Source: Thermoanaerobacteraceae bacterium (lineage in GTDB: Bacteria; Bacillota; JADQBR01). From it: a DNA stretch of 63,104 nt. The translations under genes were made by a program, and so were the position numbers. The notes beneath the pieces are model-generated. The model ran no database searches. It was not told the origin of the DNA and saw only the letters and a list, made by a program, of their open reading frames with translations. The DNA is taken from assembly GCA_017656305.1 (NCBI GenBank), contig JACDOG010000014.1:1-63104 (forward strand). Direction: 5' to 3'. How positions within the stretch are numbered: position 1 is the stretch's first letter; the number at the start of each line of letters is the position of its first letter. Below, one piece after another: positions 1 through 63,104 of the stretch.

Positions 1-2
1 GG

Positions 3-266
3 AACAGTTACCACAATGGGGAATATGACAAGGCCCGCGAATTACAATTCTCTTACCTGAATTTAATAAGGGCTATGAATGCTATTACTTTCCCAGTAGG
101 CTTTAAGCTTGCTCTTGAGCTGCGCGGATTTGAAATGGGGCCGCCTGTACAGCCTCTGTCTCACTCCGAAAAGTTTAACCTGGTCAACGTTCGCAGCAGA
201 ATAGAAAAGATAATGGGTGCCCTGCTCGGGGATTACAAAGTAGAGGTGGAGCAATTAGTGAGTTAA
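3..266 (+). CDS. Dihydrodipicolinate synthase/N-acetylneuraminate lyase family protein, 3' end only
   Basis: The gene enters from the left edge of the window. The frame is open from base 3 and gives the last 87 residues. The piece contains HNGEYDKARELQ, then FPVGFKLALELRGFEMGPPVQPLS and a helical tail, which is the usual C-terminal helical layout of DapA-family class I aldolases. The catalytic Lys and Tyr would lie upstream and cannot be checked, so true DapA cannot be told from another aldolase of the family. A strong hairpin terminator follows 20 bases after the stop, so the gene ends its transcript. Family call from pattern recognition only. Confidence 0.72.
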   Translation, partial: NSYHNGEYDKARELQFSYLNLIRAMNAITFPVGFKLALELRGFEMGPPVQPLSHSEKFNLVNVRSRIEKIMGALLGDYKVEVEQLVS

Positions 267-287
267 AGAAGGTAAACCGGTGATGAT

Positions 288-330
288 AAAAAAGTACCGA
301 CCCTTTAATATCAAAGGGCCGGTACTTTTT
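288..330 (+). terminator. Rho-independent terminator of the DapA-family gene
   Basis: AAAAGTACCG-A-CCCTTT pairs with AAAGGG-C-CGGTACTTTT around a short AT loop and runs into T residues. The stem is near-perfect and could work in both directions. Confidence 0.85.
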
Positions 331-813
331 ATGTGGGACGAGAAATTTGCAAGCTTCTTTCGAAAGAACCTCGATACGTTTCATTCGTCTACCGCCGGTG
401 GAAAGCCGTGCTAAAAAAGCGAGGAATTGTTGGCTGCATCATATTGCGATTATCGATTTGTTTGACGGGGAAATAGTTAATACGGGTCCTTATAGCCTGT
501 TGTCATTAAAAATTGGTTCAAACAGTTGATTAAATGTGGATTTCGTGGTATTCTTGCCATGCATAATTGTTTCTCCCTTATGTTAGAGATTTGAGCAAGG
601 ACTACTCCTAATCTCTTATAAGGGATTTTTTCTTGCACAGCAGGATTTTTAGAAATTTTGTGCTTTTAGGACTTGACAGATTAGAATTTTGTTTTTACAA
701 CGCTAGTGAGGTATAGAAAACCTTGGAGTACATCACAGAAGGCGCTTGTCAAATTGTGGCTGATTTTTTTAAGGTTGTGGATGTTTAAGCAAGGAAAATG
801 GAAGGGGCTTAAA
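331..813. other. Gene-poor stretch with possible transposase remnant
   Basis: About 480 bases with no convincing intact gene. An open frame at 347-529 (+) encodes the phrase IAIIDLFDGEIVN, which resembles the catalytic-core strand of IS3-family integrases, but nothing before or after it fits, so it could be a decayed fragment or chance. A hairpin with a T run lies at 574-631. A possible promoter (TTGACA at 673-678, TACAAC at 696-701, 17-base spacer) precedes the lipoprotein gene. Confidence 0.3.
574..631 (+). terminator. Hairpin with T run
   Basis: TCCCTTA..AGAGATT (574-591) pairs with AATCTCT..TAAGGGA (about 610-625), then TTTTTT. It ends no recognisable intact gene, which fits the idea that the region upstream is a gene remnant. 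Confidence 0.6.
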
Positions 814-1419
814 ATGAAAGAAAAAAAGACCTTGATTTTAATGATAATATCAATTATTTTTCTATCCAGCCTGTTATCTGGTTGTGCTCTACCGCTGCCC
901 GGTAAAATCAATGCTGAGGTAAAGGTAGCAGATACAGTCAGTAAAGGAGAAACAGAACCGAAGGTTGAAAAGAAAGCTACTTACCCAGTACCGCTGATAA
1001 AAGAGACCCGAGAAGAGATAGTTAAAATTATTTATAATTTCTCCCCAAAAGTGGAGATTGAAAATCTTCCGGAGGGAATGAAATTTCAGTGGTTAGGAGC
1101 AGTCTTGACTACAAGAAAAAATAAACAGGATTTATCCGAAGAATTAATCATTGAATTCAAATATCGAATTTCTGGCGAAGGGTTGGCCAGAGCGGACAGT
1201 ATCGTAACTATTTATAAAGGACGTAAAAAGGTTCACTCTGAACAGTTAAACTTATTTGGATTGCAAGAAGATGAAAAACCTTTAGGTGTAGGTGAAATTT
1301 TTGAGACAACCGCTTATTATACAAGCCGTAAAGATGGGGACAGCGGTTTCGAAGGAAAAGTTTTCGATAATATTCCTGATAAAATTGTGTTTAGTATAAC
1401 AGAGGTAAAATTTGAGTAG
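814..1419 (+). CDS. Putative lipoprotein of unknown function
   Basis: 201 residues. The ATG at 814 is chosen because GGAAGGGG lies just upstream and the product then begins with a textbook lipoprotein signal: MKEKKT, a hydrophobic run, and the lipobox LLSGC with Cys at about residue 24. The open frame extends further upstream but that would bury the signal. The mature part is Lys/Glu rich and looks globular with beta strands; no family was recognised. It would be anchored to the outer face of the membrane. It stands alone, with a possible promoter at 673-701 and a weak hairpin after it. Confidence 0.75.
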   Translation: MKEKKTLILMIISIIFLSSLLSGCALPLPGKINAEVKVADTVSKGETEPKVEKKATYPVPLIKETREEIVKIIYNFSPKVEIENLPEGMKFQWLGAVLTTRKNKQDLSEELIIEFKYRISGEGLARADSIVTIYKGRKKVHSEQLNLFGLQEDEKPLGVGEIFETTAYYTSRKDGDSGFEGKVFDNIPDKIVFSITEVKFE

Positions 1420-1460
1420 AGGACAAAAAAGCCTAATCTCTTCTGTATTCACAAAATATT

Positions 1461-1488
1461 ATGGCCTTTTATTACCTGGCCATTTTAC
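1461..1488 (+). terminator. Weak terminator after lipoprotein gene
   Basis: ATGGCC and GGCCAT pair around an 11-base loop, followed by TTTTA. The short stem makes this tentative. Confidence 0.45.
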
Positions 1489-1598
1489 TCGTATCGTTGC
1501 ATTGCCTGGCCTGACGAAAAAGGGATTGGAGTAATTGCTGGCGCAGCGCGTTAATTTATCTCAATCTGCATAATACCCAAATTCAAAGTTTCACCGAA

Positions 1599-1646
1599 AT
1601 TCACATCGAGAACCGTCCCCAATGTGAATGCGTCCCCAATGTGAAT
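1599..1646 (-). repeat. REP-like hairpin element, reverse form, plus adjacent half copy
   Basis: A full copy at 1599-1629 has arms ATTCACAT and ATGTGAAT around CGAGAACCGTCCCCA, and 1631-1646 repeats the right half. It lies in the 302-base gap between the lipoprotein and aminotransferase genes; nothing else was seen in that gap apart from the weak hairpin. It is the same element as the copies at 36.7-52.4 kb that surround the RAYT transposase gene. Confidence 0.85.
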
Positions 1647-1721
1647 GCAGGAATTAATTTCCGCAGGGTGGAAATATAATAAATGGTGTATATCTTGTAC
1701 CAGATAGGAGTGATGGTAGAA

Positions 1722-3104
1722 ATGGGCTTGGTTTCGTTGGAAGAGGCGCTGCAGTGGGATGTCAGGCAAACGCGGCAGGAGCATAAGGAGCACCTGAACC
1801 CGGTGTTGGCGCAGATGATGGTTCTTTTGAACTATGACCGGCGGTTCGTGCGGGCAGAGGATACATACGTCTGGGATGAAAACGGGGAAAAATATTTGGA
1901 TTTTCTCGGTGCCTTCGGTGCCTTGTCCTTCGGACACAATCACCCCAAGGTCATAGAAGCGGTGGACAGGGTAAAGGAGCTGCCCAATTACCTGCAGGTG
2001 AACTTGAATGCAGTGGGTGCGGCCCTAGCCCACAACCTGGCGGAGATCTTGCCGGGAGATTTGGAGCATTCCTTTTTCTGCAACAGCGGTGCCGAGGCGG
2101 TGGAAGGGGCGCTGAAGCTGGCCCGGATAGCCAGTGGTAAGCAAAAGATTATTGCCGCAAAGGGGTCCTTCCACGGCAAATCCATGGGAGCGCTGTCGCT
2201 CACAGGCAAGGAAAGCTACCAGAAGCCTTTTGCGCCCCTGGTGCTGGGTATCGTGCATGTACCCTACGGCGATGCCGGTGCCCTGGAGAAAGAGCTGGCC
2301 GCAGGAGATACGGCGGCAGTCATCTTGGAGCCCATTCAGGGTGAAGGCGGCGTCATCGTGCCGCCGGAAGGTTATTTGCCGGAAGTACGGCGGCTCTGCG
2401 ATAAGTACAATGCCTATTTAATACTGGATGAAATCCAAACCGGGCTGGGACGGACGGGATATAACTTTGCCTGCGAGCATGAGGGTGTCGTGCCGGACAT
2501 TATGTGCCTGGCCAAGGCCCTGAGCGGCGGCATCATACCTATCGGTGCCTTTTGTACCACCAAAACCATCTGGAACAAGGCTTACGGCACCATGGACAGG
2601 TACCTGCTGCACACTTCTACGTTTGGCGGCAATACCCGGGCGGTGGCTGCCGGTCTGGCTGCGGTGGAACTGCTGGTGGAAGAGGATCTGGCTTACCAGG
2701 CCCGGGAAAAGGGACAGTACCTGTTGAACCGCCTGCGGCCCATGGTGGATAAATACCCGCTGCTGAAGGAGGTGCGCGGCCGGGGCCTGATGATCGGCCT
2801 GGAGTTTCACCCCCACGAGGGCGGTATCGTGAACAAACTGTCCGGGGGTGCCGTCAACAAGCTGGCCCAGGAGTACACCGGTGCCCTGGTTCAGGGGGAA
2901 ATGCTGAACAAGCACAGGGTTATTACCGGGTTTACGCTGAACAATCCCAATGTGATTCGCTTGGAGCCTCCGCTGACCGTCACTTACGAGGATCTGGACC
3001 ATGTGGCCAGCGCGCTGGAAGACATCCTGTCCCAGTACAAAAGTTTTCTCAACATTGCCTTTGGCAGTGCCAGGACCACCATCGGCTCCATTTTTAAAAG
3101 GTAA
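1722..3104 (+). CDS. Class III PLP aminotransferase, putrescine/ornithine type
   Basis: 460 residues from the ATG at 1722, which has AGGAG 11 bases upstream; in-frame ATGs at 1683 and 1713 are possible but poorly placed. The fold type I landmarks are present: the glycine-rich PLP phosphate loop ([13 protein letters not shown]), the Asp of [12 protein letters not shown], and the Schiff-base Lys in CLAKALSGG. Length and the N-terminal helical extension fit putrescine aminotransferases (YgjG-like), which move an amine from putrescine or a similar diamine to 2-oxoglutarate. Acetylornithine or 4-aminobutyrate activity cannot be excluded. It is a single-gene unit with a terminator at 3128-3172. A polyamine role would pair with speD at 20.06 kb, but that is inference. 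Confidence 0.85.
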
Positions 3105-3127
3105 TTTAACAAATTAGTTGGCCTGCT

Positions 3128-3172
3128 TCCGCCTTTTGTGTAATTTATGCGCACAGGAGGCGGATTTTATTT
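3128..3172 (+). terminator. Terminator of the aminotransferase gene
   Basis: TCCGCCT (3128-3134) pairs with AGGCGGA (3158-3164), followed by a T-rich run. Confidence 0.65.
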
Positions 3173-3284
3173 TGCCATTGCGGGAAAATTGGTGCTGATT
3201 AGTAATAACAGATGGATAAAAATATTGATCGTTGGTAAAAATAGTAACAGTCTGCAGTTGCTAAAAATTTAGGAGGTGAATGAT

Positions 3285-3770
3285 GTGAAAAAATCTTTAA
3301 AACTTATTCTGATTCTCTGTCTGGTACTGGGGATGGCTTTTATTCTGACAGGTTGCCCGCAGCGGGATGAACAGCCTAATGAAACTCCCCAGGAGCAGAC
3401 GGATAAGGAACAGGAACAGGAAAATCCGGGTGAAGAGCAAGCTCCTGAGACAGAGGCCAATCAATTGATTGAGGACCAGGCTCCTGAAGGATGTTCCAGC
3501 TGCCACAAGAAGACTGATGACAAAGATTACCGTTTGAGTGCCGAGGTTGAACACATTGAGGGACATCCAAACGTGGCGGAAGACGCCACTGTGAAGGAAT
3601 GTATTGGATGTCACGGTGCTAACAGTGATCAGCCGTTCAACAAAATTCTACACAGGGTTCACCTGGTTGACGGTGAGCACTACCTGGACAAATATGATAA
3701 GAACTGTATCAACTGTCACAGGATTGCGGATGATGGCACTGTAACCATCAAAGGCCTGGAACAGGATTAG
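3285..3770 (+). CDS. Triheme c-type cytochrome lipoprotein
   Basis: 161 residues. The GTG at 3285 lies 8 bases after AGGAGG and gives a clean signal peptide ending in the lipobox ILTGC, so the protein should be lipid-anchored outside the membrane. A Glu/Gln/Pro-rich acidic linker of about 45 residues follows. Then come three heme-binding motifs, CSSCH, CIGCH and CINCH, with further His residues that could be distal ligands. No catalytic domain is evident, so it is most likely an electron carrier. It is monocistronic with a terminator at 3841-3874. A larger relative with 11 motifs is at 38703-40112. Confidence 0.85.
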   Translation: MKKSLKLILILCLVLGMAFILTGCPQRDEQPNETPQEQTDKEQEQENPGEEQAPETEANQLIEDQAPEGCSSCHKKTDDKDYRLSAEVEHIEGHPNVAEDATVKECIGCHGANSDQPFNKILHRVHLVDGEHYLDKYDKNCINCHRIADDGTVTIKGLEQD

Positions 3771-3840
3771 TCAGGAACCGTTAGGAGCGACGCAGGCTGA
3801 GGACAGAGGAAAAAACAATTACAGCTAAACAACTCAGGTT

Positions 3841-3874
3841 AATGCCGGGTCATACATCACCCGGCATTAATTTT
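3841..3874 (+). terminator. Terminator of the triheme lipoprotein gene
   Basis: AATGCCGGGT and ACCCGGCATT form a perfect 10-base stem with an 8-base loop, followed by AATTTT. Confidence 0.85.
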
Positions 3875-3936
3875 ATGCATTTTAAATATGGGAAAAGGTT
3901 AAGCTAAATGAAGAGGATTTTTGCTTTGCGACGGCG

Positions 3937-5097
3937 GTGAACCTGTTCATGGATAAGATAAAGATTATGCATGTTCTCAGGCCTGCCGAAGGCGGCATGA
4001 AGGAACATGTCCTGACACTGGCCCAGCACCTTGACCGCAGGCGGTACCGGCTGGTGGTCTGCGGGCCGGATTACGGCGACATCATGATGCGTTTGCAGCG
4101 TATGGGCGTCTCCACTTTTGCTGTGAATTTAAGGGGCAATGTCAATCCGTTTGCCGATTTCCAGGCTTTGAGGCAGCTGCTGGCAGTGATGCGGCAGCAC
4201 CAGGTGGACATCGTGCATACCCACGGGGCCAGGGCAGGCATGGTAGGGCGGATTGCGGCCCGGCGGGCCCGGGTCCCGGTGATAGTGTCCACTTTTCACA
4301 ACTTTATTTACGGTAACGAACACCCCTGGTGGAAGAAGAATGCCTTTGCTGCAGTGCAGCGGTTGCTTGCCCGGTACACGGACCACGTGATTACGGTATC
4401 GGAAGCCCTGGGACGGGAAATTTCGCGGGTGGAGCGGTATCCCCGGGACAGGTTATCCACCATTTACAATGGCTTGAATCTGAACAAGTTCAACCAGATT
4501 ACCGACGTTGCGCGGAAGAAAAGAGAACTGGGCCTGGATGTCAACCTGCCGGTAGTGGGGGTGGTGGCACGTCTCATTCCGCAGAAAGGCGTGTCTTGCT
4601 TTTTGCTGGCAGCCAGGATTATTCAGGACAAGATTCCGCGAGTGCAGTTTCTCGTAGTAGGTGACGGTCCGGCACGGGACAGCCTGGAACGGCAGGCACG
4701 GGCTCTGGGATTACAGAGGGCTGTGTTTGCTGGTTTTCGCTTTGACGTGCCGCGGCTGCTGCCGCTAATTAACGTCTTTGTCATCCCGTCGCTGTCCGAA
4801 GGGCTGTCCATCGGTGCTTTGGAAGCCATGGCCGCCCGCAGGCCTATTGTGGCCACCCGGGTTGGCGGGTTGCCGGAGTTGATCAGGCACGGCAAGACCG
4901 GGATGCTGGTGCCGCCCAACGACCCCACTGCCCTGGCCAAAACCATCATTACTATCTTAGAGCGACCGTTTTTTGGGGAGATGCTGGGGCTGCAGGCCCG
5001 CCAGGAAGTGGAGCGACGTTTTTCCGTGGAGCAGATGGTTCGGGCTACGGAGGCGATTTATGATAAACTGCTGCAGCAAAAAGGTTACAAGGGTTGA
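3937..5097 (+). CDS. Glycosyltransferase, GT4 family (GT-B fold)
   Basis: 386 residues from the GTG at 3937; ATG at 3949 is an alternative. Features of GT4 enzymes are clear: the N-terminal PAEGGMKEHVL loop, HTHGARAGMVGR, and in the C-terminal half RLIPQKG, VVGDGP and the nucleotide-sugar site SEGLSIGALEAMAARRP with GGLPELI. It should transfer a sugar from a nucleotide donor at the inner membrane face; the acceptor is unknown. A tiny in-frame-stopped reading frame (ATG 3908) ends over the GTG, so translation could be coupled. The next gene starts 4 bases after the stop, so the two form an operon for an envelope glycan or related polymer. Confidence 0.85.
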   Translation: MNLFMDKIKIMHVLRPAEGGMKEHVLTLAQHLDRRRYRLVVCGPDYGDIMMRLQRMGVSTFAVNLRGNVNPFADFQALRQLLAVMRQHQVDIVHTHGARAGMVGRIAARRARVPVIVSTFHNFIYGNEHPWWKKNAFAAVQRLLARYTDHVITVSEALGREISRVERYPRDRLSTIYNGLNLNKFNQITDVARKKRELGLDVNLPVVGVVARLIPQKGVSCFLLAARIIQDKIPRVQFLVVGDGPARDSLERQARALGLQRAVFAGFRFDVPRLLPLINVFVIPSLSEGLSIGALEAMAARRPIVATRVGGLPELIRHGKTGMLVPPNDPTALAKTIITILERPFFGEMLGLQARQEVERRFSVEQMVRATEAIYDKLLQQKGYKG

Positions 5098-5101
5098 GTT
5101 T

Positions 5102-7258
5102 ATGCGCGGGTTTTACAACAGGCTGCTGACCGGTTGGACGCTGGTGCTGCTTTTCTGTATCTGCTTTCCCATGGCTGCCCATGGGGCGCAGGTGGTTGTG
5201 ATAACTGCTGAGGGAATGACTATTGATGATGTCAACAGTGAGCGAATGCCTTTTCTCTACCGTTTGGCCAGTGAGGGTGCCGTCGGTTTGATGAACCCCA
5301 AGACCGGCGGCCGCTACACCAGAGAAAATGCCTTTATGACTTTAAGTGCCGGGCGGCCGGCGGTGGGCCATGACAGCGGCGGCCGGGCATTTAATGTTTC
5401 GGAAAAAGCGGGCGGCAGCAGGGCTGGGGACATCTACACGGCGCGGACGGGAAAACCGGCACCCGAGCGGGGTGTTGTCTACCTGCCGCTGCAGCGCACG
5501 CTGGAAAACAACAGGTATCACAAGACCGGTGCCGTTCCCGGCCTGCTGGGAGAAGTTTTAAAGCAGGCCGGTATCAGCTGTGCCGTCATCGGTAACGCTG
5601 ATATTCCCGGGGAATACCACCGGGAAGCAGTGAGTATTGTCATGGACCGGTGGGGACGGGTGCCTGCCGGTAACGTCAGCCGGGAACTGCTGACAGCCGG
5701 AAAAAGTCTATTATGGCGAACCGATTTCGACAGACTGTTTCGGCAGGCAGTGGCTTTCAGCCAAACGGACCTGCTGGTGATTGACACCGGCGACCTCACC
5801 CGCCTGGAGCTGGTTAAAGATGATATGATCCCGGCGGTATGGCAGCGGGAAAGGCAGCGGGCCTTGAAAAGAATTGATGATTTTGTGCGCCGTCTTACCG
5901 GGGAGCCCGCATTACAAGATGCCGTACTGGTATTTGTATCACCCCAGCCTTCCCGGGCCGCTCTCAAGGTAAAAAATTTTTTTGTGCCGTTAATTGTCAG
6001 GGGCGGCGGGCTTACCGGGCTTCTGACCAGCGGCACCACACGCCGTCCCGGAATAGTGGCCAATACCGACCTTACCGCCAGCATCCTGGGCTGGCTGCAT
6101 GCGGACATACCGCCCCAGGTGACGGGCAGGCGGCTGCAGGCTGTACCCGGTTCCCGGCCGGTGGAGACGCTGAATGCCCTGAACCGGGAGGCAGTGTTTG
6201 TCTACAGGGCCCGGCCGCCCCTGATAAAGGGCTACGTGCTGCTGCAGATTGTTGTCATCTGCCTGGCCCTGGCGGCACTGCTGTTGTGCCGTAGGCTTCT
6301 CAGTCGGCTCAGGCCGGTGCTGCTGGCCTTGATGGCAGTGCCGGTAAGCCTGCTTCTGGTGGTGCTGCTGCCGGCACAAAGTTTTCCCATCTATGTGGCC
6401 GGCATACTGGGCCTGGTTTTGGTCATAGTGCTGCTTGGTAATGCCACAGCCGGGCATCACGAACTGGCACCTTTTGTCCTGATTTCCTTCCTTACCGCCG
6501 CTGCTATCCTTGCCGACCTGCTGCTGGGTGCTCCGCTGATGCAGCATTCTACCCTGGGGTACGATGCCATGGCCGGTGCGCGCTACTACGGCATCGGCAA
6601 CGAGTACATGGGCGTGCTGGTGGGAAGCAGTGTGGTCGGTGCGGCGGCACTTTACCAGTGGGTCCGCCGCTGGCGCCGGCTGCTGCTGGTTGTATCAATG
6701 GCTTTTTTTGCCTGCACCGTTTCCATTATAGCGGCACCCCAGCTGGGTACCAACTTTGGGGGCACCCTGGCTTCTGCGGCAGCCTTCGGTTCGGTTTCCT
6801 TAGGCCTGGCACAGCGGCGGCTGCACTACCGCACGTTACTGCTGGGTGCGGCCGTACTGGCCCTGGCAGCAGTATCCCTGGCGGTATATGACCTGTCCCG
6901 CCCGGCGGCGGTACAGTCGCACCTGGGGCGCATGGCCGGGCGGCTGGTTACCGATGGTCCCATAGTGCTCTGGGACGTGGCCGTGCGGAAAATAAACATG
7001 AATCTCAAGCTCATCAGGTGGACCATCTGGAGCCGCGTTTTTCTGGTCTTTCTTATTGCCCTGACCGTGCTGGCACTGCGTCCGGTGGGGATTCTACGGA
7101 AAATAGCCGGCAGGTACCCCTATTTTTTCCGGGGTCTGGCGGCGGTAGTGGTGGGCAGCGGTGTGGCTCTGCTGACCAATGACTCTGGTATTGTGGCGGC
7201 AGCCACCATGATGATTTTTGCCGCGGCACCGCTGTTGTACATGGCTGCCGTAGAATAG
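5102..7258 (+). CDS. Secreted phosphoesterase-like domain fused to a polytopic membrane domain
   Basis: 718 residues from ATG 5102, just after the glycosyltransferase stop; the open frame begins earlier but only inside that gene. A signal peptide (MRGFYNRLL, ending near AHGA) is followed by about 350 residues with the layout of alkaline-phosphatase/sulfatase-fold proteins: VVVITAEGM, MPFLYRLASEGAVG, VIDTGDLTRL. The usual metal-binding Asp/His set is not obvious. The second half has roughly ten hydrophobic segments with conserved-looking polar stretches (YYGIGNEYMGVLVG, GTNFGGTLA, TNDSGIVAAA). Function is not known. The operon with a GT4 suggests work on a lipid-linked glycan. A good terminator follows at 7295-7343. 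Confidence 0.7.
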   Translation: MRGFYNRLLTGWTLVLLFCICFPMAAHGAQVVVITAEGMTIDDVNSERMPFLYRLASEGAVGLMNPKTGGRYTRENAFMTLSAGRPAVGHDSGGRAFNVSEKAGGSRAGDIYTARTGKPAPERGVVYLPLQRTLENNRYHKTGAVPGLLGEVLKQAGISCAVIGNADIPGEYHREAVSIVMDRWGRVPAGNVSRELLTAGKSLLWRTDFDRLFRQAVAFSQTDLLVIDTGDLTRLELVKDDMIPAVWQRERQRALKRIDDFVRRLTGEPALQDAVLVFVSPQPSRAALKVKNFFVPLIVRGGGLTGLLTSGTTRRPGIVANTDLTASILGWLHADIPPQVTGRRLQAVPGSRPVETLNALNREAVFVYRARPPLIKGYVLLQIVVICLALAALLLCRRLLSRLRPVLLALMAVPVSLLLVVLLPAQSFPIYVAGILGLVLVIVLLGNATAGHHELAPFVLISFLTAAAILADLLLGAPLMQHSTLGYDAMAGARYYGIGNEYMGVLVGSSVVGAAALYQWVRRWRRLLLVVSMAFFACTVSIIAAPQLGTNFGGTLASAAAFGSVSLGLAQRRLHYRTLLLGAAVLALAAVSLAVYDLSRPAAVQSHLGRMAGRLVTDGPIVLWDVAVRKINMNLKLIRWTIWSRVFLVFLIALTVLALRPVGILRKIAGRYPYFFRGLAAVVVGSGVALLTNDSGIVAAATMMIFAAAPLLYMAAVE

Positions 7259-7294
7259 GCTACCGGGTGAGCCGCCTTTTTGCCGGGAGGATTG

Positions 7295-7343
7295 TACCGG
7301 CTGGCCGGGTTGTTATCCTTTTACTACAGCCGGTAATTTTTTT
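7295..7343 (+). terminator. Terminator after the membrane protein gene
   Basis: TACCGGCTG (7295-7303) pairs with CAGCCGGTA (7327-7335), followed by eight bases of mostly T. Confidence 0.8.
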
Positions 7344-7514
7344 ATTCTCTTTCGGGTAAAATTCTGGGTAAGCAGGAAAATTTCAGTTGTGTTATTTCGA
7401 AATTTCTAATAAATTGTAACAAATGAAGGATTTTTGCGGTAGTGTCACGAAAAAGAAACGTAATATTATAAAAATTAAAATATTTAGAAGTGAAATACAA
7501 ACAGGTGACCCTTG

Positions 7515-7856
7515 ATGCATGAAATGGCCATAGTGGAAAATCTGGTATCTGCTGTCGGTGAGCAGGTGGTACAGCATAAGCTGAAACAGGTGACCAAGGT
7601 GAAAGTTGTTGCCGGGGAACTGACCGGTGTGGTTCCGGACGTGCTGCGGTTTTGCTGGCAGGTCTGCACGGAAAACATTCCGGCCTGCTCGGGGGCGGAA
7701 CTGGACATCGAACAAAAGCCGGCAGTGGCACGCTGCCGCAGCTGTGCTGCAGAATTTGAGATGAGGCACAATTTTTCCTGTCCCCGGTGCGGCGGCGGTA
7801 TCGAGAGAGTAGTGTCGGGCAAAGAACTGTATATCGACTACATTGAAGGAGAGTAG
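7515..7856 (+). CDS. hypA: Hydrogenase nickel insertion protein HypA
   Basis: 113 residues. ATG 7515 gives the conserved N-terminus MHEMAIVENL whose His2 binds nickel; an upstream TTG at 7512 is in frame but would displace it. The zinc site is CRSC...CPRC in the second half. HypA delivers Ni to the large subunit of NiFe hydrogenase with HypB. It is the first gene of a run to 19866 with overlaps or short gaps, so one operon is likely. The upstream 250 bases are AT-rich with only a weak promoter candidate (TGTCAC 7443, TATAAA 7467). Confidence 0.95.
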   Translation: MHEMAIVENLVSAVGEQVVQHKLKQVTKVKVVAGELTGVVPDVLRFCWQVCTENIPACSGAELDIEQKPAVARCRSCAAEFEMRHNFSCPRCGGGIERVVSGKELYIDYIEGE

Positions 7857-7867
7857 GAGGATTTTCC

Positions 7868-8527
7868 GTGGAGATTAAGGTGCTGAAAAATATCATGGAG
7901 CGCAATGAAGATTTGGCTGCGGAAAACAGAAGGTTGTTTGCCGAATACAAAATATTTGTTCTGAACATGATGAGTTCGCCCGGTGCCGGCAAGACGGCCA
8001 TCCTGGAGCAGGCCATCCCCCGGTTGAAGGATAGATTTAACATGGCCGTGATTGAAGGCGACCTGATGACCAGCAGGGATGCTGAGCGAATCAGCTTTCA
8101 CGAAGTGCCGGTGGTGCAGATCAATACGGAAAGCAGCTGCCACCTGGACGCCGGCATGGTCAACCGGGCGGTTGAAGAACTGGAACTGAACGATTTGGAC
8201 CTGATTTTTATTGAAAATGTGGGCAACCTGGTCTGCCCGGGAACGTTTGATCTGGGCGAACATGTGAAGATTGTGGTGTTGAGCGTAACCGAGGGCGACG
8301 ACAAGCCGGCCAAGTACCCACTGATGTTTCAGGAATCCCGGGCCTGCATCCTGAACAAGATCGACCTGCTGCCCCATACCAACTTTGACCTGGACCGCTT
8401 TTACAAGGACGTGTCCGACATGAATGCGGACATAGAGATATTTCAAACCGCGGCCGTTACCGGCCAGGGAATTGACCGGTGGTGCCGGTGGCTGGAAGAA
8501 CTGGTAACGGCGAAAAACGGCAGCTAG
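7868..8527 (+). CDS. hypB: Hydrogenase nickel incorporation GTPase HypB
   Basis: 219 residues from GTG 7868, preceded by GGAGG. The GTPase P-loop is SSPGAGKT at residues 36-43, the metal-binding ESSCHLDAG has Cys92 and His93 at the dimer interface, and the G4 motif is LNKIDLL. There is no N-terminal His-rich nickel store, as in many Clostridia. It uses GTP hydrolysis to drive Ni transfer during NiFe-site assembly. It sits 11 bases after hypA and 24 bases before hypF. Confidence 0.95.
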   Translation: MEIKVLKNIMERNEDLAAENRRLFAEYKIFVLNMMSSPGAGKTAILEQAIPRLKDRFNMAVIEGDLMTSRDAERISFHEVPVVQINTESSCHLDAGMVNRAVEELELNDLDLIFIENVGNLVCPGTFDLGEHVKIVVLSVTEGDDKPAKYPLMFQESRACILNKIDLLPHTNFDLDRFYKDVSDMNADIEIFQTAAVTGQGIDRWCRWLEELVTAKNGS

Positions 8528-8551
8528 CCCGGTTCAAGGTGGGAAACAGCC

Positions 8552-10864
8552 ATGACGGCAGCAAAAACTGCCCGCGAGATAAAGGTGTTCGGGATAGTCC
8601 AGGGGGTGGGTTTTCGCCCCTTTGTTTACCGCCTGGCACAGAAATACGGGTTGACCGGCTGGGTGCTCAACAGCAGCCAGGGTGTGACTATTCATTGGGA
8701 AGGTGGGGAGGAAAGCATTTCCCGGGCCTTGCGGGACCTGCTGTCTGCGTCGCCGCCCCTGGCGCGGGTCACGGGTAGCACGGTGGTAGAGGTAAAACCG
8801 CACGGGTATTCGCGCTTCTTTATTCAGGAAAGCCATGCTGCCGGGGATAACAAAGTCCTGGTTCCTCCCGACGTGGGCGTCTGCAGCGACTGCCTCAAGG
8901 AAGTACAGGACGCCGGCGACAGGCGGTACCGGTACCCGTTTACCAACTGTACCAACTGCGGGCCGCGGTTTACCATTATCAAGGACCTTCCTTACGACCG
9001 GCGCGTCACCACCATGAACAAGTTTACCATGTGTTCCCGCTGCCGTAGGGAATATGAAGACCCGGGCGACCGGCGCTTTCACGCCCAGCCCAATGCCTGT
9101 CCCGACTGCGGGCCGCAGCTCAGGCTGGTTACCCCGGACGGGAGGACATGTACCCAAACACTCCGGGAGGTGCTGCAGGCCGGAGCCATTATTGCCGTAA
9201 AGGGGCTGGGAGGCTATCACCTGGCATGCAATGCCCTGGATGCCCGGGCGGTACGCAGACTGCGCCGGGGTAAGGTGAGAGATGCCAAGCCGTTTGCCCT
9301 GATGGCAGCCGACCTGGAGACGGTCAGGCGCTACTGTTATCTTTCAGGCAAGGAGGAGGAATACCTGGTAAGCCCGGCAAGGCCCATCGTTGTTTTACGG
9401 CAAAGAGAGGAAAACAGGCAGGAACTTCCTGCGGAGATAAATCCCAACCTGGATACCCTGGGGATGATGCTTCCGTACACCCCGCTGCACTGGCTGTTGT
9501 TTGCCGGCGGCTTAAAGCTGCTGGTGATGACCAGTGCCAACCTTTCCGGTGACCCGCTGATAACGGAAAATGAAGAGGCGCTGCGGCGGTTGAAGGCCGT
9601 AGCCGACTACTTTCTCATACACGACCGCGATATTGAAAATCCTTGCGACGATTCCGTGGGCATGGTGGTGGGGAATAGCTGGCAGTTTGTGCGCCGTGCC
9701 CGGGGGTATGTGCCCTTGCCTGTCACGGTGCCCCGCAGGCTAAAGCCTCTGCTTGCCTGCGGGCCAAATTTGAAAAACACCTTTGCCCTGGCGGCAGGGA
9801 ACCGGGTGTTTTTGAGCCAGCATTTCGGGGATTTGGACAGTTACCTGAACTATGAAAAATTTCGGGAGGCCGTACCCAAGATGCGTTCCCTGCTGGGTAT
9901 AACGCCGGAGCTGGTAGCCCACGACATGCACCCCGGTTACCAGACTACCGCCTACGCTCAGGAATTGGCCAGGACCGAAGCTCTGCCGCTGGCGGCGGTA
10001 CAGCACCACCACGCCCACATGGCCAGTTGTATGGCGGATAACGGGTTGGATGAACCGGTGCTGGCGGTAGTCTGTGACGGAACCGGCTACGGGCCCGACG
10101 GCACCATCTGGGGTTTTGAATTCCTGTATGGTGATTACGGTTGGTACCGGCGAAAGGGACACCTGGTCTGCGTTCCCCTGCCGGGGGGCGATGCGGCCAT
10201 CAAGAGGCCGGACCGCATGGCGTACAGTTTTCTGGTAACCGCCCTGGGCAGCCGGGGTGAGGAACATGCCGCCCGGTGGCTGCCGGGATTGAGCGGAAAG
10301 GAGCTGGAAGTGCTGGCGGTTCAACTGCAGCAAGGCATCAACATCGTGTCCACTTCCAGCTGCGGCCGGCTGTTTGATGGGGCAGCGGCTCTGATGGGTA
10401 TTTGCCACGAGAGCAGGTATGAAGGGCAGGGGCCCATGGAAATGGAAGCCCGGGCCCGGAAAGCTGGCGCTTATCATGGATTTTACCCGCTACACCTGAG
10501 ACCGGCAGGTGAGGACGGGTTTGTACTGGATTCCGCTCCCTTGTGGGAGCAGCTGGTTAAGGACCGGGAAAGGAAAGTGGATGTTTGCATCATGGCCTGT
10601 AAATTTCACCATGGCGTTGCCAGGGGCATCAGGGATGGCGTGTTGCGGATGTCCCGGGAAACCGGACTGGACAAGGTGGTGCTGTCCGGGGGAGTGTTCC
10701 AAAACATGCTGCTGACGGAGCTGGTGACGGGACTGCTGGAACGGGAAGGGCTTCAGGTGTACCGGCACCGGCAGGTGCCGCCCAACGACGGCGGCATCTC
10801 CCTGGGACAGTCCCTGGTGGGAAATGAGGTGTACATGCGAAATGTGTCTGGCAGTACCCCTTAA
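8552..10864 (+). CDS. hypF: Carbamoyltransferase HypF
   Basis: 770 residues, the usual length. Domain order is canonical: acylphosphatase-like domain with VQGVGFRPFVYRLA (residues about 15-30), two zinc fingers built from CSDC, CTNCGPR, CSRC and CPDCG pairs, a YrdC-like domain, and a Kae1-like domain with the HHHAHM metal motif and a late GGVFQN. It makes thiocarbamate on HypE from carbamoyl phosphate and ATP, giving the cyanide ligands of the NiFe site. Its 3' end overlaps hypC by 23 bases. Confidence 0.95.
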   Translation: MTAAKTAREIKVFGIVQGVGFRPFVYRLAQKYGLTGWVLNSSQGVTIHWEGGEESISRALRDLLSASPPLARVTGSTVVEVKPHGYSRFFIQESHAAGDNKVLVPPDVGVCSDCLKEVQDAGDRRYRYPFTNCTNCGPRFTIIKDLPYDRRVTTMNKFTMCSRCRREYEDPGDRRFHAQPNACPDCGPQLRLVTPDGRTCTQTLREVLQAGAIIAVKGLGGYHLACNALDARAVRRLRRGKVRDAKPFALMAADLETVRRYCYLSGKEEEYLVSPARPIVVLRQREENRQELPAEINPNLDTLGMMLPYTPLHWLLFAGGLKLLVMTSANLSGDPLITENEEALRRLKAVADYFLIHDRDIENPCDDSVGMVVGNSWQFVRRARGYVPLPVTVPRRLKPLLACGPNLKNTFALAAGNRVFLSQHFGDLDSYLNYEKFREAVPKMRSLLGITPELVAHDMHPGYQTTAYAQELARTEALPLAAVQHHHAHMASCMADNGLDEPVLAVVCDGTGYGPDGTIWGFEFLYGDYGWYRRKGHLVCVPLPGGDAAIKRPDRMAYSFLVTALGSRGEEHAARWLPGLSGKELEVLAVQLQQGINIVSTSSCGRLFDGAAALMGICHESRYEGQGPMEMEARARKAGAYHGFYPLHLRPAGEDGFVLDSAPLWEQLVKDRERKVDVCIMACKFHHGVARGIRDGVLRMSRETGLDKVVLSGGVFQNMLLTELVTGLLEREGLQVYRHRQVPPNDGGISLGQSLVGNEVYMRNVSGSTP

Positions 10865-11063
10865 GGTAAGAAAAAAAGAGGGTGATATGGCGGAAGTGGG
10901 CCTGAAAGGCCTGCGGCAGCAGGTATCAGTGGCACTAACCCCGGAAGTGAAGGAAGGGGACTGGGTACTGGTTCATGCCGGTTTTGCCATTCAGCGGCTG
11001 GAGGAAAACGACGCCCTGGAAACTTTATCGCTACTGGAGGAGTTAAATGAGGCCGGGAACTGA
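10842..11063 (+). CDS. hypC: Hydrogenase assembly chaperone HypC
   Basis: 73 residues. The ATG at 10842 gives the invariant N-terminus MCLAVP, whose Cys2 carries the Fe(CN)2CO unit; the open frame starts earlier, at 10824, but that start would bury Cys2. The rest is the small beta-barrel with GDWVLVHAGFAI. It works with HypD and then chaperones the large subunit. It lies inside the hypF-hypD overlap chain, which implies translational coupling. Confidence 0.95.
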   Translation: MCLAVPLKVRKKEGDMAEVGLKGLRQQVSVALTPEVKEGDWVLVHAGFAIQRLEENDALETLSLLEELNEAGN

Positions 11064-12147
11064 CGCGGCGCAGCTGGTGGCGCGGGTAGAAAAACTGGCC
11101 CGGCGGCTGCCCGCGGGAAAAACCGTGCACATTATGGAAGTCTGTGGCACTCACACCCATGCCATCGGTAAAAGCGGCCTGCGACAGCTGCTGCCGGGTA
11201 ACATCAGGCTCATATCTGGCCCCGGCTGCCCCGTGTGCGTAACCCACGACCGGGAAATCGCCGCCTACCTGGATTTGGCTGAACGTGACAACGTGGTTAT
11301 TGCTACGTTTGGTGACCTGCTGCGCGTGCCTGGTGTCCGTGGCAGTCTGGCCGAAGCCCGCAGCCGGGGTGCTGCGGTGAAGGTGGTTTACTCCCCGCTG
11401 GAAGCCCTGCAGCTGGCGGAGCAGTACTGGGACCGGGAAATCGTTTTTTTAGCTGTGGGTTTTGAAACCACGGCGCCCACCGTGGGTATGACCGTAAAAA
11501 AGGCGAAAGAGAAGGGACTGGGCAATTTTTCGGTTCTTTCCATGCACAAGCTGGTACCCCCGGTGCTGGAGGCTCTGCTGCTGGACGACCAGGTACGGCT
11601 GGACGGTTTTATTCTCCCGGGCCACGTCTGCACCATTACTGGAGTGGTGCCCTTTCAATTTTTACCCCGGCGGTTTGAAAAAGGAGGGGTTATTACCGGG
11701 TTTGAACCCTGCGATATCCTGCAGGCAGTGGCGATGCTGCTGGCTCAAATTATTGAGGGGAGGCCCGCTGTGGAAATTCAGTACCGGCCCGGTGTCAGGC
11801 CGGAGGGTAATCCCCTGGCCCGGCAGGTGATGCAGGAAGTGTTTGTGCCGCAAGAGGCGCGGTGGCGGGGACTGGGCCAGATTGCCGCCAGCGGGCTTGC
11901 CCTGCGGGAACAGTTTCGGGCTTACGACGCTGCTTTCCGGTTTTCGCTACGGGAACCGGCGGGGCCGGTCCTGGAGAAAAAGCCTGGTTGTTCCTGCGGT
12001 GACATACTGAAAGGGATCAGGATACCCCCGCAGTGTCCCTTGTTTAAAACTGCCTGTACACCGGCCAACCCTGCGGGACCCTGTATGGTATCGTCCGAAG
12101 GGACCTGCGCTGCTTACTACAGGTACGAGCAATACCGGGGAGGATAG
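11047..12147 (+). CDS. hypD: Hydrogenase Fe-cofactor scaffold HypD
   Basis: 366 residues. ATG 11047 follows GGAGG and overlaps the hypC end by 17 bases. Conserved cysteines are visible: EVCGTHTHAI (Cys33), GPGCPVC (Cys61, Cys64), and a C-terminal 4Fe-4S ligand set in CSCGDILKG, CPLFKTAC and GPC. HypD with HypC holds the iron while CN and CO ligands are added. Confidence 0.95.
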   Translation: MRPGTDAAQLVARVEKLARRLPAGKTVHIMEVCGTHTHAIGKSGLRQLLPGNIRLISGPGCPVCVTHDREIAAYLDLAERDNVVIATFGDLLRVPGVRGSLAEARSRGAAVKVVYSPLEALQLAEQYWDREIVFLAVGFETTAPTVGMTVKKAKEKGLGNFSVLSMHKLVPPVLEALLLDDQVRLDGFILPGHVCTITGVVPFQFLPRRFEKGGVITGFEPCDILQAVAMLLAQIIEGRPAVEIQYRPGVRPEGNPLARQVMQEVFVPQEARWRGLGQIAASGLALREQFRAYDAAFRFSLREPAGPVLEKKPGCSCGDILKGIRIPPQCPLFKTACTPANPAGPCMVSSEGTCAAYYRYEQYRGG

Positions 12148-12148
12148 C

Positions 12149-13162
12149 ATGGACCAAGAGAGAATACTGCTGGCCCATGGTAGCGGCGGCAGGCAAACAC
12201 AGGAGTTAATTGAAAAAATCATTTACCCTATCTTTGAGGCCAACGGCGGCCAACCGCTGCTGGATGCCGCCTTGCTGCCGGCGCCGGGTGGTGCTGGGTT
12301 GGCTCTGACCACCGATAGTTTTGTGGTCTCCCCGCTGTTTTTTCCCGGGGGCGATATCGGCAAACTGGCAGCCTGTGGCACCATCAATGACTTGGCTGTG
12401 GTAGGGGCGCGGCCCCTGTATTTAACCGTCGGTCTCATTATAGAAGAAGGATTTGCCGTGGCTGATTTAAAGCGCATTCTGACTTCCCTGGCAGAAGTGG
12501 CTAAGAGTGCTGGTGTTTCCGTTGTGGCGGGCGATACCAAGGTGGTGGAACGGGGGAATGCGGATAAACTGTACATCAATACCACGGGAATTGGTGTGGT
12601 TGCGCCGGGTGTTGCCCTGGGACCGGAACGGATTGCTGAGGGGGACCTGATAATTGTCAGCGGTACCGTGGGCGACCACGGCATGACTATCTTGTGCCAG
12701 CGGGAAGGACTGCCGCTGGAGGCGGAAGTGGCGAGTGACTGCGCTGCCCTGCATGACCTGGCCCGGGCCTTAATTGCCACCGGTGGCATCAGCTGCATGC
12801 GGGATCCTACCCGGGGCGGCCTGGCCACGGCATTGAATGAGCTGGCCGCACAGTCGGGTACCGTCATGGAAATATCCGAGGAAAAAGTGCCGGTGCAGCC
12901 TCCTGTGGCTGCCGGGTGCGGCATGTTGGGGCTGGACCCCCTGTACCTGGCCAATGAGGGAAAACTTTTAATTACGGTAAGGCCGGATTGCGGGGAAGCG
13001 GTGATGTCCGTACTGGTAAAGCACCCCTTGGGCAAACGGGCCCGGGTAATCGGTCGGGTTACTGGCAGGGACGGCAGGGGTAAGGTCCTGCTGGAAACCG
13101 GTTTGGGCGTCAGGCGCATACTGCCCGGGCTGGAAGGCGAACACCTGCCGCGCATCTGCTGA
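12149..13162 (+). CDS. hypE: Carbamoyl dehydratase HypE
   Basis: 337 residues, one base after the hypD stop. It begins just before LAHGSGGRQTQELI and has the PurM/AIR-synthase-type ATP-binding layout (TTDSFVVSPLFFPGGDIG, GDTKVVE, DPTRGGLATALNELA). It ends in the invariant PRIC, whose terminal Cys is carbamoylated by HypF and dehydrated to thiocyanate. A long reading frame on the opposite strand here is a shadow of this gene's GC-rich codon use. Confidence 0.96.
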   Translation: MDQERILLAHGSGGRQTQELIEKIIYPIFEANGGQPLLDAALLPAPGGAGLALTTDSFVVSPLFFPGGDIGKLAACGTINDLAVVGARPLYLTVGLIIEEGFAVADLKRILTSLAEVAKSAGVSVVAGDTKVVERGNADKLYINTTGIGVVAPGVALGPERIAEGDLIIVSGTVGDHGMTILCQREGLPLEAEVASDCAALHDLARALIATGGISCMRDPTRGGLATALNELAAQSGTVMEISEEKVPVQPPVAAGCGMLGLDPLYLANEGKLLITVRPDCGEAVMSVLVKHPLGKRARVIGRVTGRDGRGKVLLETGLGVRRILPGLEGEHLPRIC

Positions 13163-13203
13163 CGGCTGTTTTCCAAACACCTGGTAAAGGGGATTTGATA
13201 CCG

Positions 13204-14553
13204 ATGGCGGCAGCATGGTTTGACCATGACAGGATAAACATCATACTGAAAAGCATTTCCGGCGGGCTGGTCGTTGTGGACAGAACCGGGGCGGTCCTTT
13301 GGGCCAACGAGCGGTATGCCGCCCTGCTGGACATGCCGGCGGCGGAACTGGAGGGTAAAACCCTGTGGGAGGTAGCCGATTTTTCCCTGATGAATCTGGT
13401 GCTGTCCACAGGAGAGACCGTGATCAAGGTTATGGGTAACAGGTTTGGGCAGCCTGTGGTGCTTGAGGAAAAGCCGCTGCGGGACGACACGGAAATCATC
13501 GGCGGCATCGGCACTGTTATCTCCCGGGAAAACCGGGCAGTCAACATGCTGCTGGATAAGGTGAGCCTGCTGGAAGAGGAACTGTCCTACTACCGGGAGC
13601 GTCTGGCTGCACAAGTGCCCGGGAGCAGTCCTTTTAAACATTTTATCAGCGGCAGCGAAAAGCTGCGCCACACCGTAGAACTGGCCAAAAGAACCGCCCG
13701 GTTTGCTGTCGGCATTCTGATTACGGGGGAAAGAGGTACGGGCAAGGGGCTGCTGGCAGAAGCCATTCATTATGCAAGTCCTCGGAAAAAACACCCTTTT
13801 GTCAGGTTCAACTGTGCTGCCGTACCACCGGCGTTGCTGGAGGCGGAGCTGTTCGGACGGGAGGACGGTGCCGGCGGCAGGCCGGGGAAACTGGAACTGG
13901 CCCACTGGGGCACTCTCCTTTTGAAAGATGTGGAGGAGCTGACCCTGGCGGCACAGGCCAGGCTGCTCAGGGCTGTTCAGGACGGCGAACTGGAACGGCT
14001 GGGCGGGACCAGACCCGTGAAAATAGACGTCCGGGTGATTGCCACCACCAGCAAGGACCTGGCGGAACAGGTAAAACGGGGCAAGTTTCGCGAGGATTTG
14101 TACTACCGCCTGCTGGCGGTGGGGCTGCACATGCCTCCTTTGCGGGAACGGTTGGAAGACCTGGCTTATTTGACCGGCAGCATTTTGGAAAGGTTGAGTC
14201 ACAACTACGGCCTGTCCAAGCCTGTTCTGACGGAACGGGCCTATGAAATCATGAGAAACTACCACTGGCCGGGCAACGTGCGGGAACTGGAGACCGTTCT
14301 GGAGCGGGCGCTGCATCTTGCCGAGGCCGGTGTAATCGACCGCGACCACTTGCCGCCTGACCTGGTGGAGCAGGCAGCAGTGGAAAATACGGTCCAACTG
14401 CCGCCCCTGGATGAGGTGGTTGCCCGGAGGGAAAGGGAATACATCCAGGAGGTACTGCGGTTTACTGATGGTAACAGGCAGAAGGCGGCGGAGATTTTGG
14501 GCCTAAGCCGTACGGCATTATATAATAAGCTGAAGAAATACGGAATTGAATAG
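13204..14553 (+). CDS. Sigma-54-type response activator relative with lost GAFTGA loop (hydrogenase operon regulator)
   Basis: 449 residues. ATG 13204 is chosen over TTG 13195 because AAAGGGGA is then about 10 bases away. It has an N-terminal PAS-like domain (GGLVVVDRTGAVLWANERYAALL), a AAA+ domain with Walker A GERGTGK, and a C-terminal Fis-type helix-turn-helix (RQKAAEILGLSRTALYNKLKKYG). The sigma-54 contact loop GAFTGA is missing: between ELFG and ELAH there are about six residues fewer than in the two other activators of this window. Walker B is LLLKDVEE, where relatives have FLDEVAE, and the sensor I Asn is Ser. It therefore probably binds DNA but does not remodel sigma-54 polymerase, as known for HupR/HoxA-type hydrogenase regulators. 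Target unknown; most likely its own operon. Confidence 0.85.
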   Translation: MAAAWFDHDRINIILKSISGGLVVVDRTGAVLWANERYAALLDMPAAELEGKTLWEVADFSLMNLVLSTGETVIKVMGNRFGQPVVLEEKPLRDDTEIIGGIGTVISRENRAVNMLLDKVSLLEEELSYYRERLAAQVPGSSPFKHFISGSEKLRHTVELAKRTARFAVGILITGERGTGKGLLAEAIHYASPRKKHPFVRFNCAAVPPALLEAELFGREDGAGGRPGKLELAHWGTLLLKDVEELTLAAQARLLRAVQDGELERLGGTRPVKIDVRVIATTSKDLAEQVKRGKFREDLYYRLLAVGLHMPPLRERLEDLAYLTGSILERLSHNYGLSKPVLTERAYEIMRNYHWPGNVRELETVLERALHLAEAGVIDRDHLPPDLVEQAAVENTVQLPPLDEVVARREREYIQEVLRFTDGNRQKAAEILGLSRTALYNKLKKYGIE

Positions 14554-14589
14554 GCAGGTTGCGGTTACTTACACGGGGAGAGGTGGAAA

Positions 14590-16554
14590 ATGCCGGAGAG
14601 AATCGGGGTCTATGTCTGTCACTGCGGGTCCAATATTGCGGCCACCGTTGATGTCAGACAGGTGGTGGAGCAGGCTGCTAAATGGGACAGCGTGGTGGTT
14701 GCCCGGGATTACAAGTACATGTGTTCCGCTCCAGGGCGGGAACTGGTAATAAAGGATATCCGGGAACTGAACCTGACCGGGGTGGTGGTGGCGTCCTGTT
14801 CTCCCAGGATGCATGAGGCAATGTTTCGTGGCGTTTTGGAGGAAGCAGGCCTCAACGGCTACCTGCTGGAAATAGCCAACATCCGGGAGCAGTGTGCCTG
14901 GGTTTCCCTTCCCGGCGCAGGTGCCACGGCAAAAGCTGTTGCCTTAACCCGGGCGGCAGTCAAAAAAGCAAGGCTTAACCAGCCCATCTGGGAACGGGAG
15001 ATACCGGTCAACCAGGCAACCCTGGTTGTGGGCGGCGGCATAGCCGGGATTCAGGCTGCCCTGCAGGTGGCCAACGCCGGCTACCTGGTTTACCTGGTGG
15101 AACGGGAGCCCTATATCGGCGGGCACATGGCACAGTTTGACAAGACTTTTATCACCCTGGACTGTGCTACGTGTATCCTGACGCCGAAGCTGGCTGGCGT
15201 CGAGCGGCACCCGAATATCAGGCTCATGACCTGTTCGGAAGTGGTGCAGGTGGACGGCTACGTGGGAAATTTCCGGGTCCGGGTGAAAACCAGCCCCCGT
15301 TACATCCATGAGGCCAGCTGCACTGGCTGCGGGGCCTGTGAGAGGGCCTGCGTGCTGTGGGACAGCATTCCCGCTGAATTTGACGAGGGGCTGGGGAGGC
15401 GCGGTGCTGTCTACGTACCATTTCCGCAGGCAGTACCTCTCAAGGCCAGGGTGGATGGGAAAAACTGCCTGTACCTCACCACGGGCAACTGCCGGCGGAC
15501 CTGCGTAACAGCCTGCCAGCGTGGTGCCATTGACTTTGACCAGAAAGAAACCGTTTCCGAAATTGCGGTGGGGTCTATCATCATTGCCACGGGTTTTGAC
15601 GTGTTTGACCCCGGCGTGGAGCCTCGGTGGGGCTACGGCAGGTATGAAAACGTGATTACCGGCATGCAGTTCGAGAGGATGAGCAATGCGTCGGGACCCA
15701 CGCTGGGGAAAATCCTGCTTGCGGACGGGACGGAGCCCAGGCGTGTGGCCGTGGTGCACTGTGTGGGTAGCAGGAGCAAAAAGTACCACAGGCACTGCTC
15801 GCGGGTCTGCTGCCTGAGCTCACTGAAATTTGCCCACCTTGTCAGGGAGAAGACCGGAGCGGAAGTTTTCGAGTTTTACACGGACTTGAACATCTTCGGC
15901 AAGCAGTACGATGAGTTTTACCACCGGGTGCGCGAAGAAGGAGTCCACTTTATCCGGGCCCGGGGCACTGAAGTAACCGAGATAGACGGGCAGCTGGCGG
16001 TATGCGCCGAAGATGTCGAGCTGGGAGTCTACCGGGAAATCCCCGTGGACATGGTTATCCTGAACACCGCCTTAATACCGCGGCATGATGCGGAAAAGGT
16101 AAGCAGGCTGTTCGGCATTTCCCGGAGCAGCGACGGCTTTTTCATGGAGTCGCACATGAAGCTGGACCCGGTCACCACCTTTATGAACGGGATTTACCTG
16201 GCCGGGTGCTGCCAGAGTCCCAAGGACATTCCGGACAGTGTGGCCCAGGGGGCGGCAGCGGCGGCCCAGGCGCTGTCCGTTATCGCCCGGGGTAAGGTGA
16301 GCCTTTCTCCCGTTACCGCCAGGGTAACTGAAGAACTGTGTTCCGGTTGCCGGATTTGCCTCCGCACGTGTCCGTTTCAGGCCATTAGTTTCGACCAGGC
16401 GGCAGGAACGGCGGAAATCAATGAAGCGGTCTGCAAGGGCTGCGGCTGCTGCAGTGCTGCCTGCCCTGCGGGAGCCATAGACATTACCCACTATGGTACC
16501 GGTCAGCTGCTGGCGCAAATAGAGGGGGTTTGCGGTAATGAGGACAAAGACTGA
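14590..16554 (+). CDS. hdrA: HdrA-like flavoprotein (CoB-CoM heterodisulfide reductase subunit A family)
   Basis: 654 residues, the normal HdrA length. The N-terminal region has VYVCHCGSNI and CSPRMHEAMFR; the FAD domain has VVGGGIAGIQAAL and later GIYLAGCCQSPKDIPDSV; there is a Cys-rich insert (TLDCATCIL) and a 4Fe-4S segment CTGCGACERAC; two ferredoxin-type clusters end the protein (CSGCRICLRTCP and CKGCGCCSAACP). HdrA is the FAD subunit that bifurcates electrons in Mvh-Hdr complexes. The next gene overlaps by 17 bases. No hdrB or hdrC lies in the window, so the second electron acceptor is unknown. Confidence 0.92.
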   Translation: MPERIGVYVCHCGSNIAATVDVRQVVEQAAKWDSVVVARDYKYMCSAPGRELVIKDIRELNLTGVVVASCSPRMHEAMFRGVLEEAGLNGYLLEIANIREQCAWVSLPGAGATAKAVALTRAAVKKARLNQPIWEREIPVNQATLVVGGGIAGIQAALQVANAGYLVYLVEREPYIGGHMAQFDKTFITLDCATCILTPKLAGVERHPNIRLMTCSEVVQVDGYVGNFRVRVKTSPRYIHEASCTGCGACERACVLWDSIPAEFDEGLGRRGAVYVPFPQAVPLKARVDGKNCLYLTTGNCRRTCVTACQRGAIDFDQKETVSEIAVGSIIIATGFDVFDPGVEPRWGYGRYENVITGMQFERMSNASGPTLGKILLADGTEPRRVAVVHCVGSRSKKYHRHCSRVCCLSSLKFAHLVREKTGAEVFEFYTDLNIFGKQYDEFYHRVREEGVHFIRARGTEVTEIDGQLAVCAEDVELGVYREIPVDMVILNTALIPRHDAEKVSRLFGISRSSDGFFMESHMKLDPVTTFMNGIYLAGCCQSPKDIPDSVAQGAAAAAQALSVIARGKVSLSPVTARVTEELCSGCRICLRTCPFQAISFDQAAGTAEINEAVCKGCGCCSAACPAGAIDITHYGTGQLLAQIEGVCGNEDKD

Positions 16555-16972
16555 TTTTGAACCGTTGCTGGTGGCTTTCCTGTGCCACTGGTGTGCTTAC
16601 ACCGGTGCCGATTTTGCCGGTTCCGCCGGCATCAAGTATCCTGCCAGCGTCAGGATAGTACGGGTCATGTGCACCGGGCGCGTGGATCCCCTGTTCGTGC
16701 TGAAGGCGTTTCGGGAAGGTGCTGACGGGGTGCTGGTCAGCGGCTGTCACCCTGGTGACTGCCACTACGTGGACGGCAACATCAAGGCCATGCGCCGGGA
16801 ACCGCTGCTGGCTGCCATGCTGGAGCAGCTGGGAATTGAACGGGAACGTTTTCAGCTGGTCTGGGTATCTGCGTCCGAAGGAGAGAAATTTGCCCGGGTA
16901 GTGACCGAGATGACCGATACCCTGAGGGAACTGGGACCGCTCAATTTAAAAGGGGGCGAACAACTTGGCTAA
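16538..16972 (+). CDS. mvhD: MvhD-like [2Fe-2S] electron-transfer subunit
   Basis: 144 residues. It carries the MvhD/FrhD-associated cysteine pattern CHWCAYTGAD (Cys16, Cys19), CTGRVD and SGCHPGDCHY. In Mvh-Hdr complexes this small protein carries electrons from the hydrogenase to HdrA. It overlaps hdrA at its start and mvhG at its end, which supports a stoichiometric complex. Confidence 0.92.
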   Translation: MRTKTDFEPLLVAFLCHWCAYTGADFAGSAGIKYPASVRIVRVMCTGRVDPLFVLKAFREGADGVLVSGCHPGDCHYVDGNIKAMRREPLLAAMLEQLGIERERFQLVWVSASEGEKFARVVTEMTDTLRELGPLNLKGGEQLG

Positions 16973-17939
16973 GCTGAAACTGGCGGTATATTGGACGGCA
17001 GCCTGCGGCGGCTGTGACATGGCCATGCTGGATATGGGGGAACGGGTGCTGGAACTGGACCGGGTGGCGGACATTGTGCTGTGGCCCCTGGTGGCGGATT
17101 TTAAATATAGTGACGTGAGACAGATGGAAGATAACGCCATTGACATCTGCCTGCTGCACGGTGCTGTCCGCAACGAGGAGAACAGGCAAATGGCTGAGCT
17201 GCTACGGCAAAAATCCCGGGTGCTGGTTGCCCTGGGTTCCTGCGCCTGCTTTGGCGGCATACCGGGACTGGCCAATTTTTTTGACCGGCAGGAAATTTTT
17301 ACCTGGGTTTACCTGGAGTCCCAATCCACGGACAATGCTGGCGGGGTTTGCCCGCAAACCAGTGCCCGGGTACCGGAAGGGGAGCTTACTTTGCCGGAAT
17401 TTTTTGATACGGTGCTGACTCTGGACCAGGTGGTGGACGTGGACTACTACATTCCGGGCTGCCCGCCTACCACGGAAATGCTCTGGCAGGCCATCCAAAC
17501 CCTGACGGGGGACCAACTGCCGCCTAAAGGTACGGTTTTTGCCGGGAGCAAGACCCTGTGTGACCGGTGCACGCGGCAGAAGGAAGGTAAATCGATTACG
17601 GGGTTCAGGCGGCTGGCCGCTGTGGACATTGACCTCCAGCGGTGCTTTCTGGAACAGGGCATTGTCTGCTGCGGGCCGGCCACCAGGAGCGGCTGCGGCG
17701 GGCGCTGCCTTCGTGCCAACATGCCCTGCCGCGGCTGTTTCGGTCCCACGGAACACGTGCGGGACCAGGGAGCCAGGCTGGTGGGAGCCATTGCTGCCAT
17801 GATTGCCAGCGACCACAGGGAAGAGATTGAAAAAATCAGCCACCTGCTTCCCGTTCCCGACGACCCGGCAGCCACCTTTTACCGGTTCAGCCTGCCCCAC
17901 TCGCTGCTGAAGCGGAAGCGGAAGGAGAACGCTTCATGA
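16965..17939 (+). CDS. mvhG: NiFe hydrogenase small subunit, MvhG type (group 3)
   Basis: 324 residues from TTG 16965, with AGGGGGCG upstream. Proximal-cluster ligands are seen in TAACGGCDMA (Cys14, Cys17), LGSCACFGG and GGVCPQT, with PGCPPT following. Further Cys-rich segments (CDRCTRQKEG, CCGPATRSGCGGRC, MPCRGCFGP) can hold the medial and distal clusters. No Tat signal is present, so the enzyme is cytoplasmic, as for group 3 hydrogenases. It overlaps mvhA by 4 bases. Confidence 0.93.
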   Translation: MAKLKLAVYWTAACGGCDMAMLDMGERVLELDRVADIVLWPLVADFKYSDVRQMEDNAIDICLLHGAVRNEENRQMAELLRQKSRVLVALGSCACFGGIPGLANFFDRQEIFTWVYLESQSTDNAGGVCPQTSARVPEGELTLPEFFDTVLTLDQVVDVDYYIPGCPPTTEMLWQAIQTLTGDQLPPKGTVFAGSKTLCDRCTRQKEGKSITGFRRLAAVDIDLQRCFLEQGIVCCGPATRSGCGGRCLRANMPCRGCFGPTEHVRDQGARLVGAIAAMIASDHREEIEKISHLLPVPDDPAATFYRFSLPHSLLKRKRKENAS

Positions 17940-19396
17940 AAAGGAAAATTTCTCTCAACCCGGTTACCCGGCTGGAAGGACACGGGAAAATAGAGATTTT
18001 TCTGGACCAACAGGGAAACGTGGCCAATGCCTACCTGCAGGTCCCAGAGCTGCGGGGTTTTGAGAAGTTCTGCGAGGGTAGGCCCGCTGAGGAAATGGCC
18101 CGCATCATGCCGCGCATCTGTGGCGTCTGTCCCGAGGCACACCACCTGGCCAGCGTGAAGGCGCTGGATGCCCTGTGGCAGGTGGAACCGCCCCGGCCGG
18201 CCAAACTGCTGCGGGAAATCATGTGCTGTGCCCACTTTATTCATTCCCATACGGCTCACTTTTACGTCCTGGCTGCTCCGGATTTTCTCCTGGGACCGGA
18301 CGCCGACCCCGCCCGGCGCAACATCCTGGGTGTGGTGGGGAAGGTGGGCCTGGAAACCGGCAGGGAGATCCTCAAACACCGGCGCTATGCCCAGGACATC
18401 CAGGCCATCATCGGCGGCAAGGCCACCCACCCGGTGACCGGCCTGCCGGGCGGTTTGAGTAAAGGAATCACCCCCGGGGAAAGGGAAGAGATTCTTAGCA
18501 AGGGCAAATCCTGCGTGGAGTTTGCCAGAGCCTCGCTGCAAATATTTGAGGATGCGGTGCTGCAAAATAAACGGTACCTTGACTTGATTACGGGGGATGT
18601 GTACCGGCTGGAAAGCTACTCCATGGGCCTGGTGGATGACAGCAACCGGCTGAGCTTTTACGACGGCAACATCCGCGTGGTGGACCAGGAGGGCCGGGAG
18701 TTTGCCAAGTTTGCCCCCGGCGATTACCTACAGCACGTAGCGGAGCGGGTGGAGGAATGGACTTACGTCAAGTTCCCGTATCTGAAAAATGTGGGCTGGC
18801 GCGGCTTTACCGACGGAAAAACCAGTGGCATCTACCGCTGCGGCCCCCTGGCGCGCATCAACGTCACCGAGGGCATGGCCACACCGGCAGCCCGGGAGGC
18901 ATACGAGAAAATGGTGGATACCTTTGGCGGCAAGCCCATTCAGGCCACCCTGGCCTACCACTGGGCCAGGCTGGTTGAACTCCTCTATGCCGCCGAGCGG
19001 CTGGTGGAACTGGCTGAAGATGACGCCGTCTTAGACCCGAACGTACGTGCGCTTCCTACTGCAGAACCCGGCGAAGGCGTCGGCGTGGTTGAAGCGCCCC
19101 GGGGCACCCTGATACACCATTACCGGGCGGACCGGGAGGGCATGATAACCGGGGTCAACCTGATTGTGGGTACCACCGGCAACCATGCAGCCATTAATTT
19201 GAGCATCAGGCGGGCAGCGGAAAAGCTAATTAGAAACGGAAAGGTGAGCCGGGAACTACTGAACATGGTGGAAATGGTCTTCCGGGCCTACGATCCGTGC
19301 CTGGCCTGCGCCACCCACTCGCTTCCGGGCAGAACACCGCTGGAAATCAAAATCTATGACAGCAGGGGGAACCTGCAGGAACGACTATGGCAGTGA
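17936..19396 (+). CDS. mvhA: NiFe hydrogenase large subunit, MvhA type (group 3c-like)
   Basis: 486 residues. The two NiFe ligand pairs are intact: RICGVCPEAHH (Cys62, Cys65) and DPCLACATH (Cys455, Cys458). All four are Cys codons; there is no selenocysteine. A 25-residue tail after the final His of the motif would be removed by the maturation protease encoded next. N-terminal PVTRLEGHGKI is typical. It oxidises or forms H2 and passes electrons through MvhG and MvhD to HdrA. Confidence 0.95.
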   Translation: MKRKISLNPVTRLEGHGKIEIFLDQQGNVANAYLQVPELRGFEKFCEGRPAEEMARIMPRICGVCPEAHHLASVKALDALWQVEPPRPAKLLREIMCCAHFIHSHTAHFYVLAAPDFLLGPDADPARRNILGVVGKVGLETGREILKHRRYAQDIQAIIGGKATHPVTGLPGGLSKGITPGEREEILSKGKSCVEFARASLQIFEDAVLQNKRYLDLITGDVYRLESYSMGLVDDSNRLSFYDGNIRVVDQEGREFAKFAPGDYLQHVAERVEEWTYVKFPYLKNVGWRGFTDGKTSGIYRCGPLARINVTEGMATPAAREAYEKMVDTFGGKPIQATLAYHWARLVELLYAAERLVELAEDDAVLDPNVRALPTAEPGEGVGVVEAPRGTLIHHYRADREGMITGVNLIVGTTGNHAAINLSIRRAAEKLIRNGKVSRELLNMVEMVFRAYDPCLACATHSLPGRTPLEIKIYDSRGNLQERLWQ

Positions 19397-19866
19397 AAAA
19401 GGTGGTCATCGGTCTGGGCAATCCCATACTCAGCGATGACGGTTTCGGCATTTTTGCTGCCCGGGAAGTGGAGTGCCGCCTGCCTGCCGGAGCACCGGTG
19501 GATGTGGTGGAAGCGTCCCTGGCGGGCTTGAAGCTGCTAGATTTCCTGCTGGGTTACCGGGAAGCGGTGATTATTGATTCCGTCAAGACCGGAAGCGGCA
19601 GGGTGGGCGAGATTTACTGTTTTACTCCCGAGGCTTTGCGAGAGACCGTCCGGCTGGCCTCGGTCCATGATTTAAACCTGGCCACGACACTGGAACTAGG
19701 CAGGATGCTAAACCTGCCGGTTCCGGAACAGGTTACGATCTTTGCCGTGGAAGTGGCTGACAACACCACTTTTGGCGAAGGGTGCTGCCGTGAGGTGGCG
19801 GCTGCCATCCCGCAGGTGGCGGAACAGGTGCTGGTGCACCTGGGAATTGAAAGCGCAACTGGTTAA
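19387..19866 (+). CDS. Hydrogenase maturation protease (HycI/HyaD family)
   Basis: 159 residues, overlapping the end of mvhA by 10 bases. It has the family signature GLGNPILSDDGFGIFAAREVE at the N-terminus, with the metal-binding Asp in DDG, then IIDSVKTG and a conserved His in SVHDLNL. It clips the C-terminal tail of the large subunit after nickel insertion, and its position right after mvhA fits that substrate. Confidence 0.93.
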   Translation: MAVKKVVIGLGNPILSDDGFGIFAAREVECRLPAGAPVDVVEASLAGLKLLDFLLGYREAVIIDSVKTGSGRVGEIYCFTPEALRETVRLASVHDLNLATTLELGRMLNLPVPEQVTIFAVEVADNTTFGEGCCREVAAAIPQVAEQVLVHLGIESATG

Positions 19867-19941
19867 ATTTTTCATTTCTAATCTAAACGCGTCATGACCG
19901 TATAAAAATAGGACTTACCATTTTAAAGCTAAAAAATTTTA

Positions 19942-19970
19942 TTGACATTAAAAATGTAAGGTTTTAAAAT
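19942..19970 (+). promoter_or_regulatory. SigmaA-type promoter of speD
   Basis: TTGACA (19942-19947), 17-base spacer, TAAAAT (19965-19970). The region is AT-rich and the only clear promoter between the hydrogenase operon and speD. Confidence 0.8.
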
Positions 19971-20062
19971 TGTATTGCGCTGTGAAATTTTCATCATATT
20001 ATATGTTAATAGGCGCTTTGTTTTAGAGGGGTTCAACCATTGATTCAAAGGAGGAATGATAA

Positions 20063-20446
20063 TTGAATGCTTTGGGCAGACACGTAATTGCGGAGATTTA
20101 TGGTTGTGACTTTGACGTGCTGAATGACCTGAAAAAAGTGGAAGAAATAATGGTTAATGCCGCTTTGGAAGCGGGAGCGGAGGTGCGCGAGTACACCTTT
20201 CACAAGTTCAGTCCCCAGGGTATTAGCGGTGTGGTAGTTATTTCTGAATCGCATCTGGCCATTCACACCTGGCCGGAGCTGGGATACGCCGCTGTGGACG
20301 TGTTTACCTGCGGGGAAAAGGTCAACCCCTGGGACGCTACCAACTATCTCAAGAAAATGTTTGGTGCTGAGCACGTGGAAGCTCAAGAAGTCAAACGGGG
20401 CGTGGGATTTGTGCACCGGGTTCCTGACCAGGCGGCAAATCTATAG
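20063..20446 (+). CDS. speD: S-adenosylmethionine decarboxylase proenzyme (class 1B)
   Basis: 127 residues from TTG 20063, with AAAGGAGGAATG upstream. The self-cleavage site is in [11 protein letters not shown], with Ser63 becoming the pyruvoyl group; His68 and Cys83 (FTCG) are the other processing and catalytic residues. The product makes decarboxylated AdoMet for spermidine synthesis. It has its own promoter and a strong terminator, so it is a single-gene unit. No spermidine synthase gene is in the window. Confidence 0.95.
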
Positions 20447-20490
20447 GAGGGATATTTATTTTACCCTATAAAACAGCATCTTTTGGTTAG

Positions 20491-20538
20491 AAACCTTACG
20501 TTTTCTAGAGGATATCAGGAAACGTAAGGTTTTTAATT
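20491..20538 (+). terminator. Terminator of speD
   Basis: AAACCTTACGTTTTC (20491-20505) pairs with GAAAACGTAAGGTTT-like bases (20519-20533) in a stem of about 13 pairs, then TTAATTTTT. Confidence 0.88.
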
Positions 20539-20674
20539 TTTGGAGATAACTGTGGCCGGTGCTCTTTTTTGCAGGAATTTTTCCCTCTGCCACGAATATA
20601 TCTATGAATAAGGTTTGGGCTTGCCCAAGTGCAGGCGGTTTGCCCGGCAGCGGGCAGTAAGGAGGATTTTGTTA

Positions 20675-21412
20675 ATGTTTCAGTTTATCGAAACCCTGAG
20701 ACCGGAATTGGAGCAAATGGATCGGATGATGGAGCGGGAGTACCGGTTGCGGGCAGGGCATATTTCCCATTTTGTATCCCTGGAACTGGATGAGGCGAAC
20801 AAGTACCTTTACCCCGGCATGCTGCTGCTGGCGGCAAAGATGTTCGGTGCCAGCATGGAGCAGGCTATTCCCCTGGCCAGCGTGGTGCAGTTTATCCGCA
20901 TGGCCACTCACGTACATGATTATGATGGCAAGCACCCGCAGTACCCCGTACTGGTGGGTGATTACTTATACAGCCATTTCTTTTTGTACCTTAGCAGGTA
21001 TAATGCTTTGGACAAACTGGCTCCGCTGTCCGCTGCCATCTGCCAGATCCATGAGGGCGGCATTATTCGCAAGGAAAAAATCGAGGAAGGGAACCCGTCA
21101 GTTGCTGATTACATATCCGTGGCCGAGAAGGAATACGGCATTCTGCTGGCTGAAGCCTGCAAAATCGGGGCCCAACTGGCTGATGCCGGTGAGAAGTCGG
21201 GAGAAACCCTTTACGCATACGGGCGCAACCTGGGCACTGCCTGGGGAATTATCTGCTCCGGCTTTCAGCAGGTTTCGCCGGGGAAATTCCTGGTGCAGGC
21301 CAGGGAAAGCCTGCAGCTTCTGCCCGATGTTCCGGAACGCAACCTGCTGGCTTTGGCGGTGGATGGGCTAGCGGGCAACCAGGAGAATATGAAAAAGTTT
21401 ATGGTTGGTTAA
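20675..21412 (+). CDS. Degenerate polyprenyl diphosphate synthase-like protein
   Basis: 245 residues from ATG 20675, preceded by AAGGAGG. It keeps the helical order of trans-prenyl synthases: YPGMLLLAAKMFGA, a helix ending HVHDYD, VLVGDYLYSHFF, EGGIIRKEK, and YGRNLGTAWGI. But the first Asp-rich motif is shortened to HDYD, the Arg pair after it is absent, and the second DDxxD is replaced by ICSGF. Catalysis by itself is therefore doubtful; a partner or regulatory subunit role is possible. The stop overlaps the ribosome-binding region of ubiD, placing it at the head of a menaquinone operon. Confidence 0.7.
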   Translation: MFQFIETLRPELEQMDRMMEREYRLRAGHISHFVSLELDEANKYLYPGMLLLAAKMFGASMEQAIPLASVVQFIRMATHVHDYDGKHPQYPVLVGDYLYSHFFLYLSRYNALDKLAPLSAAICQIHEGGIIRKEKIEEGNPSVADYISVAEKEYGILLAEACKIGAQLADAGEKSGETLYAYGRNLGTAWGIICSGFQQVSPGKFLVQARESLQLLPDVPERNLLALAVDGLAGNQENMKKFMVG

Positions 21413-21428
21413 AGGGAGGAAAGAGCAA

Positions 21429-22874
21429 TTGGCTTTTAGAGATCTGCAGCATTTTATTCAGGTGCTTGAAGAACGAGGCGAGCTGAAACGCATCAAAACC
21501 CCTGTTTCCAGAGAACTGGAAATCACGGAGATTACAGACCGGGTAAGTAAGGCTTACGGCCCGGCCTTATTATTTGAAAACGTGGAAGGTTACGACATGC
21601 CTGTTTTGACCAATGCCTTCGGCAGTTACGAGCGCATGTGCCTGGCGCTGGGAGTGGAGGATCTGGATGACATCGGGGCGGAGATACTATCCTTTTTACA
21701 GCCGCCGGAGGTACCCACTTCCATGCTGGACAAGCTCAAGGCGCTGCCCAAAGTGGCGCAACTGGCCAATTTCATGCCCAAGGTGGTTAAAAAGGGTATC
21801 TGCCAGGAAGTGGTGCATACGGAACCCAACCTGGACATACTACCCGTGTTGAAGTGCTGGCCCCAGGACGGCGGGCCCTTCATCACGCTGCCCATGGTTT
21901 TCACCAAGGACCCGGAGACCGGCAAGCGCAACGTGGGCATGTACCGCATGCAGGTGTTTGACGGCAGGACCACCGGCATGCACTGGCACATGCACAAGCA
22001 CGGCGCGGAGCACTACCGCGCCAACAAGCGCCGGAACCAGCGGATGGAGGTAGCGGTGGCCCTGGGTGGCGACCCGGCCATTACCTATGCTGCCACGGCC
22101 CCGCTGCCCAAGGACGTGGATGAAATGTTCTTTGCCGGCTTCCTGCGCAAGGAACCGGTAGAGCTGGTCAAATGCAAGACCGTGGATATCGAGGTGCCCG
22201 CCCGGGCGGAGATTATTATCGAAGGTTACGTGAACCCGGATGAACTGCGGGTTGAAGGACCGTTTGGCGACCATACCGGGTACTATTCGCTGGCGGACAA
22301 ATACCCCGTATTCCACGTGACCTGCATCACCCACCGGAAAAACCCGGTGTACCCGGCAACCATCGTGGGCAAGCCGCCCATGGAGGACTGCTACATGGGC
22401 AAGGCCACGGAGCGCATTTTCTTGCCCCTGCTGAAAATGCAGCTTCCGGAAATCGTGGATATGAACTTGCCCCTGGAAGGGGTGTTTCATAATTGCGCCA
22501 TCGTGTCCATCAAGAAGTCCTACCCCGGTCATGCCAAGAAGGTGATGCATGCCCTCTGGGGCATGGGCCAGATGATGTTTACCAAGCTGATAATCGTGGT
22601 GGATGAAACGGTGGACGTGCAGAACCTGTCCGAAGTGATGTGGAAGGTATTTAACAATATCGATGCCAGGCGCGACATCACCATTGTGGACGGTCCCCTG
22701 GATGTTCTGGACCACGCGTCGCCGTTGCCCAATTACGGCCATAAAATGGGTATTGATGCCACCAAAAAGTGGCCTAGCGAGGGACATACCCGGGAGTGGC
22801 CCGATGATATTGTCATGACTGATGAAATCAAAGCGCTGGTGGACAGGAAGTGGCAGGACTATGGCATCGAGTAA
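21429..22874 (+). CDS. ubiD: UbiD-family prenylated-FMN decarboxylase, probably menaquinone pathway
   Basis: 481 residues. TTG 21429 lies 9 bases after GGAGG; an upstream in-frame ATG at 21405 overlaps the previous gene and is less likely. UbiD landmarks are present: MQVFDGRTTGMHWHMHKHGA, and EGPFGDHTGYYS with the acid residues of the active site. The cofactor would come from the ubiX gene two genes on. With ubiA and ubiX here and mqnA at 36.9 kb, the likely role is decarboxylation in futalosine-derived menaquinone synthesis. A hydroxybenzoate decarboxylase role cannot be ruled out by sequence alone. Confidence 0.88.
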   Translation: MAFRDLQHFIQVLEERGELKRIKTPVSRELEITEITDRVSKAYGPALLFENVEGYDMPVLTNAFGSYERMCLALGVEDLDDIGAEILSFLQPPEVPTSMLDKLKALPKVAQLANFMPKVVKKGICQEVVHTEPNLDILPVLKCWPQDGGPFITLPMVFTKDPETGKRNVGMYRMQVFDGRTTGMHWHMHKHGAEHYRANKRRNQRMEVAVALGGDPAITYAATAPLPKDVDEMFFAGFLRKEPVELVKCKTVDIEVPARAEIIIEGYVNPDELRVEGPFGDHTGYYSLADKYPVFHVTCITHRKNPVYPATIVGKPPMEDCYMGKATERIFLPLLKMQLPEIVDMNLPLEGVFHNCAIVSIKKSYPGHAKKVMHALWGMGQMMFTKLIIVVDETVDVQNLSEVMWKVFNNIDARRDITIVDGPLDVLDHASPLPNYGHKMGIDATKKWPSEGHTREWPDDIVMTDEIKALVDRKWQDYGIE

Positions 22875-23715
22875 GTTCAAAACCTTTCTAGAAATGATCA
22901 AGTTTGAACATACTATATTTGCGCTTCCCTTTGCGTACCTGGGCGCCTTTCTGGCCAGCGGCGGCGTGCCCACGGGCCATGACCTGCTGTGGATTACCCT
23001 GGCCATGGTCGGCGCCCGGACCGCGGCTATGTCCCTGAACCGTTTGATTGACCGGCATATCGACGCCAAAAATCCCCGCACCGCCAACCGGGCCCTGCCC
23101 AGGGGTTTGCTGTCAGTGGGGGAAGTCTGGGTCTATACCATCCTGTCTTTTATAGTGCTTTTTGTGGCGGCGGTGCAGCTGAACTGGCTGTGCGTGCAGC
23201 TGATGCCCGTTGCTGTCTTCGTGCTGGTGATCTATTCCTACACCAAGCGTTGGACCTGGGCTTGCCACTTGGTGCTGGGAGTGGCGCTGGGCCTGGCGCC
23301 GCTGGGCAGCTGGGTGGCCGTAACCGGAAAGATTGAGCTTCCGGGAGTGCTGCTGGGCCTGGCAGTGGCCTTCTGGGTGGCCGGCTTTGATATCATCTAC
23401 GCCTGCCAGGATTACGATTTTGACCGGGCGGAGGGCATTCATTCCATTCCTGCCCGTTTCGGCATACCGGCGGCGCTGGTGATTTCCGCGGCGCTGCACG
23501 TGGCGGCGCCGGTGCTGCTGGCGGCAGTGGGTTTCTACCTGAAGCTGGGAGTGTTTTACCTGTTTGGCGTCATTATCGCTGCCGGCCTGCTTTTTTACGA
23601 GCACAAGTTGGTGAAGCCCGACGACCTTTCCAAGATTGGCGTGGCCTTTCTAAATATGAACGGCTATTTAAGCACGGTCATGTTTCTCTTTACTTTGCTG
23701 GATGTTTTATTCTAA
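22861..23715 (+). CDS. ubiA: UbiA-family prenyltransferase
   Basis: 284 residues from ATG 22861, overlapping ubiD by 14 bases. It is very hydrophobic, with about eight or nine membrane helices. The two Asp-rich motifs that bind Mg-prenyl diphosphate are NRLIDRHIDAKNPRT and YACQDYDFDRAEG. It should attach the polyprenyl tail to an aromatic acid in the membrane. Context points to menaquinone rather than ubiquinone. Confidence 0.92.
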   Translation: MASSKFKTFLEMIKFEHTIFALPFAYLGAFLASGGVPTGHDLLWITLAMVGARTAAMSLNRLIDRHIDAKNPRTANRALPRGLLSVGEVWVYTILSFIVLFVAAVQLNWLCVQLMPVAVFVLVIYSYTKRWTWACHLVLGVALGLAPLGSWVAVTGKIELPGVLLGLAVAFWVAGFDIIYACQDYDFDRAEGIHSIPARFGIPAALVISAALHVAAPVLLAAVGFYLKLGVFYLFGVIIAAGLLFYEHKLVKPDDLSKIGVAFLNMNGYLSTVMFLFTLLDVLF

Positions 23716-23790
23716 TACGGTTGCTTCAGGCTAAATGCCGGTAGTACTACCGGTTGCGGCGTAATTCTGCATTTCAGAAAGGCGGGTAAT

Positions 23791-24396
23791 ATGGACGGGC
23801 AACGTACATTTGTGGTGGCTATTACCGGGGCGTCCGGTGCAGTCTACGCCAGGCGCCTGTTGGAGGTGCTCCTGGAGGGCGGGCACCGCATTTTTCTCAC
23901 CGTTTCCGAGCCGGGAAGGAGGGTGCTGGCCGATGAAGTGGGCTGGCAACTGCCCGGCAACCCCGGGGCGGCGGAACAGCAGCTCCGTAATCTTTTCCGT
24001 GTCGGGGAAAACCTGAGGTACTTTGATGTCAGTGATGTGGGTGCGCTGATAGCCAGCGGGTCGGTCAAGACCGATGGTATGATTGTGGTTCCCTGTTCCA
24101 TGTCCACTGTTTCCGCCGTGGCTCACGGCACGGCTTCCAACCTCATTGAGCGAGCCGCAGACGTCATGTTGAAGGAAAAGCGCCCCCTGGTGCTGGTGCC
24201 GCGGGAGACACCGCTTAATACTGTGCATTTGAAAAACATGCTGGAATTGAGCCGGATGGGTGTACACCTGATTCCCGCCATGCCCGCTTTCTATCACAGG
24301 CCGCGCACCATTGACGATTTGGTGGATTTTCTGGTGGGCCGTATTCTGGACTATTTTAATATAGAACATGACCTCTACGTTCCCTGGCAGGGTTAG
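23791..24396 (+). CDS. ubiX: Flavin prenyltransferase UbiX
   Basis: 201 residues. The N-terminal FMN site is VAITGASGAVYARRLLE, then SGSVKTDGMIVVPCSMSTV and VLVPRETPLNTVHLKNM, all typical of UbiX/Pad1. It makes prenylated FMN for UbiD. It follows ubiA after a 75-base gap that contains a perfect palindrome at 23738-23753 (CCGGTAGTACTACCGG). Confidence 0.94.
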   Translation: MDGQRTFVVAITGASGAVYARRLLEVLLEGGHRIFLTVSEPGRRVLADEVGWQLPGNPGAAEQQLRNLFRVGENLRYFDVSDVGALIASGSVKTDGMIVVPCSMSTVSAVAHGTASNLIERAADVMLKEKRPLVLVPRETPLNTVHLKNMLELSRMGVHLIPAMPAFYHRPRTIDDLVDFLVGRILDYFNIEHDLYVPWQG

Positions 24397-24501
24397 CCGG
24401 GGCTTTCTTTTTGTCAGCCTGTTGGAAAATGATTACACGTATTATTTCTCAGCTGCGGCAAAACATAGTAACGAAAAAATTACAAGGAGGAGATTTTTTT
24501 G

Positions 24502-24849
24502 ATGCAACAACAACAACATCAACAGTTAAACCAGTTAATTCAAAGATTCCAGCAGGAACTGGCCCAGTTAAACCAGATGACCAGCCAGATGCAGCAGGCT
24601 GAAAGACAAAACAGCACGCAACTGCAGCAGCTTCAACAGAGAGAACAGCATGCTACCCAGCAGCTGCAGCAGTTACAGCAGCTTGTCAGCAGGGCAGCTC
24701 AGGATTTGCAGCAGATCAGCAACCTGTCCCAACAAATTCAGCAGCAACAGCAGCAAATGCAACAGCAGTACGGCCAGCAGCAATACGGCCAGACCCAGCA
24801 GTACCAGCAGTTCCAACCCCAGCAGACTTTTACAACCAGATACCAGTAA
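24502..24849 (+). CDS. Small glutamine-rich protein of unknown function
   Basis: 115 residues from ATG 24502, with AAGGAGG 11 bases upstream. About 54 residues are Gln. The first 80 residues have hydrophobic residues (Leu, Ile, Met) spaced as in a coiled coil, interleaved with QQ pairs; the tail is YGQQQYGQTQQYQQFQPQQ, a low-complexity Tyr/Gly/Gln stretch. No signal peptide or membrane segment. It is a real gene by ribosome-binding site and terminator. It could be a spore-coat-like, filament-forming or phase-separating protein; nothing in the sequence decides this. Confidence 0.75.
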   Translation: MQQQQHQQLNQLIQRFQQELAQLNQMTSQMQQAERQNSTQLQQLQQREQHATQQLQQLQQLVSRAAQDLQQISNLSQQIQQQQQQMQQQYGQQQYGQTQQYQQFQPQQTFTTRYQ

Positions 24850-24853
24850 TATG

Positions 24854-24894
24854 GGGGCCCCGGATCAAACCTAACCGGGGTCCTAATTTTTTTG
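24854..24894 (+). terminator. Terminator of the Q-rich gene
   Basis: GGGCCCCGG (24855-24863) pairs with CCGGGGTCC (24875-24883), followed by TAATTTTTTT. Confidence 0.85.
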
Positions 24895-24965
24895 GACGTT
24901 ATTTTATGAATTTTTTAAAAATTCATAAAGGAATTACACGGTAAGAAGTTGAATATAGTTGTGGC

Positions 24966-24981
24966 GATGTAAATATACATC
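24966..24981. promoter_or_regulatory. Palindrome upstream of the sigma-54 activator gene
   Basis: GATGTA-AATA-TACATC is a perfect 6-4-6 inverted repeat 24 bases before the GTG start. A related arm pair, GATGTAAGTT/AACTTTACATC, is found at 28958-28993 after the acetoacetyl-CoA synthetase gene. Could be an operator; binding protein unknown. Confidence 0.4.
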
Positions 24982-25004
24982 AGAATGGAGGGGCGTGAAC
25001 CGGG

Positions 25005-26762
25005 GTGAGCCGTACGGTTAGAGACATTGATTTAAAAAACGTGCTGGATTCCGTTTACAACGGCATTGTGGTCTGCGATACCCAAGGGAGGATTATCCTC
25101 TTCAACAGGGCGGCCTCGCACTGGACCAAAGTACCGGTGGAAAAGGCCCTGGGGGAGAGAGTGGATAAAATCATTCCCAATTCTGGCCTGCTGGAGGTCC
25201 TGAAAACGCAAGAAAGAATGAGAACGCAGAAAATCATCATCAACAACAAATTGCTTATTACCAACCGTTCACCCATATACGACGCTGGGGGAAACCTCAT
25301 CGGCGCCGTCGGGGTGTTTGACGACATATCAGAGTACGAAAAAGTGACCAGGCAGCTGCGCTCTGTGCGGCAGATGAAAAAGGAACTGGACAGCTTTATC
25401 GAGTCCTCCTACGATGGCATCTGGATTACCGACGGCGAAGGTTATACCCTGCACATCAACAGCGCCTACGAGCGCATTACCGGTATCAGGCGGGAAGAAG
25501 TGGTGGGCAGGCCCATTCAGGAACTGGTGGACAAGGGGTATTTTTCCGACTCCGTGACCCTGCACGTGTTAACCAGAAAGGAACGCGTTACTATCATGCA
25601 GGATATTTACAGGACCGGCAAGCGGGTCCTCATCACGGGCAACCCCATCTTTGATGACGAGGGGAACATCAACCGTGTGGTCATCAACGTGCGGGACATC
25701 ACGGAACTGCTCAGCCTGAAGGAACAGCTTGAGGCCAAGGATAAGTTGACCACCCGCTATAAGAATGAGCTGGCTCACCTGCGGTCGCAGCAAACCAAGC
25801 TGGATAACGTGGTTATCAAGAGCGCGCCCATGCGCCATGTATTTGATATTGCGGTCCGGGTGGGCAAGGTGGACACTACCGTGCTGATTTTAGGAGAGTC
25901 GGGAGTGGGGAAGGAGCTGGTGGCTCAGGCAATCGTGGCGGCCAGCGACAGGGCCAAGGAACCTTTTATCAAGGTCAACTGCGGTGCCATCCCGGAAAAC
26001 CTCATGGAATCCGAGCTGTTCGGCTATGAAAAAGGTGCTTTTACCGGGGCCGACCGGAAAGGGAAAATGGGCCTGTTTGAACTTGCTCACAAGGGGACTA
26101 TCTTTCTTGATGAGGTGGCGGAGATACCGTTAAACCTCCAGGCCAAGCTGCTCCGGGTAATCCAGGAGCAGGAGATCATGCGGGTGGGCGGTACCAAGCC
26201 GGTGAAGCTGGATGTGCGCATTATCGCCGCCACCAACTGGAACCTGGAGGAAATGGTAAAAAAAGGGAAATTTCGCGAAGACCTCTTTTACCGCCTGCAC
26301 GTGGTGCCCATTACGGTACCGCCCCTGCGGGAACGGCCAGACGACATCCCGGCTCTGGTCAACCACTTCTTGCAGCGGTTTAACGAAAAGTACCAGATGA
26401 ACAAGGCAATTTCGCCAGAGATACTGGACATTCTCATGGCCTATCACTGGCCGGGGAATGTCCGCGAACTGCAGAATCTCATCGAGCGCTTGGTGGTGCT
26501 TACCCAAGACCGGGTAATTACCCCGGAGCACCTGCCGGTGCAGTTTCGCCGGGGAGAGGAGACGCTGAAGCCCTACATTGAAATTAAGGGTATCATTCCC
26601 TTGAAAGAAGCGGTGCGCCGGGTGGAGGAGGAGCTGCTCACCCGGGCCATGAAAAAATACGGTACCACCCGCAGGGCCGCCGTTGCTCTGGGAGTGGACC
26701 AGTCAACCATAGTAAGAAAAATGCAGAAGTTGAATATTAATGTGCAAGAAGAAAAAGGTTAG
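25005..26762 (+). CDS. PAS-domain sigma-54-dependent transcriptional activator
   Basis: 585 residues from GTG 25005 (GGAGGGG upstream). Two PAS domains (about residues 10-115 and 125-240; [16 protein letters not shown] and [16 protein letters not shown]), a short linker helix, a complete AAA+ domain with Walker [29 protein letters not shown] and Walker B FLDEVAE, then a Fis-type helix-turn-helix ([20 protein letters not shown]). Unlike the hydrogenase regulator at 13204, all sigma-54 parts are intact. It lies just before a catabolic cluster with matching -24/-12 promoters at 26896 and 31044, so it very likely switches that cluster on in response to a small molecule sensed by PAS. Confidence 0.93.
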
Positions 26763-26802
26763 ATTGTGACTTCCTGACCGGTGTTTTAACACGTGTCATC
26801 AT

Positions 26803-26893
26803 CGGCACTCAGTCGTATAGAATACCGGGTATTTTTTTGCGTATTTAAAGAGCTAAAAGAGGTTTAACTAGAAGAACCAATGGCTGAGTGCCG
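26803..26893. promoter_or_regulatory. Candidate upstream activator site: 10-base inverted repeat arms
   Basis: CGGCACTCAG (26803-26812) and CTGAGTGCCG (26884-26893) are perfect reverse complements 71 bases apart, directly before the sigma-54 promoter. They may be two half-sites for the activator encoded at 25005-26762. Confidence 0.5.
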
Positions 26894-26895
26894 GA

Positions 26896-26911
26896 TGGCA
26901 CAAATATTGCA
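26896..26911 (+). promoter_or_regulatory. Sigma-54 (-24/-12) promoter of the acetoacetyl-CoA synthetase gene
   Basis: TGGCACAAATATTGCA matches the sigma-54 consensus TGGCACG-N4-TTGCA with one change. It is 84 bases before the ATG and downstream of a full-length sigma-54 activator gene. Confidence 0.88.
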
Positions 26912-26994
26912 AATTAAATTCTAGTAAATGTCACATATAATTTTCCGGTGCTTGGCTTGCGACCGGGAAAAATTTAATAAGGAGGGGATCTGTT

Positions 26995-28950
26995 ATGAAG
27001 CAGCCGCTCTGGGAACCCAGCGCGGAACGCAAGGCCCGGGCCAACATGACCAGGTTTATGCAGCTGGTTAATGACCGTTACGGCAAGAATTTTCAGACCT
27101 ACGACGAGCTGTACACCTGGTCCATTGAGAACATTCCGGACTTTTGGGAGTTAATGTGGGAGTACGGCGAGATTAAGGCAAGCCGGCTCTATACAACCGT
27201 AGTAGAAAACATGGACGACATGTTCAACAGCAGGTGGTTTCAGGGGGCAAAGCTGAACTTTGCTGAAAACCTGCTGCGCTACCGCGACGACCAAACGGCG
27301 CTGATTTTTAAGGGAGAAAGTCAGAAAAGTCGGAAGATTTCCTACAGGGAACTGTATGACCAGGTAGCCCGTTTCAGCCGCTCTCTGCGGGAACTGGGAG
27401 TGAAGGAGGGGGACCGGGTAGCCGGCTTTATGCCTAACATGATTGAAACGGTTGTGGCTATGCTGGCGACTACCAGTATCGGTGCCATCTGGTCATCCTG
27501 CTCCCCGGATTTCGGCTTTCGCGGCGTTATGGACCGGTTCGGCCAGATTCAGCCCCGGGTGTTGATTAGTGCCGACGGGTATTCCTACAACGGCAAGCAG
27601 TATGATTCCCTGGGCAAGGTGAAGCAGATCATTGATGAAATATCGTCTATAGAGAAGGTAATTATCGTGCCCTATACCAAGCAGCAGCATTCCGACATCA
27701 GCGGTATCCCTAACGCCGTGTATTACGAGGACTTTCTGGACAGGAAGGACGGACTGGAAATTGAGTTCAACCAGCTTCCCTTTGACCACCCGGTGTACAT
27801 CATGTATTCCTCGGGAACTACCGGCAAGCCCAAGTGCATCGTACACGGTGCTGGGGGAACCTTGATTCAGCACCTGAAAGAACTGAAGCTGCACACGGAC
27901 CTGTCCCGGGAGGACACCCTGTTTTACTTTACCACCTGCGGCTGGATGATGTGGAACTGGATGGTCAGTGCCTTGGCAGTGGGAGCCACCATCGTATTAT
28001 TCGACGGTTCGCCCTTTTATCCCGACGCCGGTGTCCTGTGGCAGCTGGCGCAGGATGAAAAATTCACCGTCTTCGGTACCAGCGCCAAGTACATTGCTGC
28101 TATCGAACAGGCCGGGTTGAAGCCGAGGGAAACCTATGACCTGAGCAGTCTCAAGGCCATCCTGTCCACCGGTTCGCCGCTGTCCGTGGAAAGCTTTCGC
28201 TATGTCTACCGCGACGTCAAAACGGACGTGTGCCTGTCGTCCATTTCCGGGGGCACGGATATCATTTCCTGTTTTGCCCTGGGTAACCCCATCGGCCCGG
28301 TCTACGAGGGTGAGCTGCAGTGCCGGGGCCTGGGCATGAAGGTGGAGGCCTACGACGATTACGGCAATTCCATTGTAGGCAAAAAGGGAGAGCTGGTGTG
28401 CGTCGCCCCCTTCCCGTCTATGCCGGTCTATTTCTGGAACGACCCGGACAACAGGAAGTACCATAGTGCTTACTTTGAAACCTACGATAACGTCTGGCAC
28501 CACGGTGATTACGTGGAAATTACCGATACCGGCGGCGTGATTATCTACGGGCGTTCCGATGCCACGTTGAATCCCGGCGGCGTGCGTATCGGTACGGCGG
28601 AAATTTACCGGCAGTTGGAGACCATGCCGGAGATAGAGGACAGTCTCGTGGTTGGCCAGGACTGGAACAATGACGTGCGCGTCATTCTGTTTGTCAAGCT
28701 GGCCCCGGGTGAAGAGCTAACCGACGAGCTGGTGCAGAAAATAAAGCAGAATATCAGGAAGAATGCCTCGCCGCGTCACGTACCGGCAAAGATAATTCAA
28801 ATAGACGACATTCCCTACACCATCAACGGCAAAAAGGTGGAAATTGCCGTCAAGAAAATTATCCACGGCGAGGAAGTGTTTAACCGGGACGCCCTGGCCA
28901 ACCCTGAAGCCCTGGACTTATACAAGGACCTGCCCGAGCTTCAGACTTAG
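26995..28950 (+). CDS. Acetoacetyl-CoA synthetase (acetoacetate-CoA ligase)
   Basis: 651 residues, the family's usual length. ATG 26995 follows AGGAGGGG. The N-terminus (WEPSAERKARANMTRFM) and the ANL-superfamily core (YSSGTTGKPKCIVHG, SISGGTDIISCF, GRSDATLNPGGVRIG, and the adenylation Lys near TINGKKVE) match acetoacetate-CoA ligases. It activates acetoacetate with ATP, which fits the HMG-CoA lyase genes downstream: acetoacetate released from HMG-CoA would be recycled to acetoacetyl-CoA and then acetyl-CoA. Driven by the -24/-12 promoter at 26896. Confidence 0.9.
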   Translation: MKQPLWEPSAERKARANMTRFMQLVNDRYGKNFQTYDELYTWSIENIPDFWELMWEYGEIKASRLYTTVVENMDDMFNSRWFQGAKLNFAENLLRYRDDQTALIFKGESQKSRKISYRELYDQVARFSRSLRELGVKEGDRVAGFMPNMIETVVAMLATTSIGAIWSSCSPDFGFRGVMDRFGQIQPRVLISADGYSYNGKQYDSLGKVKQIIDEISSIEKVIIVPYTKQQHSDISGIPNAVYYEDFLDRKDGLEIEFNQLPFDHPVYIMYSSGTTGKPKCIVHGAGGTLIQHLKELKLHTDLSREDTLFYFTTCGWMMWNWMVSALAVGATIVLFDGSPFYPDAGVLWQLAQDEKFTVFGTSAKYIAAIEQAGLKPRETYDLSSLKAILSTGSPLSVESFRYVYRDVKTDVCLSSISGGTDIISCFALGNPIGPVYEGELQCRGLGMKVEAYDDYGNSIVGKKGELVCVAPFPSMPVYFWNDPDNRKYHSAYFETYDNVWHHGDYVEITDTGGVIIYGRSDATLNPGGVRIGTAEIYRQLETMPEIEDSLVVGQDWNNDVRVILFVKLAPGEELTDELVQKIKQNIRKNASPRHVPAKIIQIDDIPYTINGKKVEIAVKKIIHGEEVFNRDALANPEALDLYKDLPELQT

Positions 28951-29037
28951 TTTCCGTGATGTAAGTTGCCATCAGGTTATGTAACTTTACATCAGATTAC
29001 CGCCGGTATTTGTTGAACGGCACTTGTCTCTGGCTTT

Positions 29038-29245
29038 TTGGTCGATGTTACCACAAGCGGATATAGGCCGAGCAAAGTAGCAGCACGAGACGGCCACGAG
29101 GCTGGAGGCGGGGCGAGCAACGGGAGGTCCGAGGCGGCGCATCTGAGGCAGGAGGACGAATATGCCGCGTACTTGCCGGAAGCCGAACGGGAGTTCGTTT
29201 CTGCTTTGCGCAGGTCTTATGACGACATGTGGTAACATCGACCAA
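29038..29245. mobile_element. MITE-like element with 18-base terminal inverted repeats
   Basis: TTGGTCGATGTTACCACA (29038-29055) is the exact reverse complement of TGTGGTAACATCGACCAA (29228-29245). The 208-base unit between the AT-rich flanks is GC-rich and unlike its surroundings. Both strands have open frames but neither has a ribosome-binding site or a recognisable product. No clear target duplication was seen. It fills most of the 388-base gap between the two acyl-CoA synthetase genes. The rest holds a hairpin (28958-28993) and a weak -24/-12-like motif at 29268-29283. Confidence 0.6.
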
Positions 29246-29267
29246 TTATGCACCTGTACAATTTAAA

Positions 29268-29283
29268 TGGCATGAATCCTGCT
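29268..29283 (+). promoter_or_regulatory. Weak sigma-54-like motif before the acyl-CoA synthetase gene
   Basis: TGGCATGAATCCTGCT keeps GG and GC ten bases apart but departs from consensus at both elements. Only supported by the clear sigma-54 promoters on either side. Confidence 0.3.
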
Positions 29284-29338
29284 TGCTAAATAGCATGAAA
29301 AGTCAAAATTTTAAATCAATTAAAAGGAGGGGATTCTA

Positions 29339-30997
29339 TTGTCTTTCAAGCCAAAATTCAATATCACTTTTGGCGACCTGCTGGACCAGACGGCGGCCAG
29401 GTACCCGGACAAGGACGGCCTGGTAAACGTGCAGCGCGGGGAGCGGTTTACCTACCGGGAATTGAAGGAGGTCTGTGACAGGGCTGCCAAGAGTTTTCTC
29501 AAGCTGGGGGTCAAAAAGGGCGACCATGTGGCCATCTGGGCCACCAATGTCAACGAGTGGGTAATTGCCCTCTTCGGTGCCGCCAAAATCGGCGCTGTAA
29601 TAGTGACCGTCAACACCAACTATCGCAGTCACGAGCTGGAGTACCTGCTGAAACAGTCGGATACCATGACGCTGTTTCTCATTGAAGAATACCGCGGCAA
29701 CAATTACGTGGAAACAGTTTATGATGTTGTACCCGAGCTGAAAACCAGCGAACCCGGCAACCTCAACTCGGAGAGGTTACCCTACCTGAAAAACGTTATT
29801 TTTATTGGCGACAAGAAGTTTCCCGGCATGTACACCTGGAACGAGTTCATGGAGCTGGGCAGGGAGGTCAGCGACGCGGAGCTGGCCCGGGCCCAGGCCA
29901 TGTGTGACCCTGACGATGTTATCAACATGCAGTACACCTCTGGGACCACTGGGTTTCCCAAGGGCGTCATGCTGACGCACAACAACGTGATTAACAACGC
30001 CTATTACGTGGGCGCATGCCAGAACTATACCGACCAAGAACGACTCTGTATCCCCGTACCCTTCTTCCACTGCTTTGGCCTGACCATGAGCATCACTACC
30101 TGTGTGGTTTACGGCGCAACCATGGTACCGGTGGAGCAGTTCAATCCCGAGTGGGTGCTGGAAGCCGTAGAAAAGGAAAGGTGCACGGCGCTCCAGGGAG
30201 TGCCCACCATGTGGATTGCCGAGCTGGAACATCCCGACTTTGACAAGTACGACCTGAGCAGCCTGCGCACGGGCATCATGGCCGGTTCCCCCTGTCCCAT
30301 CACGGTAATGCGGCAGGTAGTAGAGAAAATGGCACCGGAAGTGACCATTGCCTACGGTCAGACCGAAGCTTCCCCGGTGGTAACGCAGACGCGGCCCGAT
30401 GACAGCATCGAGCGCCGGGTCAGCACTGTAGGTCGGGCTATTCCGGGAGTGGAGGTTAAGATTGTGGACCCGCAGACTGGCAAAGAGTGCCCGCCCAACG
30501 TCCAGGGCGAGGTCTGCATGCGCGGCTACGTGGTAATGAAGGGCTACTACAAGATGCCGGAAGCCACCGCTGCAGTCATTGACGAGGACGGCTGGCTGCA
30601 TTCCGGTGACCTGGGCACCATGGATGAGGACGGCTACGTGAAAATCACCGGGCGGTTGAAAGATATGATTATCCGTGGCGGCGAGAATATTTACCCCCGA
30701 GAAATAGAAGAATTTCTCTACACCAACCCCAAAGTGCAGGATGTTCAGGTAATTGGCGTGCCGAGTAAAAAATATGGTGAAGAAGTAATGGCCTGTATCA
30801 AGCTCAAAGAGAATGTCGCCGCCACGGAAGAAGAAATCAAAGAGTTTTGCAAGGGCAAAATCGCCCGTCACAAGATTCCCAAGTACGTGCGGTTCATGAA
30901 CGATTACCCCATGACCGCCAGCGGGAAGATTCAGAAATTCAAGCTCCGCGAGTGGGCGATTAAAGAACTGAATCTGGAAGGTGAAATCCAGGAATAG
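29339..30997 (+). CDS. Acyl-CoA synthetase (AMP-forming), probably for isovalerate or another short/medium acid
   Basis: 552 residues from TTG 29339, preceded by AAAAGGAGGGG. ANL motifs are intact: QYTSGTTGFPKGVMLTH, YGQTEASPVVTQT, GWLHSGDLGTMDEDGYVKITGR, and the catalytic Lys in TASGKIQKF. Substrate cannot be read from the sequence; position at the front of an isovaleryl-CoA oxidation cluster suggests activation of isovalerate or a related branched acid. An inverted repeat (GAGTATT/AATACTC, 30998-31025) starts at its stop codon. Confidence 0.88.
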   Translation: MSFKPKFNITFGDLLDQTAARYPDKDGLVNVQRGERFTYRELKEVCDRAAKSFLKLGVKKGDHVAIWATNVNEWVIALFGAAKIGAVIVTVNTNYRSHELEYLLKQSDTMTLFLIEEYRGNNYVETVYDVVPELKTSEPGNLNSERLPYLKNVIFIGDKKFPGMYTWNEFMELGREVSDAELARAQAMCDPDDVINMQYTSGTTGFPKGVMLTHNNVINNAYYVGACQNYTDQERLCIPVPFFHCFGLTMSITTCVVYGATMVPVEQFNPEWVLEAVEKERCTALQGVPTMWIAELEHPDFDKYDLSSLRTGIMAGSPCPITVMRQVVEKMAPEVTIAYGQTEASPVVTQTRPDDSIERRVSTVGRAIPGVEVKIVDPQTGKECPPNVQGEVCMRGYVVMKGYYKMPEATAAVIDEDGWLHSGDLGTMDEDGYVKITGRLKDMIIRGGENIYPREIEEFLYTNPKVQDVQVIGVPSKKYGEEVMACIKLKENVAATEEEIKEFCKGKIARHKIPKYVRFMNDYPMTASGKIQKFKLREWAIKELNLEGEIQE

Positions 30998-31043
30998 GAG
31001 TATTACGATAAATTTCGCAATACTCATAATATTATAAAACATG

Positions 31044-31059
31044 TGGCACAGGAATTGCA
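31044..31059 (+). promoter_or_regulatory. Sigma-54 (-24/-12) promoter of the carboxyltransferase operon
   Basis: TGGCACAGGAATTGCA matches TGGCACG-N4-TTGCA with one change and lies 28 bases before the GTG start. It would drive the carboxyltransferase, hydratase, dehydrogenase and lyase genes. Confidence 0.87.
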
Positions 31060-31087
31060 ATAGTTTCAGTACAGGAGGTGGGCAAAA

Positions 31088-32614
31088 GTGAATTTAAAGG
31101 AGTATTATGAAGAGCATCTCTTGCGGATAAAAAAGGGTGGGGCGGAAAAATACCACAAGAAAAATGCCCAGAAAGGCAAGCTGTTTGTGCGGGACCGCCT
31201 GAAACTGTTGCTGGACCCGGGACCGGTGTGTGAGGACGGCCTGTGGGCCAACTGCCTCAAGGAAGACCTGCCTGCTGACGGTGTGGTAACCGTGGTGGGC
31301 AAGATTCACGGCCAGACTGTGTGTGTCATGGCCAATGACTCCACGGTGAAGGCCGGTTCCTGGGGCTGGCGGACTGTGGAAAAGATTATCCGCATTCAGG
31401 AAACTGCCATGCGTCTTAAGGTTCCCATTATCTACATGGTGGATTCTGCCGGTGCCCGTATTACCGACCAGGTGGAGATGTTTCCCGGGCGCCGGGGAGC
31501 CGGCCGGATTTTCCATAACCAGATCAAGCTGTCCGGCATGGTGCCGCAAATCTGCTTGCTTTTCGGACCGTCGGCGGCAGGCGGGGCGTACATTCCCGCT
31601 TTCTGCGACGTGGTGTTCATGGTGGAAGGCAACGCCAGCATGTACCTGGGTTCGCCCCGCATGACGGAAATGGTCATCGGCGAGAAGGTGACCCTGGAGG
31701 AGCTGGGCGGGGCCCGCATGCACTGCTCCCAGAGCGGGTGCGGCGACTACCTGGCCAGCGACGAGCAGGAGGCCATAGCCGCAGCTCGACAGTACCTGAC
31801 CTACTTTCCGCCCAACTACCGGGAAAAGCCAGCCATAGAGAAGACGGTCAACCCGCCGGTAAACATCGACCTGGAAGCGCTGGTGCCGGAGAAACAAAGC
31901 GATGGCTTTGACATGTATAAATTTATCTACGGATTGATTGACCAAGACAGTTTCTTTGAAATTAAAAAGCTATTTGCGCCGGAGATTATCACGGGCTTTG
32001 CCAGGCTGGGCGGCCGGCCCATCGGACTTCTGGCCAACCAGCCGAAAGTGAAAGGCGGCATCCTGTTTGTGGATTCTGCAGATAAGGCCACGCGGTTTAT
32101 CGACCTGTGCGATTCCTTCAACATCCCGCTGTTGTTCCTGCAGGACGTTCCCGGCTTCATGGTGGGGACGGAAGTGGAACGGGCGGGCATCATCCGCCAC
32201 GGTGCCAAAATGCTAACGGCCATGGCCACGGCCACCGTGCCCAAAATTTCGGTAATCATCCGCAAGGCCTACGGCGCAGGACTGTATGCCATGTGCGGGC
32301 CCGCATTTGAGCCGGATGCGGTGCTGGCCCTGCCTACAGCCCAGATAGCGGTCATGGGACCGGAAGCGGCGGTCAATGCTGTCTACAGCAACAAGATTGC
32401 GGAAATGAAAGAACCGGAACGCTCGGAGTTTATCCAGCGCAAGCGCCGGGAATACCAGGAGGACATCAACATCTACCGGTTGGCCTCCGAACTGATTGTG
32501 GACGACATTGTACGGGCCAACGAGCTCCGAAGAGAACTGATCAACCGGTTTAACCTTTATGACAGCAAGGACGTGGACTTTTCACAGCGCAAGCACCCGG
32601 TACGACCTGTTTAG
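31088..32614 (+). CDS. Acyl-CoA carboxyltransferase beta subunit (methylcrotonyl-CoA carboxylase-like)
   Basis: 508 residues from GTG 31088 (ACAGGAGG upstream). It has both halves of the biotin-dependent carboxyltransferase fold: N-terminal VDSAGARITDQVEMFPGRRG with the oxyanion glycines FGPSAAGGAYIPA, and C-terminal QDVPGFMVGTEVERAGIIRHG. The neighbours (methylglutaconyl-type hydratase, isovaleryl-type dehydrogenase, HMG-CoA lyase) point to methylcrotonyl-CoA as substrate. Propionyl- or other acyl-CoA use is possible. No biotin carboxylase or biotin carrier gene is anywhere in the window, so the partner must be encoded elsewhere or differ from the usual one. Confidence 0.85.
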   Translation: MNLKEYYEEHLLRIKKGGAEKYHKKNAQKGKLFVRDRLKLLLDPGPVCEDGLWANCLKEDLPADGVVTVVGKIHGQTVCVMANDSTVKAGSWGWRTVEKIIRIQETAMRLKVPIIYMVDSAGARITDQVEMFPGRRGAGRIFHNQIKLSGMVPQICLLFGPSAAGGAYIPAFCDVVFMVEGNASMYLGSPRMTEMVIGEKVTLEELGGARMHCSQSGCGDYLASDEQEAIAAARQYLTYFPPNYREKPAIEKTVNPPVNIDLEALVPEKQSDGFDMYKFIYGLIDQDSFFEIKKLFAPEIITGFARLGGRPIGLLANQPKVKGGILFVDSADKATRFIDLCDSFNIPLLFLQDVPGFMVGTEVERAGIIRHGAKMLTAMATATVPKISVIIRKAYGAGLYAMCGPAFEPDAVLALPTAQIAVMGPEAAVNAVYSNKIAEMKEPERSEFIQRKRREYQEDINIYRLASELIVDDIVRANELRRELINRFNLYDSKDVDFSQRKHPVRPV

Positions 32615-32627
32615 GGAGGGGAATTTC

Positions 32628-33413
32628 ATGTTGGAACTGGCAACCATAAAGGTTGAGCAGAGAGACCACGGGGCCCTGGTAACCTTCAACCGGCCCCATG
32701 CTTTGAATGCCTTGAACACCCAGATGGCCAGGGACCTGATACAGGTGTTGAATGAATTGGAGACCAATATCGATATCTGGTCGGTGATTCTCACCGGCGC
32801 CGGCGAGAAGGCCTTTTGCGTTGGTGCGGACCTCAAGGAAAGGAAAAACATGGACCAGCTGCAGATGCGCCAGCAGCGGGAGCTGTTTGTCAAGGCCTTT
32901 ACGGCGACCAAGCAGTTTCCCAAACCCATCATTGCTGCGGTAAACGGCTATGCTCTGGGCGGCGGGTTTGAATTTGCCCTGTGCTGTGACATGATCATTG
33001 CTGCCGAAAATGCCGTGCTGGGACTGCCTGAGGTGGGCCTAGGGATTATTCCCGGCGGTGGCGGAACCCAGAACCTGCCCCGGTGGATCGGCAGCGCCAG
33101 AGCCAAGGAACTGATCTTTACCGGCCGGAAGATTTCCGCCGCCGAGGCGGAACGGCTGGGTGCCGTCAGCAGGGTGGTACCGCAGGAGCAGCTGCTGGAT
33201 GCAGCCTGGGCGCTGGTTGAAGAAATCAATAAAAACGCACCCGTGGCAGTGCAGCAGGCCAAGAAGGCCATCGACGTGGGCCTGGAAATCGGCCTGCCCG
33301 CGGGGTTGATCCTGGAAGCGGAAACCTACAAGGTGTGCCTGACTACCGAGGACCGTCAGGAAGGGTTGCGGGCCTTTAACGAAAAAAGAAAGCCCGTCTA
33401 CAAGGGCTACTAG
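32628..33413 (+). CDS. Enoyl-CoA hydratase family protein, probable methylglutaconyl-CoA hydratase
   Basis: 261 residues from ATG 32628 (AGGGAGGGG upstream), 13 bases after the carboxyltransferase stop. Crotonase-fold signatures: oxyanion-hole segments CVGADLKERK and NGYALGGGFEFAL, and the acid residue pattern LPEVGLGIIPGGGGTQNLPR. The ADLKER phrase and length fit the AUH/methylglutaconyl-CoA hydratase subgroup, in line with the leucine-type pathway around it. A generic enoyl-CoA hydratase is the alternative. Confidence 0.87.
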   Translation: MLELATIKVEQRDHGALVTFNRPHALNALNTQMARDLIQVLNELETNIDIWSVILTGAGEKAFCVGADLKERKNMDQLQMRQQRELFVKAFTATKQFPKPIIAAVNGYALGGGFEFALCCDMIIAAENAVLGLPEVGLGIIPGGGGTQNLPRWIGSARAKELIFTGRKISAAEAERLGAVSRVVPQEQLLDAAWALVEEINKNAPVAVQQAKKAIDVGLEIGLPAGLILEAETYKVCLTTEDRQEGLRAFNEKRKPVYKGY

Positions 33414-33425
33414 GAGGGAAGTTAC

Positions 33426-34574
33426 GTGGATTTCAGACTGAGCGAAGAGCAGCAGGCTTTGGTAAAAATGGTGGAGCGGTTTGCCAGGGAAAAGGTTGCT
33501 CCCGGGGCTGCTGACCGGGATGCCAATAATAAATGGGACCAGTGTTTATGGGAGCAGATGGGTGAGCTGGGCTTTTTGGGCCTGCCCATCCCCGAGGAAT
33601 ACGGCGGCAGCGGTGCCGGTGCCGTTACCTGCCTGGCGGCCCTGCAGGCCTTCTGCAAGGGCGGCAAGGATGCCGGCCTGTTCCTGTCCTGGGGTGCGCA
33701 CCTCTTTTTGTGCGCCGTACCCATCTGGCTGCACGGCAACGAGGCGCAGAAGCGAAAGTACCTGCCCAAACTGGCCAGCGGCGAGTGGATAGGCGCCCTG
33801 GGCCTCACGGAACCCAACGTTGGTTCTGATGCTGCCGGCATTCAGACCACCGCCGTGAAAGACGGCGACTACTACATTCTCAACGGCAGCAAGACCTTCA
33901 TCACCAACGGGCCCATTGCCGACGTGGTGCTGGTCATGGCTTCCACTGACAAGAGCAAGCGGGCCAAGGGCGTGACGGCGTTTATTGTAGAAAAGGATAC
34001 TCCCGGCTTCTCTGTCAGCCGTAAGCTGGATAAGATGGGACATCGTTCCTCGCCAACAGCCGAGCTGGCCTTTGAAGACTGCCGCGTGCCGGCGGAAAAC
34101 GTGCTGGGCGAGGTCAACAAGGGTTTTGCCGCTACTACCGATGCCCTGGTTTGGGAGCGGGGCGTGTTCCTGGCCGGAGCCATCGGGTTGATGGAAGCCC
34201 TGCTGGAGGAGTCTGTCAAGTACGCCAGGGAGAGACACCAGTTCGGCAAGCCCATTGCCGAGTTTCAGCTGATTCGGAATAAACTGGCGGACATGAAGGT
34301 GGCCATTGAGGCTGCCAAGCTGCTAGCTTACCGGGCCGCCTGGAAGCACGATGTGGGTGAAGACGGCAAGTTTGACGCCTCCCTGGCCAAAGCCTTTTAT
34401 GCCGAGGAAGCGGTCAAGGTGGCTAATGACGCTCTGCAGATTTTCGGCGGCTACGGGTATATTTCCGAGTATCCCATTGAAAGGCTGTACCGCGACGTGA
34501 AACTTTTAACCATCGGCGGCGGGACCACAGAAATTCAGAAACTGGTAATCTCCAGCAAGCTAATCCGTAGCTAA
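33426..34574 (+). CDS. Acyl-CoA dehydrogenase, isovaleryl-CoA dehydrogenase type
   Basis: 382 residues from GTG 33426. FAD/substrate segments GLTEPNVGSDAAGIQT, FEDCRVPAENVLG, and QIFGGYGYISEYPIERLYRD are typical. The usual catalytic Glu of short/medium-chain enzymes (in YEGT) is replaced: the sequence reads TIGGGTTEIQ. In isovaleryl-CoA dehydrogenase the base instead sits on helix G, and here WERGVF supplies Glu244 at that place. This supports isovaleryl-CoA (or long-chain) type over butyryl-CoA type. No ETF gene is adjacent. Confidence 0.88.
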   Translation: MDFRLSEEQQALVKMVERFAREKVAPGAADRDANNKWDQCLWEQMGELGFLGLPIPEEYGGSGAGAVTCLAALQAFCKGGKDAGLFLSWGAHLFLCAVPIWLHGNEAQKRKYLPKLASGEWIGALGLTEPNVGSDAAGIQTTAVKDGDYYILNGSKTFITNGPIADVVLVMASTDKSKRAKGVTAFIVEKDTPGFSVSRKLDKMGHRSSPTAELAFEDCRVPAENVLGEVNKGFAATTDALVWERGVFLAGAIGLMEALLEESVKYARERHQFGKPIAEFQLIRNKLADMKVAIEAAKLLAYRAAWKHDVGEDGKFDASLAKAFYAEEAVKVANDALQIFGGYGYISEYPIERLYRDVKLLTIGGGTTEIQKLVISSKLIRS

Positions 34575-34633
34575 CGTGCCGTGGGCTTGCTGGTTGAAAC
34601 TAAAGAAACTTCTGTTTGGGAGGGGAGTGTTGT

Positions 34634-35740
34634 ATGTTTGAGATGAAATACCCGAAAAAGGTGCGCCTGGGAGACATTACCATCAGGGACGGGTTCCAGC
34701 ACGAGGAGAAATTTATCTCCACCGATGCCAAGGTAAGGTACGTGGAGGAACTAATCCTGGCCGGTTTCAAACGGGTGGAGGTAACTAACTTCGGCAATCC
34801 CAAGCGGATGCCCCAGTTCAAGGATGCCGACGAGGTTTTCAAGCGCATCCGCAACAGCAAGCGACTGCAGAAAGCAGGAGTCAACTGGGATGAAATTGAG
34901 CTGACTGCCATTACCATCCGCGAACGTGCTGTGGACCGGGCCATCCAGGCCAGGAAGGAGGGCTACGGGCCGGACCGTATCCTGATGATGGTGTCCACAG
35001 ATGAGCAGCATCATTATGCCAATTCCGGAACCACCCTGCCCGATTACTGGCGTGAGGCCGAACGCTGCATCAAGAAGGCTGCCGACGCTGGCATCAAGAT
35101 GTGTGGCTGCGTCAGCACCATCTGGGGCAGCCCCATCAGCGGGCCCACGGAACTGAAGGAAGCGGTGGAGTTTTCCAAACGCTGGTTGGATATCGGTGCG
35201 GCGGACATCGAGCACGCCGACCATGACGGTTCGGCACCGCCGGACCAGGTTTACAAGTACTTTTCCATGATTTTGGACGCCCTGCCCAACACCGACCTGC
35301 ACGTGGCCCACTTCCACGTTACCAGGGGCTGGGGCTGTGCCAACGTCCTGGCAGCGCTACAGGCAGGTATCGACATCTTTGAAGGTACCCTGGGCGGCAT
35401 AGGCGGCCAGCCGGCAAACTTTGTGGATGATACTCCGGTGGGCGGCACCGGGGCATACTACTACAAGGATCCCAACGTGGTCGGGCTGGTCTGCATGGAG
35501 GATATGCTGGTGATGATGGATGAAATGGGTATCGAGACCGGCATCGACGTGGACCGGGTGCTGGAACTGGGCCGCCTCATGGAAAAGACCATCGGCCGCC
35601 GCCTGCGCTCGGAAGCCATTCTCAACGGGCGTATTCCCAAACAGCCGCGTTCCGAGTTCATGCGTGCGGGCCTGGCGGAGTTAAAGGAAAAGCTGGGTGA
35701 AAAGCCCGGGCAGAAATTCCCGGAGGAATGGGAAAAGTAG
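34634..35740 (+). CDS. HMG-CoA-lyase/DRE-TIM family protein lacking the catalytic cysteine
   Basis: 368 residues from ATG 34634 (GGGAGGGGAG upstream). TIM-barrel metallolyase landmarks: IRDGFQHEEKF at the N-terminus, VEVTNFGNPKRMPQF, and the His pair HFHVTRGWGCANV. Where HMG-CoA lyase has GLGGCP, this protein has GIGGQP followed by an insertion with VGGTGAYYYKD. The metal site seems kept but the catalytic Cys is lost, so the reaction is probably an aldol-type cleavage or condensation on another acyl compound. It is 60 bases after the dehydrogenase gene and followed by a terminator-like hairpin at 35755. Confidence 0.72.
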   Translation: MFEMKYPKKVRLGDITIRDGFQHEEKFISTDAKVRYVEELILAGFKRVEVTNFGNPKRMPQFKDADEVFKRIRNSKRLQKAGVNWDEIELTAITIRERAVDRAIQARKEGYGPDRILMMVSTDEQHHYANSGTTLPDYWREAERCIKKAADAGIKMCGCVSTIWGSPISGPTELKEAVEFSKRWLDIGAADIEHADHDGSAPPDQVYKYFSMILDALPNTDLHVAHFHVTRGWGCANVLAALQAGIDIFEGTLGGIGGQPANFVDDTPVGGTGAYYYKDPNVVGLVCMEDMLVMMDEMGIETGIDVDRVLELGRLMEKTIGRRLRSEAILNGRIPKQPRSEFMRAGLAELKEKLGEKPGQKFPEEWEK

Positions 35741-35754
35741 TAAGATAATTTCTC

Positions 35755-35785
35755 GGGCTGGTGTTCTCGGAACATCAGCCCTTTT
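35755..35785 (+). terminator. Terminator or attenuator between the two lyase genes
   Basis: GGGCTGGTGTT (35755-35765) pairs with AACATCAGCCC (35771-35781) with one G-T pair, then TTTT. It would reduce read-through into the next lyase gene. Confidence 0.75.
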
Positions 35786-35843
35786 GCTGTTAAAGAGAAA
35801 CTCCAAAATTGATAAATTGAGAACCGTGAAAGGAGACAGGGTG

Positions 35844-36698
35844 ATGGACCTACCGGCTCAAGTGCTGATCAGGGAAGTTGCGCCCCGGGACGGGCTGCAG
35901 ATGGAGCCCAAAATACTGGCCACAGAAGATAAAATCTCGTTTGTCGAAAAGCTGGCCGCCGCCGGGGTGAAGGCAGTGGAGGCCACTTCCTTCGTCAACC
36001 CCAGGGCTGTACCCCAGCTGGCTGATGCCGGGGCAGTGATCCGGGGCTTAAATCTACCGGAAGATGTCACCATCAGCGCCCTGGCTGCCAACCTCAAAGG
36101 CCTGGAACGGGCTGCGGCAGCCGGTGTCAGGGAAGTCAATGTGGTGATTTCCGCCAGTGAAACCCATAACTTAAAAAATGTCAACATGACCATAGCCCAG
36201 TCCAAGAAGCAGCTGCGGAAGATGGGTGAACTGGCCGCGCAGCACGACATCACCCTGCGTACTTCCCTGGCCATGACCTTCGGCTGTCCCTACGAGGGGG
36301 AGATAGAGGCCCGGGACATCTTCAGCCTGGTACACTTCTTTGCTGGGGAAGGAATCAGGGACGTGGCGCTGTGCGACACGGCGGGCCTGGCAAACCCCAG
36401 GCAGGTGTACCGGCTGGTTGAACAGATGCGGTATGCCTTTCCCGAGATAAATTTTGCCCTGCACCTGCACGATACCCGGGGCCTGGGCATGGTCAACGTC
36501 CTGGCCGGGCTCCAGGCGGGCATCACCGTTATCGAAACTTCCCTGGGCGGCTTGGGCGGCTGCCCGTTTATCCAGGGCGCCCGCGGCAACGTCGCCACCG
36601 AAGCGGTGGTCTACATGCTGGAACAAATGGACGTCCAAACCGGCATTGACCTGGAGAAACTGCATTCCCTCCGCACCTGGCTCCTCCCCAAACTCTAA
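35844..36698 (+). CDS. Hydroxymethylglutaryl-CoA lyase
   Basis: 284 residues. ATG 35844 sits 8 bases after AGGAG; the longer open frame begins in the previous gene. All family motifs are present: EVAPRDGLQMEP, ATSFVNPRAVPQ, ISASETHNLKNVNM, LCDTAGLANP, HLHDTRGLGMVNV and GGLGGCPFIQGARGNVATE with the catalytic Cys. It splits HMG-CoA to acetyl-CoA and acetoacetate, the last step of leucine/isovalerate oxidation. A REP-like element begins at its last bases (stop at 36696-36698). Confidence 0.93.
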   Translation: MDLPAQVLIREVAPRDGLQMEPKILATEDKISFVEKLAAAGVKAVEATSFVNPRAVPQLADAGAVIRGLNLPEDVTISALAANLKGLERAAAAGVREVNVVISASETHNLKNVNMTIAQSKKQLRKMGELAAQHDITLRTSLAMTFGCPYEGEIEARDIFSLVHFFAGEGIRDVALCDTAGLANPRQVYRLVEQMRYAFPEINFALHLHDTRGLGMVNVLAGLQAGITVIETSLGGLGGCPFIQGARGNVATEAVVYMLEQMDVQTGIDLEKLHSLRTWLLPKL

Positions 36699-36755
36699 TT
36701 CACATTGGGGACGGTTCTGGATGTGAATTTTTTTCACATCAGGGACGGTTCTGGA
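36698..36755 (+). repeat. REP-like hairpin element, forward form, plus half copy
   Basis: 36698-36728 has arms ATTCACAT and ATGTGAAT around TGGGGACGGTTCTGG; 36733-36755 repeats the left half (TTCACATCAGGGACGGTTCTGGA). It lies directly after the lyase stop and, with the copy at 37799, brackets mqnA. Confidence 0.88.
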
Positions 36756-36943
36756 GGAAAATTGCCGGGGAAAGCTTTTTGTTCGCACTCTCAAGAGAAA
36801 CACTGCGGCAAAAAGCTTTTAATTAATCGCCAATATTTACCAAAGGATTTTTTCAATGAAAGCTAGAATAGTTATACTAAAGAAAATTATTAGAAAAGTT
36901 TGAACATTTAGAACGAGTATACCGCATTTTAGGGGGAGAGTAG

Positions 36944-37786
36944 ATGGCAAAGAAGCAAATCAACCTGGGCATTGTGGACAGTCTTGACTACATGCCGCTG
37001 ATTGATGCTATTGAATCCGGGAAAATATTAATGGGGGTCAATTTAATCAAAGATACTTCCCAGGGGCTTCATGACCGGTTTTTAAAAGGGGAGATTGACA
37101 TTGCTCCGCTGCCTTCCATAGAATATGCGGAACATTTTAAGGAGTGCGTCATCCTGCCGGACTTGTCTCTGACTGCTGCCGGCGATGCCAGCGACCTGCT
37201 GTTGTTCAGCAAGGTACCGGTAACCCAACTGCACGGAGGAACTATCTGTGTGCCGCATACGGCGGTTAGTTCCCATGCGCTGTTGAGGATATTGATTGAC
37301 CACTATTTCCAGATGGAGGTTAGTTATATATACGACGAGCCTAATCTGGGCCGAATGCTTCAGCAGGCGGATGCTGCCTTACTGTATGAGGACAGGGCCC
37401 TGGTAGCTCGCGACCAGTTTGCTGCTTACCACGTGCTGGATCTGGGTAAACTGTGGAAGGAATTTACCAAGGAACCCGTTGTCTATGCCCTGTGGCTTGC
37501 CAGGGAACAGTTTGCCCGGAAAAACCCGGTGCAGGTGGATTTTATTGTCTCTGCTCTACATGCGGCCAAGGATTTTGGCATGAAAAACATGTCCCGGCTG
37601 GTGGAAAAAGCAAAACAGCGCTACAACCTCTCCGCAGAGACTCTGGAAGTATATTTCCAATCTCTGCGGCACAAGTTCGACCAGCCTTACCGCAGGGCAC
37701 TGCTGCGCTATTTTGCTCACGCCCAAATTTGCGGGATTATCCCGCCTAAGGTAACTTTGAAAATTTGGGGCGAAGAAACCATATAG
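36944..37786 (+). CDS. mqnA: Chorismate dehydratase MqnA (futalosine menaquinone pathway)
   Basis: 280 residues from ATG 36944 (GGGGGAGAG upstream). It begins NLGIVDSLDYMPLI and continues with KGEIDIAPLPSIEYA and LLLFSKVPV, the periplasmic-binding-protein-like fold of MqnA/MqnD. The opening matches MqnA (VxSLxYxPL) better than MqnD. It would make 3-enolpyruvylbenzoate from chorismate. It links with ubiD/ubiA/ubiX at 21-24 kb, although 12 kb away, and shows that menaquinone rather than ubiquinone is made. Confidence 0.85.
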   Translation: MAKKQINLGIVDSLDYMPLIDAIESGKILMGVNLIKDTSQGLHDRFLKGEIDIAPLPSIEYAEHFKECVILPDLSLTAAGDASDLLLFSKVPVTQLHGGTICVPHTAVSSHALLRILIDHYFQMEVSYIYDEPNLGRMLQQADAALLYEDRALVARDQFAAYHVLDLGKLWKEFTKEPVVYALWLAREQFARKNPVQVDFIVSALHAAKDFGMKNMSRLVEKAKQRYNLSAETLEVYFQSLRHKFDQPYRRALLRYFAHAQICGIIPPKVTLKIWGEETI

Positions 37787-37798
37787 ATTGTCCTTGAC

Positions 37799-37828
37799 TT
37801 CACATTGGGGACGGTTCTCAATGTGAAT
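37799..37828 (+). repeat. REP-like hairpin element, forward form
   Basis: TTCACATTG and CAATGTGAA arms around GGGACGGTTCT, 13 bases after the mqnA stop and just before the tetR promoter. Confidence 0.88.
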
Positions 37829-37841
37829 TTTACTTTTTTTA

Positions 37842-37870
37842 TTGCATTATTTGTCACATTATGGTAAACT
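37842..37870 (+). promoter_or_regulatory. SigmaA-type promoter of the TetR-family gene
   Basis: TTGCAT (37842-37847), 17-base spacer, TAAACT (37865-37870). Confidence 0.65.
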
Positions 37871-37907
37871 AGAGGCCGAAAGAATATTCTTTTTGGTGGA
37901 GGCGTCA

Positions 37908-38501
37908 ATGCAGGGTTCAAGCAACAGAAACGGCAAACAAAGTGAGATCAGGCAGAGAATAATCAAAACAGCGCAGCGACTGTTTGTGGAACAGGGATAT
38001 CACAGGACCAGCATTCCTGATATTGTCAGAGAAGCAGGGGTCAGTACCGGGGCCATATACCATCATTTTACCAATAAAAAGGAACTTGCCAGGGAGATTC
38101 ACCAGCTGGCGCTGACGGAGTTTTTGAAGCGGTTTAAGAATCACGTGGAGAGCCAGCCGACCTTTAAAGAAAAGTTACGGGCTTTTGTGGAGATGATGTT
38201 TAGCTGGACGGAGACTGACCCTATAATGGTGCAGTACCTGATGTACGCGCGGCCCAAAGAGGTGGTCAATACCCAGATGGCCATCTGTTCGGAAGAGGGG
38301 CTGGACGCTGTTATGTGCATTATTCAGGCGGGTATTGAAAGCGGCGAAATTAAGGAAGGCAATTTATATGTTCACTACGGTACGCTGACGGGGACTGTGT
38401 TGAGGTTAATTGAAATCAGGATGGATGGGGTTATAGACTTTCCCTTAACTGAGATTATTGATGAGACCACAGCCAATATCTGGCTGGCATTGAAAAAATA
38501 G
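37908..38501 (+). CDS. TetR/AcrR family transcriptional regulator
   Basis: 197 residues from ATG 37908 (GGTGGAGGCG upstream); the open frame begins earlier but without a ribosome-binding site. The N-terminal helix-turn-helix reads IVREAGVSTGAIYHHFTNKKEL, preceded by RIIKTAQRLFVEQGYHRTS. The C-terminal ligand domain is all helical. Ligand unknown; with the acyl-CoA cluster upstream a fatty-acyl-CoA sensor is possible, and the next gene, a cytochrome, has inverted repeats in its promoter region that could be its operator. Confidence 0.9.
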   Translation: MQGSSNRNGKQSEIRQRIIKTAQRLFVEQGYHRTSIPDIVREAGVSTGAIYHHFTNKKELAREIHQLALTEFLKRFKNHVESQPTFKEKLRAFVEMMFSWTETDPIMVQYLMYARPKEVVNTQMAICSEEGLDAVMCIIQAGIESGEIKEGNLYVHYGTLTGTVLRLIEIRMDGVIDFPLTEIIDETTANIWLALKK

Positions 38502-38518
38502 TTTTTTTTGCAAGAACC

Positions 38519-38579
38519 GAACGAACTTTCTTTCTGTTGCTATATTTTTTTTAAAAAGTTACAGAAAGAATTTTCGTTC
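38519..38579. promoter_or_regulatory. Long imperfect inverted repeat before the 11-heme cytochrome gene
   Basis: GAACGAACTTTCTTTCTGT (38519-38537) matches the reverse complement of the bases at 38561-38579 at 17 of 19 positions. It could be a TetR-type operator or a terminator for the tetR gene. A second perfect palindrome, CTTGCAA-TAT-TTGCAAG, is at 38604-38620. Confidence 0.45.
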
Positions 38580-38702
38580 TGATTGTGAATATTATTACGA
38601 GCGCTTGCAATATTTGCAAGGTTTTTGGGGAAGGGGGGATGTATGGAAGCAGGCTAAGAACAGTCAAGAAAAGAAACATATGCAAAATGGGGAGGGAAAA
38701 GC

Positions 38703-40112
38703 ATGACTGTGAAGAAGTTGTTGGTTTTGTGTTGTGTAGCACTGCTGGTTGCGCTGGCCCTAGTTGGCTGCTCAACACAAGCGGAACAGCCGCAAGACAA
38801 TGCCGCCAAGGAAAAGAATGAGCTAGACCAGCAGGAACAGGTTGCTGAAGAGAAGTCCTGTATGAGCTGCCATGGAGACTATGATACTCTGGTTAGCGCA
38901 GTAATGGCCAAAGGAGAAGTCTCCGGCGAAGAGGTTAAAGTGGTTGCTAACAAAGTACTGGTTGATACGGCATTCTTAGACACGGTACATGGTAAGCAGG
39001 GCTGCGAAAACTGCCACAATGGCAATCCCCAAGGTGCCACTGTGGAGGAAGCGCATGCCGACCTGGTGACTAACCCGACTGCAGACGGGGGCCAGAAAAT
39101 CTGTGGCACCTGCCACAAGGATACCGTGGAAAAGTACCAGACATCCCTGCACTTTACTGCTAACGGTCTCTACAACGGCCTGGTGGAACGGATCGGTGAA
39201 ATTACTCCCATTGACTTTTCCACATTCCCCGAGCCGTATAACAAGCTAGGGACCAAAAACGGCAAGGAAGTAGCGGATATGATTTTCAACATGCCGGTGG
39301 ACGGTTGTTACAGCTGTCACGCTGACTGCGGTGACTGCCACATCAGCTACCCGGTTACTCACGGGCACGGCGGCGGCCTGCAGCAGGGGCACCTGTTCAC
39401 AACCAATCAGAAGTTAGAAGAAAACGAGCAGGTGTGTGCACCCTGTCACCACATGGTTGGACCCATGTACGCTGCTGAAGACGTGACCGGTCATGTACCC
39501 AAGGAGGAATTCCCGCATGGTCCGGACGTCCACTATGAAAAGGGTCTAGCATGTACTGACTGTCACCAGGGAGCGGACGAGTTCCACGGTGATGGTAAAC
39601 CTGTTGTCAAGAACATGAAGTTAGCACCCTATGCCGATACCAAGTGTACTGACTGTCATGAGGACGATATGGGCAAGGGTACGCATACCCAATCCCATAT
39701 TGATAACGTAAGCTGTTTTGGCTGCCATGCCGATACCTACTACAACTGTAACGATTGCCACGGTTCGGAAGAAGGTAGTCTCAACTGGCAGTATCATTTG
39801 GGTAGAGGTAAGGACGGCAAGATTACCACTTACACCCACAACCCCATCAGCGAGAACATGTTCTTCGGCGCACCGGTATTCAAGCTGAATGAGGTCAATA
39901 CCAAGCCCTTCTGGATCCAGTCGGTACCGCATACCATCCGGAAGGTATCTAGTGACAAAGACGATCCCAACTACATCTGCGACCGGTGTCATTCCGGTAA
40001 CTATGATGCATTCATCAAAGAAGAAGACTTTGTAGAAAACGGCATCCAGTTCCCCGGTGCGGATACTATAGTTGTTCCTAAGGAAGACCTTCCCCCAGAC
40101 TTAGGAATGTAA
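38703..40112 (+). CDS. Undecaheme c-type cytochrome lipoprotein
   Basis: 469 residues from ATG 38703 (GGGAGGG upstream). A signal peptide ends in the lipobox ALVGC, so it is lipid-anchored on the outer face of the membrane. Eleven CxxCH motifs are present: CMSCH, CENCH, CGTCH, CYSCH, CGDCH, CAPCH, CTDCH twice, CFGCH, CNDCH and CDRCH. CYSCH and CGDCH are only three residues apart, as in stacked-heme proteins. Many extra His residues could be distal ligands. Likely an electron conduit or terminal reductase of the NapC/NrfA-like multiheme class, but no specific enzyme signature was seen. It is a single-gene unit with a 16-base-pair terminator. Confidence 0.88.
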   Translation: MTVKKLLVLCCVALLVALALVGCSTQAEQPQDNAAKEKNELDQQEQVAEEKSCMSCHGDYDTLVSAVMAKGEVSGEEVKVVANKVLVDTAFLDTVHGKQGCENCHNGNPQGATVEEAHADLVTNPTADGGQKICGTCHKDTVEKYQTSLHFTANGLYNGLVERIGEITPIDFSTFPEPYNKLGTKNGKEVADMIFNMPVDGCYSCHADCGDCHISYPVTHGHGGGLQQGHLFTTNQKLEENEQVCAPCHHMVGPMYAAEDVTGHVPKEEFPHGPDVHYEKGLACTDCHQGADEFHGDGKPVVKNMKLAPYADTKCTDCHEDDMGKGTHTQSHIDNVSCFGCHADTYYNCNDCHGSEEGSLNWQYHLGRGKDGKITTYTHNPISENMFFGAPVFKLNEVNTKPFWIQSVPHTIRKVSSDKDDPNYICDRCHSGNYDAFIKEEDFVENGIQFPGADTIVVPKEDLPPDLGM

Positions 40113-40117
40113 ATAAA

Positions 40118-40153
40118 GGAGAAAGCCCCCGTTAGGTAACGGGGGCTTTCTCC
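40118..40153. terminator. Strong hairpin terminator between convergent genes
   Basis: GGAGAAAGCCCCCGTT (40118-40133) and AACGGGGGCTTTCTCC (40138-40153) form a perfect 16-base-pair stem with a 4-base loop. It may serve both the cytochrome gene and the minus-strand DUF134 gene. Confidence 0.85.
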
Positions 40154-40175
40154 AGTTAACATCGGGGACTTCAAG

Positions 40176-40199
40176 TTCACATTGGGGATGGTTCTCAAT
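40176..40199 (+). repeat. Partial REP-like element
   Basis: TTCACATTGGGGATGG then TTCTCAAT, the left arm and loop of the element; the right arm is lost. It lies between the cytochrome terminator and the DUF134 gene end. Confidence 0.75.
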
Positions 40200-40237
40200 A
40201 CAAGTGTTTTAGTCGCTTATATAACACGACTTCAGTG

Positions 40238-40645
40238 TTAACCGGAAATTTCTTCTATGTTCTTATTGCCACATTTGGGGCATTTATCTTTTCGCTTGTG
40301 ACCGGTGTTTGGTGTCCAATTGCTGTGGCACGACTTACACTTGTAAAATGGCTTATTTAGGTCAAAGTTTCCGCCCTCAACTTTGATAGCCCTGCCGTGG
40401 ACCAGAGCTGTGGCTACTTTTTCCCTGGCTGAGGTCAGGATGCGCTGAAAAGTAGGGCGTGATACGTTCATCTGCCCCGCGCATTCCTCTTGATTTAACC
40501 CTTCCAGGTCTTTCAACCGCAAAGCTTCCAGTTCCTCCACCAGCAGGTTTATTTCCTCCAATTCCCGCACCGGTATGCCGGCGGGTTTGAAATAACATTC
40601 TTTAGGGAGCCCACTGACTTTCCGGCATTTTTTCGGTCTTGGCAT
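40238..40645 (-). CDS. DUF134 family DNA-binding-like protein
   Basis: 135 residues on the minus strand, starting at the ATG whose complement is 40643-40645; GGGAG lies upstream. It begins MPRPKKCRKVSG, continues with a LEALRLKDLEGLNQEECA segment and a sigma-70-region-4-like helix-turn-helix (MNVSRPTFQRILTSAREKVA), and ends in a zinc ribbon (CKSCHSNW...CPKCGNK). DUF134 proteins often occur next to NifX/NifB-like small proteins, as here. Function unproven; a regulator of the NifX-like gene is reasonable. Confidence 0.88.
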   Translation of the reverse strand: MPRPKKCRKVSGLPKECYFKPAGIPVRELEEINLLVEELEALRLKDLEGLNQEECAGQMNVSRPTFQRILTSAREKVATALVHGRAIKVEGGNFDLNKPFYKCKSCHSNWTPNTGHKRKDKCPKCGNKNIEEISG

Positions 40646-40798
40646 AAAGCATTCTCCCGGGTGATTTTTTTTACTATTATACATCAGCCAGCGTAAATTT
40701 TACATAAATTTTATTGCTTTGCCGCCAACACCTGTTATCATCCCAAGAGACAAAGTTTAGATTAACTGCTATTTGTTGTGGCTGTTACCATTCCAAAC

Positions 40799-41173
40799 TT
40801 AATGACCGCAGCAGCCGCAGACATGATTGTCAGTCATTAGCCGGGCCTCACCGGACAGGTAACTGTCAACCATTTCTTTGACAGTGGTACCCTTACCGAC
40901 AAACACGTCAATTCCTGCCGCACGAAAACCTCGCAAAGGATTGAGTCCCATGCCGCCAGCCACAACTGCCTGAACACCCTTCATCAACAGCGTTTCTACT
41001 GGCCGCAGGCAGCCGCCGTGCTGGTGCTTACCATTTTCCAGGATTGAGACTTCTTTAATGTCACTGTCTTCCACGTCTACCAAGGTAAAAACCTCGCAGT
41101 GTCCAAAGTGTTCGGAGCACTGGGCGTCCAGCCCTCCGGGCGCTATTGATGGTACGGCAATTCTTTTTTTCAT
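40799..41173 (-). CDS. NifX/NifB dinitrogenase-cofactor-biosynthesis-like small protein
   Basis: 124 residues on the minus strand. It opens MKKRIAVPS and has SEHFGHCEVFTLVDVED, GGCLRPVETLLMKGVQAVVAGGMG and a C-terminal CGCCGH. This is the small RNase-H-like NifX/NafY domain thought to bind iron-sulfur or Fe-Mo cofactor precursors. No nitrogenase gene is present, so a general metal-cluster role is more likely. Its promoter overlaps an unusual long inverted repeat at 41199-41238. Confidence 0.88.
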   Translation of the reverse strand: MKKRIAVPSIAPGGLDAQCSEHFGHCEVFTLVDVEDSDIKEVSILENGKHQHGGCLRPVETLLMKGVQAVVAGGMGLNPLRGFRAAGIDVFVGKGTTVKEMVDSYLSGEARLMTDNHVCGCCGH

Positions 41174-41198
41174 AAACAGTCACCCTTTCAATTATGAT

Positions 41199-41242
41199 CA
41201 TATGTTCATTACCATTTTATACTCATTATGAACATATGTCAA
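41199..41242 (-). promoter_or_regulatory. Promoter with 11-base inverted-repeat operator, minus strand
   Basis: On the minus strand TTGACA (41237-41242), 17-base spacer, TAAAAT (41214-41219). CATATGTTCAT (41199-41209) and ATGAACATATG (41228-41238) are perfect reverse complements; one arm overlaps the -35, the other lies just past the -10. A repressor bound here would block polymerase. Confidence 0.75.
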
Positions 41243-41253
41243 TAATCTCCCTA

Positions 41254-41284
41254 ATTCACATTGGGGATGGTTCTGAATGTGAAT
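41254..41284 (+). repeat. REP-like hairpin element, forward form
   Basis: ATTCACATT ... AATGTGAAT arms around GGGGATGGTTCTG. It separates the divergent NifX-like and phoU genes. The rest of the 358-base gap holds the two promoters and no gene. Confidence 0.88.
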
Positions 41285-41383
41285 TCCAGCCGGTCAGAAA
41301 GCCCAATTCCGGTTAGAAACTTCCCGTACGGGTGTTAAATTCGCCCGTTCGTGGCTGGCATTATGTAAAATAGGAAAAAATTT

Positions 41384-41392
41384 TGTTATAAT
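41384..41392 (+). promoter_or_regulatory. Extended -10 promoter of phoU
   Basis: TGT-TATAAT (41384-41392) is an extended -10 with a perfect TATAAT; the -35 position (TGTAAA at 41364) is poor. Confidence 0.55.
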
Positions 41393-41531
41393 ACAGTACA
41401 TAGCTTGCGTTTTCTTACATTTGGGTTGGCAATTGCTTTTTAGTGCATTTTTTGCGGTTTGTGCATAAGATGTTATGTGTCCTTAAACCGGGTAACAGTA
41501 TTATATAGCCATTTTAGAGAGGTAGATAGCT

Positions 41532-42212
41532 ATGATGATAAAACATGTGAACGCTTATGACCGTGCTATCAGGTCTTTGCAACAAGATATCATGGAAATG
41601 GGTATTAAGGTGAATGAGGCGCTGAGCATGGCCATGGATGGGTTGAAGAACCAGAATGAGTGCCGGTGCCAGCAGGTGATAGAGATGGACGATGTTATAG
41701 ATGATATGGATTACGATATTGAGGAAAAAGCGTTGGAGTTGATTTCCCTGCAACAGCCCATGGCGGACGACCTGCGTGTGCTGGCCAGTGCGCTGCGGAT
41801 TATTAAGGAATTGGAACGTATCGGTGATTATGCCGTCAATATTGCTGAAATTTCCATCAAACTGAAGGAAAAGGGCGAGTACTTCAAGCCCCTGGTAGAC
41901 ATCCCCAAAATGGCGGAACTGGCTCAGGCCATGGTTACCAAAAGCCTGGAAGCATTTACGGAAAAAAATACTGCCAGGGCAAGAGAAGTAAATACCGATG
42001 ATGAAGAAGTTGACAGCTTGTTTGAAGCCCTGTATGACGAGCTGATTGATTTTATGAAACAGGACAGCAGTTTTGTTGACCAGGCAAGCTATCTTTCCCT
42101 GGTTGCCAGGTACCTGGAACGCATCGGGGACCATGCTGTCAACATTGCTGAAATGACCATTTATATGGTCACCGGTGAGCGGCGACCGTTTGACCGTACC
42201 CACAAGGAATAA
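41532..42212 (+). CDS. phoU: Phosphate-uptake regulator PhoU
   Basis: 226 residues from ATG 41532 (GAGAGGTAGATAG upstream; ATG 41535 is equally possible). Two PhoU repeats of three helices each, with the conserved acidic metal-binding phrases LERIGDYAVNIAE and LERIGDHAVNIAE. It lies 31 bases before a Na/Pi symporter gene rather than pst genes, so it probably controls that symporter. Confidence 0.93.
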   Translation: MMIKHVNAYDRAIRSLQQDIMEMGIKVNEALSMAMDGLKNQNECRCQQVIEMDDVIDDMDYDIEEKALELISLQQPMADDLRVLASALRIIKELERIGDYAVNIAEISIKLKEKGEYFKPLVDIPKMAELAQAMVTKSLEAFTEKNTARAREVNTDDEEVDSLFEALYDELIDFMKQDSSFVDQASYLSLVARYLERIGDHAVNIAEMTIYMVTGERRPFDRTHKE

Positions 42213-42243
42213 TTTGTCCGATTAATTCAAGGAGCGTTTTGCC

Positions 42244-43851
42244 ATGGATTTGGTGATGCTGATAATGGGCCTCATGGGAGGCCTGGGGATATTTGTTTAC
42301 GGAATAGAGCTGACGTCCGACGGGCTGCAGAAGGCTTCAGCTCACAGGATGAAAGACATCCTGTCCAGCCTGACCAGCAACCGCTTTTTGGCGGTAATTG
42401 TGGGAATTGTCATTACCGTATTGCTCCAGAGCAGCAGTGCCGCCACGGTACTGCTGGTCGGTCTGGTGAATGCTTCCATGATGAGCCTGAGCCAGGCCCT
42501 GGGGGTAATTCTCGGGTCTGCTGTGGGTACGACGTTAACAGTTCAGTTGATTGCCTTTAAGGTTACTGATTACGCCCTTTTTATGGTGGCGGCCGGTGTA
42601 CCCATTATGCTTTTTGCCAGGCGGCCGCAAGTTAGGCACGTGGGCCAGGCGATACTGGGTTTTGGCTTTGTTTTTTATGGCATGTCGCTGATGTCCGGTG
42701 CCATGAGCCCACTGCGTTCCTATCCCGGGTTTGTGGATGTGCTGTTGAGTGTCACCGAGAAACCCCTGCTGGCCGTGCTAGTCACTGCCATTTTTACGGC
42801 CATTGTGCAGAGCAGTGCCGCTTCCATTGCCCTGGCCATGTCGCTGGCCAGTCAGGGAGTGATTGATTTTGCCGCTGCCATTCCCATGGTCTTTGGGGCC
42901 AATATCGGCACCACGGCTACGGCACTGCTATCCAGCCTAGCTTCTTCCCGGGCGGCAAAAAGAGTGGCCCTGGCACACCTTATCTTTAAGGTGATCGGTG
43001 TCATTATTTTCTTACCCTTTTTGCCTCTTTTTACTGATCTTGTGGCCAGGACTGCGGTGGACATTCAGCGGCAAATCGCCAACAGCCATACCATATTTAA
43101 CGTCATTAACCTGCTGATTTTTCTGCCCTTTACCACGCCTTTCGGCAAGCTGGTGACACGTATTCTACCCGATACCGAAAGGCTGGAACGGGCTGCTCAC
43201 TACCTGGATGAAAGCGTCCTGGACGTTCCCGATTTGGCCATTGACCAGGCAAAAAGCGAGATTTTACGCATGGCAAAAATTATCAGGGATGAAATGATGC
43301 CCAATATTCTGGACCTGGTAAGAACAGGCGACGAAAGTGTCAAAACCAAGCTGCGGGAATTAGAACTCACCCTGGACTATCTTTACAAGTCCATTACCCG
43401 TTACCTGTCCCGGCTGTCCCAGCGAAACTTGTCGGAGGGCCAGTCGGAGCAGCAAATCCGCCTGCTTTACGTATGTAACGACCTGGAGCACCTGGGTGAC
43501 GTGATGATGAACACTATTCAGATAGCCCAAAAAATGCAGCAGCAGGGAATGGAGTTGAGTGAGGAAGGTTGGCAGGAACTGAGCATGATGCACCAGGCAA
43601 TCAAGAGAAACTACGAAAATGCCATCAAGGCTTTTGAAACCGACGACCAGGACCTGGCCAGAAAAGTAATCCGCCTCAACCCCGAAGTGGCCAAAATGGA
43701 GAAAAGCCTGCGCTACTCGCATTTCAGCCGCCTGCAGGAAAACCAGAAAACGTTGGAAACCAGCGCCGTGCATCTGGACCTGGTAAACAACCTGCTGCGC
43801 ATCAACAACCACGCGCTGAGCATTGCCCAGGCCACTATAGGCATTATCTAA
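42244..43851 (+). CDS. Na/phosphate symporter (NptA/PNaS family) with C-terminal PhoU-like domain
   Basis: 535 residues. The membrane half has the two inverted QSSSAATVL and QSSAASIAL motifs that define the family, in a set of about eight to ten helices. The last 200 residues are a soluble PhoU-like helical domain. It should import phosphate with sodium. It forms a two-gene unit with phoU. A REP-like element begins 11 bases after its stop. Confidence 0.92.
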   Translation: MDLVMLIMGLMGGLGIFVYGIELTSDGLQKASAHRMKDILSSLTSNRFLAVIVGIVITVLLQSSSAATVLLVGLVNASMMSLSQALGVILGSAVGTTLTVQLIAFKVTDYALFMVAAGVPIMLFARRPQVRHVGQAILGFGFVFYGMSLMSGAMSPLRSYPGFVDVLLSVTEKPLLAVLVTAIFTAIVQSSAASIALAMSLASQGVIDFAAAIPMVFGANIGTTATALLSSLASSRAAKRVALAHLIFKVIGVIIFLPFLPLFTDLVARTAVDIQRQIANSHTIFNVINLLIFLPFTTPFGKLVTRILPDTERLERAAHYLDESVLDVPDLAIDQAKSEILRMAKIIRDEMMPNILDLVRTGDESVKTKLRELELTLDYLYKSITRYLSRLSQRNLSEGQSEQQIRLLYVCNDLEHLGDVMMNTIQIAQKMQQQGMELSEEGWQELSMMHQAIKRNYENAIKAFETDDQDLARKVIRLNPEVAKMEKSLRYSHFSRLQENQKTLETSAVHLDLVNNLLRINNHALSIAQATIGII

Positions 43852-43861
43852 TTGGCGTTAA

Positions 43862-43892
43862 ATTCACATTGGGGACGGTTCTCAATGTGAAT
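43862..43892 (+). repeat. REP-like hairpin element, forward form, left of the RAYT gene
   Basis: ATTCACATTG and CAATGTGAAT arms around GGGACGGTTCT. Its bases run directly into the -35 of the transposase promoter. It faces inverse copies on the other side of the gene. Confidence 0.92.
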
Positions 43893-43896
43893 TTTT

Positions 43897-43925
43897 TTGT
43901 ATTTTCTGTCAGTTTATGGTATAAT
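43897..43925 (+). promoter_or_regulatory. Promoter of the RAYT gene
   Basis: TTGTAT (43897-43902), 17-base spacer, TATAAT (43920-43925). Confidence 0.7.
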
Positions 43926-43944
43926 TTTCCTCGGGGGGAGAATT

Positions 43945-44799
43945 ATGCCAAGAGGACCGAGGTTAAAGGGAGAATATAGCGTTTACCACATTATTCTCCG
44001 GGGTAACGAACGCCGGGAGATATTTTATGATGACAATGATAAACTACGCTTTTTAAAAACCGTTGCCCGTATGAAGCGGAAATATGATTTTAAGGTATAT
44101 GGGTATTGCCTGATGAATAATCATGTTCATATGATTATTGATGTTGTTGACAACGATATTTCTCAGATTATGAAAAGCATAAATGTCAGTTACGTGCGCT
44201 ACTTTAATGTTAAATATGAGCGCGTTGGTCACCTGTTTCAGGACAGGTTTAAAAGCCAGCTGGTGCTGGATGACCCCTACCTGTTGGAGTTAAGCAGGTA
44301 CATACATCGCAACCCGGTTGAGGCAAAAATCGTCAAAACCCCGGAAGAATACCCTTGGAGCAGCTACAACATATACACGGGTCAGGCAAAAGACCATCTG
44401 GAATTGGTAGACTTTGATATGGTATTGGGCATTTTATCTCCAAACCGGCACACTGCCGTTAAGGAATATGTGGACTACGTTAAAAACACCAGGAATCGGG
44501 AACAGTGGCAGGAAGAGATTTGCGCTTCCATCATGGATGTGAACTGGGACTGGGAAGATGACGGTTCCCCGGGGACTCAAGAAAAGGCACGGCAAATAGT
44601 GGAGGAAATAGCAGAACAATTCGACCTCAGTGCCGAACAAATCCTGGCCAAACGTACCCCGTACAGATATGTGCGCAACGCCGCCATTTCAGCTCTGCGG
44701 CAGAAAACTAATTTGAGTTTATCGGACATTGGTGAGCTGTTTGGCGGACTGTCTTACTCCACGGTCAGTAAAATTTTGAATTCTACTGGTAAAAAATGA
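43945..44799 (+). CDS. REP-associated tyrosine transposase (RAYT, Y1 family) with DnaA-like C-terminal domain
   Basis: 284 residues from ATG 43945 (GGGGGGAG upstream). The N-terminal Y1/HUH domain has the metal-binding NNHVHMII and the family phrase YFNVKYERVGHLFQDRFKS; IHRNPVEAKIV follows. The C-terminal 60 residues (YVRNAAISALRQ..LSLSDIGELFGG..STVSKILN) look like the DnaA box-binding domain, a helix-turn-helix. RAYTs nick single-stranded REP hairpins. Here the gene is bracketed by inverse-oriented hairpins (43862-43892 on the left, 44802-44867 on the right), and at least seven more copies lie within the window. The reading frame is intact, so it may be active. Confidence 0.92.
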   Translation: MPRGPRLKGEYSVYHIILRGNERREIFYDDNDKLRFLKTVARMKRKYDFKVYGYCLMNNHVHMIIDVVDNDISQIMKSINVSYVRYFNVKYERVGHLFQDRFKSQLVLDDPYLLELSRYIHRNPVEAKIVKTPEEYPWSSYNIYTGQAKDHLELVDFDMVLGILSPNRHTAVKEYVDYVKNTRNREQWQEEICASIMDVNWDWEDDGSPGTQEKARQIVEEIAEQFDLSAEQILAKRTPYRYVRNAAISALRQKTNLSLSDIGELFGGLSYSTVSKILNSTGKK

Positions 44800-44801
44800 G
44801 A

Positions 44802-44867
44802 ATTCACATTGAGAACCGTCCCCGAATGTGAAAAAAATTCACATCGAGAACCGTCCCCGATGTGAAT
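44802..44867 (-). repeat. Two tandem REP-like elements, reverse form, right of the RAYT gene
   Basis: 44802-44832 and 44837-44867 both read ATTCACAT..GAGAACCGTCCCCGA..ATGTGAA(T), the reverse complement of the form left of the gene. Thus the transposase gene sits in a palindromic REP frame. Confidence 0.92.
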
Positions 44868-44878
44868 TGGATGGTGAA

Positions 44879-46267
44879 TTAGTCACCCCATTGAAAATCA
44901 GCTATTTCCGGGAATTGGGTTAGTTTTTCTTTTATTATCGAGCTGATATACTCCAGATCCTGTGGAGTCTTGCCCTCACAGCGGGCTACAATGACGGGCT
45001 GGGTGTTGGAGCAGCGGATTAGCCCCCAGCCGCCGGGGAAGAGGACGCGGGCGCCGTCCACGTCGATCACTTCATAATCCTTTTTAAACTCTTCCGCCAA
45101 CTGTTCCACAATTTGAAATTTTCGGCTATCCGGGCAGTCAATGCGTGTTTCCGGAGTGGAGTAATATACCGGTACGTCCGCCAACAGCTCGGAAAAGCTC
45201 TTCTCTTCATGGGAGAGAATTCGCAGCAGCCTGGCCGTGGCGTAGATAGCGTCATCATAGCCGTAGTACTCATCGGCAAAGAACATGTGGCCGCTCATTT
45301 CACCGGTAAAGACCGTGCCTAATTCTTTCATCTTCGCCTTAATTAGGGAATGCCCAGTTTTGTAAAATACTGGCCTACCGCCCAGCCTTTTCACTTCATC
45401 CACCAGCGCCTGCGAGCACTTGACCTCTATGATGGCGTCGGCCCCGGGAAACTTGGGCATGATTTCCCGCCAGTAAAGTATCATCAGCGTATCGCCCCAG
45501 ATGATGTTGCCCTTTTCATCCACGGCACCGATGCGGTCGGCATCCCCGTCGTATGCTACTCCCACATCGGCATTTTCTTCCTTGACCCTGCCTATTAAGT
45601 CCGTCAGGTTACTGGCTTTGACCGGATCCGGGTGGTGGTTGGGAAAACTGGGGTCAGAAGTGCAGTACAGCGGCACCACGTCACAGCCCAGTTTTTCCAG
45701 TACCTTTGGCGCAAAATGACTGGCCGTACCGTTGCCGCAGTCCACCACAACCTTTAGCTTTTTCGGCCCGAGCTGCACTTTCTGGCAGATCATATTGATG
45801 TAGTCCGGTACCGGGTCTCGCTCAATCACTTTGCCGCTTCCGCTTTCAAAGTCTTTGGCTTCCATCAACCGCCGCAGCTTTTGAATTTCCTCGCCGTAGA
45901 TGGTGCCGGGTCCCTTATCGCCGGCAATTTTAAAGCCGTTGTACTCCGAAGGATTGTGGCTGCCCGTAATCATGGCTCCGCCGGGAACGTCATAGAGTAT
46001 CCTGGCATAGTAAAAGATAGGGGTAATAACCTCGCCGATATCTATGACATCACACCCGGTGGCGGTAATCCCTGACACCAGCTGTTCTCTGATCCGCGGC
46101 GAACTTTTCCGGTTATCCCGGCCAACAATTGCTTCCGTAAATCCCTTCCGCTGCAGGTATGTGCCGATTGACTGTCCCAGCAGGTAGACAAACTCATCCG
46201 TCAATTCCTCGCCAACCAGCCCGCGAATATCGTACTGCCGAAAGACTTCCTTGTTAATAACAGTCAT
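44879..46267 (-). CDS. Phosphomannomutase/phosphoglucomutase
   Basis: 462 residues on the minus strand; the second of two close ATGs (complement 46265-46267) is better spaced from GGGGGA. The phosphohexomutase landmarks are the phospho-serine loop ITGSHNPSEYNGFK, the metal loop YDGDADRIGAVD, the sugar loop GEMSGHMFF, and the phosphate-binding loop RCSNTQPVIVARCEG. It interconverts hexose 1- and 6-phosphates for nucleotide sugars, which fits the glycan genes at both ends of the window. Its 5' leader has a hairpin at 46398-46428. Confidence 0.93.
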   Translation of the reverse strand: MTVINKEVFRQYDIRGLVGEELTDEFVYLLGQSIGTYLQRKGFTEAIVGRDNRKSSPRIREQLVSGITATGCDVIDIGEVITPIFYYARILYDVPGGAMITGSHNPSEYNGFKIAGDKGPGTIYGEEIQKLRRLMEAKDFESGSGKVIERDPVPDYINMICQKVQLGPKKLKVVVDCGNGTASHFAPKVLEKLGCDVVPLYCTSDPSFPNHHPDPVKASNLTDLIGRVKEENADVGVAYDGDADRIGAVDEKGNIIWGDTLMILYWREIMPKFPGADAIIEVKCSQALVDEVKRLGGRPVFYKTGHSLIKAKMKELGTVFTGEMSGHMFFADEYYGYDDAIYATARLLRILSHEEKSFSELLADVPVYYSTPETRIDCPDSRKFQIVEQLAEEFKKDYEVIDVDGARVLFPGGWGLIRCSNTQPVIVARCEGKTPQDLEYISSIIKEKLTQFPEIADFQWGD

Positions 46268-46397
46268 CAACATTCCCCCATAATTTAAAGATTGTCATTC
46301 CAAATATACATCTATTTGCCATTTCCTTACATAATTCCTGCCTGGATTTCGCCATACAGGAACGGATATTTTGCAACCGAAATTTTCGGTATAAACA

Positions 46398-46428
46398 AAA
46401 AGTGGCTGGGAAGGACCCAACCACTTTT
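46398..46428 (-). terminator. Hairpin in the 5' leader of the phosphohexomutase gene
   Basis: AAAAGTGGCTGGG and CCCAACCACTTTT pair with one mismatch around AAGGA. On the minus strand the stem is followed by TTTTTG, so it looks like a terminator 130 bases before the mutase start: a possible attenuator. It could also end a plus-strand transcript. Confidence 0.5.
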
Positions 46429-46572
46429 GTCATAAGTCCCTTGTATCGGTTTTTTATAAAAGGACTTACGTATAGAATATGACTACAGCTCACTATCAAT
46501 ATTATATGATAACCGTTATCAACTGTAAAGGGTTTTCAATAAATGTTTGAAATTTCCAAATATAACAGACCT

Positions 46573-46635
46573 ATTCACATTCAGAACCGTCCCCGATGTG
46601 AAAAAAACTCACATCGAGAACCGCCCTCGATGCGA
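46573..46635 (-). repeat. REP-like element, reverse form, plus degenerate second copy
   Basis: 46573-46602 reads ATTCACAT then TCAGAACCGTCCCCG and ATGTGAA. 46609-46635 is a decayed copy (CTCACATCGAGAACCGCCC...). Confidence 0.85.
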
Positions 46636-46776
46636 TGAGAACTAGGACTATGGTCCTAGATGAAATTGGGAAGGTGGGACTATAGTATTAATGTTGGTAA
46701 AGATGGTATTGTAAAAGGAGATGTAGATATTCGAGATTTTTTGTTGGGTTGAAAAACAAAAATGGGGTAAGGGGTA

Positions 46777-47457
46777 ATGTGCATGGAAAGTGCGAAGATT
46801 AACATGCTTGTTGCCAAGGCCAAGCAGGGTAACGAGATGGCCTTTAAGCTGCTGCTGGATGAGTTTGAACCCATGATTATGAACACCATCAAACCATACT
46901 TTGCACCGGGACATGATCGCAGCGACATTATTCAGGAGGGCATTATCGCCTTCTGGTCGGCAGTTCAGGACTATGACCCGAAAGTAAGCAATAATTCCCA
47001 TTTTGCCGGATTTGCCAAAATGGTGGTCAACAGGCGTGTTAAGACATTTATTACCATGTGCAACCGCCAGAAGCACATGTTTCTCAACAATGCACTTTCT
47101 TTGGACAGGCCGGTTAAAGACAACCAGTACAAAGGTGAGGCCAGGGAGATGACCTTGGTGAACTTTGTTTCTGCCAGTCCCAGTCCGGAGGAACTGTACA
47201 TACAAAAAGAGAGTGACCATTGCTGGGAGCAGGACTGGGAGCAGTTTTTAAACGAAATGACTGAGCTGGAGCTAAAAGTATTTAAGGCCTACCTGGACGG
47301 GAAAAAGTATCGTGAAATTGCTGCAGAGATAGGGCGCAGCGAAAAGGCGGTAGATAACGCCTTATACAGGGTAAAACAGAAGTTTTACCGGCTTATAGAA
47401 CAAAGAAAAAGGGAGTATGTGGAGGAGAGAGCAGAGGAAGCGGAAAAAACTGCTTAG
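46777..47457 (+). CDS. sigH: SigH-like RNA polymerase sigma factor (sigma-70 family)
   Basis: 226 residues from ATG 46777 (GGGGTAAGGGGT upstream). Region 2 is LLDEFEPMIMNTIKPYF..HDRSDIIQEGIIAFWSAVQDYDP and region 4 is ELELKVFKAYLDGKKYREIAAEIGRSEKAVDNALYRVKQK, as in Bacillus/Clostridia SigH, the early-sporulation and competence sigma factor. A few lineage-specific acidic residues extend the C-terminus. Here it is not in the usual rpmG-secE-nusG neighbourhood, so it could be a second SigH-like copy. Confidence 0.85.
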   Translation: MCMESAKINMLVAKAKQGNEMAFKLLLDEFEPMIMNTIKPYFAPGHDRSDIIQEGIIAFWSAVQDYDPKVSNNSHFAGFAKMVVNRRVKTFITMCNRQKHMFLNNALSLDRPVKDNQYKGEAREMTLVNFVSASPSPEELYIQKESDHCWEQDWEQFLNEMTELELKVFKAYLDGKKYREIAAEIGRSEKAVDNALYRVKQKFYRLIEQRKREYVEERAEEAEKTA

Positions 47458-47523
47458 GGGCTTTTGGTCTGTCCGAAAGTCCTATCTGTCCCTGACATTG
47501 ACAAATTTCGACAATCTTTTCGC

Positions 47524-47552
47524 TTGATAGATGTAATATTTTCCTCTATACT
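47524..47552 (+). promoter_or_regulatory. SigmaA-type promoter upstream of the c-di-GMP riboswitch
   Basis: TTGATA (47524-47529), 17-base spacer, TATACT (47547-47552). The transcript would begin about 130 bases before the riboswitch. Confidence 0.7.
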
Positions 47553-47685
47553 TAGTAGTGATAAGTGTTGTCTTATTTTTCAATAGTTTGTCGTAAAAAG
47601 GGAGGAAAAATAAAATTAACGGTTTAAATAGCGCTTTTTTAATTACTGTTATGTTACTAGTAAACTTAATTATTAAATAAAGTTA

Positions 47686-47776
47686 ACGATAAAGGCAAAG
47701 CCGGCGAAAGCCGGTGACGCAAAGCTATGGGTCTAAGTTCCATGGAAACATGGAATATGACTGCCAGGCTACCGAA
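47686..47776 (+). ncRNA. Cyclic di-GMP-I (GEMM) riboswitch
   Basis: The aptamer signature is clear: AAAGGCAAAGCCGGC-GAAA-GCCGGT with its GAAA tetraloop, GACGCAAAGC, a second variable hairpin (TTCCATG-GAAA-CATGGAA), and ACTGCCAGGCTACCG at the 3' end. A terminator follows at 47797. The controlled gene is an HD-GYP protein, the class of enzyme that degrades the ligand. Gap 47458-47876 is otherwise AT-rich without genes. Confidence 0.93.
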
Positions 47777-47796
47777 TTAACAAAGTGGTTGTTGTG

Positions 47797-47818
47797 GCAG
47801 CAGTGTGCTGCTTTTTTT
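47797..47818 (+). terminator. Riboswitch expression-platform terminator
   Basis: GCAGCA-GTG-TGCTGC followed by TTTTTTT, 21 bases after the aptamer. Ligand binding probably decides whether it forms. Confidence 0.85.
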
Positions 47819-47876
47819 ATTTTTAAATGATTATAATTTTCAATTTGCGAATAGTTCGTTTAGTTGGTGATAAACT

Positions 47877-48533
47877 GTGCTTGAACATTGCCAGGACCAA
47901 AGACAATTGGATATGGTGCGTCTGGCGCTGAATTTCATGCAACTGCGGGATGCACACACAGCGCGTCACTGCGTACGGGTAGCACGGATTGCAGCGCTAT
48001 TGGCTGAAAGTCTCGGTATATGCGGACCAGAGCTTGACGAAATCAAAATAGGCGGTTTACTGCACGATTTGGGCAAAATATTCATTTCGGACGATATTCT
48101 ACTTAAACCTGGAAAACTCACCGAAAGAGAATTTGCAGCAATCAAGAGCCACTGCATCAAAGGCTATGAGGCCATTAAGGAATTTGTCAACGAGCGCATC
48201 GCGTTGATGGTACTGCAGCATCACGAGAAAATAGACGGCTCGGGATACCCGATGGGACTGCAAAAGGACCAGATTATGCTGGAGGCGCGCATTATGGCTG
48301 TGGCTGACGTCTATGATGCCTTAAGAAACGACCGGCCGTACCGGAGAGGCTTTTCGTCCCAAAAAGCCCTGGACATTATTTTAGACGGTAGTGGAAGCCT
48401 TTTCGATGAAGAAGTTGTAGGGAAACTGTTGGAAAGTGTAGAAATTATTGAGCAAAAAATCTTTGGTCAAGAATTAAATAAGGTCGTCAGCCATTTTAAC
48501 AGGGAATTAGCACCTGACACAGGCGAGGTTTAA
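47877..48533 (+). CDS. HD-GYP domain cyclic di-GMP phosphodiesterase
   Basis: 218 residues from GTG 47877 (weak ribosome site GGTGAT; ATG 47913 is an alternative). The HD-GYP core is complete: HTARHCVRVARI, GLLHDLGKIFI, IKSHCIKGYE, MVLQHHEKIDGSGYP and ADVYDALRNDRPYR. There is no input domain, so activity is probably set by amount; the upstream riboswitch senses the same second messenger. The gene ends in a hairpin terminator whose loop includes the stop codon. Confidence 0.92.
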   Translation: MLEHCQDQRQLDMVRLALNFMQLRDAHTARHCVRVARIAALLAESLGICGPELDEIKIGGLLHDLGKIFISDDILLKPGKLTEREFAAIKSHCIKGYEAIKEFVNERIALMVLQHHEKIDGSGYPMGLQKDQIMLEARIMAVADVYDALRNDRPYRRGFSSQKALDIILDGSGSLFDEEVVGKLLESVEIIEQKIFGQELNKVVSHFNRELAPDTGEV

Positions 48534-48550
48534 CCTCGCCTTAATTTTTT
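48522..48550 (+). terminator. Terminator of the HD-GYP gene
   Basis: GGCGAGG and CCTCGCC pair around TTTAA, which contains the TAA stop; TTAATTTTTT follows. Confidence 0.85.
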
Positions 48551-48580
48551 CCGGAATCTCCAGTTTTGGCCAACAGGTAC

Positions 48581-48610
48581 TTCACATTCAGAACCGTCCC
48601 CGATGTGAAT
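48581..48610 (-). repeat. REP-like element, reverse form
   Basis: TTCACATTCAGAACCGTC and CCCGATGTGAAT. With the copy at 52394 it brackets the cooF-cooS-oxidoreductase operon. Confidence 0.88.
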
Positions 48611-48638
48611 TGGTGAGAAGAGGAATCAGCGGGATACA

Positions 48639-48693
48639 TGTCGAAATATTTAGACAAAATGTTCTGATATATTTGTCTAACCGGCTTTATACT
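48639..48693 (+). promoter_or_regulatory. Control region of the CO dehydrogenase operon
   Basis: TGTCGAAATATTTAGACA (48639-48656) is a near-perfect palindrome, and TTAGACAAA (48650-48658) faces TTTGTCTAA (48672-48680). The repeated TGTC/GACA half-sites recall CRP/FNR-family sites such as CooA's, but the spacing is 18 rather than 16. A -10 TATACT is at 48688-48693 with no good -35, as in activator-dependent promoters. Confidence 0.5.
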
Positions 48694-48733
48694 TTTATAT
48701 CAGGACAACTAATTCATTAAAAGGAGGGAGAAA

Positions 48734-49225
48734 ATGCAGCAGCTTCTCATTGACCCGGACCGCTGTCTCGGCTGTCACAGCTGCGAACTGGCCTGTGCCG
48801 TAGAGCACGCGCTGTCAAAGGATTTGTTTGCGGCGGTACTGAACAAGGAAAGTTCCGCGGCCAGTATCTTTGTAGAAACTGATGGCGAGACAAACCTGCC
48901 CCTGCAGTGCCGGCATTGCCAGGAACCCGCCTGTGCCAATGCCTGCATGAGCGGCGCCCTACAGCGAGATGCGGAAACGGGCAAAGTACTGTTTAACCGG
49001 GACAGGTGTGTCGGCTGCTGGATGTGCGTTATGGCCTGTCCTTTTGGCGCCATCGAACAGGACAGGGGCCAAAAGGTCATCAGCAAGTGCGACCGCTGTC
49101 CCGACCGGGAAGTACCGGCCTGTGCCGGCGCCTGCCCCACTGGTGCCATCAAGTTTGTGGAAATTGCCGAATACAGCAGCGACCGGAGAAAGCGCTACCT
49201 GACCGAGTTTGTCAAGGAACGGTGA
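48734..49225 (+). CDS. cooF: CooF-like 4Fe-4S ferredoxin partner of CO dehydrogenase
   Basis: 163 residues from ATG 48734 (AAAGGAGGGAG upstream). Four cluster-binding segments are visible: CLGCHSCELAC, CRHCQEPACANAC, CVGCWMCVMACPFG and CDRCPDREVPACAGACPTG. This is the CooF/HycB/DmsB-type polyferredoxin that takes electrons from CooS. It is 29 bases before cooS. Confidence 0.92.
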   Translation: MQQLLIDPDRCLGCHSCELACAVEHALSKDLFAAVLNKESSAASIFVETDGETNLPLQCRHCQEPACANACMSGALQRDAETGKVLFNRDRCVGCWMCVMACPFGAIEQDRGQKVISKCDRCPDREVPACAGACPTGAIKFVEIAEYSSDRRKRYLTEFVKER

Positions 49226-49254
49226 GTGTATAAAAAACCAAAGGAGGTATCAAG

Positions 49255-51159
49255 ATGTCCGTTAAGGATAAAACTGTGGACCCGGCAGCACAGCAAATGC
49301 TGCAGAAGGTTCAGGCTGACGGAGTGGAAACCGTTTGGGACCGCCTGCAGGAGCAGCAACCCCAGTGCGGCTTCGGCACCCTGGGCATCTGCTGCCGCAA
49401 CTGCCTGCAGGGACCGTGCCGCATCAATCCCTTTGGCAAGCCCGACCGGGGTGTCTGCGGTGCGGACGCACATACCATTGTGGCCCGCAACCTGCTGCGC
49501 AATCTGGCCGGCGGTACCGCGGCCCACGTGGACCACGCCTACGATGCTGTGGAAGCACTGTATGCAATTGCCGAGGGCAATGCCGGTTACCAGATAAAGG
49601 ATGAAGGCAAATTACAGGCCATCGCTACCCGGCTGGGACTGGAGACCGAAGGCAGGGATACCGGTGAACTGGCCAAAGCAGTGGCCCAAAAAGCTTTAGA
49701 AACCTTTACCAACCATACTGATGATACCATGGGATGGCTCAAGGCCTGGGCGCCCCGGGAGAGACTGGACACCTGGCGCGAGCTGGGGGTGCTGCCCAGA
49801 AATGCCGACCGGGAAATTCGGGAAGCCATGCACCAGACCACCATGGGTGTGGACGCCGACCCGGTAAACTTGCTTTTAGCCTGTGTCAAGCAGGGTCTGG
49901 TGGACGGTTTTGCCGGGCTGAAACTGGCCACTGACATCCAGGACGTGATTTTTGGCACTCCCAAACCCATACAGTCGGAGACCAACCTAGGTGTGCTGAA
50001 AGCGGACCATGTAAACGTAATCGTCCACGGGCACGTGCCCCTGCTGTCCGAAAAGGTTGTGGAATGGTGCAACAAGCTTGAGGACGAGGCTAGGGAGGCC
50101 GGAGCTGCCGGTATCAACGTGGCCGGCATCTGCTGCACGGGAAATGAGGTGCTGATGCGGCAGGGCGTACCCCAGGCCACCAACTTCCTGGGACAGGAAC
50201 TAGCCCTGGCTACCGGGGCTGTGGACCTGATGGTAGTGGACGTCCAGTGCATCATGCCGTCGCTGGCCAATGTGGCCCAGTGTTACCACGGGGAAATTGT
50301 CAGCACCATGCCCATTGCCAAAATACCCGGGGCCGAGCATGTTCCATTTAGCTTTGAAGAGGCCGACCGGCAGGCGGAAAAAATCGTTCGCAAGGCCATA
50401 AAATCCTTCAAGAAAAGGGATAAGAATAAGGTACAGATACCTGATGAAAAAGTATCTATTGTGGCCGGATTCAGTATGGAGGCCATCGTGGAAGCTTTGA
50501 GCAAGGTAAATGCCGACGATCCCCTGAAACCCCTGGTGGACAGCATCAAAGACGGAGCGATTCTCGGGGCGGTGGCCACCGTCGGGTGCAACAACGCCAA
50601 AGCAACCCAGGATTTAAACCACGTCACCATGGTCAAAGAGCTTATTGCCAGCGATGTGCTGGTTGTGGCCACCGGCTGTTCCGCTTATGCTCTGGGCAAG
50701 GCAGGACTGCTGCATCCCGATGCCACGGCAAAATATGCCGGAGAAGGACTTAAAAAGGTACTGACCGCCGTGGGTGAAGCCGCCGGACTGGGCGGACCGC
50801 TGCCGCCGGTACTGCACATGGGTAGCTGTGTGGACAACTCCCGCATCGGCGACCTGCTGGTTGCCCTGGCCGATTACCTGGGAGTGAGCGTTAAAGACCT
50901 GCCTGTGGCGGCATCAGCCCCGGAACCGCAGCACGAAAAGGCCCTGAGTATCGGCACCTGGGCCGTTGCCATGGGAATACTGACTCACGTGGGATTACCG
51001 CCGGCAGTGCTGGGGAGCGACGTGGTGGCCGGCACGCTGACGGGAGAAAAGATAGAGTCACTGCTGGGCGGCAGGTTTTACGTGGAGACCGACCCGAAAG
51101 CAGCAGCTGACGGCATTATCAAGCACATTAAAGCCAAGCGCCGGGCACTAGGAATATAG
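49255..51159 (+). CDS. cooS: Anaerobic Ni-Fe carbon monoxide dehydrogenase catalytic subunit
   Basis: 634 residues, the usual CooS length; CAAAGGAGG precedes ATG 49255. B/D-cluster ligands are in CGFGTLGICCRNCLQGPCRI and GVCGADAHT; C-cluster ligands and acid-base residues in VHGHVPLLSEK, NVAGICCTGNEVLMRQG, VDVQCIMPSL, VGCNNAKATQD, ATGCSAYALG and HMGSCVDNSRIG. It oxidises CO to CO2 with CooF and the flavoprotein gene just downstream. There is no acetyl-CoA synthase or Ni-insertion CooC gene nearby, so the operon looks catabolic or redox rather than carbon-fixing. Confidence 0.95.
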   Translation: MSVKDKTVDPAAQQMLQKVQADGVETVWDRLQEQQPQCGFGTLGICCRNCLQGPCRINPFGKPDRGVCGADAHTIVARNLLRNLAGGTAAHVDHAYDAVEALYAIAEGNAGYQIKDEGKLQAIATRLGLETEGRDTGELAKAVAQKALETFTNHTDDTMGWLKAWAPRERLDTWRELGVLPRNADREIREAMHQTTMGVDADPVNLLLACVKQGLVDGFAGLKLATDIQDVIFGTPKPIQSETNLGVLKADHVNVIVHGHVPLLSEKVVEWCNKLEDEAREAGAAGINVAGICCTGNEVLMRQGVPQATNFLGQELALATGAVDLMVVDVQCIMPSLANVAQCYHGEIVSTMPIAKIPGAEHVPFSFEEADRQAEKIVRKAIKSFKKRDKNKVQIPDEKVSIVAGFSMEAIVEALSKVNADDPLKPLVDSIKDGAILGAVATVGCNNAKATQDLNHVTMVKELIASDVLVVATGCSAYALGKAGLLHPDATAKYAGEGLKKVLTAVGEAAGLGGPLPPVLHMGSCVDNSRIGDLLVALADYLGVSVKDLPVAASAPEPQHEKALSIGTWAVAMGILTHVGLPPAVLGSDVVAGTLTGEKIESLLGGRFYVETDPKAAADGIIKHIKAKRRALGI

Positions 51160-51162
51160 GGG

Positions 51163-52428
51163 ATGCCGCCTATGGCCTACGTGATTATCGGAAACAGCGC
51201 TGCCGGTATTGCTGCTGCCGAACGCATCCGCCGTTATGACAGGGAGAAGCCGGTTATCATAATCACCGATGAGCAGTACTCGGCCTATTCCCGTTGCCTG
51301 ACCTCCTATTACCTGGCCGGCCAGTTGACGGAACGGGACATGTACCTGCGCCCCGCAGACTTTTACGACAGGCTGGGCATAGATTTGAAACGGCGGCAGA
51401 AAGTAGTTGCCGTGGACCAGGAAAAGAAGGTAGTGGTTACCGATAAGGGACAGAGCATATCCTATACCAAGCTGCTGGTGGCTGCCGGGGCCTCTCCCAA
51501 GGTCCCGGTGATTCCGGGTATCAACAGCCGGGGGGTCTACCAGTTACGGACGCTGGATGATGCCAAGAAGATTGCTATGGATGCCGGGGAAGGGAAGAAT
51601 GCCGTCATCCTGGGCGGGGGACTGGTTAGCCTGAAAGCAGCCGCCGCCTTGTGGCAGCGAAAGATGCAGGTAACAGTACTGGTCAGCTCCAACCAGGTTA
51701 TGTCCCAGACTCTGGATCAAACCGCCGCCGGCTTTGTGGAGAGCAAGTTGAAGGAAATGGGAATCACTGTGAAAAAGCAGACCCGGGCCATGCTGGTGGA
51801 AAATAGGAACAACCGGGTTACCGGTGTGCGGCTGGCAGGAGGGGAGTTTTTTCCTGCCGACATAGTTGTGGTCGGCAAGGGTGTCCGTCCCAACACGGGG
51901 TTTTTTTTAGGCACCGACCTGGTAAACGAGGCCGGGGCGCCCCTCCGGGTAAACCGCTACCAGCAGACGGCGGATCAGGATATCTATGCCGCCGGAGACG
52001 TGGCCCTGACCTATGACCTGGTTCAGGAGGACTATACCTACAATGCCATCTGGCCCAACGCCGTGGAACAGGGCGCCGTGGCCGGCGAAAACATGGCCGG
52101 CATCTCCTGTGAGTACGCCGGTTCCATCAGCATGAATTCCGCTGTTTTCGGCGGCCTGTCCGTCATTGCTGCGGGAATTACCAGGCCCGGTAGCGGCCTG
52201 CAGGTGCTGGAGGAAGAGAATCCCCGGGCGGGGACGTATAAAAAACTGGTGTTTGCCGAAAACAGGCTGGTGGGTTACATCCTGGTGGGCGACACCGCCC
52301 GCGCTGGACTTTACACCGGATTGATCAAAAGCCGCAAAAAGCTTACCAACCCCGATTCATTACTGGAAAAGCCCCGCCGCTTCCTTCACATAAATTCACA
52401 TTTGGGGACGGTTCTCAATGTGAATTGA
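51163..52428 (+). CDS. FAD/NAD(P)-dependent oxidoreductase, CO dehydrogenase-linked
   Basis: 421 residues, three bases after cooS; ATG 51163, with ATG 51172 also possible. Pyridine nucleotide-disulfide fold: FAD motif VIIGNSAAGIAAAERI, NAD motif VILGGGLVSLKAA, and DIYAAGDVAL. It resembles NAD(P)H:rubredoxin/nitrite-reductase-type reductases. With cooF and cooS it would pass electrons from CO to NAD(P). The final residues (NSHLGTVLNVN) and the stop come from a REP-like element at 52394-52425 read in frame, so the original C-terminus has been replaced or extended. Confidence 0.9.
   Translation: MPPMAYVIIGNSAAGIAAAERIRRYDREKPVIIITDEQYSAYSRCLTSYYLAGQLTERDMYLRPADFYDRLGIDLKRRQKVVAVDQEKKVVVTDKGQSISYTKLLVAAGASPKVPVIPGINSRGVYQLRTLDDAKKIAMDAGEGKNAVILGGGLVSLKAAAALWQRKMQVTVLVSSNQVMSQTLDQTAAGFVESKLKEMGITVKKQTRAMLVENRNNRVTGVRLAGGEFFPADIVVVGKGVRPNTGFFLGTDLVNEAGAPLRVNRYQQTADQDIYAAGDVALTYDLVQEDYTYNAIWPNAVEQGAVAGENMAGISCEYAGSISMNSAVFGGLSVIAAGITRPGSGLQVLEEENPRAGTYKKLVFAENRLVGYILVGDTARAGLYTGLIKSRKKLTNPDSLLEKPRRFLHINSHLGTVLNVN
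52394..52425 (+). repeat. REP-like element inside the 3' end of the FAD oxidoreductase gene
   Basis: ATTCACATTTGGGGACGG then TTCTCAATGTGAAT. It is read in frame as the last 11 codons before TGA. This copy has one additional T in the left arm, which keeps the frame that reaches the stop. Confidence 0.92.
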
Positions 52429-52448
52429 ACACGATTCTCAATTTCACG

Positions 52449-52473
52449 GGTGAGGTGATAAGCCTCGCCTTTT
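52449..52473 (+). terminator. Terminator of the CO dehydrogenase operon
   Basis: GGTGAGG and CCTCGCC pair with one G-T, loop TGATAAG, then TTTTG. Confidence 0.7.
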
Positions 52474-52681
52474 GTCTTGTACATCGAAAAGTATTATTCA
52501 AAATCATCTGGATGACTTTCGTCCGTTTATCAGAAATATATTTGAATAACGGGAAAAAATAAAATGCAAACAAGTTCCTACTTGAGAATTTCAGATTTTC
52601 GGTTGTGAGTCTTAATTATCTTGTAACCTGATATCCAACAGCCCGAACAAAACCTGACACCAATCTGACCGGCAACTTTTG

Positions 52682-52722
52682 AAACCGCTTTCGCTCATAA
52701 ATGAGGTGGAAGCGGTTTTTTT
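52682..52722 (+). terminator. Terminator before the DUF1659 cassette
   Basis: AAACCGCTT (52682-52690) pairs with AAGCGGTTT (52710-52718), followed by a T run. It insulates the cassette from upstream transcription. Confidence 0.8.
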
Positions 52723-52779
52723 AATTTCTCCGGTTCAGCCGTAAAATGAAGACAACCCAAACGGGAGGAGGTGAAACCC

Positions 52780-53013
52780 ATGGCAGTAGTCAGCAATCCT
52801 ATTGACTCCAGCATGCGCCTGGTGTTTCAAACCGGCACCGATGCAGCTGGCAACCCGCAGTTTGACGATGTTACCTACCGCCGCGTCAAACCCACAGCCA
52901 CTGACCAGGACGTCTTTGATGTGGCAAATATCATCGCCGGCCTGCAGGTGCACACCTTAAACAGCGTGCAGCGCATCAACGAAAATGAACTGGCCCAGTC
53001 AGCTACCGCGTAG
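52780..53013 (+). CDS. DUF1659 family protein
   Basis: 77 residues from ATG 52780, with GGGAGGAGG 8 bases upstream. The sequence (MRLVFQTGTDAAGNPQF..VTYRRVKPTATDQDVFDVANIIAGLQ) matches the small DUF1659 proteins found in pairs with DUF2922 proteins in Firmicutes. Function unknown. First gene of a five-gene cassette. Confidence 0.85.
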   Translation: MAVVSNPIDSSMRLVFQTGTDAAGNPQFDDVTYRRVKPTATDQDVFDVANIIAGLQVHTLNSVQRINENELAQSATA

Positions 53014-53074
53014 TGGAGCAGCGCACTCGTAATGCGCCGGGCATCATGTTAGCTTCAGAAGGGAGGTGAACCCG

Positions 53075-53302
53075 GTGATTACTAAAAACCTGGAGATGAT
53101 CTTCCAGTCCAGCACCGGTCGCAGGAGCACCATTAGGGTACCAAATCCCAAGGACGGCCTCACTGCTGCCGAAGTACAGACAGCCATGGAAAACATTATC
53201 GCCAAGGATGTTTTCCACGTGGACGGTGCCAGCCTGGTCAACATCCTGGGAGCCCGCATCGTCACTCGTGAAGTGGCTGATCTGGACATCAGCGTATCCT
53301 AA
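53075..53302 (+). CDS. DUF2922 family protein
   Basis: 75 residues from GTG 53075, 8 bases after GGGAGG. LEMIFQSSTGRRSTIRVPNPKDGLTAAEVQ and GASLVNILGARIVTREVADLDI fit DUF2922. It shares length and pattern (beta strand, then helix AAEVQTAMENII) with the DUF1659 protein, so the two may be partners. A GGGGAGGC/GCCTCCCC hairpin follows at 53309-53328. Confidence 0.85.
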   Translation: MITKNLEMIFQSSTGRRSTIRVPNPKDGLTAAEVQTAMENIIAKDVFHVDGASLVNILGARIVTREVADLDISVS

Positions 53303-53308
53303 TGCACC

Positions 53309-53331
53309 GGGGAGGCTTCAGCCTCCCCTTA
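53309..53331 (+). terminator. Hairpin after the DUF2922 gene
   Basis: GGGGAGGC and GCCTCCCC pair around TTCA; only TT follows, so termination may be weak. Confidence 0.5.
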
Positions 53332-53361
53332 GTTCTGACAATATAGATTGACTACCCCAGT

Positions 53362-53406
53362 GGCTAATGGTATCCCAGAACCATTAGGCCGACCCGGCAC
53401 ATGGGA
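53362..53406 (+). ncRNA. Candidate H-type pseudoknot RNA in the DUF2922-zinc protein gap
   Basis: GGCTAATGG (53362-53370) pairs with CCATTAGGCC (53381-53390, one bulged G), and TCCCA in its loop (53373-53377) can pair with TGGGA at 53402-53406. It lies 49 bases before the next gene, in place of ordinary spacer. Could be a regulatory RNA; unproven. Confidence 0.35.
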
Positions 53407-53454
53407 GTTTGACTCTGACTCCTGACTTCTATCCACTAAAAAGGAGGACCCCAA

Positions 53455-53676
53455 ATGCCTAAAATTACCTTTATGCCTTTTCAAAACCCCAAAAAGAAAA
53501 AATGCAACTGCTGTGACCGGACCATGCTGTTAAAACACAGAGTTTTGTTATTGGAAGATGAAAGTCTGGTAGGCGACCTGGAACTGTGCACTGACTGCGC
53601 CCAGGCACTTGCAGAAATTTTCAACCAATCACAGCCGGAAACGGTAGAAAGAGAATGGTATTTCCAGGGAAAATAA
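53455..53676 (+). CDS. Small zinc-ribbon-like protein of unknown function
   Basis: 73 residues from ATG 53455 (AAAAAGGAGGACC upstream). Two Cys pairs, CNCC and CTDC, separated by about 34 residues, with a Lys-rich N-terminus. Looks like a structural zinc site. No family recognised; it belongs to the cassette by orientation and spacing. Confidence 0.7.
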   Translation: MPKITFMPFQNPKKKKCNCCDRTMLLKHRVLLLEDESLVGDLELCTDCAQALAEIFNQSQPETVEREWYFQGK

Positions 53677-53753
53677 CAGTTCTATCATACATTCTGATTC
53701 CTGACTTTTATCTCCTGTCTCTTGACTTCTTGCGTTTCAAGGAGGTGACTGAA

Positions 53754-53891
53754 ATGGAACCCGTCTGGAACCAGATTGGTAACTTTGGCTTTCCCATAGT
53801 GGTGTCCATCTACCTGCTGGTAAGAGTGGAAAAGAAGCTGGATGACCTGACCGAGGCCATTTACAGCCTGAAGGAGGTAATCAAACCGTGA
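53754..53891 (+). CDS. yvrJ: YvrJ family small membrane protein
   Basis: 45 residues from ATG 53754 (AAGGAGGTGACTGAA upstream). One membrane helix (GNFGFPIVVSIYLLVRVE) then an amphipathic tail (KKLDDLTEAIYSLKEVI), as in YvrJ proteins. Holin-like size and shape next to an amidase gene are suggestive. The stop overlaps the amidase start. Confidence 0.85.
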   Translation: MEPVWNQIGNFGFPIVVSIYLLVRVEKKLDDLTEAIYSLKEVIKP

Positions 53892-54415
53892 ACTACCGGA
53901 GAGACTACATTATCATCCACCACACCGGCGCCGAAGAGAAAAACGCCCACCAGGTGAAGCAGTACCACCTGAGCAAGGGCTGGCGGGACGTGGGGTATAA
54001 TTACATCATTGAGCGTGACGGAAAAGTGGTACCCGGAAGAAGCCTGGAAATTCCCGGAGCCCACACCCGTGCCTCGGGGATGAACTATAAGTCTATCGGC
54101 ATCGCCCTGATCGGCAACTTCCAAAACCACCGCCCCACCGAGAGACAGCTTGCCGCCCTGGTGGATCTGGTGACGTGCTGCCAGCAGAAGCACAATATCC
54201 CTACAACAAATGTCCTGCTGCACCGGGAGGTGCCGGGCGCGCATACCCTGTGCCCGGGCAGGTACTTTCCCGCCGGTGAACTGCGCCTTAACCTGACAGA
54301 CCCGGCACACCTCTGGTGCGTCCAGGTAGGAGCATTTAAAAATAAGGAACGTGCCCTGGACTTCGCTGCACGATTGAGAAACCTGGGTATTAACGCCTTT
54401 GTTGTCGAACGTTGA
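53888..54415 (+). CDS. N-acetylmuramoyl-L-alanine amidase (amidase_2/PGRP) with SPOR-like tail
   Basis: 175 residues from GTG 53888 (GGAGG 12 bases upstream), overlapping the yvrJ stop. Zinc ligands: His in YIIIHHTGA, His in VLLHREV, Cys in HTLCPGRYFP. About 45 C-terminal residues (WCVQVGAFKNKERALDFAARLR) look like a SPOR/peptidoglycan-binding repeat. No signal peptide is evident, so export may depend on a partner such as the YvrJ protein, by analogy with phage endolysin/holin pairs. Confidence 0.88.
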   Translation: MNYRRDYIIIHHTGAEEKNAHQVKQYHLSKGWRDVGYNYIIERDGKVVPGRSLEIPGAHTRASGMNYKSIGIALIGNFQNHRPTERQLAALVDLVTCCQQKHNIPTTNVLLHREVPGAHTLCPGRYFPAGELRLNLTDPAHLWCVQVGAFKNKERALDFAARLRNLGINAFVVER

Positions 54416-54456
54416 AAACTGTTTTCTGTCCCTGACTCCTTTTTTGTTGGAAACTC

Positions 54457-54485
54457 TTGACACCAAACATATGTTCGATTAGAAT
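54457..54485 (+). promoter_or_regulatory. Promoter with LexA-like box in its spacer
   Basis: TTGACA (54457-54462), 17-base spacer, TAGAAT (54480-54485). Bases 54464-54477 are CAAACATATGTTCG, 13 of 14 matches to the Gram-positive LexA/DinR box CGAACRNRYGTTYG. A bound repressor would occlude both promoter elements. Confidence 0.7.
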
Positions 54486-54519
54486 AATGGTAAAAGTTAA
54501 CAGAGAGAGGTGGACACAT

Positions 54520-55137
54520 ATGAAGCATTTTGATTTTGAAAACAGGTGGCAGGAGCTCACCTGTTTCATTCCTGTTTATGACGGCAAATACGGCAACTGC
54601 TCGGAGCTTTGGCTGGACAGCGGCGAGAAAATAAAGCTTCCGGTAAAGGCGACCAATGTGCTGAAATCCCTGGCCAGAGTCTTTTCCCTGGACCTTACCA
54701 CCCTGAAGCAGAAGTACCGCCGGCGGCTCCAAAAGGGTAAGCTGGTACCCCTGCCCTTTCACCATGACCTGGTGCTGGTGCCGTTTAAGGTGCGCCAGGC
54801 CGTCGTCAAGGACGACGGGGTCGTCGGCTATGCGGTCTACAGCCGGGTGGTGGCCTTTGACGCCGTCAGTGAGGGCGGTTATCTTTCAAAACTCATTTTC
54901 ACCAATGACCTTGAGCTCAAAACATACCACACGGTGACCACTGTGGAAGACCGCCTGTACCAGGCGGAACTGGCCCTCAAAAGTTACCGGCAGCTTTACC
55001 TGGATAAGGGTGCGGGCCAGGTAATGCCGCAGCTTCGGGAAGGACAGGTTTTCTACCTTATTACCCGTTGTCCCGGCGTTGAACATGTGTCAGTGAAACC
55101 AGACCGCAAGATCATCTGCCAGGGTAATCACAAATAG
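54520..55137 (+). CDS. ComK-like protein (tentative)
   Basis: 205 residues from ATG 54520 (GAGAGAGG upstream). It shows the pattern of ComK: a segment LVPLPFHHDLVLVPFKVRQ followed by VGYAVYSRV, then LIFTNDLELKTYHTVTTVEDRLYQAELAL, which lines up by eye with VTFSNG..NSFENQVYRTAWL of ComK. Identity is low, so this is a proposal rather than a firm call. ComK is the competence master activator in Bacillus. The LexA-like box in the promoter suggests DNA-damage control. Confidence 0.5.
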   Translation: MKHFDFENRWQELTCFIPVYDGKYGNCSELWLDSGEKIKLPVKATNVLKSLARVFSLDLTTLKQKYRRRLQKGKLVPLPFHHDLVLVPFKVRQAVVKDDGVVGYAVYSRVVAFDAVSEGGYLSKLIFTNDLELKTYHTVTTVEDRLYQAELALKSYRQLYLDKGAGQVMPQLREGQVFYLITRCPGVEHVSVKPDRKIICQGNHK

Positions 55138-55231
55138 TATGATATTTTTGCAAAACGGGAACTTAAAGGATTATAATATTCTTGAGAAAGAACCATTATA
55201 GGGGGATTGGGGTGTCGTCAAGGAAGGGGGT

Positions 55232-57028
55232 TTGTTCGCAGGTGTCAAATACATAATAGTAAGAAAATTAGGAAAAGAGGGGGCGGTATTCTTGCAGCAC
55301 CGGAGTACCATCAACACTATATTCGGACGGCTGCGGACGGTTATAGATTCCATCTACAACGGGGTGGTTGCCATCAATACCGGGGGCAAGGTGATTGTCT
55401 GCAACAAGTCAGCACAAAAATTGATAGCCAAGCCAATGAAAGAAATAATCGGCAGCCACATCCTTGATATTATACCAGAGTCGGGATTGATGGAAGTACT
55501 GGAGACCGGCCAGCCGGTGGTTGGGGAAAAAATGAAAATCAACGATACAGTTGTCTATACCAACCGCACCCCGCTGTGGGATGACGGGGAGATCATCGGC
55601 GCCGTGGGTGTGTTTCAGGACATCAGCCAGATAGAAAAGATCTCCCGGCGCTTGTCCAGTGTACAGCGCCTGAGCAGGGAACTGGAGAACGTCATCGAGT
55701 CCTCCGCGGACGGTATCTACATTACTGACGGCCGGGGCGTTACCACCCGGGTCAACTCGGCTTACGAAAGGATAACCGGCATCAAACGCGAGGAAGTGCT
55801 GGGCAGGCACATGCGTGACCTGGAAGAGAAGGGTCTGATTTCCCAGTCAGGGACGCTGATGGTTTTGGAGAAGAAGCGCCCCGTGACCATCCTGCAGCAG
55901 ATCCGCAACAGCAAGACGGTGATGATCACCTCCACCCCCTACTTTAATGAAGACGGCGAAATCTCCATGGTGATCACCAACGTCAGGGATATGACCAAGT
56001 TGAAGGCACTGGAACAGGAACTGGAAAAGTCCCGGGCCCTCACCGAACGATACCAGCGCCAGATAAAGGAAATGAAGCTGCAGCAGCTGCAGTCGGACGA
56101 CGTCGTCATTCAAAGCCCTGCCATGCTGAAGGTTTACGAGACAGCCCTGAGAGCAGCCAAGTTTGATTCCACGGTACTGCTGCTGGGCGAGTCTGGTGTC
56201 GGCAAGGAAGTGGTGGCCCGGCTGATCCACCAGAACAGCAACCGCAGCGAGGGCCCCTATATCAAGGTAAACTGCGGCGCCATTCCGGAAAACTTGCTGG
56301 AATCTGAGCTGTTCGGCTACGAGGGCGGGGCCTTCACCGGCTCGCGAAAGGAAGGCAAGTGCGGTCTCTTTGAACTGGCCGACGGGGGCACCTTGCTGCT
56401 GGATGAAATCGGTGAGCTCCCCCTGGAACTGCAGGTAAAACTGCTCCGGGTTCTGCAGGACAAGGAATTCAAACCCGTGGGCGGCACCAGCTACAAAAAG
56501 GTGGACGTCCGGGTTATAGCCGCAACCAACAAGGACCTGGAAAGGGAAATGCAGTCCGGCAGCTTCCGCCGGGACCTGTACTACCGGCTCAACGTGATAC
56601 CCATTTCCATACCGCCGCTGCGGGAAAGACCCGAAGATATTTTGGCGCTCATCGAGCATTTCCTCAAGAGGCTCAATACCCGTTACGGCGTCAGCAAAAA
56701 GATTTCCTCCCGGGCCATGAAGTTGCTCTACAACTACCACTGGCCGGGTAACGTACGCGAACTGGAAAACCTCATCGAGCACCTCTTTATCATGTGCGAC
56801 CAGGCAGTAATTGATGCGGACCACCTGCCTGATTACCTGAAGGAGCACCGGCAGCAGAGCGCTTTTGAAGAAATAGCCGTCAACGGTATCGTCCCGTTAA
56901 AGGAGGCCAAGCGGATAGTGGAGGAAAAACTGATAGACATGGCCTTGAAACAGGCCGGTTCCGTCCGCGCTGCTGCAAAGCTTTTGGGAGTAGACCACTC
57001 CACTCTGGTAAAAAAGCGTAGGCGGTGA
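55232..57028 (+). CDS. PAS-domain sigma-54-dependent transcriptional activator
   Basis: 598 residues from TTG 55232 (AAGGAAGGGGG upstream); TTG 55292 with GAGGGGGCGG before it is an equally good start. Two PAS domains (NGVVAINTGGKVIVCN, DGIYITDGRGVTTRVN), linker coiled coil, AAA+ with [28 protein letters not shown] and LLDEIGELP, and a C-terminal Fis-type helix-turn-helix ending KKRRR. GAFTGA is GAFTGS here, a mild change. It is similar throughout to the activator at 25005. Three dyads after its stop and a perfect -24/-12 promoter define its target operon. Confidence 0.92.
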   Translation: MFAGVKYIIVRKLGKEGAVFLQHRSTINTIFGRLRTVIDSIYNGVVAINTGGKVIVCNKSAQKLIAKPMKEIIGSHILDIIPESGLMEVLETGQPVVGEKMKINDTVVYTNRTPLWDDGEIIGAVGVFQDISQIEKISRRLSSVQRLSRELENVIESSADGIYITDGRGVTTRVNSAYERITGIKREEVLGRHMRDLEEKGLISQSGTLMVLEKKRPVTILQQIRNSKTVMITSTPYFNEDGEISMVITNVRDMTKLKALEQELEKSRALTERYQRQIKEMKLQQLQSDDVVIQSPAMLKVYETALRAAKFDSTVLLLGESGVGKEVVARLIHQNSNRSEGPYIKVNCGAIPENLLESELFGYEGGAFTGSRKEGKCGLFELADGGTLLLDEIGELPLELQVKLLRVLQDKEFKPVGGTSYKKVDVRVIAATNKDLEREMQSGSFRRDLYYRLNVIPISIPPLRERPEDILALIEHFLKRLNTRYGVSKKISSRAMKLLYNYHWPGNVRELENLIEHLFIMCDQAVIDADHLPDYLKEHRQQSAFEEIAVNGIVPLKEAKRIVEEKLIDMALKQAGSVRAAAKLLGVDHSTLVKKRRR

Positions 57029-57129
57029 AATTTTGCACCGTAGTGGTGAAATATATCACCAAGCTCTGAAAAGCAAGCTATTGCCTGAAAAATCACATTT
57101 CCAGCAACTGGTGGTGAATATTCTCACCA
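57024..57129. promoter_or_regulatory. Upstream activator sequences: three TGGTGA...TCACCA dyads
   Basis: GGTGAAATTTTGCACC (57024-57039), TGGTGAAATATATCACCA (57044-57061) and TGGTGAATATTCTCACCA (57112-57129). They lie about 90 to 190 bases before the sigma-54 promoter, the expected place for activator hexamer binding. The first overlaps the activator's own stop codon. Confidence 0.72.
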
Positions 57130-57216
57130 TTAGTCTGTTTTTTTGCAATTGTGAAAAACATAACAATTTTCAGAAAAATAAGCCAGATGTGGGGTTCTCC
57201 GGTTTTTCCGGAAGGT

Positions 57217-57232
57217 TGGCACGGTTGTTGCA
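57217..57232 (+). promoter_or_regulatory. Sigma-54 (-24/-12) promoter of the permease-ADH-AOR operon
   Basis: TGGCACGGTTGTTGCA is an exact match to TGGCACG-N4-TTGCA, 51 bases before the permease start. Confidence 0.93.
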
Positions 57233-57282
57233 TTAAAAAACGGCAGCAGCGCTGCTAATATCACACAAGGAGTGAACAGACT

Positions 57283-58689
57283 ATGGCATTAAAACGTGAG
57301 TACGGTGCAGAACAGCCGTTCTGGAAGTTAGGCCCCTTCAAGGTCAGACTCCCACTGGTGCATTACCGTTTTGAAGGTGCCGATTACCTGCAAGGACTCA
57401 TCATGTGTGCGGTATGCCTGTCCATTATTCCCCTGCTTCAGGAAACACTGGGCATGCCCTTTGAGGTGGCCCTGGCCATTGTGGTGTTAAACGGTATCCT
57501 TTACTGCCTGCACGTGCTGCTGGGTGACCCCGTCGTTCCCGGCTGGATTACCCCGGCTATTCCGCTGCTGGCAGCATACGTGACTTCTTTTGAGCCTGGA
57601 GTGCCCAGGATACACGCCCTGGCTGCCTTTGAAATTACACTGGGTGTGTTTGTTATCTTCCTGGGAGCCACCGGACTGGCCCAGAAATTTATCCGCTACG
57701 TGCCGAATGCCATCAAGTCAGGTGTAATTCTTGGCGCGGGTTTTGCCGCCGTCATGATGATTTTCAAGGAAGGCGGCCGGTTTGAAAAGTACCCTTACAC
57801 CATTACTATTGCCGTCGGTATTGCCTTCTTGATTCTCTTTTCCAAGGGTTTTGCCGCGCTCCGGCAGAAGAGCAAGTTCTGGAACCGTTTTTCTGATTTG
57901 GGAATTTTACCGGTCATCCTGCTGGGGATTGTGATTGCACCAATCTTTGGCGAGGCACCCTGGCCGGAGATTCAGTGGGGTATCTCCCGTCCTGATTTCA
58001 TTACTTTGTTCAAGGAATACACCCCGTGGGGCGTGGGCTGGCCCAGCGTGAGCATGTTTATCAAGGCCATTCCCATGGTCCTGGCCGTTTACATCGTCCT
58101 GTTTGGTGACGTAATCCAGAGTCAGGCACTGGTAGCAGATGCCAATATGGTCAGGGAGGACGAGTATATTGACTACAACCCCAACAGGGCACACATGATT
58201 TTTGGTCTCAGAAACAGCCTGATGGGTATGTTCGGGCCGGATATTTCCATGTGTGGTCCGCTATGGGCAGCCATGCAGGTGGTGGTCTGCGAGCGTTACA
58301 AGCACGGTAGAGAAGCCATGGATTCCCTGTTCAGCGGCGCCGGCTGGTTCCGTTTCGGCACCCTGACCGGGTACCTGCTGCTTCCCATAGTAACGCTTAC
58401 CAAACCCACCCTGGGCGTGGCGCTGGCACTGACCATGCTGATACAGGGCTACGTCAGCGTGCGTATAGCCGTGGAAAAATCCTTCAACCAGAGAGATATC
58501 GGCATCGCCGGTGTCATGGGTGCCGTGCTGGCCACCAAGGGTGCCGCATGGGGCTTTGCTGCCGGTATTGTGCTGACACTGCTGATATACGGAAAGGATT
58601 TCTTCAAGGATACATCCGTGCTGGAAGGTGCAAGACCGTATATGGGAGTTCCGACACCTGCTTCTGAACAAACTGCGGTAACTGAATAA
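57283..58689 (+). CDS. Polytopic permease of the NCS2/SulP-like (UraA-fold) superfamily
   Basis: 468 residues from ATG 57283 (AAGGAGTG upstream), with about 12 hydrophobic segments. Features such as YLQGLIMCAVCLSIIPLLQ, GDPVVPGWITPAIPLLAAY, NAIKSGVILGAGFAAVMM and GLRNSLMGMFGPDISMCGPLW fit the 7+7 inverted-repeat transporters. Substrate unknown; the operon with alcohol and aldehyde dehydrogenases suggests an organic acid, benzoate-like acid or alcohol. Driven by the sigma-54 promoter. Confidence 0.78.
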   Translation: MALKREYGAEQPFWKLGPFKVRLPLVHYRFEGADYLQGLIMCAVCLSIIPLLQETLGMPFEVALAIVVLNGILYCLHVLLGDPVVPGWITPAIPLLAAYVTSFEPGVPRIHALAAFEITLGVFVIFLGATGLAQKFIRYVPNAIKSGVILGAGFAAVMMIFKEGGRFEKYPYTITIAVGIAFLILFSKGFAALRQKSKFWNRFSDLGILPVILLGIVIAPIFGEAPWPEIQWGISRPDFITLFKEYTPWGVGWPSVSMFIKAIPMVLAVYIVLFGDVIQSQALVADANMVREDEYIDYNPNRAHMIFGLRNSLMGMFGPDISMCGPLWAAMQVVVCERYKHGREAMDSLFSGAGWFRFGTLTGYLLLPIVTLTKPTLGVALALTMLIQGYVSVRIAVEKSFNQRDIGIAGVMGAVLATKGAAWGFAAGIVLTLLIYGKDFFKDTSVLEGARPYMGVPTPASEQTAVTE

Positions 58690-58711
58690 TTCTAATTCAC
58701 AGGAGGTTTTA

Positions 58712-59893
58712 ATGATGGCAAAGAAACTCAATAACTTCCAGACAGCCGGAACGGTGGTCATCGGGACCGGGGCGGTCAAGTCGGTTCCCGATATGGTAGA
58801 GCGGCTGGGCGGAAAGAAAGTGCTCATCATCACCGACTCTGTTATCAAGGAAGTGGGCCTGCTGGATGAACTGCAGGCCGTGCTGGACGAGGCTGGTATA
58901 GAGTACGGTGCCTTTCTCGGCGTGGAACCCGAGCCGCGCCTGGAAATCGTGGAAGAATGCCTGAAAGTTATCAAGAAAGGCGAGTATGACCTGCTCATCG
59001 GTTTTGGCGGTGGCAGCAGCATTGACATTATGAAGTCGGCCTCCATTCTGGTGACAAACCCCGGAACCATCAACGACTATATTGGCGTCAATTTAGTTCC
59101 CAACAAGGGTTTGCCCATGATTGCTATACCCACCACGGCGGGTACGGGCAGCGAAGTGACGGCCATTTCCATCCTGTCGGACCAGAAGGAAGAGCTGAAA
59201 AAAGGCGTGGTCAGCCCGTATCTCCTGCCCGACGTGGCACTGGTAGACCCGTACCTGATGCGCACCATGCCGGCGAAAGTGACGGCTGCCACGGGTATGG
59301 ATGCCCTGACCCATGCCGTTGAAGCCTATATCTCCGTAAACGCCTTTCCGGCCACAGACGCCCTGGCCAAGGAAGCCATCGTCTTGATTGCCAGAAATTT
59401 ACGGACGGCCGTGATGAACGGGGATGACATGGAAGCCAGGGAGAAAATGGCCCATGCCGCTACCCTGGCGGGAATGTCCTTTGCCAATGCCGGTGTGGGC
59501 GCGGTGCATGCCCTGGCATACCCCCTGGGCGGCAAGTACCACATACCCCACGGCGTGGCCAACGCGCTGCTGCTGCCCTACGTCATGGAGTACAACTGCC
59601 TGAGCAACCTTAGCAAGTTTGCCGACATGGCGGAACTGCTGGGAGAGGACGTTACCGGGCTGAGCGACCGTGAAAAGGCAGTGGTGGCTGTAGAAGCCAT
59701 GAAACAGCTGGCTGTGGACGTGGGTATTCCCACCAGCCTCCAGGACTTTAATATCCCTGAAAGCGCTATTCCTATCCTGGCGGAAGGTGCCATGAAGGTA
59801 ACAAGGTTACTGGCAAACAACCCCAGAAAACTGACCTACGAGGAAGTGGAGCAGATTTACCGCAACGCCTGGGCAGGCAAAAGCAATCAATAA
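58712..59893 (+). CDS. Iron-containing alcohol dehydrogenase (group III)
   Basis: 393 residues; ATG 58712 (second ATG 58715) after AGGAGG. NAD-binding phrase FGGGSSIDIMKS, IPTTAGTGSEVT, and the metal-binding His pattern GAVHALAYPLGGKYHIPHGVANALLLP. It interconverts a primary alcohol and an aldehyde with NAD(P)H. The next gene would oxidise the aldehyde, so the pair forms a path between alcohol and acid. Confidence 0.93.
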   Translation: MMAKKLNNFQTAGTVVIGTGAVKSVPDMVERLGGKKVLIITDSVIKEVGLLDELQAVLDEAGIEYGAFLGVEPEPRLEIVEECLKVIKKGEYDLLIGFGGGSSIDIMKSASILVTNPGTINDYIGVNLVPNKGLPMIAIPTTAGTGSEVTAISILSDQKEELKKGVVSPYLLPDVALVDPYLMRTMPAKVTAATGMDALTHAVEAYISVNAFPATDALAKEAIVLIARNLRTAVMNGDDMEAREKMAHAATLAGMSFANAGVGAVHALAYPLGGKYHIPHGVANALLLPYVMEYNCLSNLSKFADMAELLGEDVTGLSDREKAVVAVEAMKQLAVDVGIPTSLQDFNIPESAIPILAEGAMKVTRLLANNPRKLTYEEVEQIYRNAWAGKSNQ

Positions 59894-59910
59894 AAAAAGG
59901 GGGCTTATGA

Positions 59911-61665
59911 ATGGCTAACGGATTTTTTGGCCGCATCGCACGCGTTGACCTCACCAAACAGCAGTGGACGGAAGAAATCCTGGACGAACAGCTCTACCGC
60001 GCCTACCTGGGCGGTAAGGGGCTGGGCTCGTACCTGCTCAATGAAAGCGTCGCCGCCGGAACGGACCCCCTGGGCCAGGACAACGCTCTCATCTTCGCCG
60101 TGGGTCCGGTAACCGACACTCCCATCTACGGCTCCAACCGCTACGGGGTGTACAGCAAATCACCCCTGACCGGCGGCTATTCTGAGTCTTATTCCGGCGG
60201 TAAAGTGGCCAGGGCTATGAAAGGCACCGGTTACGATGCCGTTGTCATTACAGGTAAGGCAGAACGACCGGTATATTTAGAAATAAGCGACCAGGGTATA
60301 AAATTTCATTCCGCAGAGCACCTCTGGGGCAAGGACTGCTACGTCACCGAGGATAAGCTGCTTGAGGAAGTGGGGCAGCCAAATGCCCAGGCGGTGGTCA
60401 TCGGGCCTGCCGGAGAAAAGCTGGTGCGCTTTGCCTGCCTGGAAAACAACTACTGGCGCTCTGCCGGAAGAACCGGGCTCGGCGCCGTGGCCGGCTCTAA
60501 AAACTTAAAGGGAATTGTCTTTTACGGGGAGGCCAAATGCCAGGTCTTTGACCCGGAAGGTCTCAAGGCGGTGGCCAAAAGCATCTATGAAAAAGGTAAG
60601 GATGACGGCGGGGTCAAGTCCTACCAGACCTACGGCACGCCTGCCCTGGTAGCGGTGCTGAACAGCGTCGGGGGCTTTCCCACCCGCTACTGGTCAAAAG
60701 GGACCCTGGAAGGATGGGAAAACATCTCTGCGGACTACCTGGTGGATAACTACAAGGTCAGGCCCAAGGCCTGCCCGCCCTGCTTCATGACCTGCGGCAA
60801 GGTGACCACCATTCCCGAAGGAAAGTACCAGGGACTGACGGTGGAAGGTCCCGAGTACGAAACCCTCTACGCTTTTGGCGGGCTGTGCGGCATTACCGAC
60901 ATGGATGAGATAATCTACTTCAACGACCTGTGCGACCGGTACGGCCTGGATACCATCACCGCCGGCAACATGGTGGCTTTTGCACTCTACGCCGTTGACA
61001 AGGGCAGGCTGGACCTGCCGTACAGTTTTGGCGATGCCAGGGCGGTGGAGAAACTGCTGGTGCAGATTGTGGAAAGAGAGGGCATAGGTGACATCCTGGC
61101 AGAAGGAGCAGTGGCCGCCGGTGAGCACCTGGGCCTGGCGGAAGACGCTATTCACGTCAAGGGCATGGAACCGGCAGGATATGACCCCCGGGTGCTGCGC
61201 GGCATGGGCCTGGCCTATGCAACTTCAGCCAGAGGCGCCTGCCACCTGCGGGCCACTTTTTACAAACCGGAACTTGCCGGCATGATTGACCCGAAACAGG
61301 TGGAAGGAAAGGCAGAGCTGTTTGTGGAATTTGAAGACAGGCTGGCCATCTATGACACCCTCATCCTCTGCCGGTTCTACCGCGACCTGATCCAGTGGGA
61401 GGAACTGGAACAGATTCTAAAGTACACCACGGGCTGGGACCTGACCCGGGAAGAATTGAAGGAGATTGCCAACCGGGTGGTGACTACCACCAGGAAGTTC
61501 AATCTCAAGCAGGGCATCACCAAAAAGCATGACACCCTGCCGTCCCGCTTCTTCAAGGAAGGCCTGGCCGACGACATTCCCGCCTATCCCAAAGAGGACC
61601 TGGACAGAATGCTCCGGGAATACTACTCGCTGCGCGGTTGGGATGAGGAAGGAGTACCCAGGTAA
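59911..61665 (+). CDS. Aldehyde:ferredoxin oxidoreductase (tungsten-type AOR)
   Basis: 584 residues from ATG 59911 (AAAAAGGGGGC upstream). N-terminal GFFGRIARVDLTKQQW and GGKGLGSYLL, pterin-contact YSKSPLTGGYSESYSGGK, cluster ligands CPPCFMTC with the fourth Cys in DTLILCRFYRD, and pterin motif GMGLAYATSARGACHL. Slightly shorter than 605-residue archaeal AOR. It oxidises aldehydes to acids with ferredoxin, or the reverse under high reducing power. A hairpin terminator follows before the selenoprotein gene. Confidence 0.93.
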   Translation: MANGFFGRIARVDLTKQQWTEEILDEQLYRAYLGGKGLGSYLLNESVAAGTDPLGQDNALIFAVGPVTDTPIYGSNRYGVYSKSPLTGGYSESYSGGKVARAMKGTGYDAVVITGKAERPVYLEISDQGIKFHSAEHLWGKDCYVTEDKLLEEVGQPNAQAVVIGPAGEKLVRFACLENNYWRSAGRTGLGAVAGSKNLKGIVFYGEAKCQVFDPEGLKAVAKSIYEKGKDDGGVKSYQTYGTPALVAVLNSVGGFPTRYWSKGTLEGWENISADYLVDNYKVRPKACPPCFMTCGKVTTIPEGKYQGLTVEGPEYETLYAFGGLCGITDMDEIIYFNDLCDRYGLDTITAGNMVAFALYAVDKGRLDLPYSFGDARAVEKLLVQIVEREGIGDILAEGAVAAGEHLGLAEDAIHVKGMEPAGYDPRVLRGMGLAYATSARGACHLRATFYKPELAGMIDPKQVEGKAELFVEFEDRLAIYDTLILCRFYRDLIQWEELEQILKYTTGWDLTREELKEIANRVVTTTRKFNLKQGITKKHDTLPSRFFKEGLADDIPAYPKEDLDRMLREYYSLRGWDEEGVPR

Positions 61666-61668
61666 ACA

Positions 61669-61698
61669 GGGTGCATCCCCGCGGGGGTGCACCTTTTA
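61669..61698 (+). terminator. Terminator between the AOR and selenoprotein genes
   Basis: GGTGCATCCCC (61670-61680) pairs with GGGGGTGCACC (61683-61693), followed by TTTTA. It would lower, not necessarily stop, read-through to the next gene. Confidence 0.75.
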
Positions 61699-61722
61699 CC
61701 TTCAGTGAGGGAGGAGCAAGCC

Positions 61723-61995
61723 ATGCAGTTTACCATTACCCCGGAAGCAAGGGAGTATATCCTGAAAAAGACTGATACCATCACCATCAAGCTGATAAAC
61801 TGCGGTACCTGAAGCGGCCGAGACAGCACGCTCGCCGTGCTTGCGGGCACGCTAATGGAGCCCAACCTGGCCGCCTTTGAAGCGGAAGGGATAAAAATAT
61901 ATCTATCTCGGGACCTTCTCGTTCGTGAGCAGCACCTGAAAATATACCTGGAAGAGCAAGGTGCCGCCCGGCGCCTCGAGGTAACCGGCATCTAA
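61723..61995 (+). CDS. HesB-like/CC-Se-motif selenoprotein with in-frame UGA
   Basis: 90 residues if the TGA at 61810-61812 is read as selenocysteine (codon 30). ATG 61723 follows GGGAGGAG. The frame reads MQFTITPEAREYILKK..., then INCGT-U-SGRDST and continues open for 60 more codons through GIKIYLSRDLL and LEVTGI to TAA. This is the two-part beta pattern of small HesB-like proteins, in which a Cys/Sec pair lies near residue 27-30; here it is C-G-T-U, a CxxU redox motif. Downstream of the UGA a 6-base-pair hairpin AGCACG/CGTGCT begins at 61825, where bacterial SECIS elements occur. Terminators before and after mark it as a unit. Redox role inferred from the CxxU motif and the AOR neighbour. 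Confidence 0.82.
61810..61851 (+). promoter_or_regulatory. UGA codon and candidate bacterial SECIS element
   Basis: UGA at 61810-61812. Stem AGCACG (61825-61830) with CGTGCT (61836-61841), loop CTCGC; an alternative stem CGTGC (61836-61840)/GCACG (61847-61851) has the loop TTGCGG. Which fold binds SelB cannot be decided by eye. Confidence 0.55.
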
Positions 61996-62000
61996 CCCCA

Positions 62001-62026
62001 GCCTCCGAAAAGGAGGCGATTTTTTT
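62001..62026 (+). terminator. Terminator of the selenoprotein gene
   Basis: GCCTCC and GGAGGC pair around GAAAA, then ATTTTTTT, six bases after the TAA stop. Its placement supports the full-length reading through the UGA. Confidence 0.85.
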
Positions 62027-62231
62027 GTGGTATATTTTTCTCCGCTTTACAAGTAGGAATTTTGCACCGTATGTTGAAATAGAAAAGGTGGCGTCAGCAT
62101 TATTCTTACTCTGAGTAATTGTAACTTTTTTGTGAATTGGCGCACAAATCGCAGGGATTTAGTAAAAAAACACAGAACTACCAGATAAAGGAAGTTGGAG
62201 AACAAGATACGCTGTGAAAGGAGCGAAACCT

Positions 62232-63065
62232 ATGGAACAGCAGTTTGAACAGGAAATTGATTTACGAGAAATAGTATTGGTGCTTTTAAAAAGAAAGTGG
62301 CTCATTATCGGCCTGTTTGTTGCAGCGGTGATTATCAGTGCGGTGGCCAGCAGCTTCATGACACCGGTCTATAAAGTTACCGCCAAGCTGGAGCTGGGAA
62401 ACTACGGTGATGCCACATACACCAACCCTGCCAGAGCAGTGGAGATACTGAAAAGCGCCGACGTGTTGGGTAAGATTGCGGATAAACTCAACCTGGAACG
62501 CACTGGACTGGAACTGAAAGAAGATTTAAATATAACTGTGGCCAAAGGCACCAATATCCTGAATTTCAGCATCGACACCACCGGCGATGGTGAAATCCTC
62601 AACGAATTGATGCGTACATACCAGCAGATGGAGCAGGAAGAACTGGAAGAAGCCAGGGAAGAAATTAGGGATGAGATACAGCTGATTGAGCGGGAGATGC
62701 AGACCGTGCGCGGTACCATCAGCAAAGCTGAGGAAACTGTGGCCAGGCTGGGTGAGGACGAGAAACTTTCCAACCTGGAAAAACTGTTTGTGCAGACCAG
62801 CATCTATGACCAGATAAGAAGCAACCAGGCAATATTAAGAGACCTGGAAAACCGCAAGCGAAAGCTGGAAAGAAACCTGGCCGACCTCAGGGGAAGTCAG
62901 GTAATTGAGACGGCTACTGTTTCCGAACATCCTTACAAACCCAACAAAATGCTGAATGTAGCCATAGCCGCCGTCTTGGGCCTGATGGCCGGTGTTTTCC
63001 TGGCCTTTACCCTGGAGTTTTTCGAAAAAAATCCGCTGAGCGAATACGAGCAAAAATCTATCTGA
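62232..63065 (+). CDS. Wzz/chain-length-determinant family membrane protein (YveK/CapA-like)
   Basis: 277 residues from ATG 62232 (AAAGGAGCG upstream). A cytoplasmic start with EIDLREIVLVLLKRKW, TM helix about residues 24-44, an extracytoplasmic domain with a long coiled coil (about 125-230), and a second TM helix near residue 245-262. This is the Wzz topology that sets polysaccharide chain length and recruits a tyrosine kinase. There is no Walker ATPase domain. It probably opens an exopolysaccharide locus outside the window, although a hairpin terminator follows directly. Confidence 0.87.
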   Translation: MEQQFEQEIDLREIVLVLLKRKWLIIGLFVAAVIISAVASSFMTPVYKVTAKLELGNYGDATYTNPARAVEILKSADVLGKIADKLNLERTGLELKEDLNITVAKGTNILNFSIDTTGDGEILNELMRTYQQMEQEELEEAREEIRDEIQLIEREMQTVRGTISKAEETVARLGEDEKLSNLEKLFVQTSIYDQIRSNQAILRDLENRKRKLERNLADLRGSQVIETATVSEHPYKPNKMLNVAIAAVLGLMAGVFLAFTLEFFEKNPLSEYEQKSI

Positions 63066-63076
63066 TTATTGCGTTT

Positions 63077-63104
63077 AAGCCCCGTTTTTGAGTAGGGGCT
63101 TTTC
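63077..63104 (+). terminator. Terminator after the Wzz-like gene
   Basis: AAGCCCC (63077-63083) pairs with GGGGCTT (63095-63101), then TTT to the end of the window. Confidence 0.75.

Follow-up and report, generated by a model that had tools for sequence, protein, structure and literature searches.

Identification of the selenoprotein gene

The plus-strand segment from 61723 to 61995 of the 63,104-nucleotide stretch of DNA analysed here (the window) is, judged from sequence comparison and with a probability that we place at about 0.93, a selenoprotein gene in which an in-frame UGA at codon 30 (61810–61812) is read as selenocysteine (Sec), giving a product of 90 residues. The gene is one more member of a family that is already known, NF041239 (‘CC/Se motif family (seleno)protein’), which was first predicted in Moorella thermoacetica, is held in NCBIfam and, in the 2026 selenoprotein inventory (PMC13188914), is entered as a predicted family with the motif C-x-x-U and one Sec; the family has never been characterized. 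What is new here is a defined bSECIS hairpin, an IscA-like fold in which Sec occupies the first ligand position, the presence of four paralogues in one genome and a tandem-Sec branch linked to AOR (aldehyde ferredoxin oxidoreductase) genes.

The frame opens with an ATG at 61723, 6 nt downstream of a good ribosome-binding site, GGGAGGAG (61709–61716), reaches the TGA at codon 30 and then runs through 60 sense codons to a TAA at 61993–61995, closely followed by an intrinsic terminator-like hairpin and T tract (62001–62027; −12.5 kcal/mol). These features had been described in an earlier, sequence-only reading of this DNA, which also expected standard gene finders to miss or split the gene, and the frame, the terminator and the fate of the gene in automated calling were all as it had proposed: the ORF caller returned only a 52-residue fragment at this locus, from a GTG at 61837 to 61995, together with a longer antisense frame that is probably spurious. 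What automated gene calling would divide or overlook can now be regarded as a firm selenoprotein gene.

The read-through product scored 61.7 bits against NF041239 (54.7 bits in a six-frame search), for which the curated cut-off is 40 bits, with residues 1–89 aligned to positions 1–90 of the 91-position profile. The assertion that the protein forms one domain only if the TGA is decoded was borne out by scoring its two parts separately on a family profile from which the window copy had been withheld: residues 1–29 gave 28.8 bits and residues 31–90 gave 30.2 bits, the best of 2000 shuffled controls for each reaching 6.8 and 6.2 bits respectively, and NF041239 spans both. That the locus encodes a 29-residue peptide and, independently, a 52-residue protein starting at GTG 61837 therefore deserves almost no credence; it has in its favour the mechanical ORF call of 61837–61995, but the family domain covers both parts in one frame and a start at this GTG would lose conserved strands of the fold.

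The family was found in 89 of 398 genomes of the phylum, and these genomes, with one other record (L056), supplied 135 distinct members. Homologues extend across position 30, as had been anticipated, and carry TGA (97/135) or Cys (33/135) at the aligned column; the commonest residues in the column that follows are Cys, Ala, Sec and Gly. The redox pair proposed from the C-x-x-U motif stands in part: Cys27 and Sec30 are present here, and this motif is as given for the family in PMC13188914, but only 25 of the 135 relatives have a Cys three residues N-terminal of the Sec position. Two adjoining paralogues on the minus strand of another genome (G046; L072:2407–2685 and L072:2703–2990) differ in this region, one being Cys-Cys and the other Cys-Sec, the Sec of the latter occupying the second motif position and not the first. 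In a further genome (L060, G382:C13) the Sec column of some family members is occupied by Cys, and an in-frame TAA or TAG lies near their start; these members keep a SECIS-like stretch and are situated among ACR3/ArsP/ArsR-like genes, and a recent change from Sec to Cys, followed by decay, is likely for them.

A conserved bSECIS hairpin downstream of the UGA

The bases after the TGA contain a candidate bSECIS hairpin, GCUCGC-CGUGCUU-GCGGGC (61830–61848; plus strand), with a 6 bp stem, a 7-nt loop that begins 23 nt after the UGA and has GU at its second and third positions, and a predicted energy of −7.6 kcal/mol. The bSECIS criteria as set out in PMC13188914 are a loop of 3–9 nt, a stem of 4–16 bp, a G in the first two loop positions, a distance of 16–37 nt from the UGA and an energy of at most −7.5 kcal/mol; the window hairpin agrees with all of these, its energy only barely.

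Taken alone this hairpin is not unusual, and the argument for it comes only from position-specific comparison across the family. In the window, 36 of 200 shuffles folded equally well, all six pairs survived in 16% of synonymous randomizations, the free fold of the segment favoured a competing hairpin and the segment folded no better than its shuffles (z 0.06). Sec and Cys members were likewise indistinguishable by generic folding energy (z −0.39 and −0.36 respectively; P 0.98), and an Rfam search gave no relevant match. In the 66 relatives that share this spacing, a five-pair stem begins at codon +7 after the UGA and encloses a seven-base loop that starts CGUG in nearly all of them; all five pairs form in 63/66, and the loop valine is coded by GTG in 63/66. 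Third-base entropy is 0.37–0.71 bits at codons +7, +8, +9 and +11, against 1.97 bits at the equally invariant Pro +14, for which four codons are used about evenly. One stem pair varies between G-C, A-U and G-U, and because of this switch residues +8 and +11 covary (Ala/Ala or Thr/Val). The covariation score of the hairpin, 0.312, was reached by none of 500 shuffles and compares with at most 0.091 in slid controls. The earlier suggestion that a bSECIS element be sought here was thus met by a hairpin that is conserved in the family with compensatory changes. The pairing dictates the amino acids, Pro-Ala-Val-x-Ala-Gly or Pro-Thr-Val-x-Val-Gly, a signature that is useful for annotating other members.

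A covariance model made from 35 other members, with the window gene left out, placed its top match in the 63-kb window at 61810–61854 (E 0.00085; the runner-up had 0.56). Over the whole genome the same model listed three paralogues, which are themselves among the sequences from which it was built.

Selenocysteine machinery, paralogues and the possibility of a broken gene

All four of the genes to be expected if UGA30 encodes Sec, selA, selB, selC and selD, are present in the genome: selA, selB and the tRNA-Sec gene form one cluster on contig C5, and selD has an in-frame TGA of its own. Contig C21 carries three further copies of the family, and all of them have TGA at the corresponding position. 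Around these three genes (L057:5988–13222) are approximately nine copies of a palindromic element, TTCACATTGGGGACGGTTCTNNATGTGAA, which looks REP-like.

Given the Sec machinery and the three TGA-bearing paralogues, the TGA is unlikely to be an isolated sequencing mistake or nonsense mutation, and we consider it highly improbable that the window gene is a Cys-type relative broken at codon 30, with the TGA a true stop. Such an origin would fit the divergence of this copy, which has Leu at two near-invariant family prolines (37 and 44) and for which two genomes of the same taxonomic family have no family member beside AOR; it would also fit the FastTree phylogeny, where the window copy clusters with one Cys and two Ala members (support 0.86), apart from the branch with conserved adjacent TGA codons. 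Against it, however, TGA stands at exactly this column in 97 relatives and in the paralogues of the same genome, the 60 codons beyond it still match the family, and the hairpin has been kept despite changed codons (CCU to CUC), with its pairing intact.

Sec insertion at codon 30 is thus supported by the NF041239 match, the TGA and Cys homologues, the complete machinery and the conserved hairpin. UGA30 would be decoded by the host SelA/SelB/tRNA-Sec/SelD system, steered by the hairpin within the coding sequence; this role of 61830–61848 is well supported by the comparative sequence data.

Predicted fold and relation to IscA/HesB proteins

The AlphaFold model of the 90-residue product had a pLDDT of 87.3, and its top Foldseek matches were SufA and IscA (E 1.5e-5; probability 1.00). 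In the model alignment Sec30 superposes on Cys35 of Escherichia coli IscA, the first metal-binding cysteine. The window protein therefore shares with the IscA/SufA A-type carriers (PF01521) the fold and the first-ligand position, but has Sec in place of Cys35 and lacks the C-terminal C-x-C; there is no Cys beyond residue 30, so that of the three Cys ligands of IscA only the first position is represented. The absence of the C-x-C makes an ordinary [2Fe-2S] A-type carrier role unlikely.

Pfam Fe-S_biosyn (PF01521) gave 15.6 bits, below the gathering score of 26.3, the best E value among other family members being 8.6e-5, and a profile search of PDB sequences found no match where the fold comparison did. 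TIGR01911 (HesB-like selenoprotein) did not match the window protein at E values up to 10, and the IscA/HesB family NF038090 gave 18.3 bits against a cut-off of 85; the window protein has the IscA/HesB-type fold in common with both, but its motif is U-S-G, and not the U-x-G-P given for HesB-like/IscA-HesB selenoproteins in PMC13188914. The description ‘HesB-like’ in the sequence-only reading is therefore apt for the fold, with SufA and IscA as the top structural matches, but not for membership of TIGR01911, the classical HesB-like selenoprotein family. According to the model, the protein resembles IscA in fold, but by sequence it does not qualify as an A-type carrier.

Gene neighbourhood and a tandem-Sec branch

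The window gene lies downstream of an AOR gene (59911–61665; PF02730 and PF01314), itself preceded by an iron-containing alcohol dehydrogenase (ADH) gene (58712–59893), all on the plus strand. Between AOR and the selenoprotein gene is a 12 bp hairpin with a U-rich tail (UUUUACC) at 61668–61702 (−21.8 kcal/mol; z −3.55), a terminator-like structure that would act as a terminator or attenuator, and no convincing promoter was found in this interval; these two observations leave co-expression of the two genes uncertain. With this hairpin intervening, the functional tie to the AOR/ADH operon that had been proposed is not borne out by the sequence and stands as conjecture. The AOR link of the window copy is only suggestive, though its product may have a role alongside AOR in this host.

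Adjacency to AOR as a general family trait was ruled out, as it occurs at 10 of the 135 loci, eight of which belong to one branch. Whereas the window copy follows AOR, other NF041239 members lie beside thioredoxin, GPR or XRE genes, and the relatives collected here adjoin thioredoxin (17 loci), CcdA, a MoeA-like gene, or arsenite efflux and ArsR genes, these names having been assigned by reading the sequences and not by family scans. Such neighbours point to thiol/selenol redox or metalloid chemistry.

The branch in question, which we call UU, comprises eleven members in ten genomes (L061–L071) with tandem TGA-TGA codons and mostly the motif G-U-U-N, examples being L068:2582–2872 and, on the minus strand, L062:2420–2713. 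Three of its members scored 33.7–44.7 bits on NF041239, near the cut-off. The UU hairpin occupies the same place as the family bSECIS but is different, with a GGU-type loop, CCCAUCAGGUUUGAUGGG, and compensatory variants. At eight of the eleven loci the gene lies 40–375 nt downstream of AOR on the same strand, and some loci have a recognizable ThiS/MoaD-like gene between the two and a ferredoxin-type gene after the UU gene. As several of these loci come from related genomes, they amount to approximately three independent observations of the UU–AOR association. The adjacent-Sec motif is absent from the part of the 2026 inventory consulted (PMC13188914), and in the literature consulted we found no earlier report of such a branch directly downstream of AOR.

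Possible function

The fold and the gene neighbours lead us to propose, tentatively and at slightly less than even odds, that the product is a small selenol/thiol protein of the anaerobic cytosol. It would fold as IscA/SufA (HesB type), with Sec30 at the site of the first metal-binding cysteine of IscA handling reducing equivalents, persulfide or a soft metal or metalloid, and with Cys27 perhaps as its resolving partner. It is possible, though doubtful, that the IscA-fold selenoproteins represented by the window copy and the UU branch are accessory proteins of AOR-type tungsten enzymes, which they would serve by sulfurating the cofactor, by protecting the enzyme reductively or by transferring electrons; if true, the AOR link of the tandem-Sec branch would provide the first testable function for an uncharacterized selenoprotein family.

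A true A-type carrier of Fe-S or persulfide, with Sec replacing one ligand and serving the maturation of Fe-S or Mo/W enzymes, the adjacent AOR among them, would account for the IscA/SufA fold, the position of Sec30 and the proximity of AOR to the window gene and to the UU genes, in the latter case with a ThiS/MoaD-like gene intervening. We nevertheless regard it as rather unlikely, since the ligands after residue 30 are missing, the Fe-S_biosyn score is below its cut-off, most members of the family have no AOR gene close by, and a terminator-like hairpin separates AOR from the window gene.

Two further observations concern AOR in this genome. Upstream of the ADH/AOR pair, at 57283–58689 of the window, is a permease gene with a weak, below-cut-off match to the molybdate transporter family MFS_MOT1; its product may transport an oxyanion that the tungsten enzyme AOR requires. 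On another contig (G000:C3:179892–180163) a fragment of an AOR gene (PF02730), which contains two TGA codons in frame, is probably a remnant.
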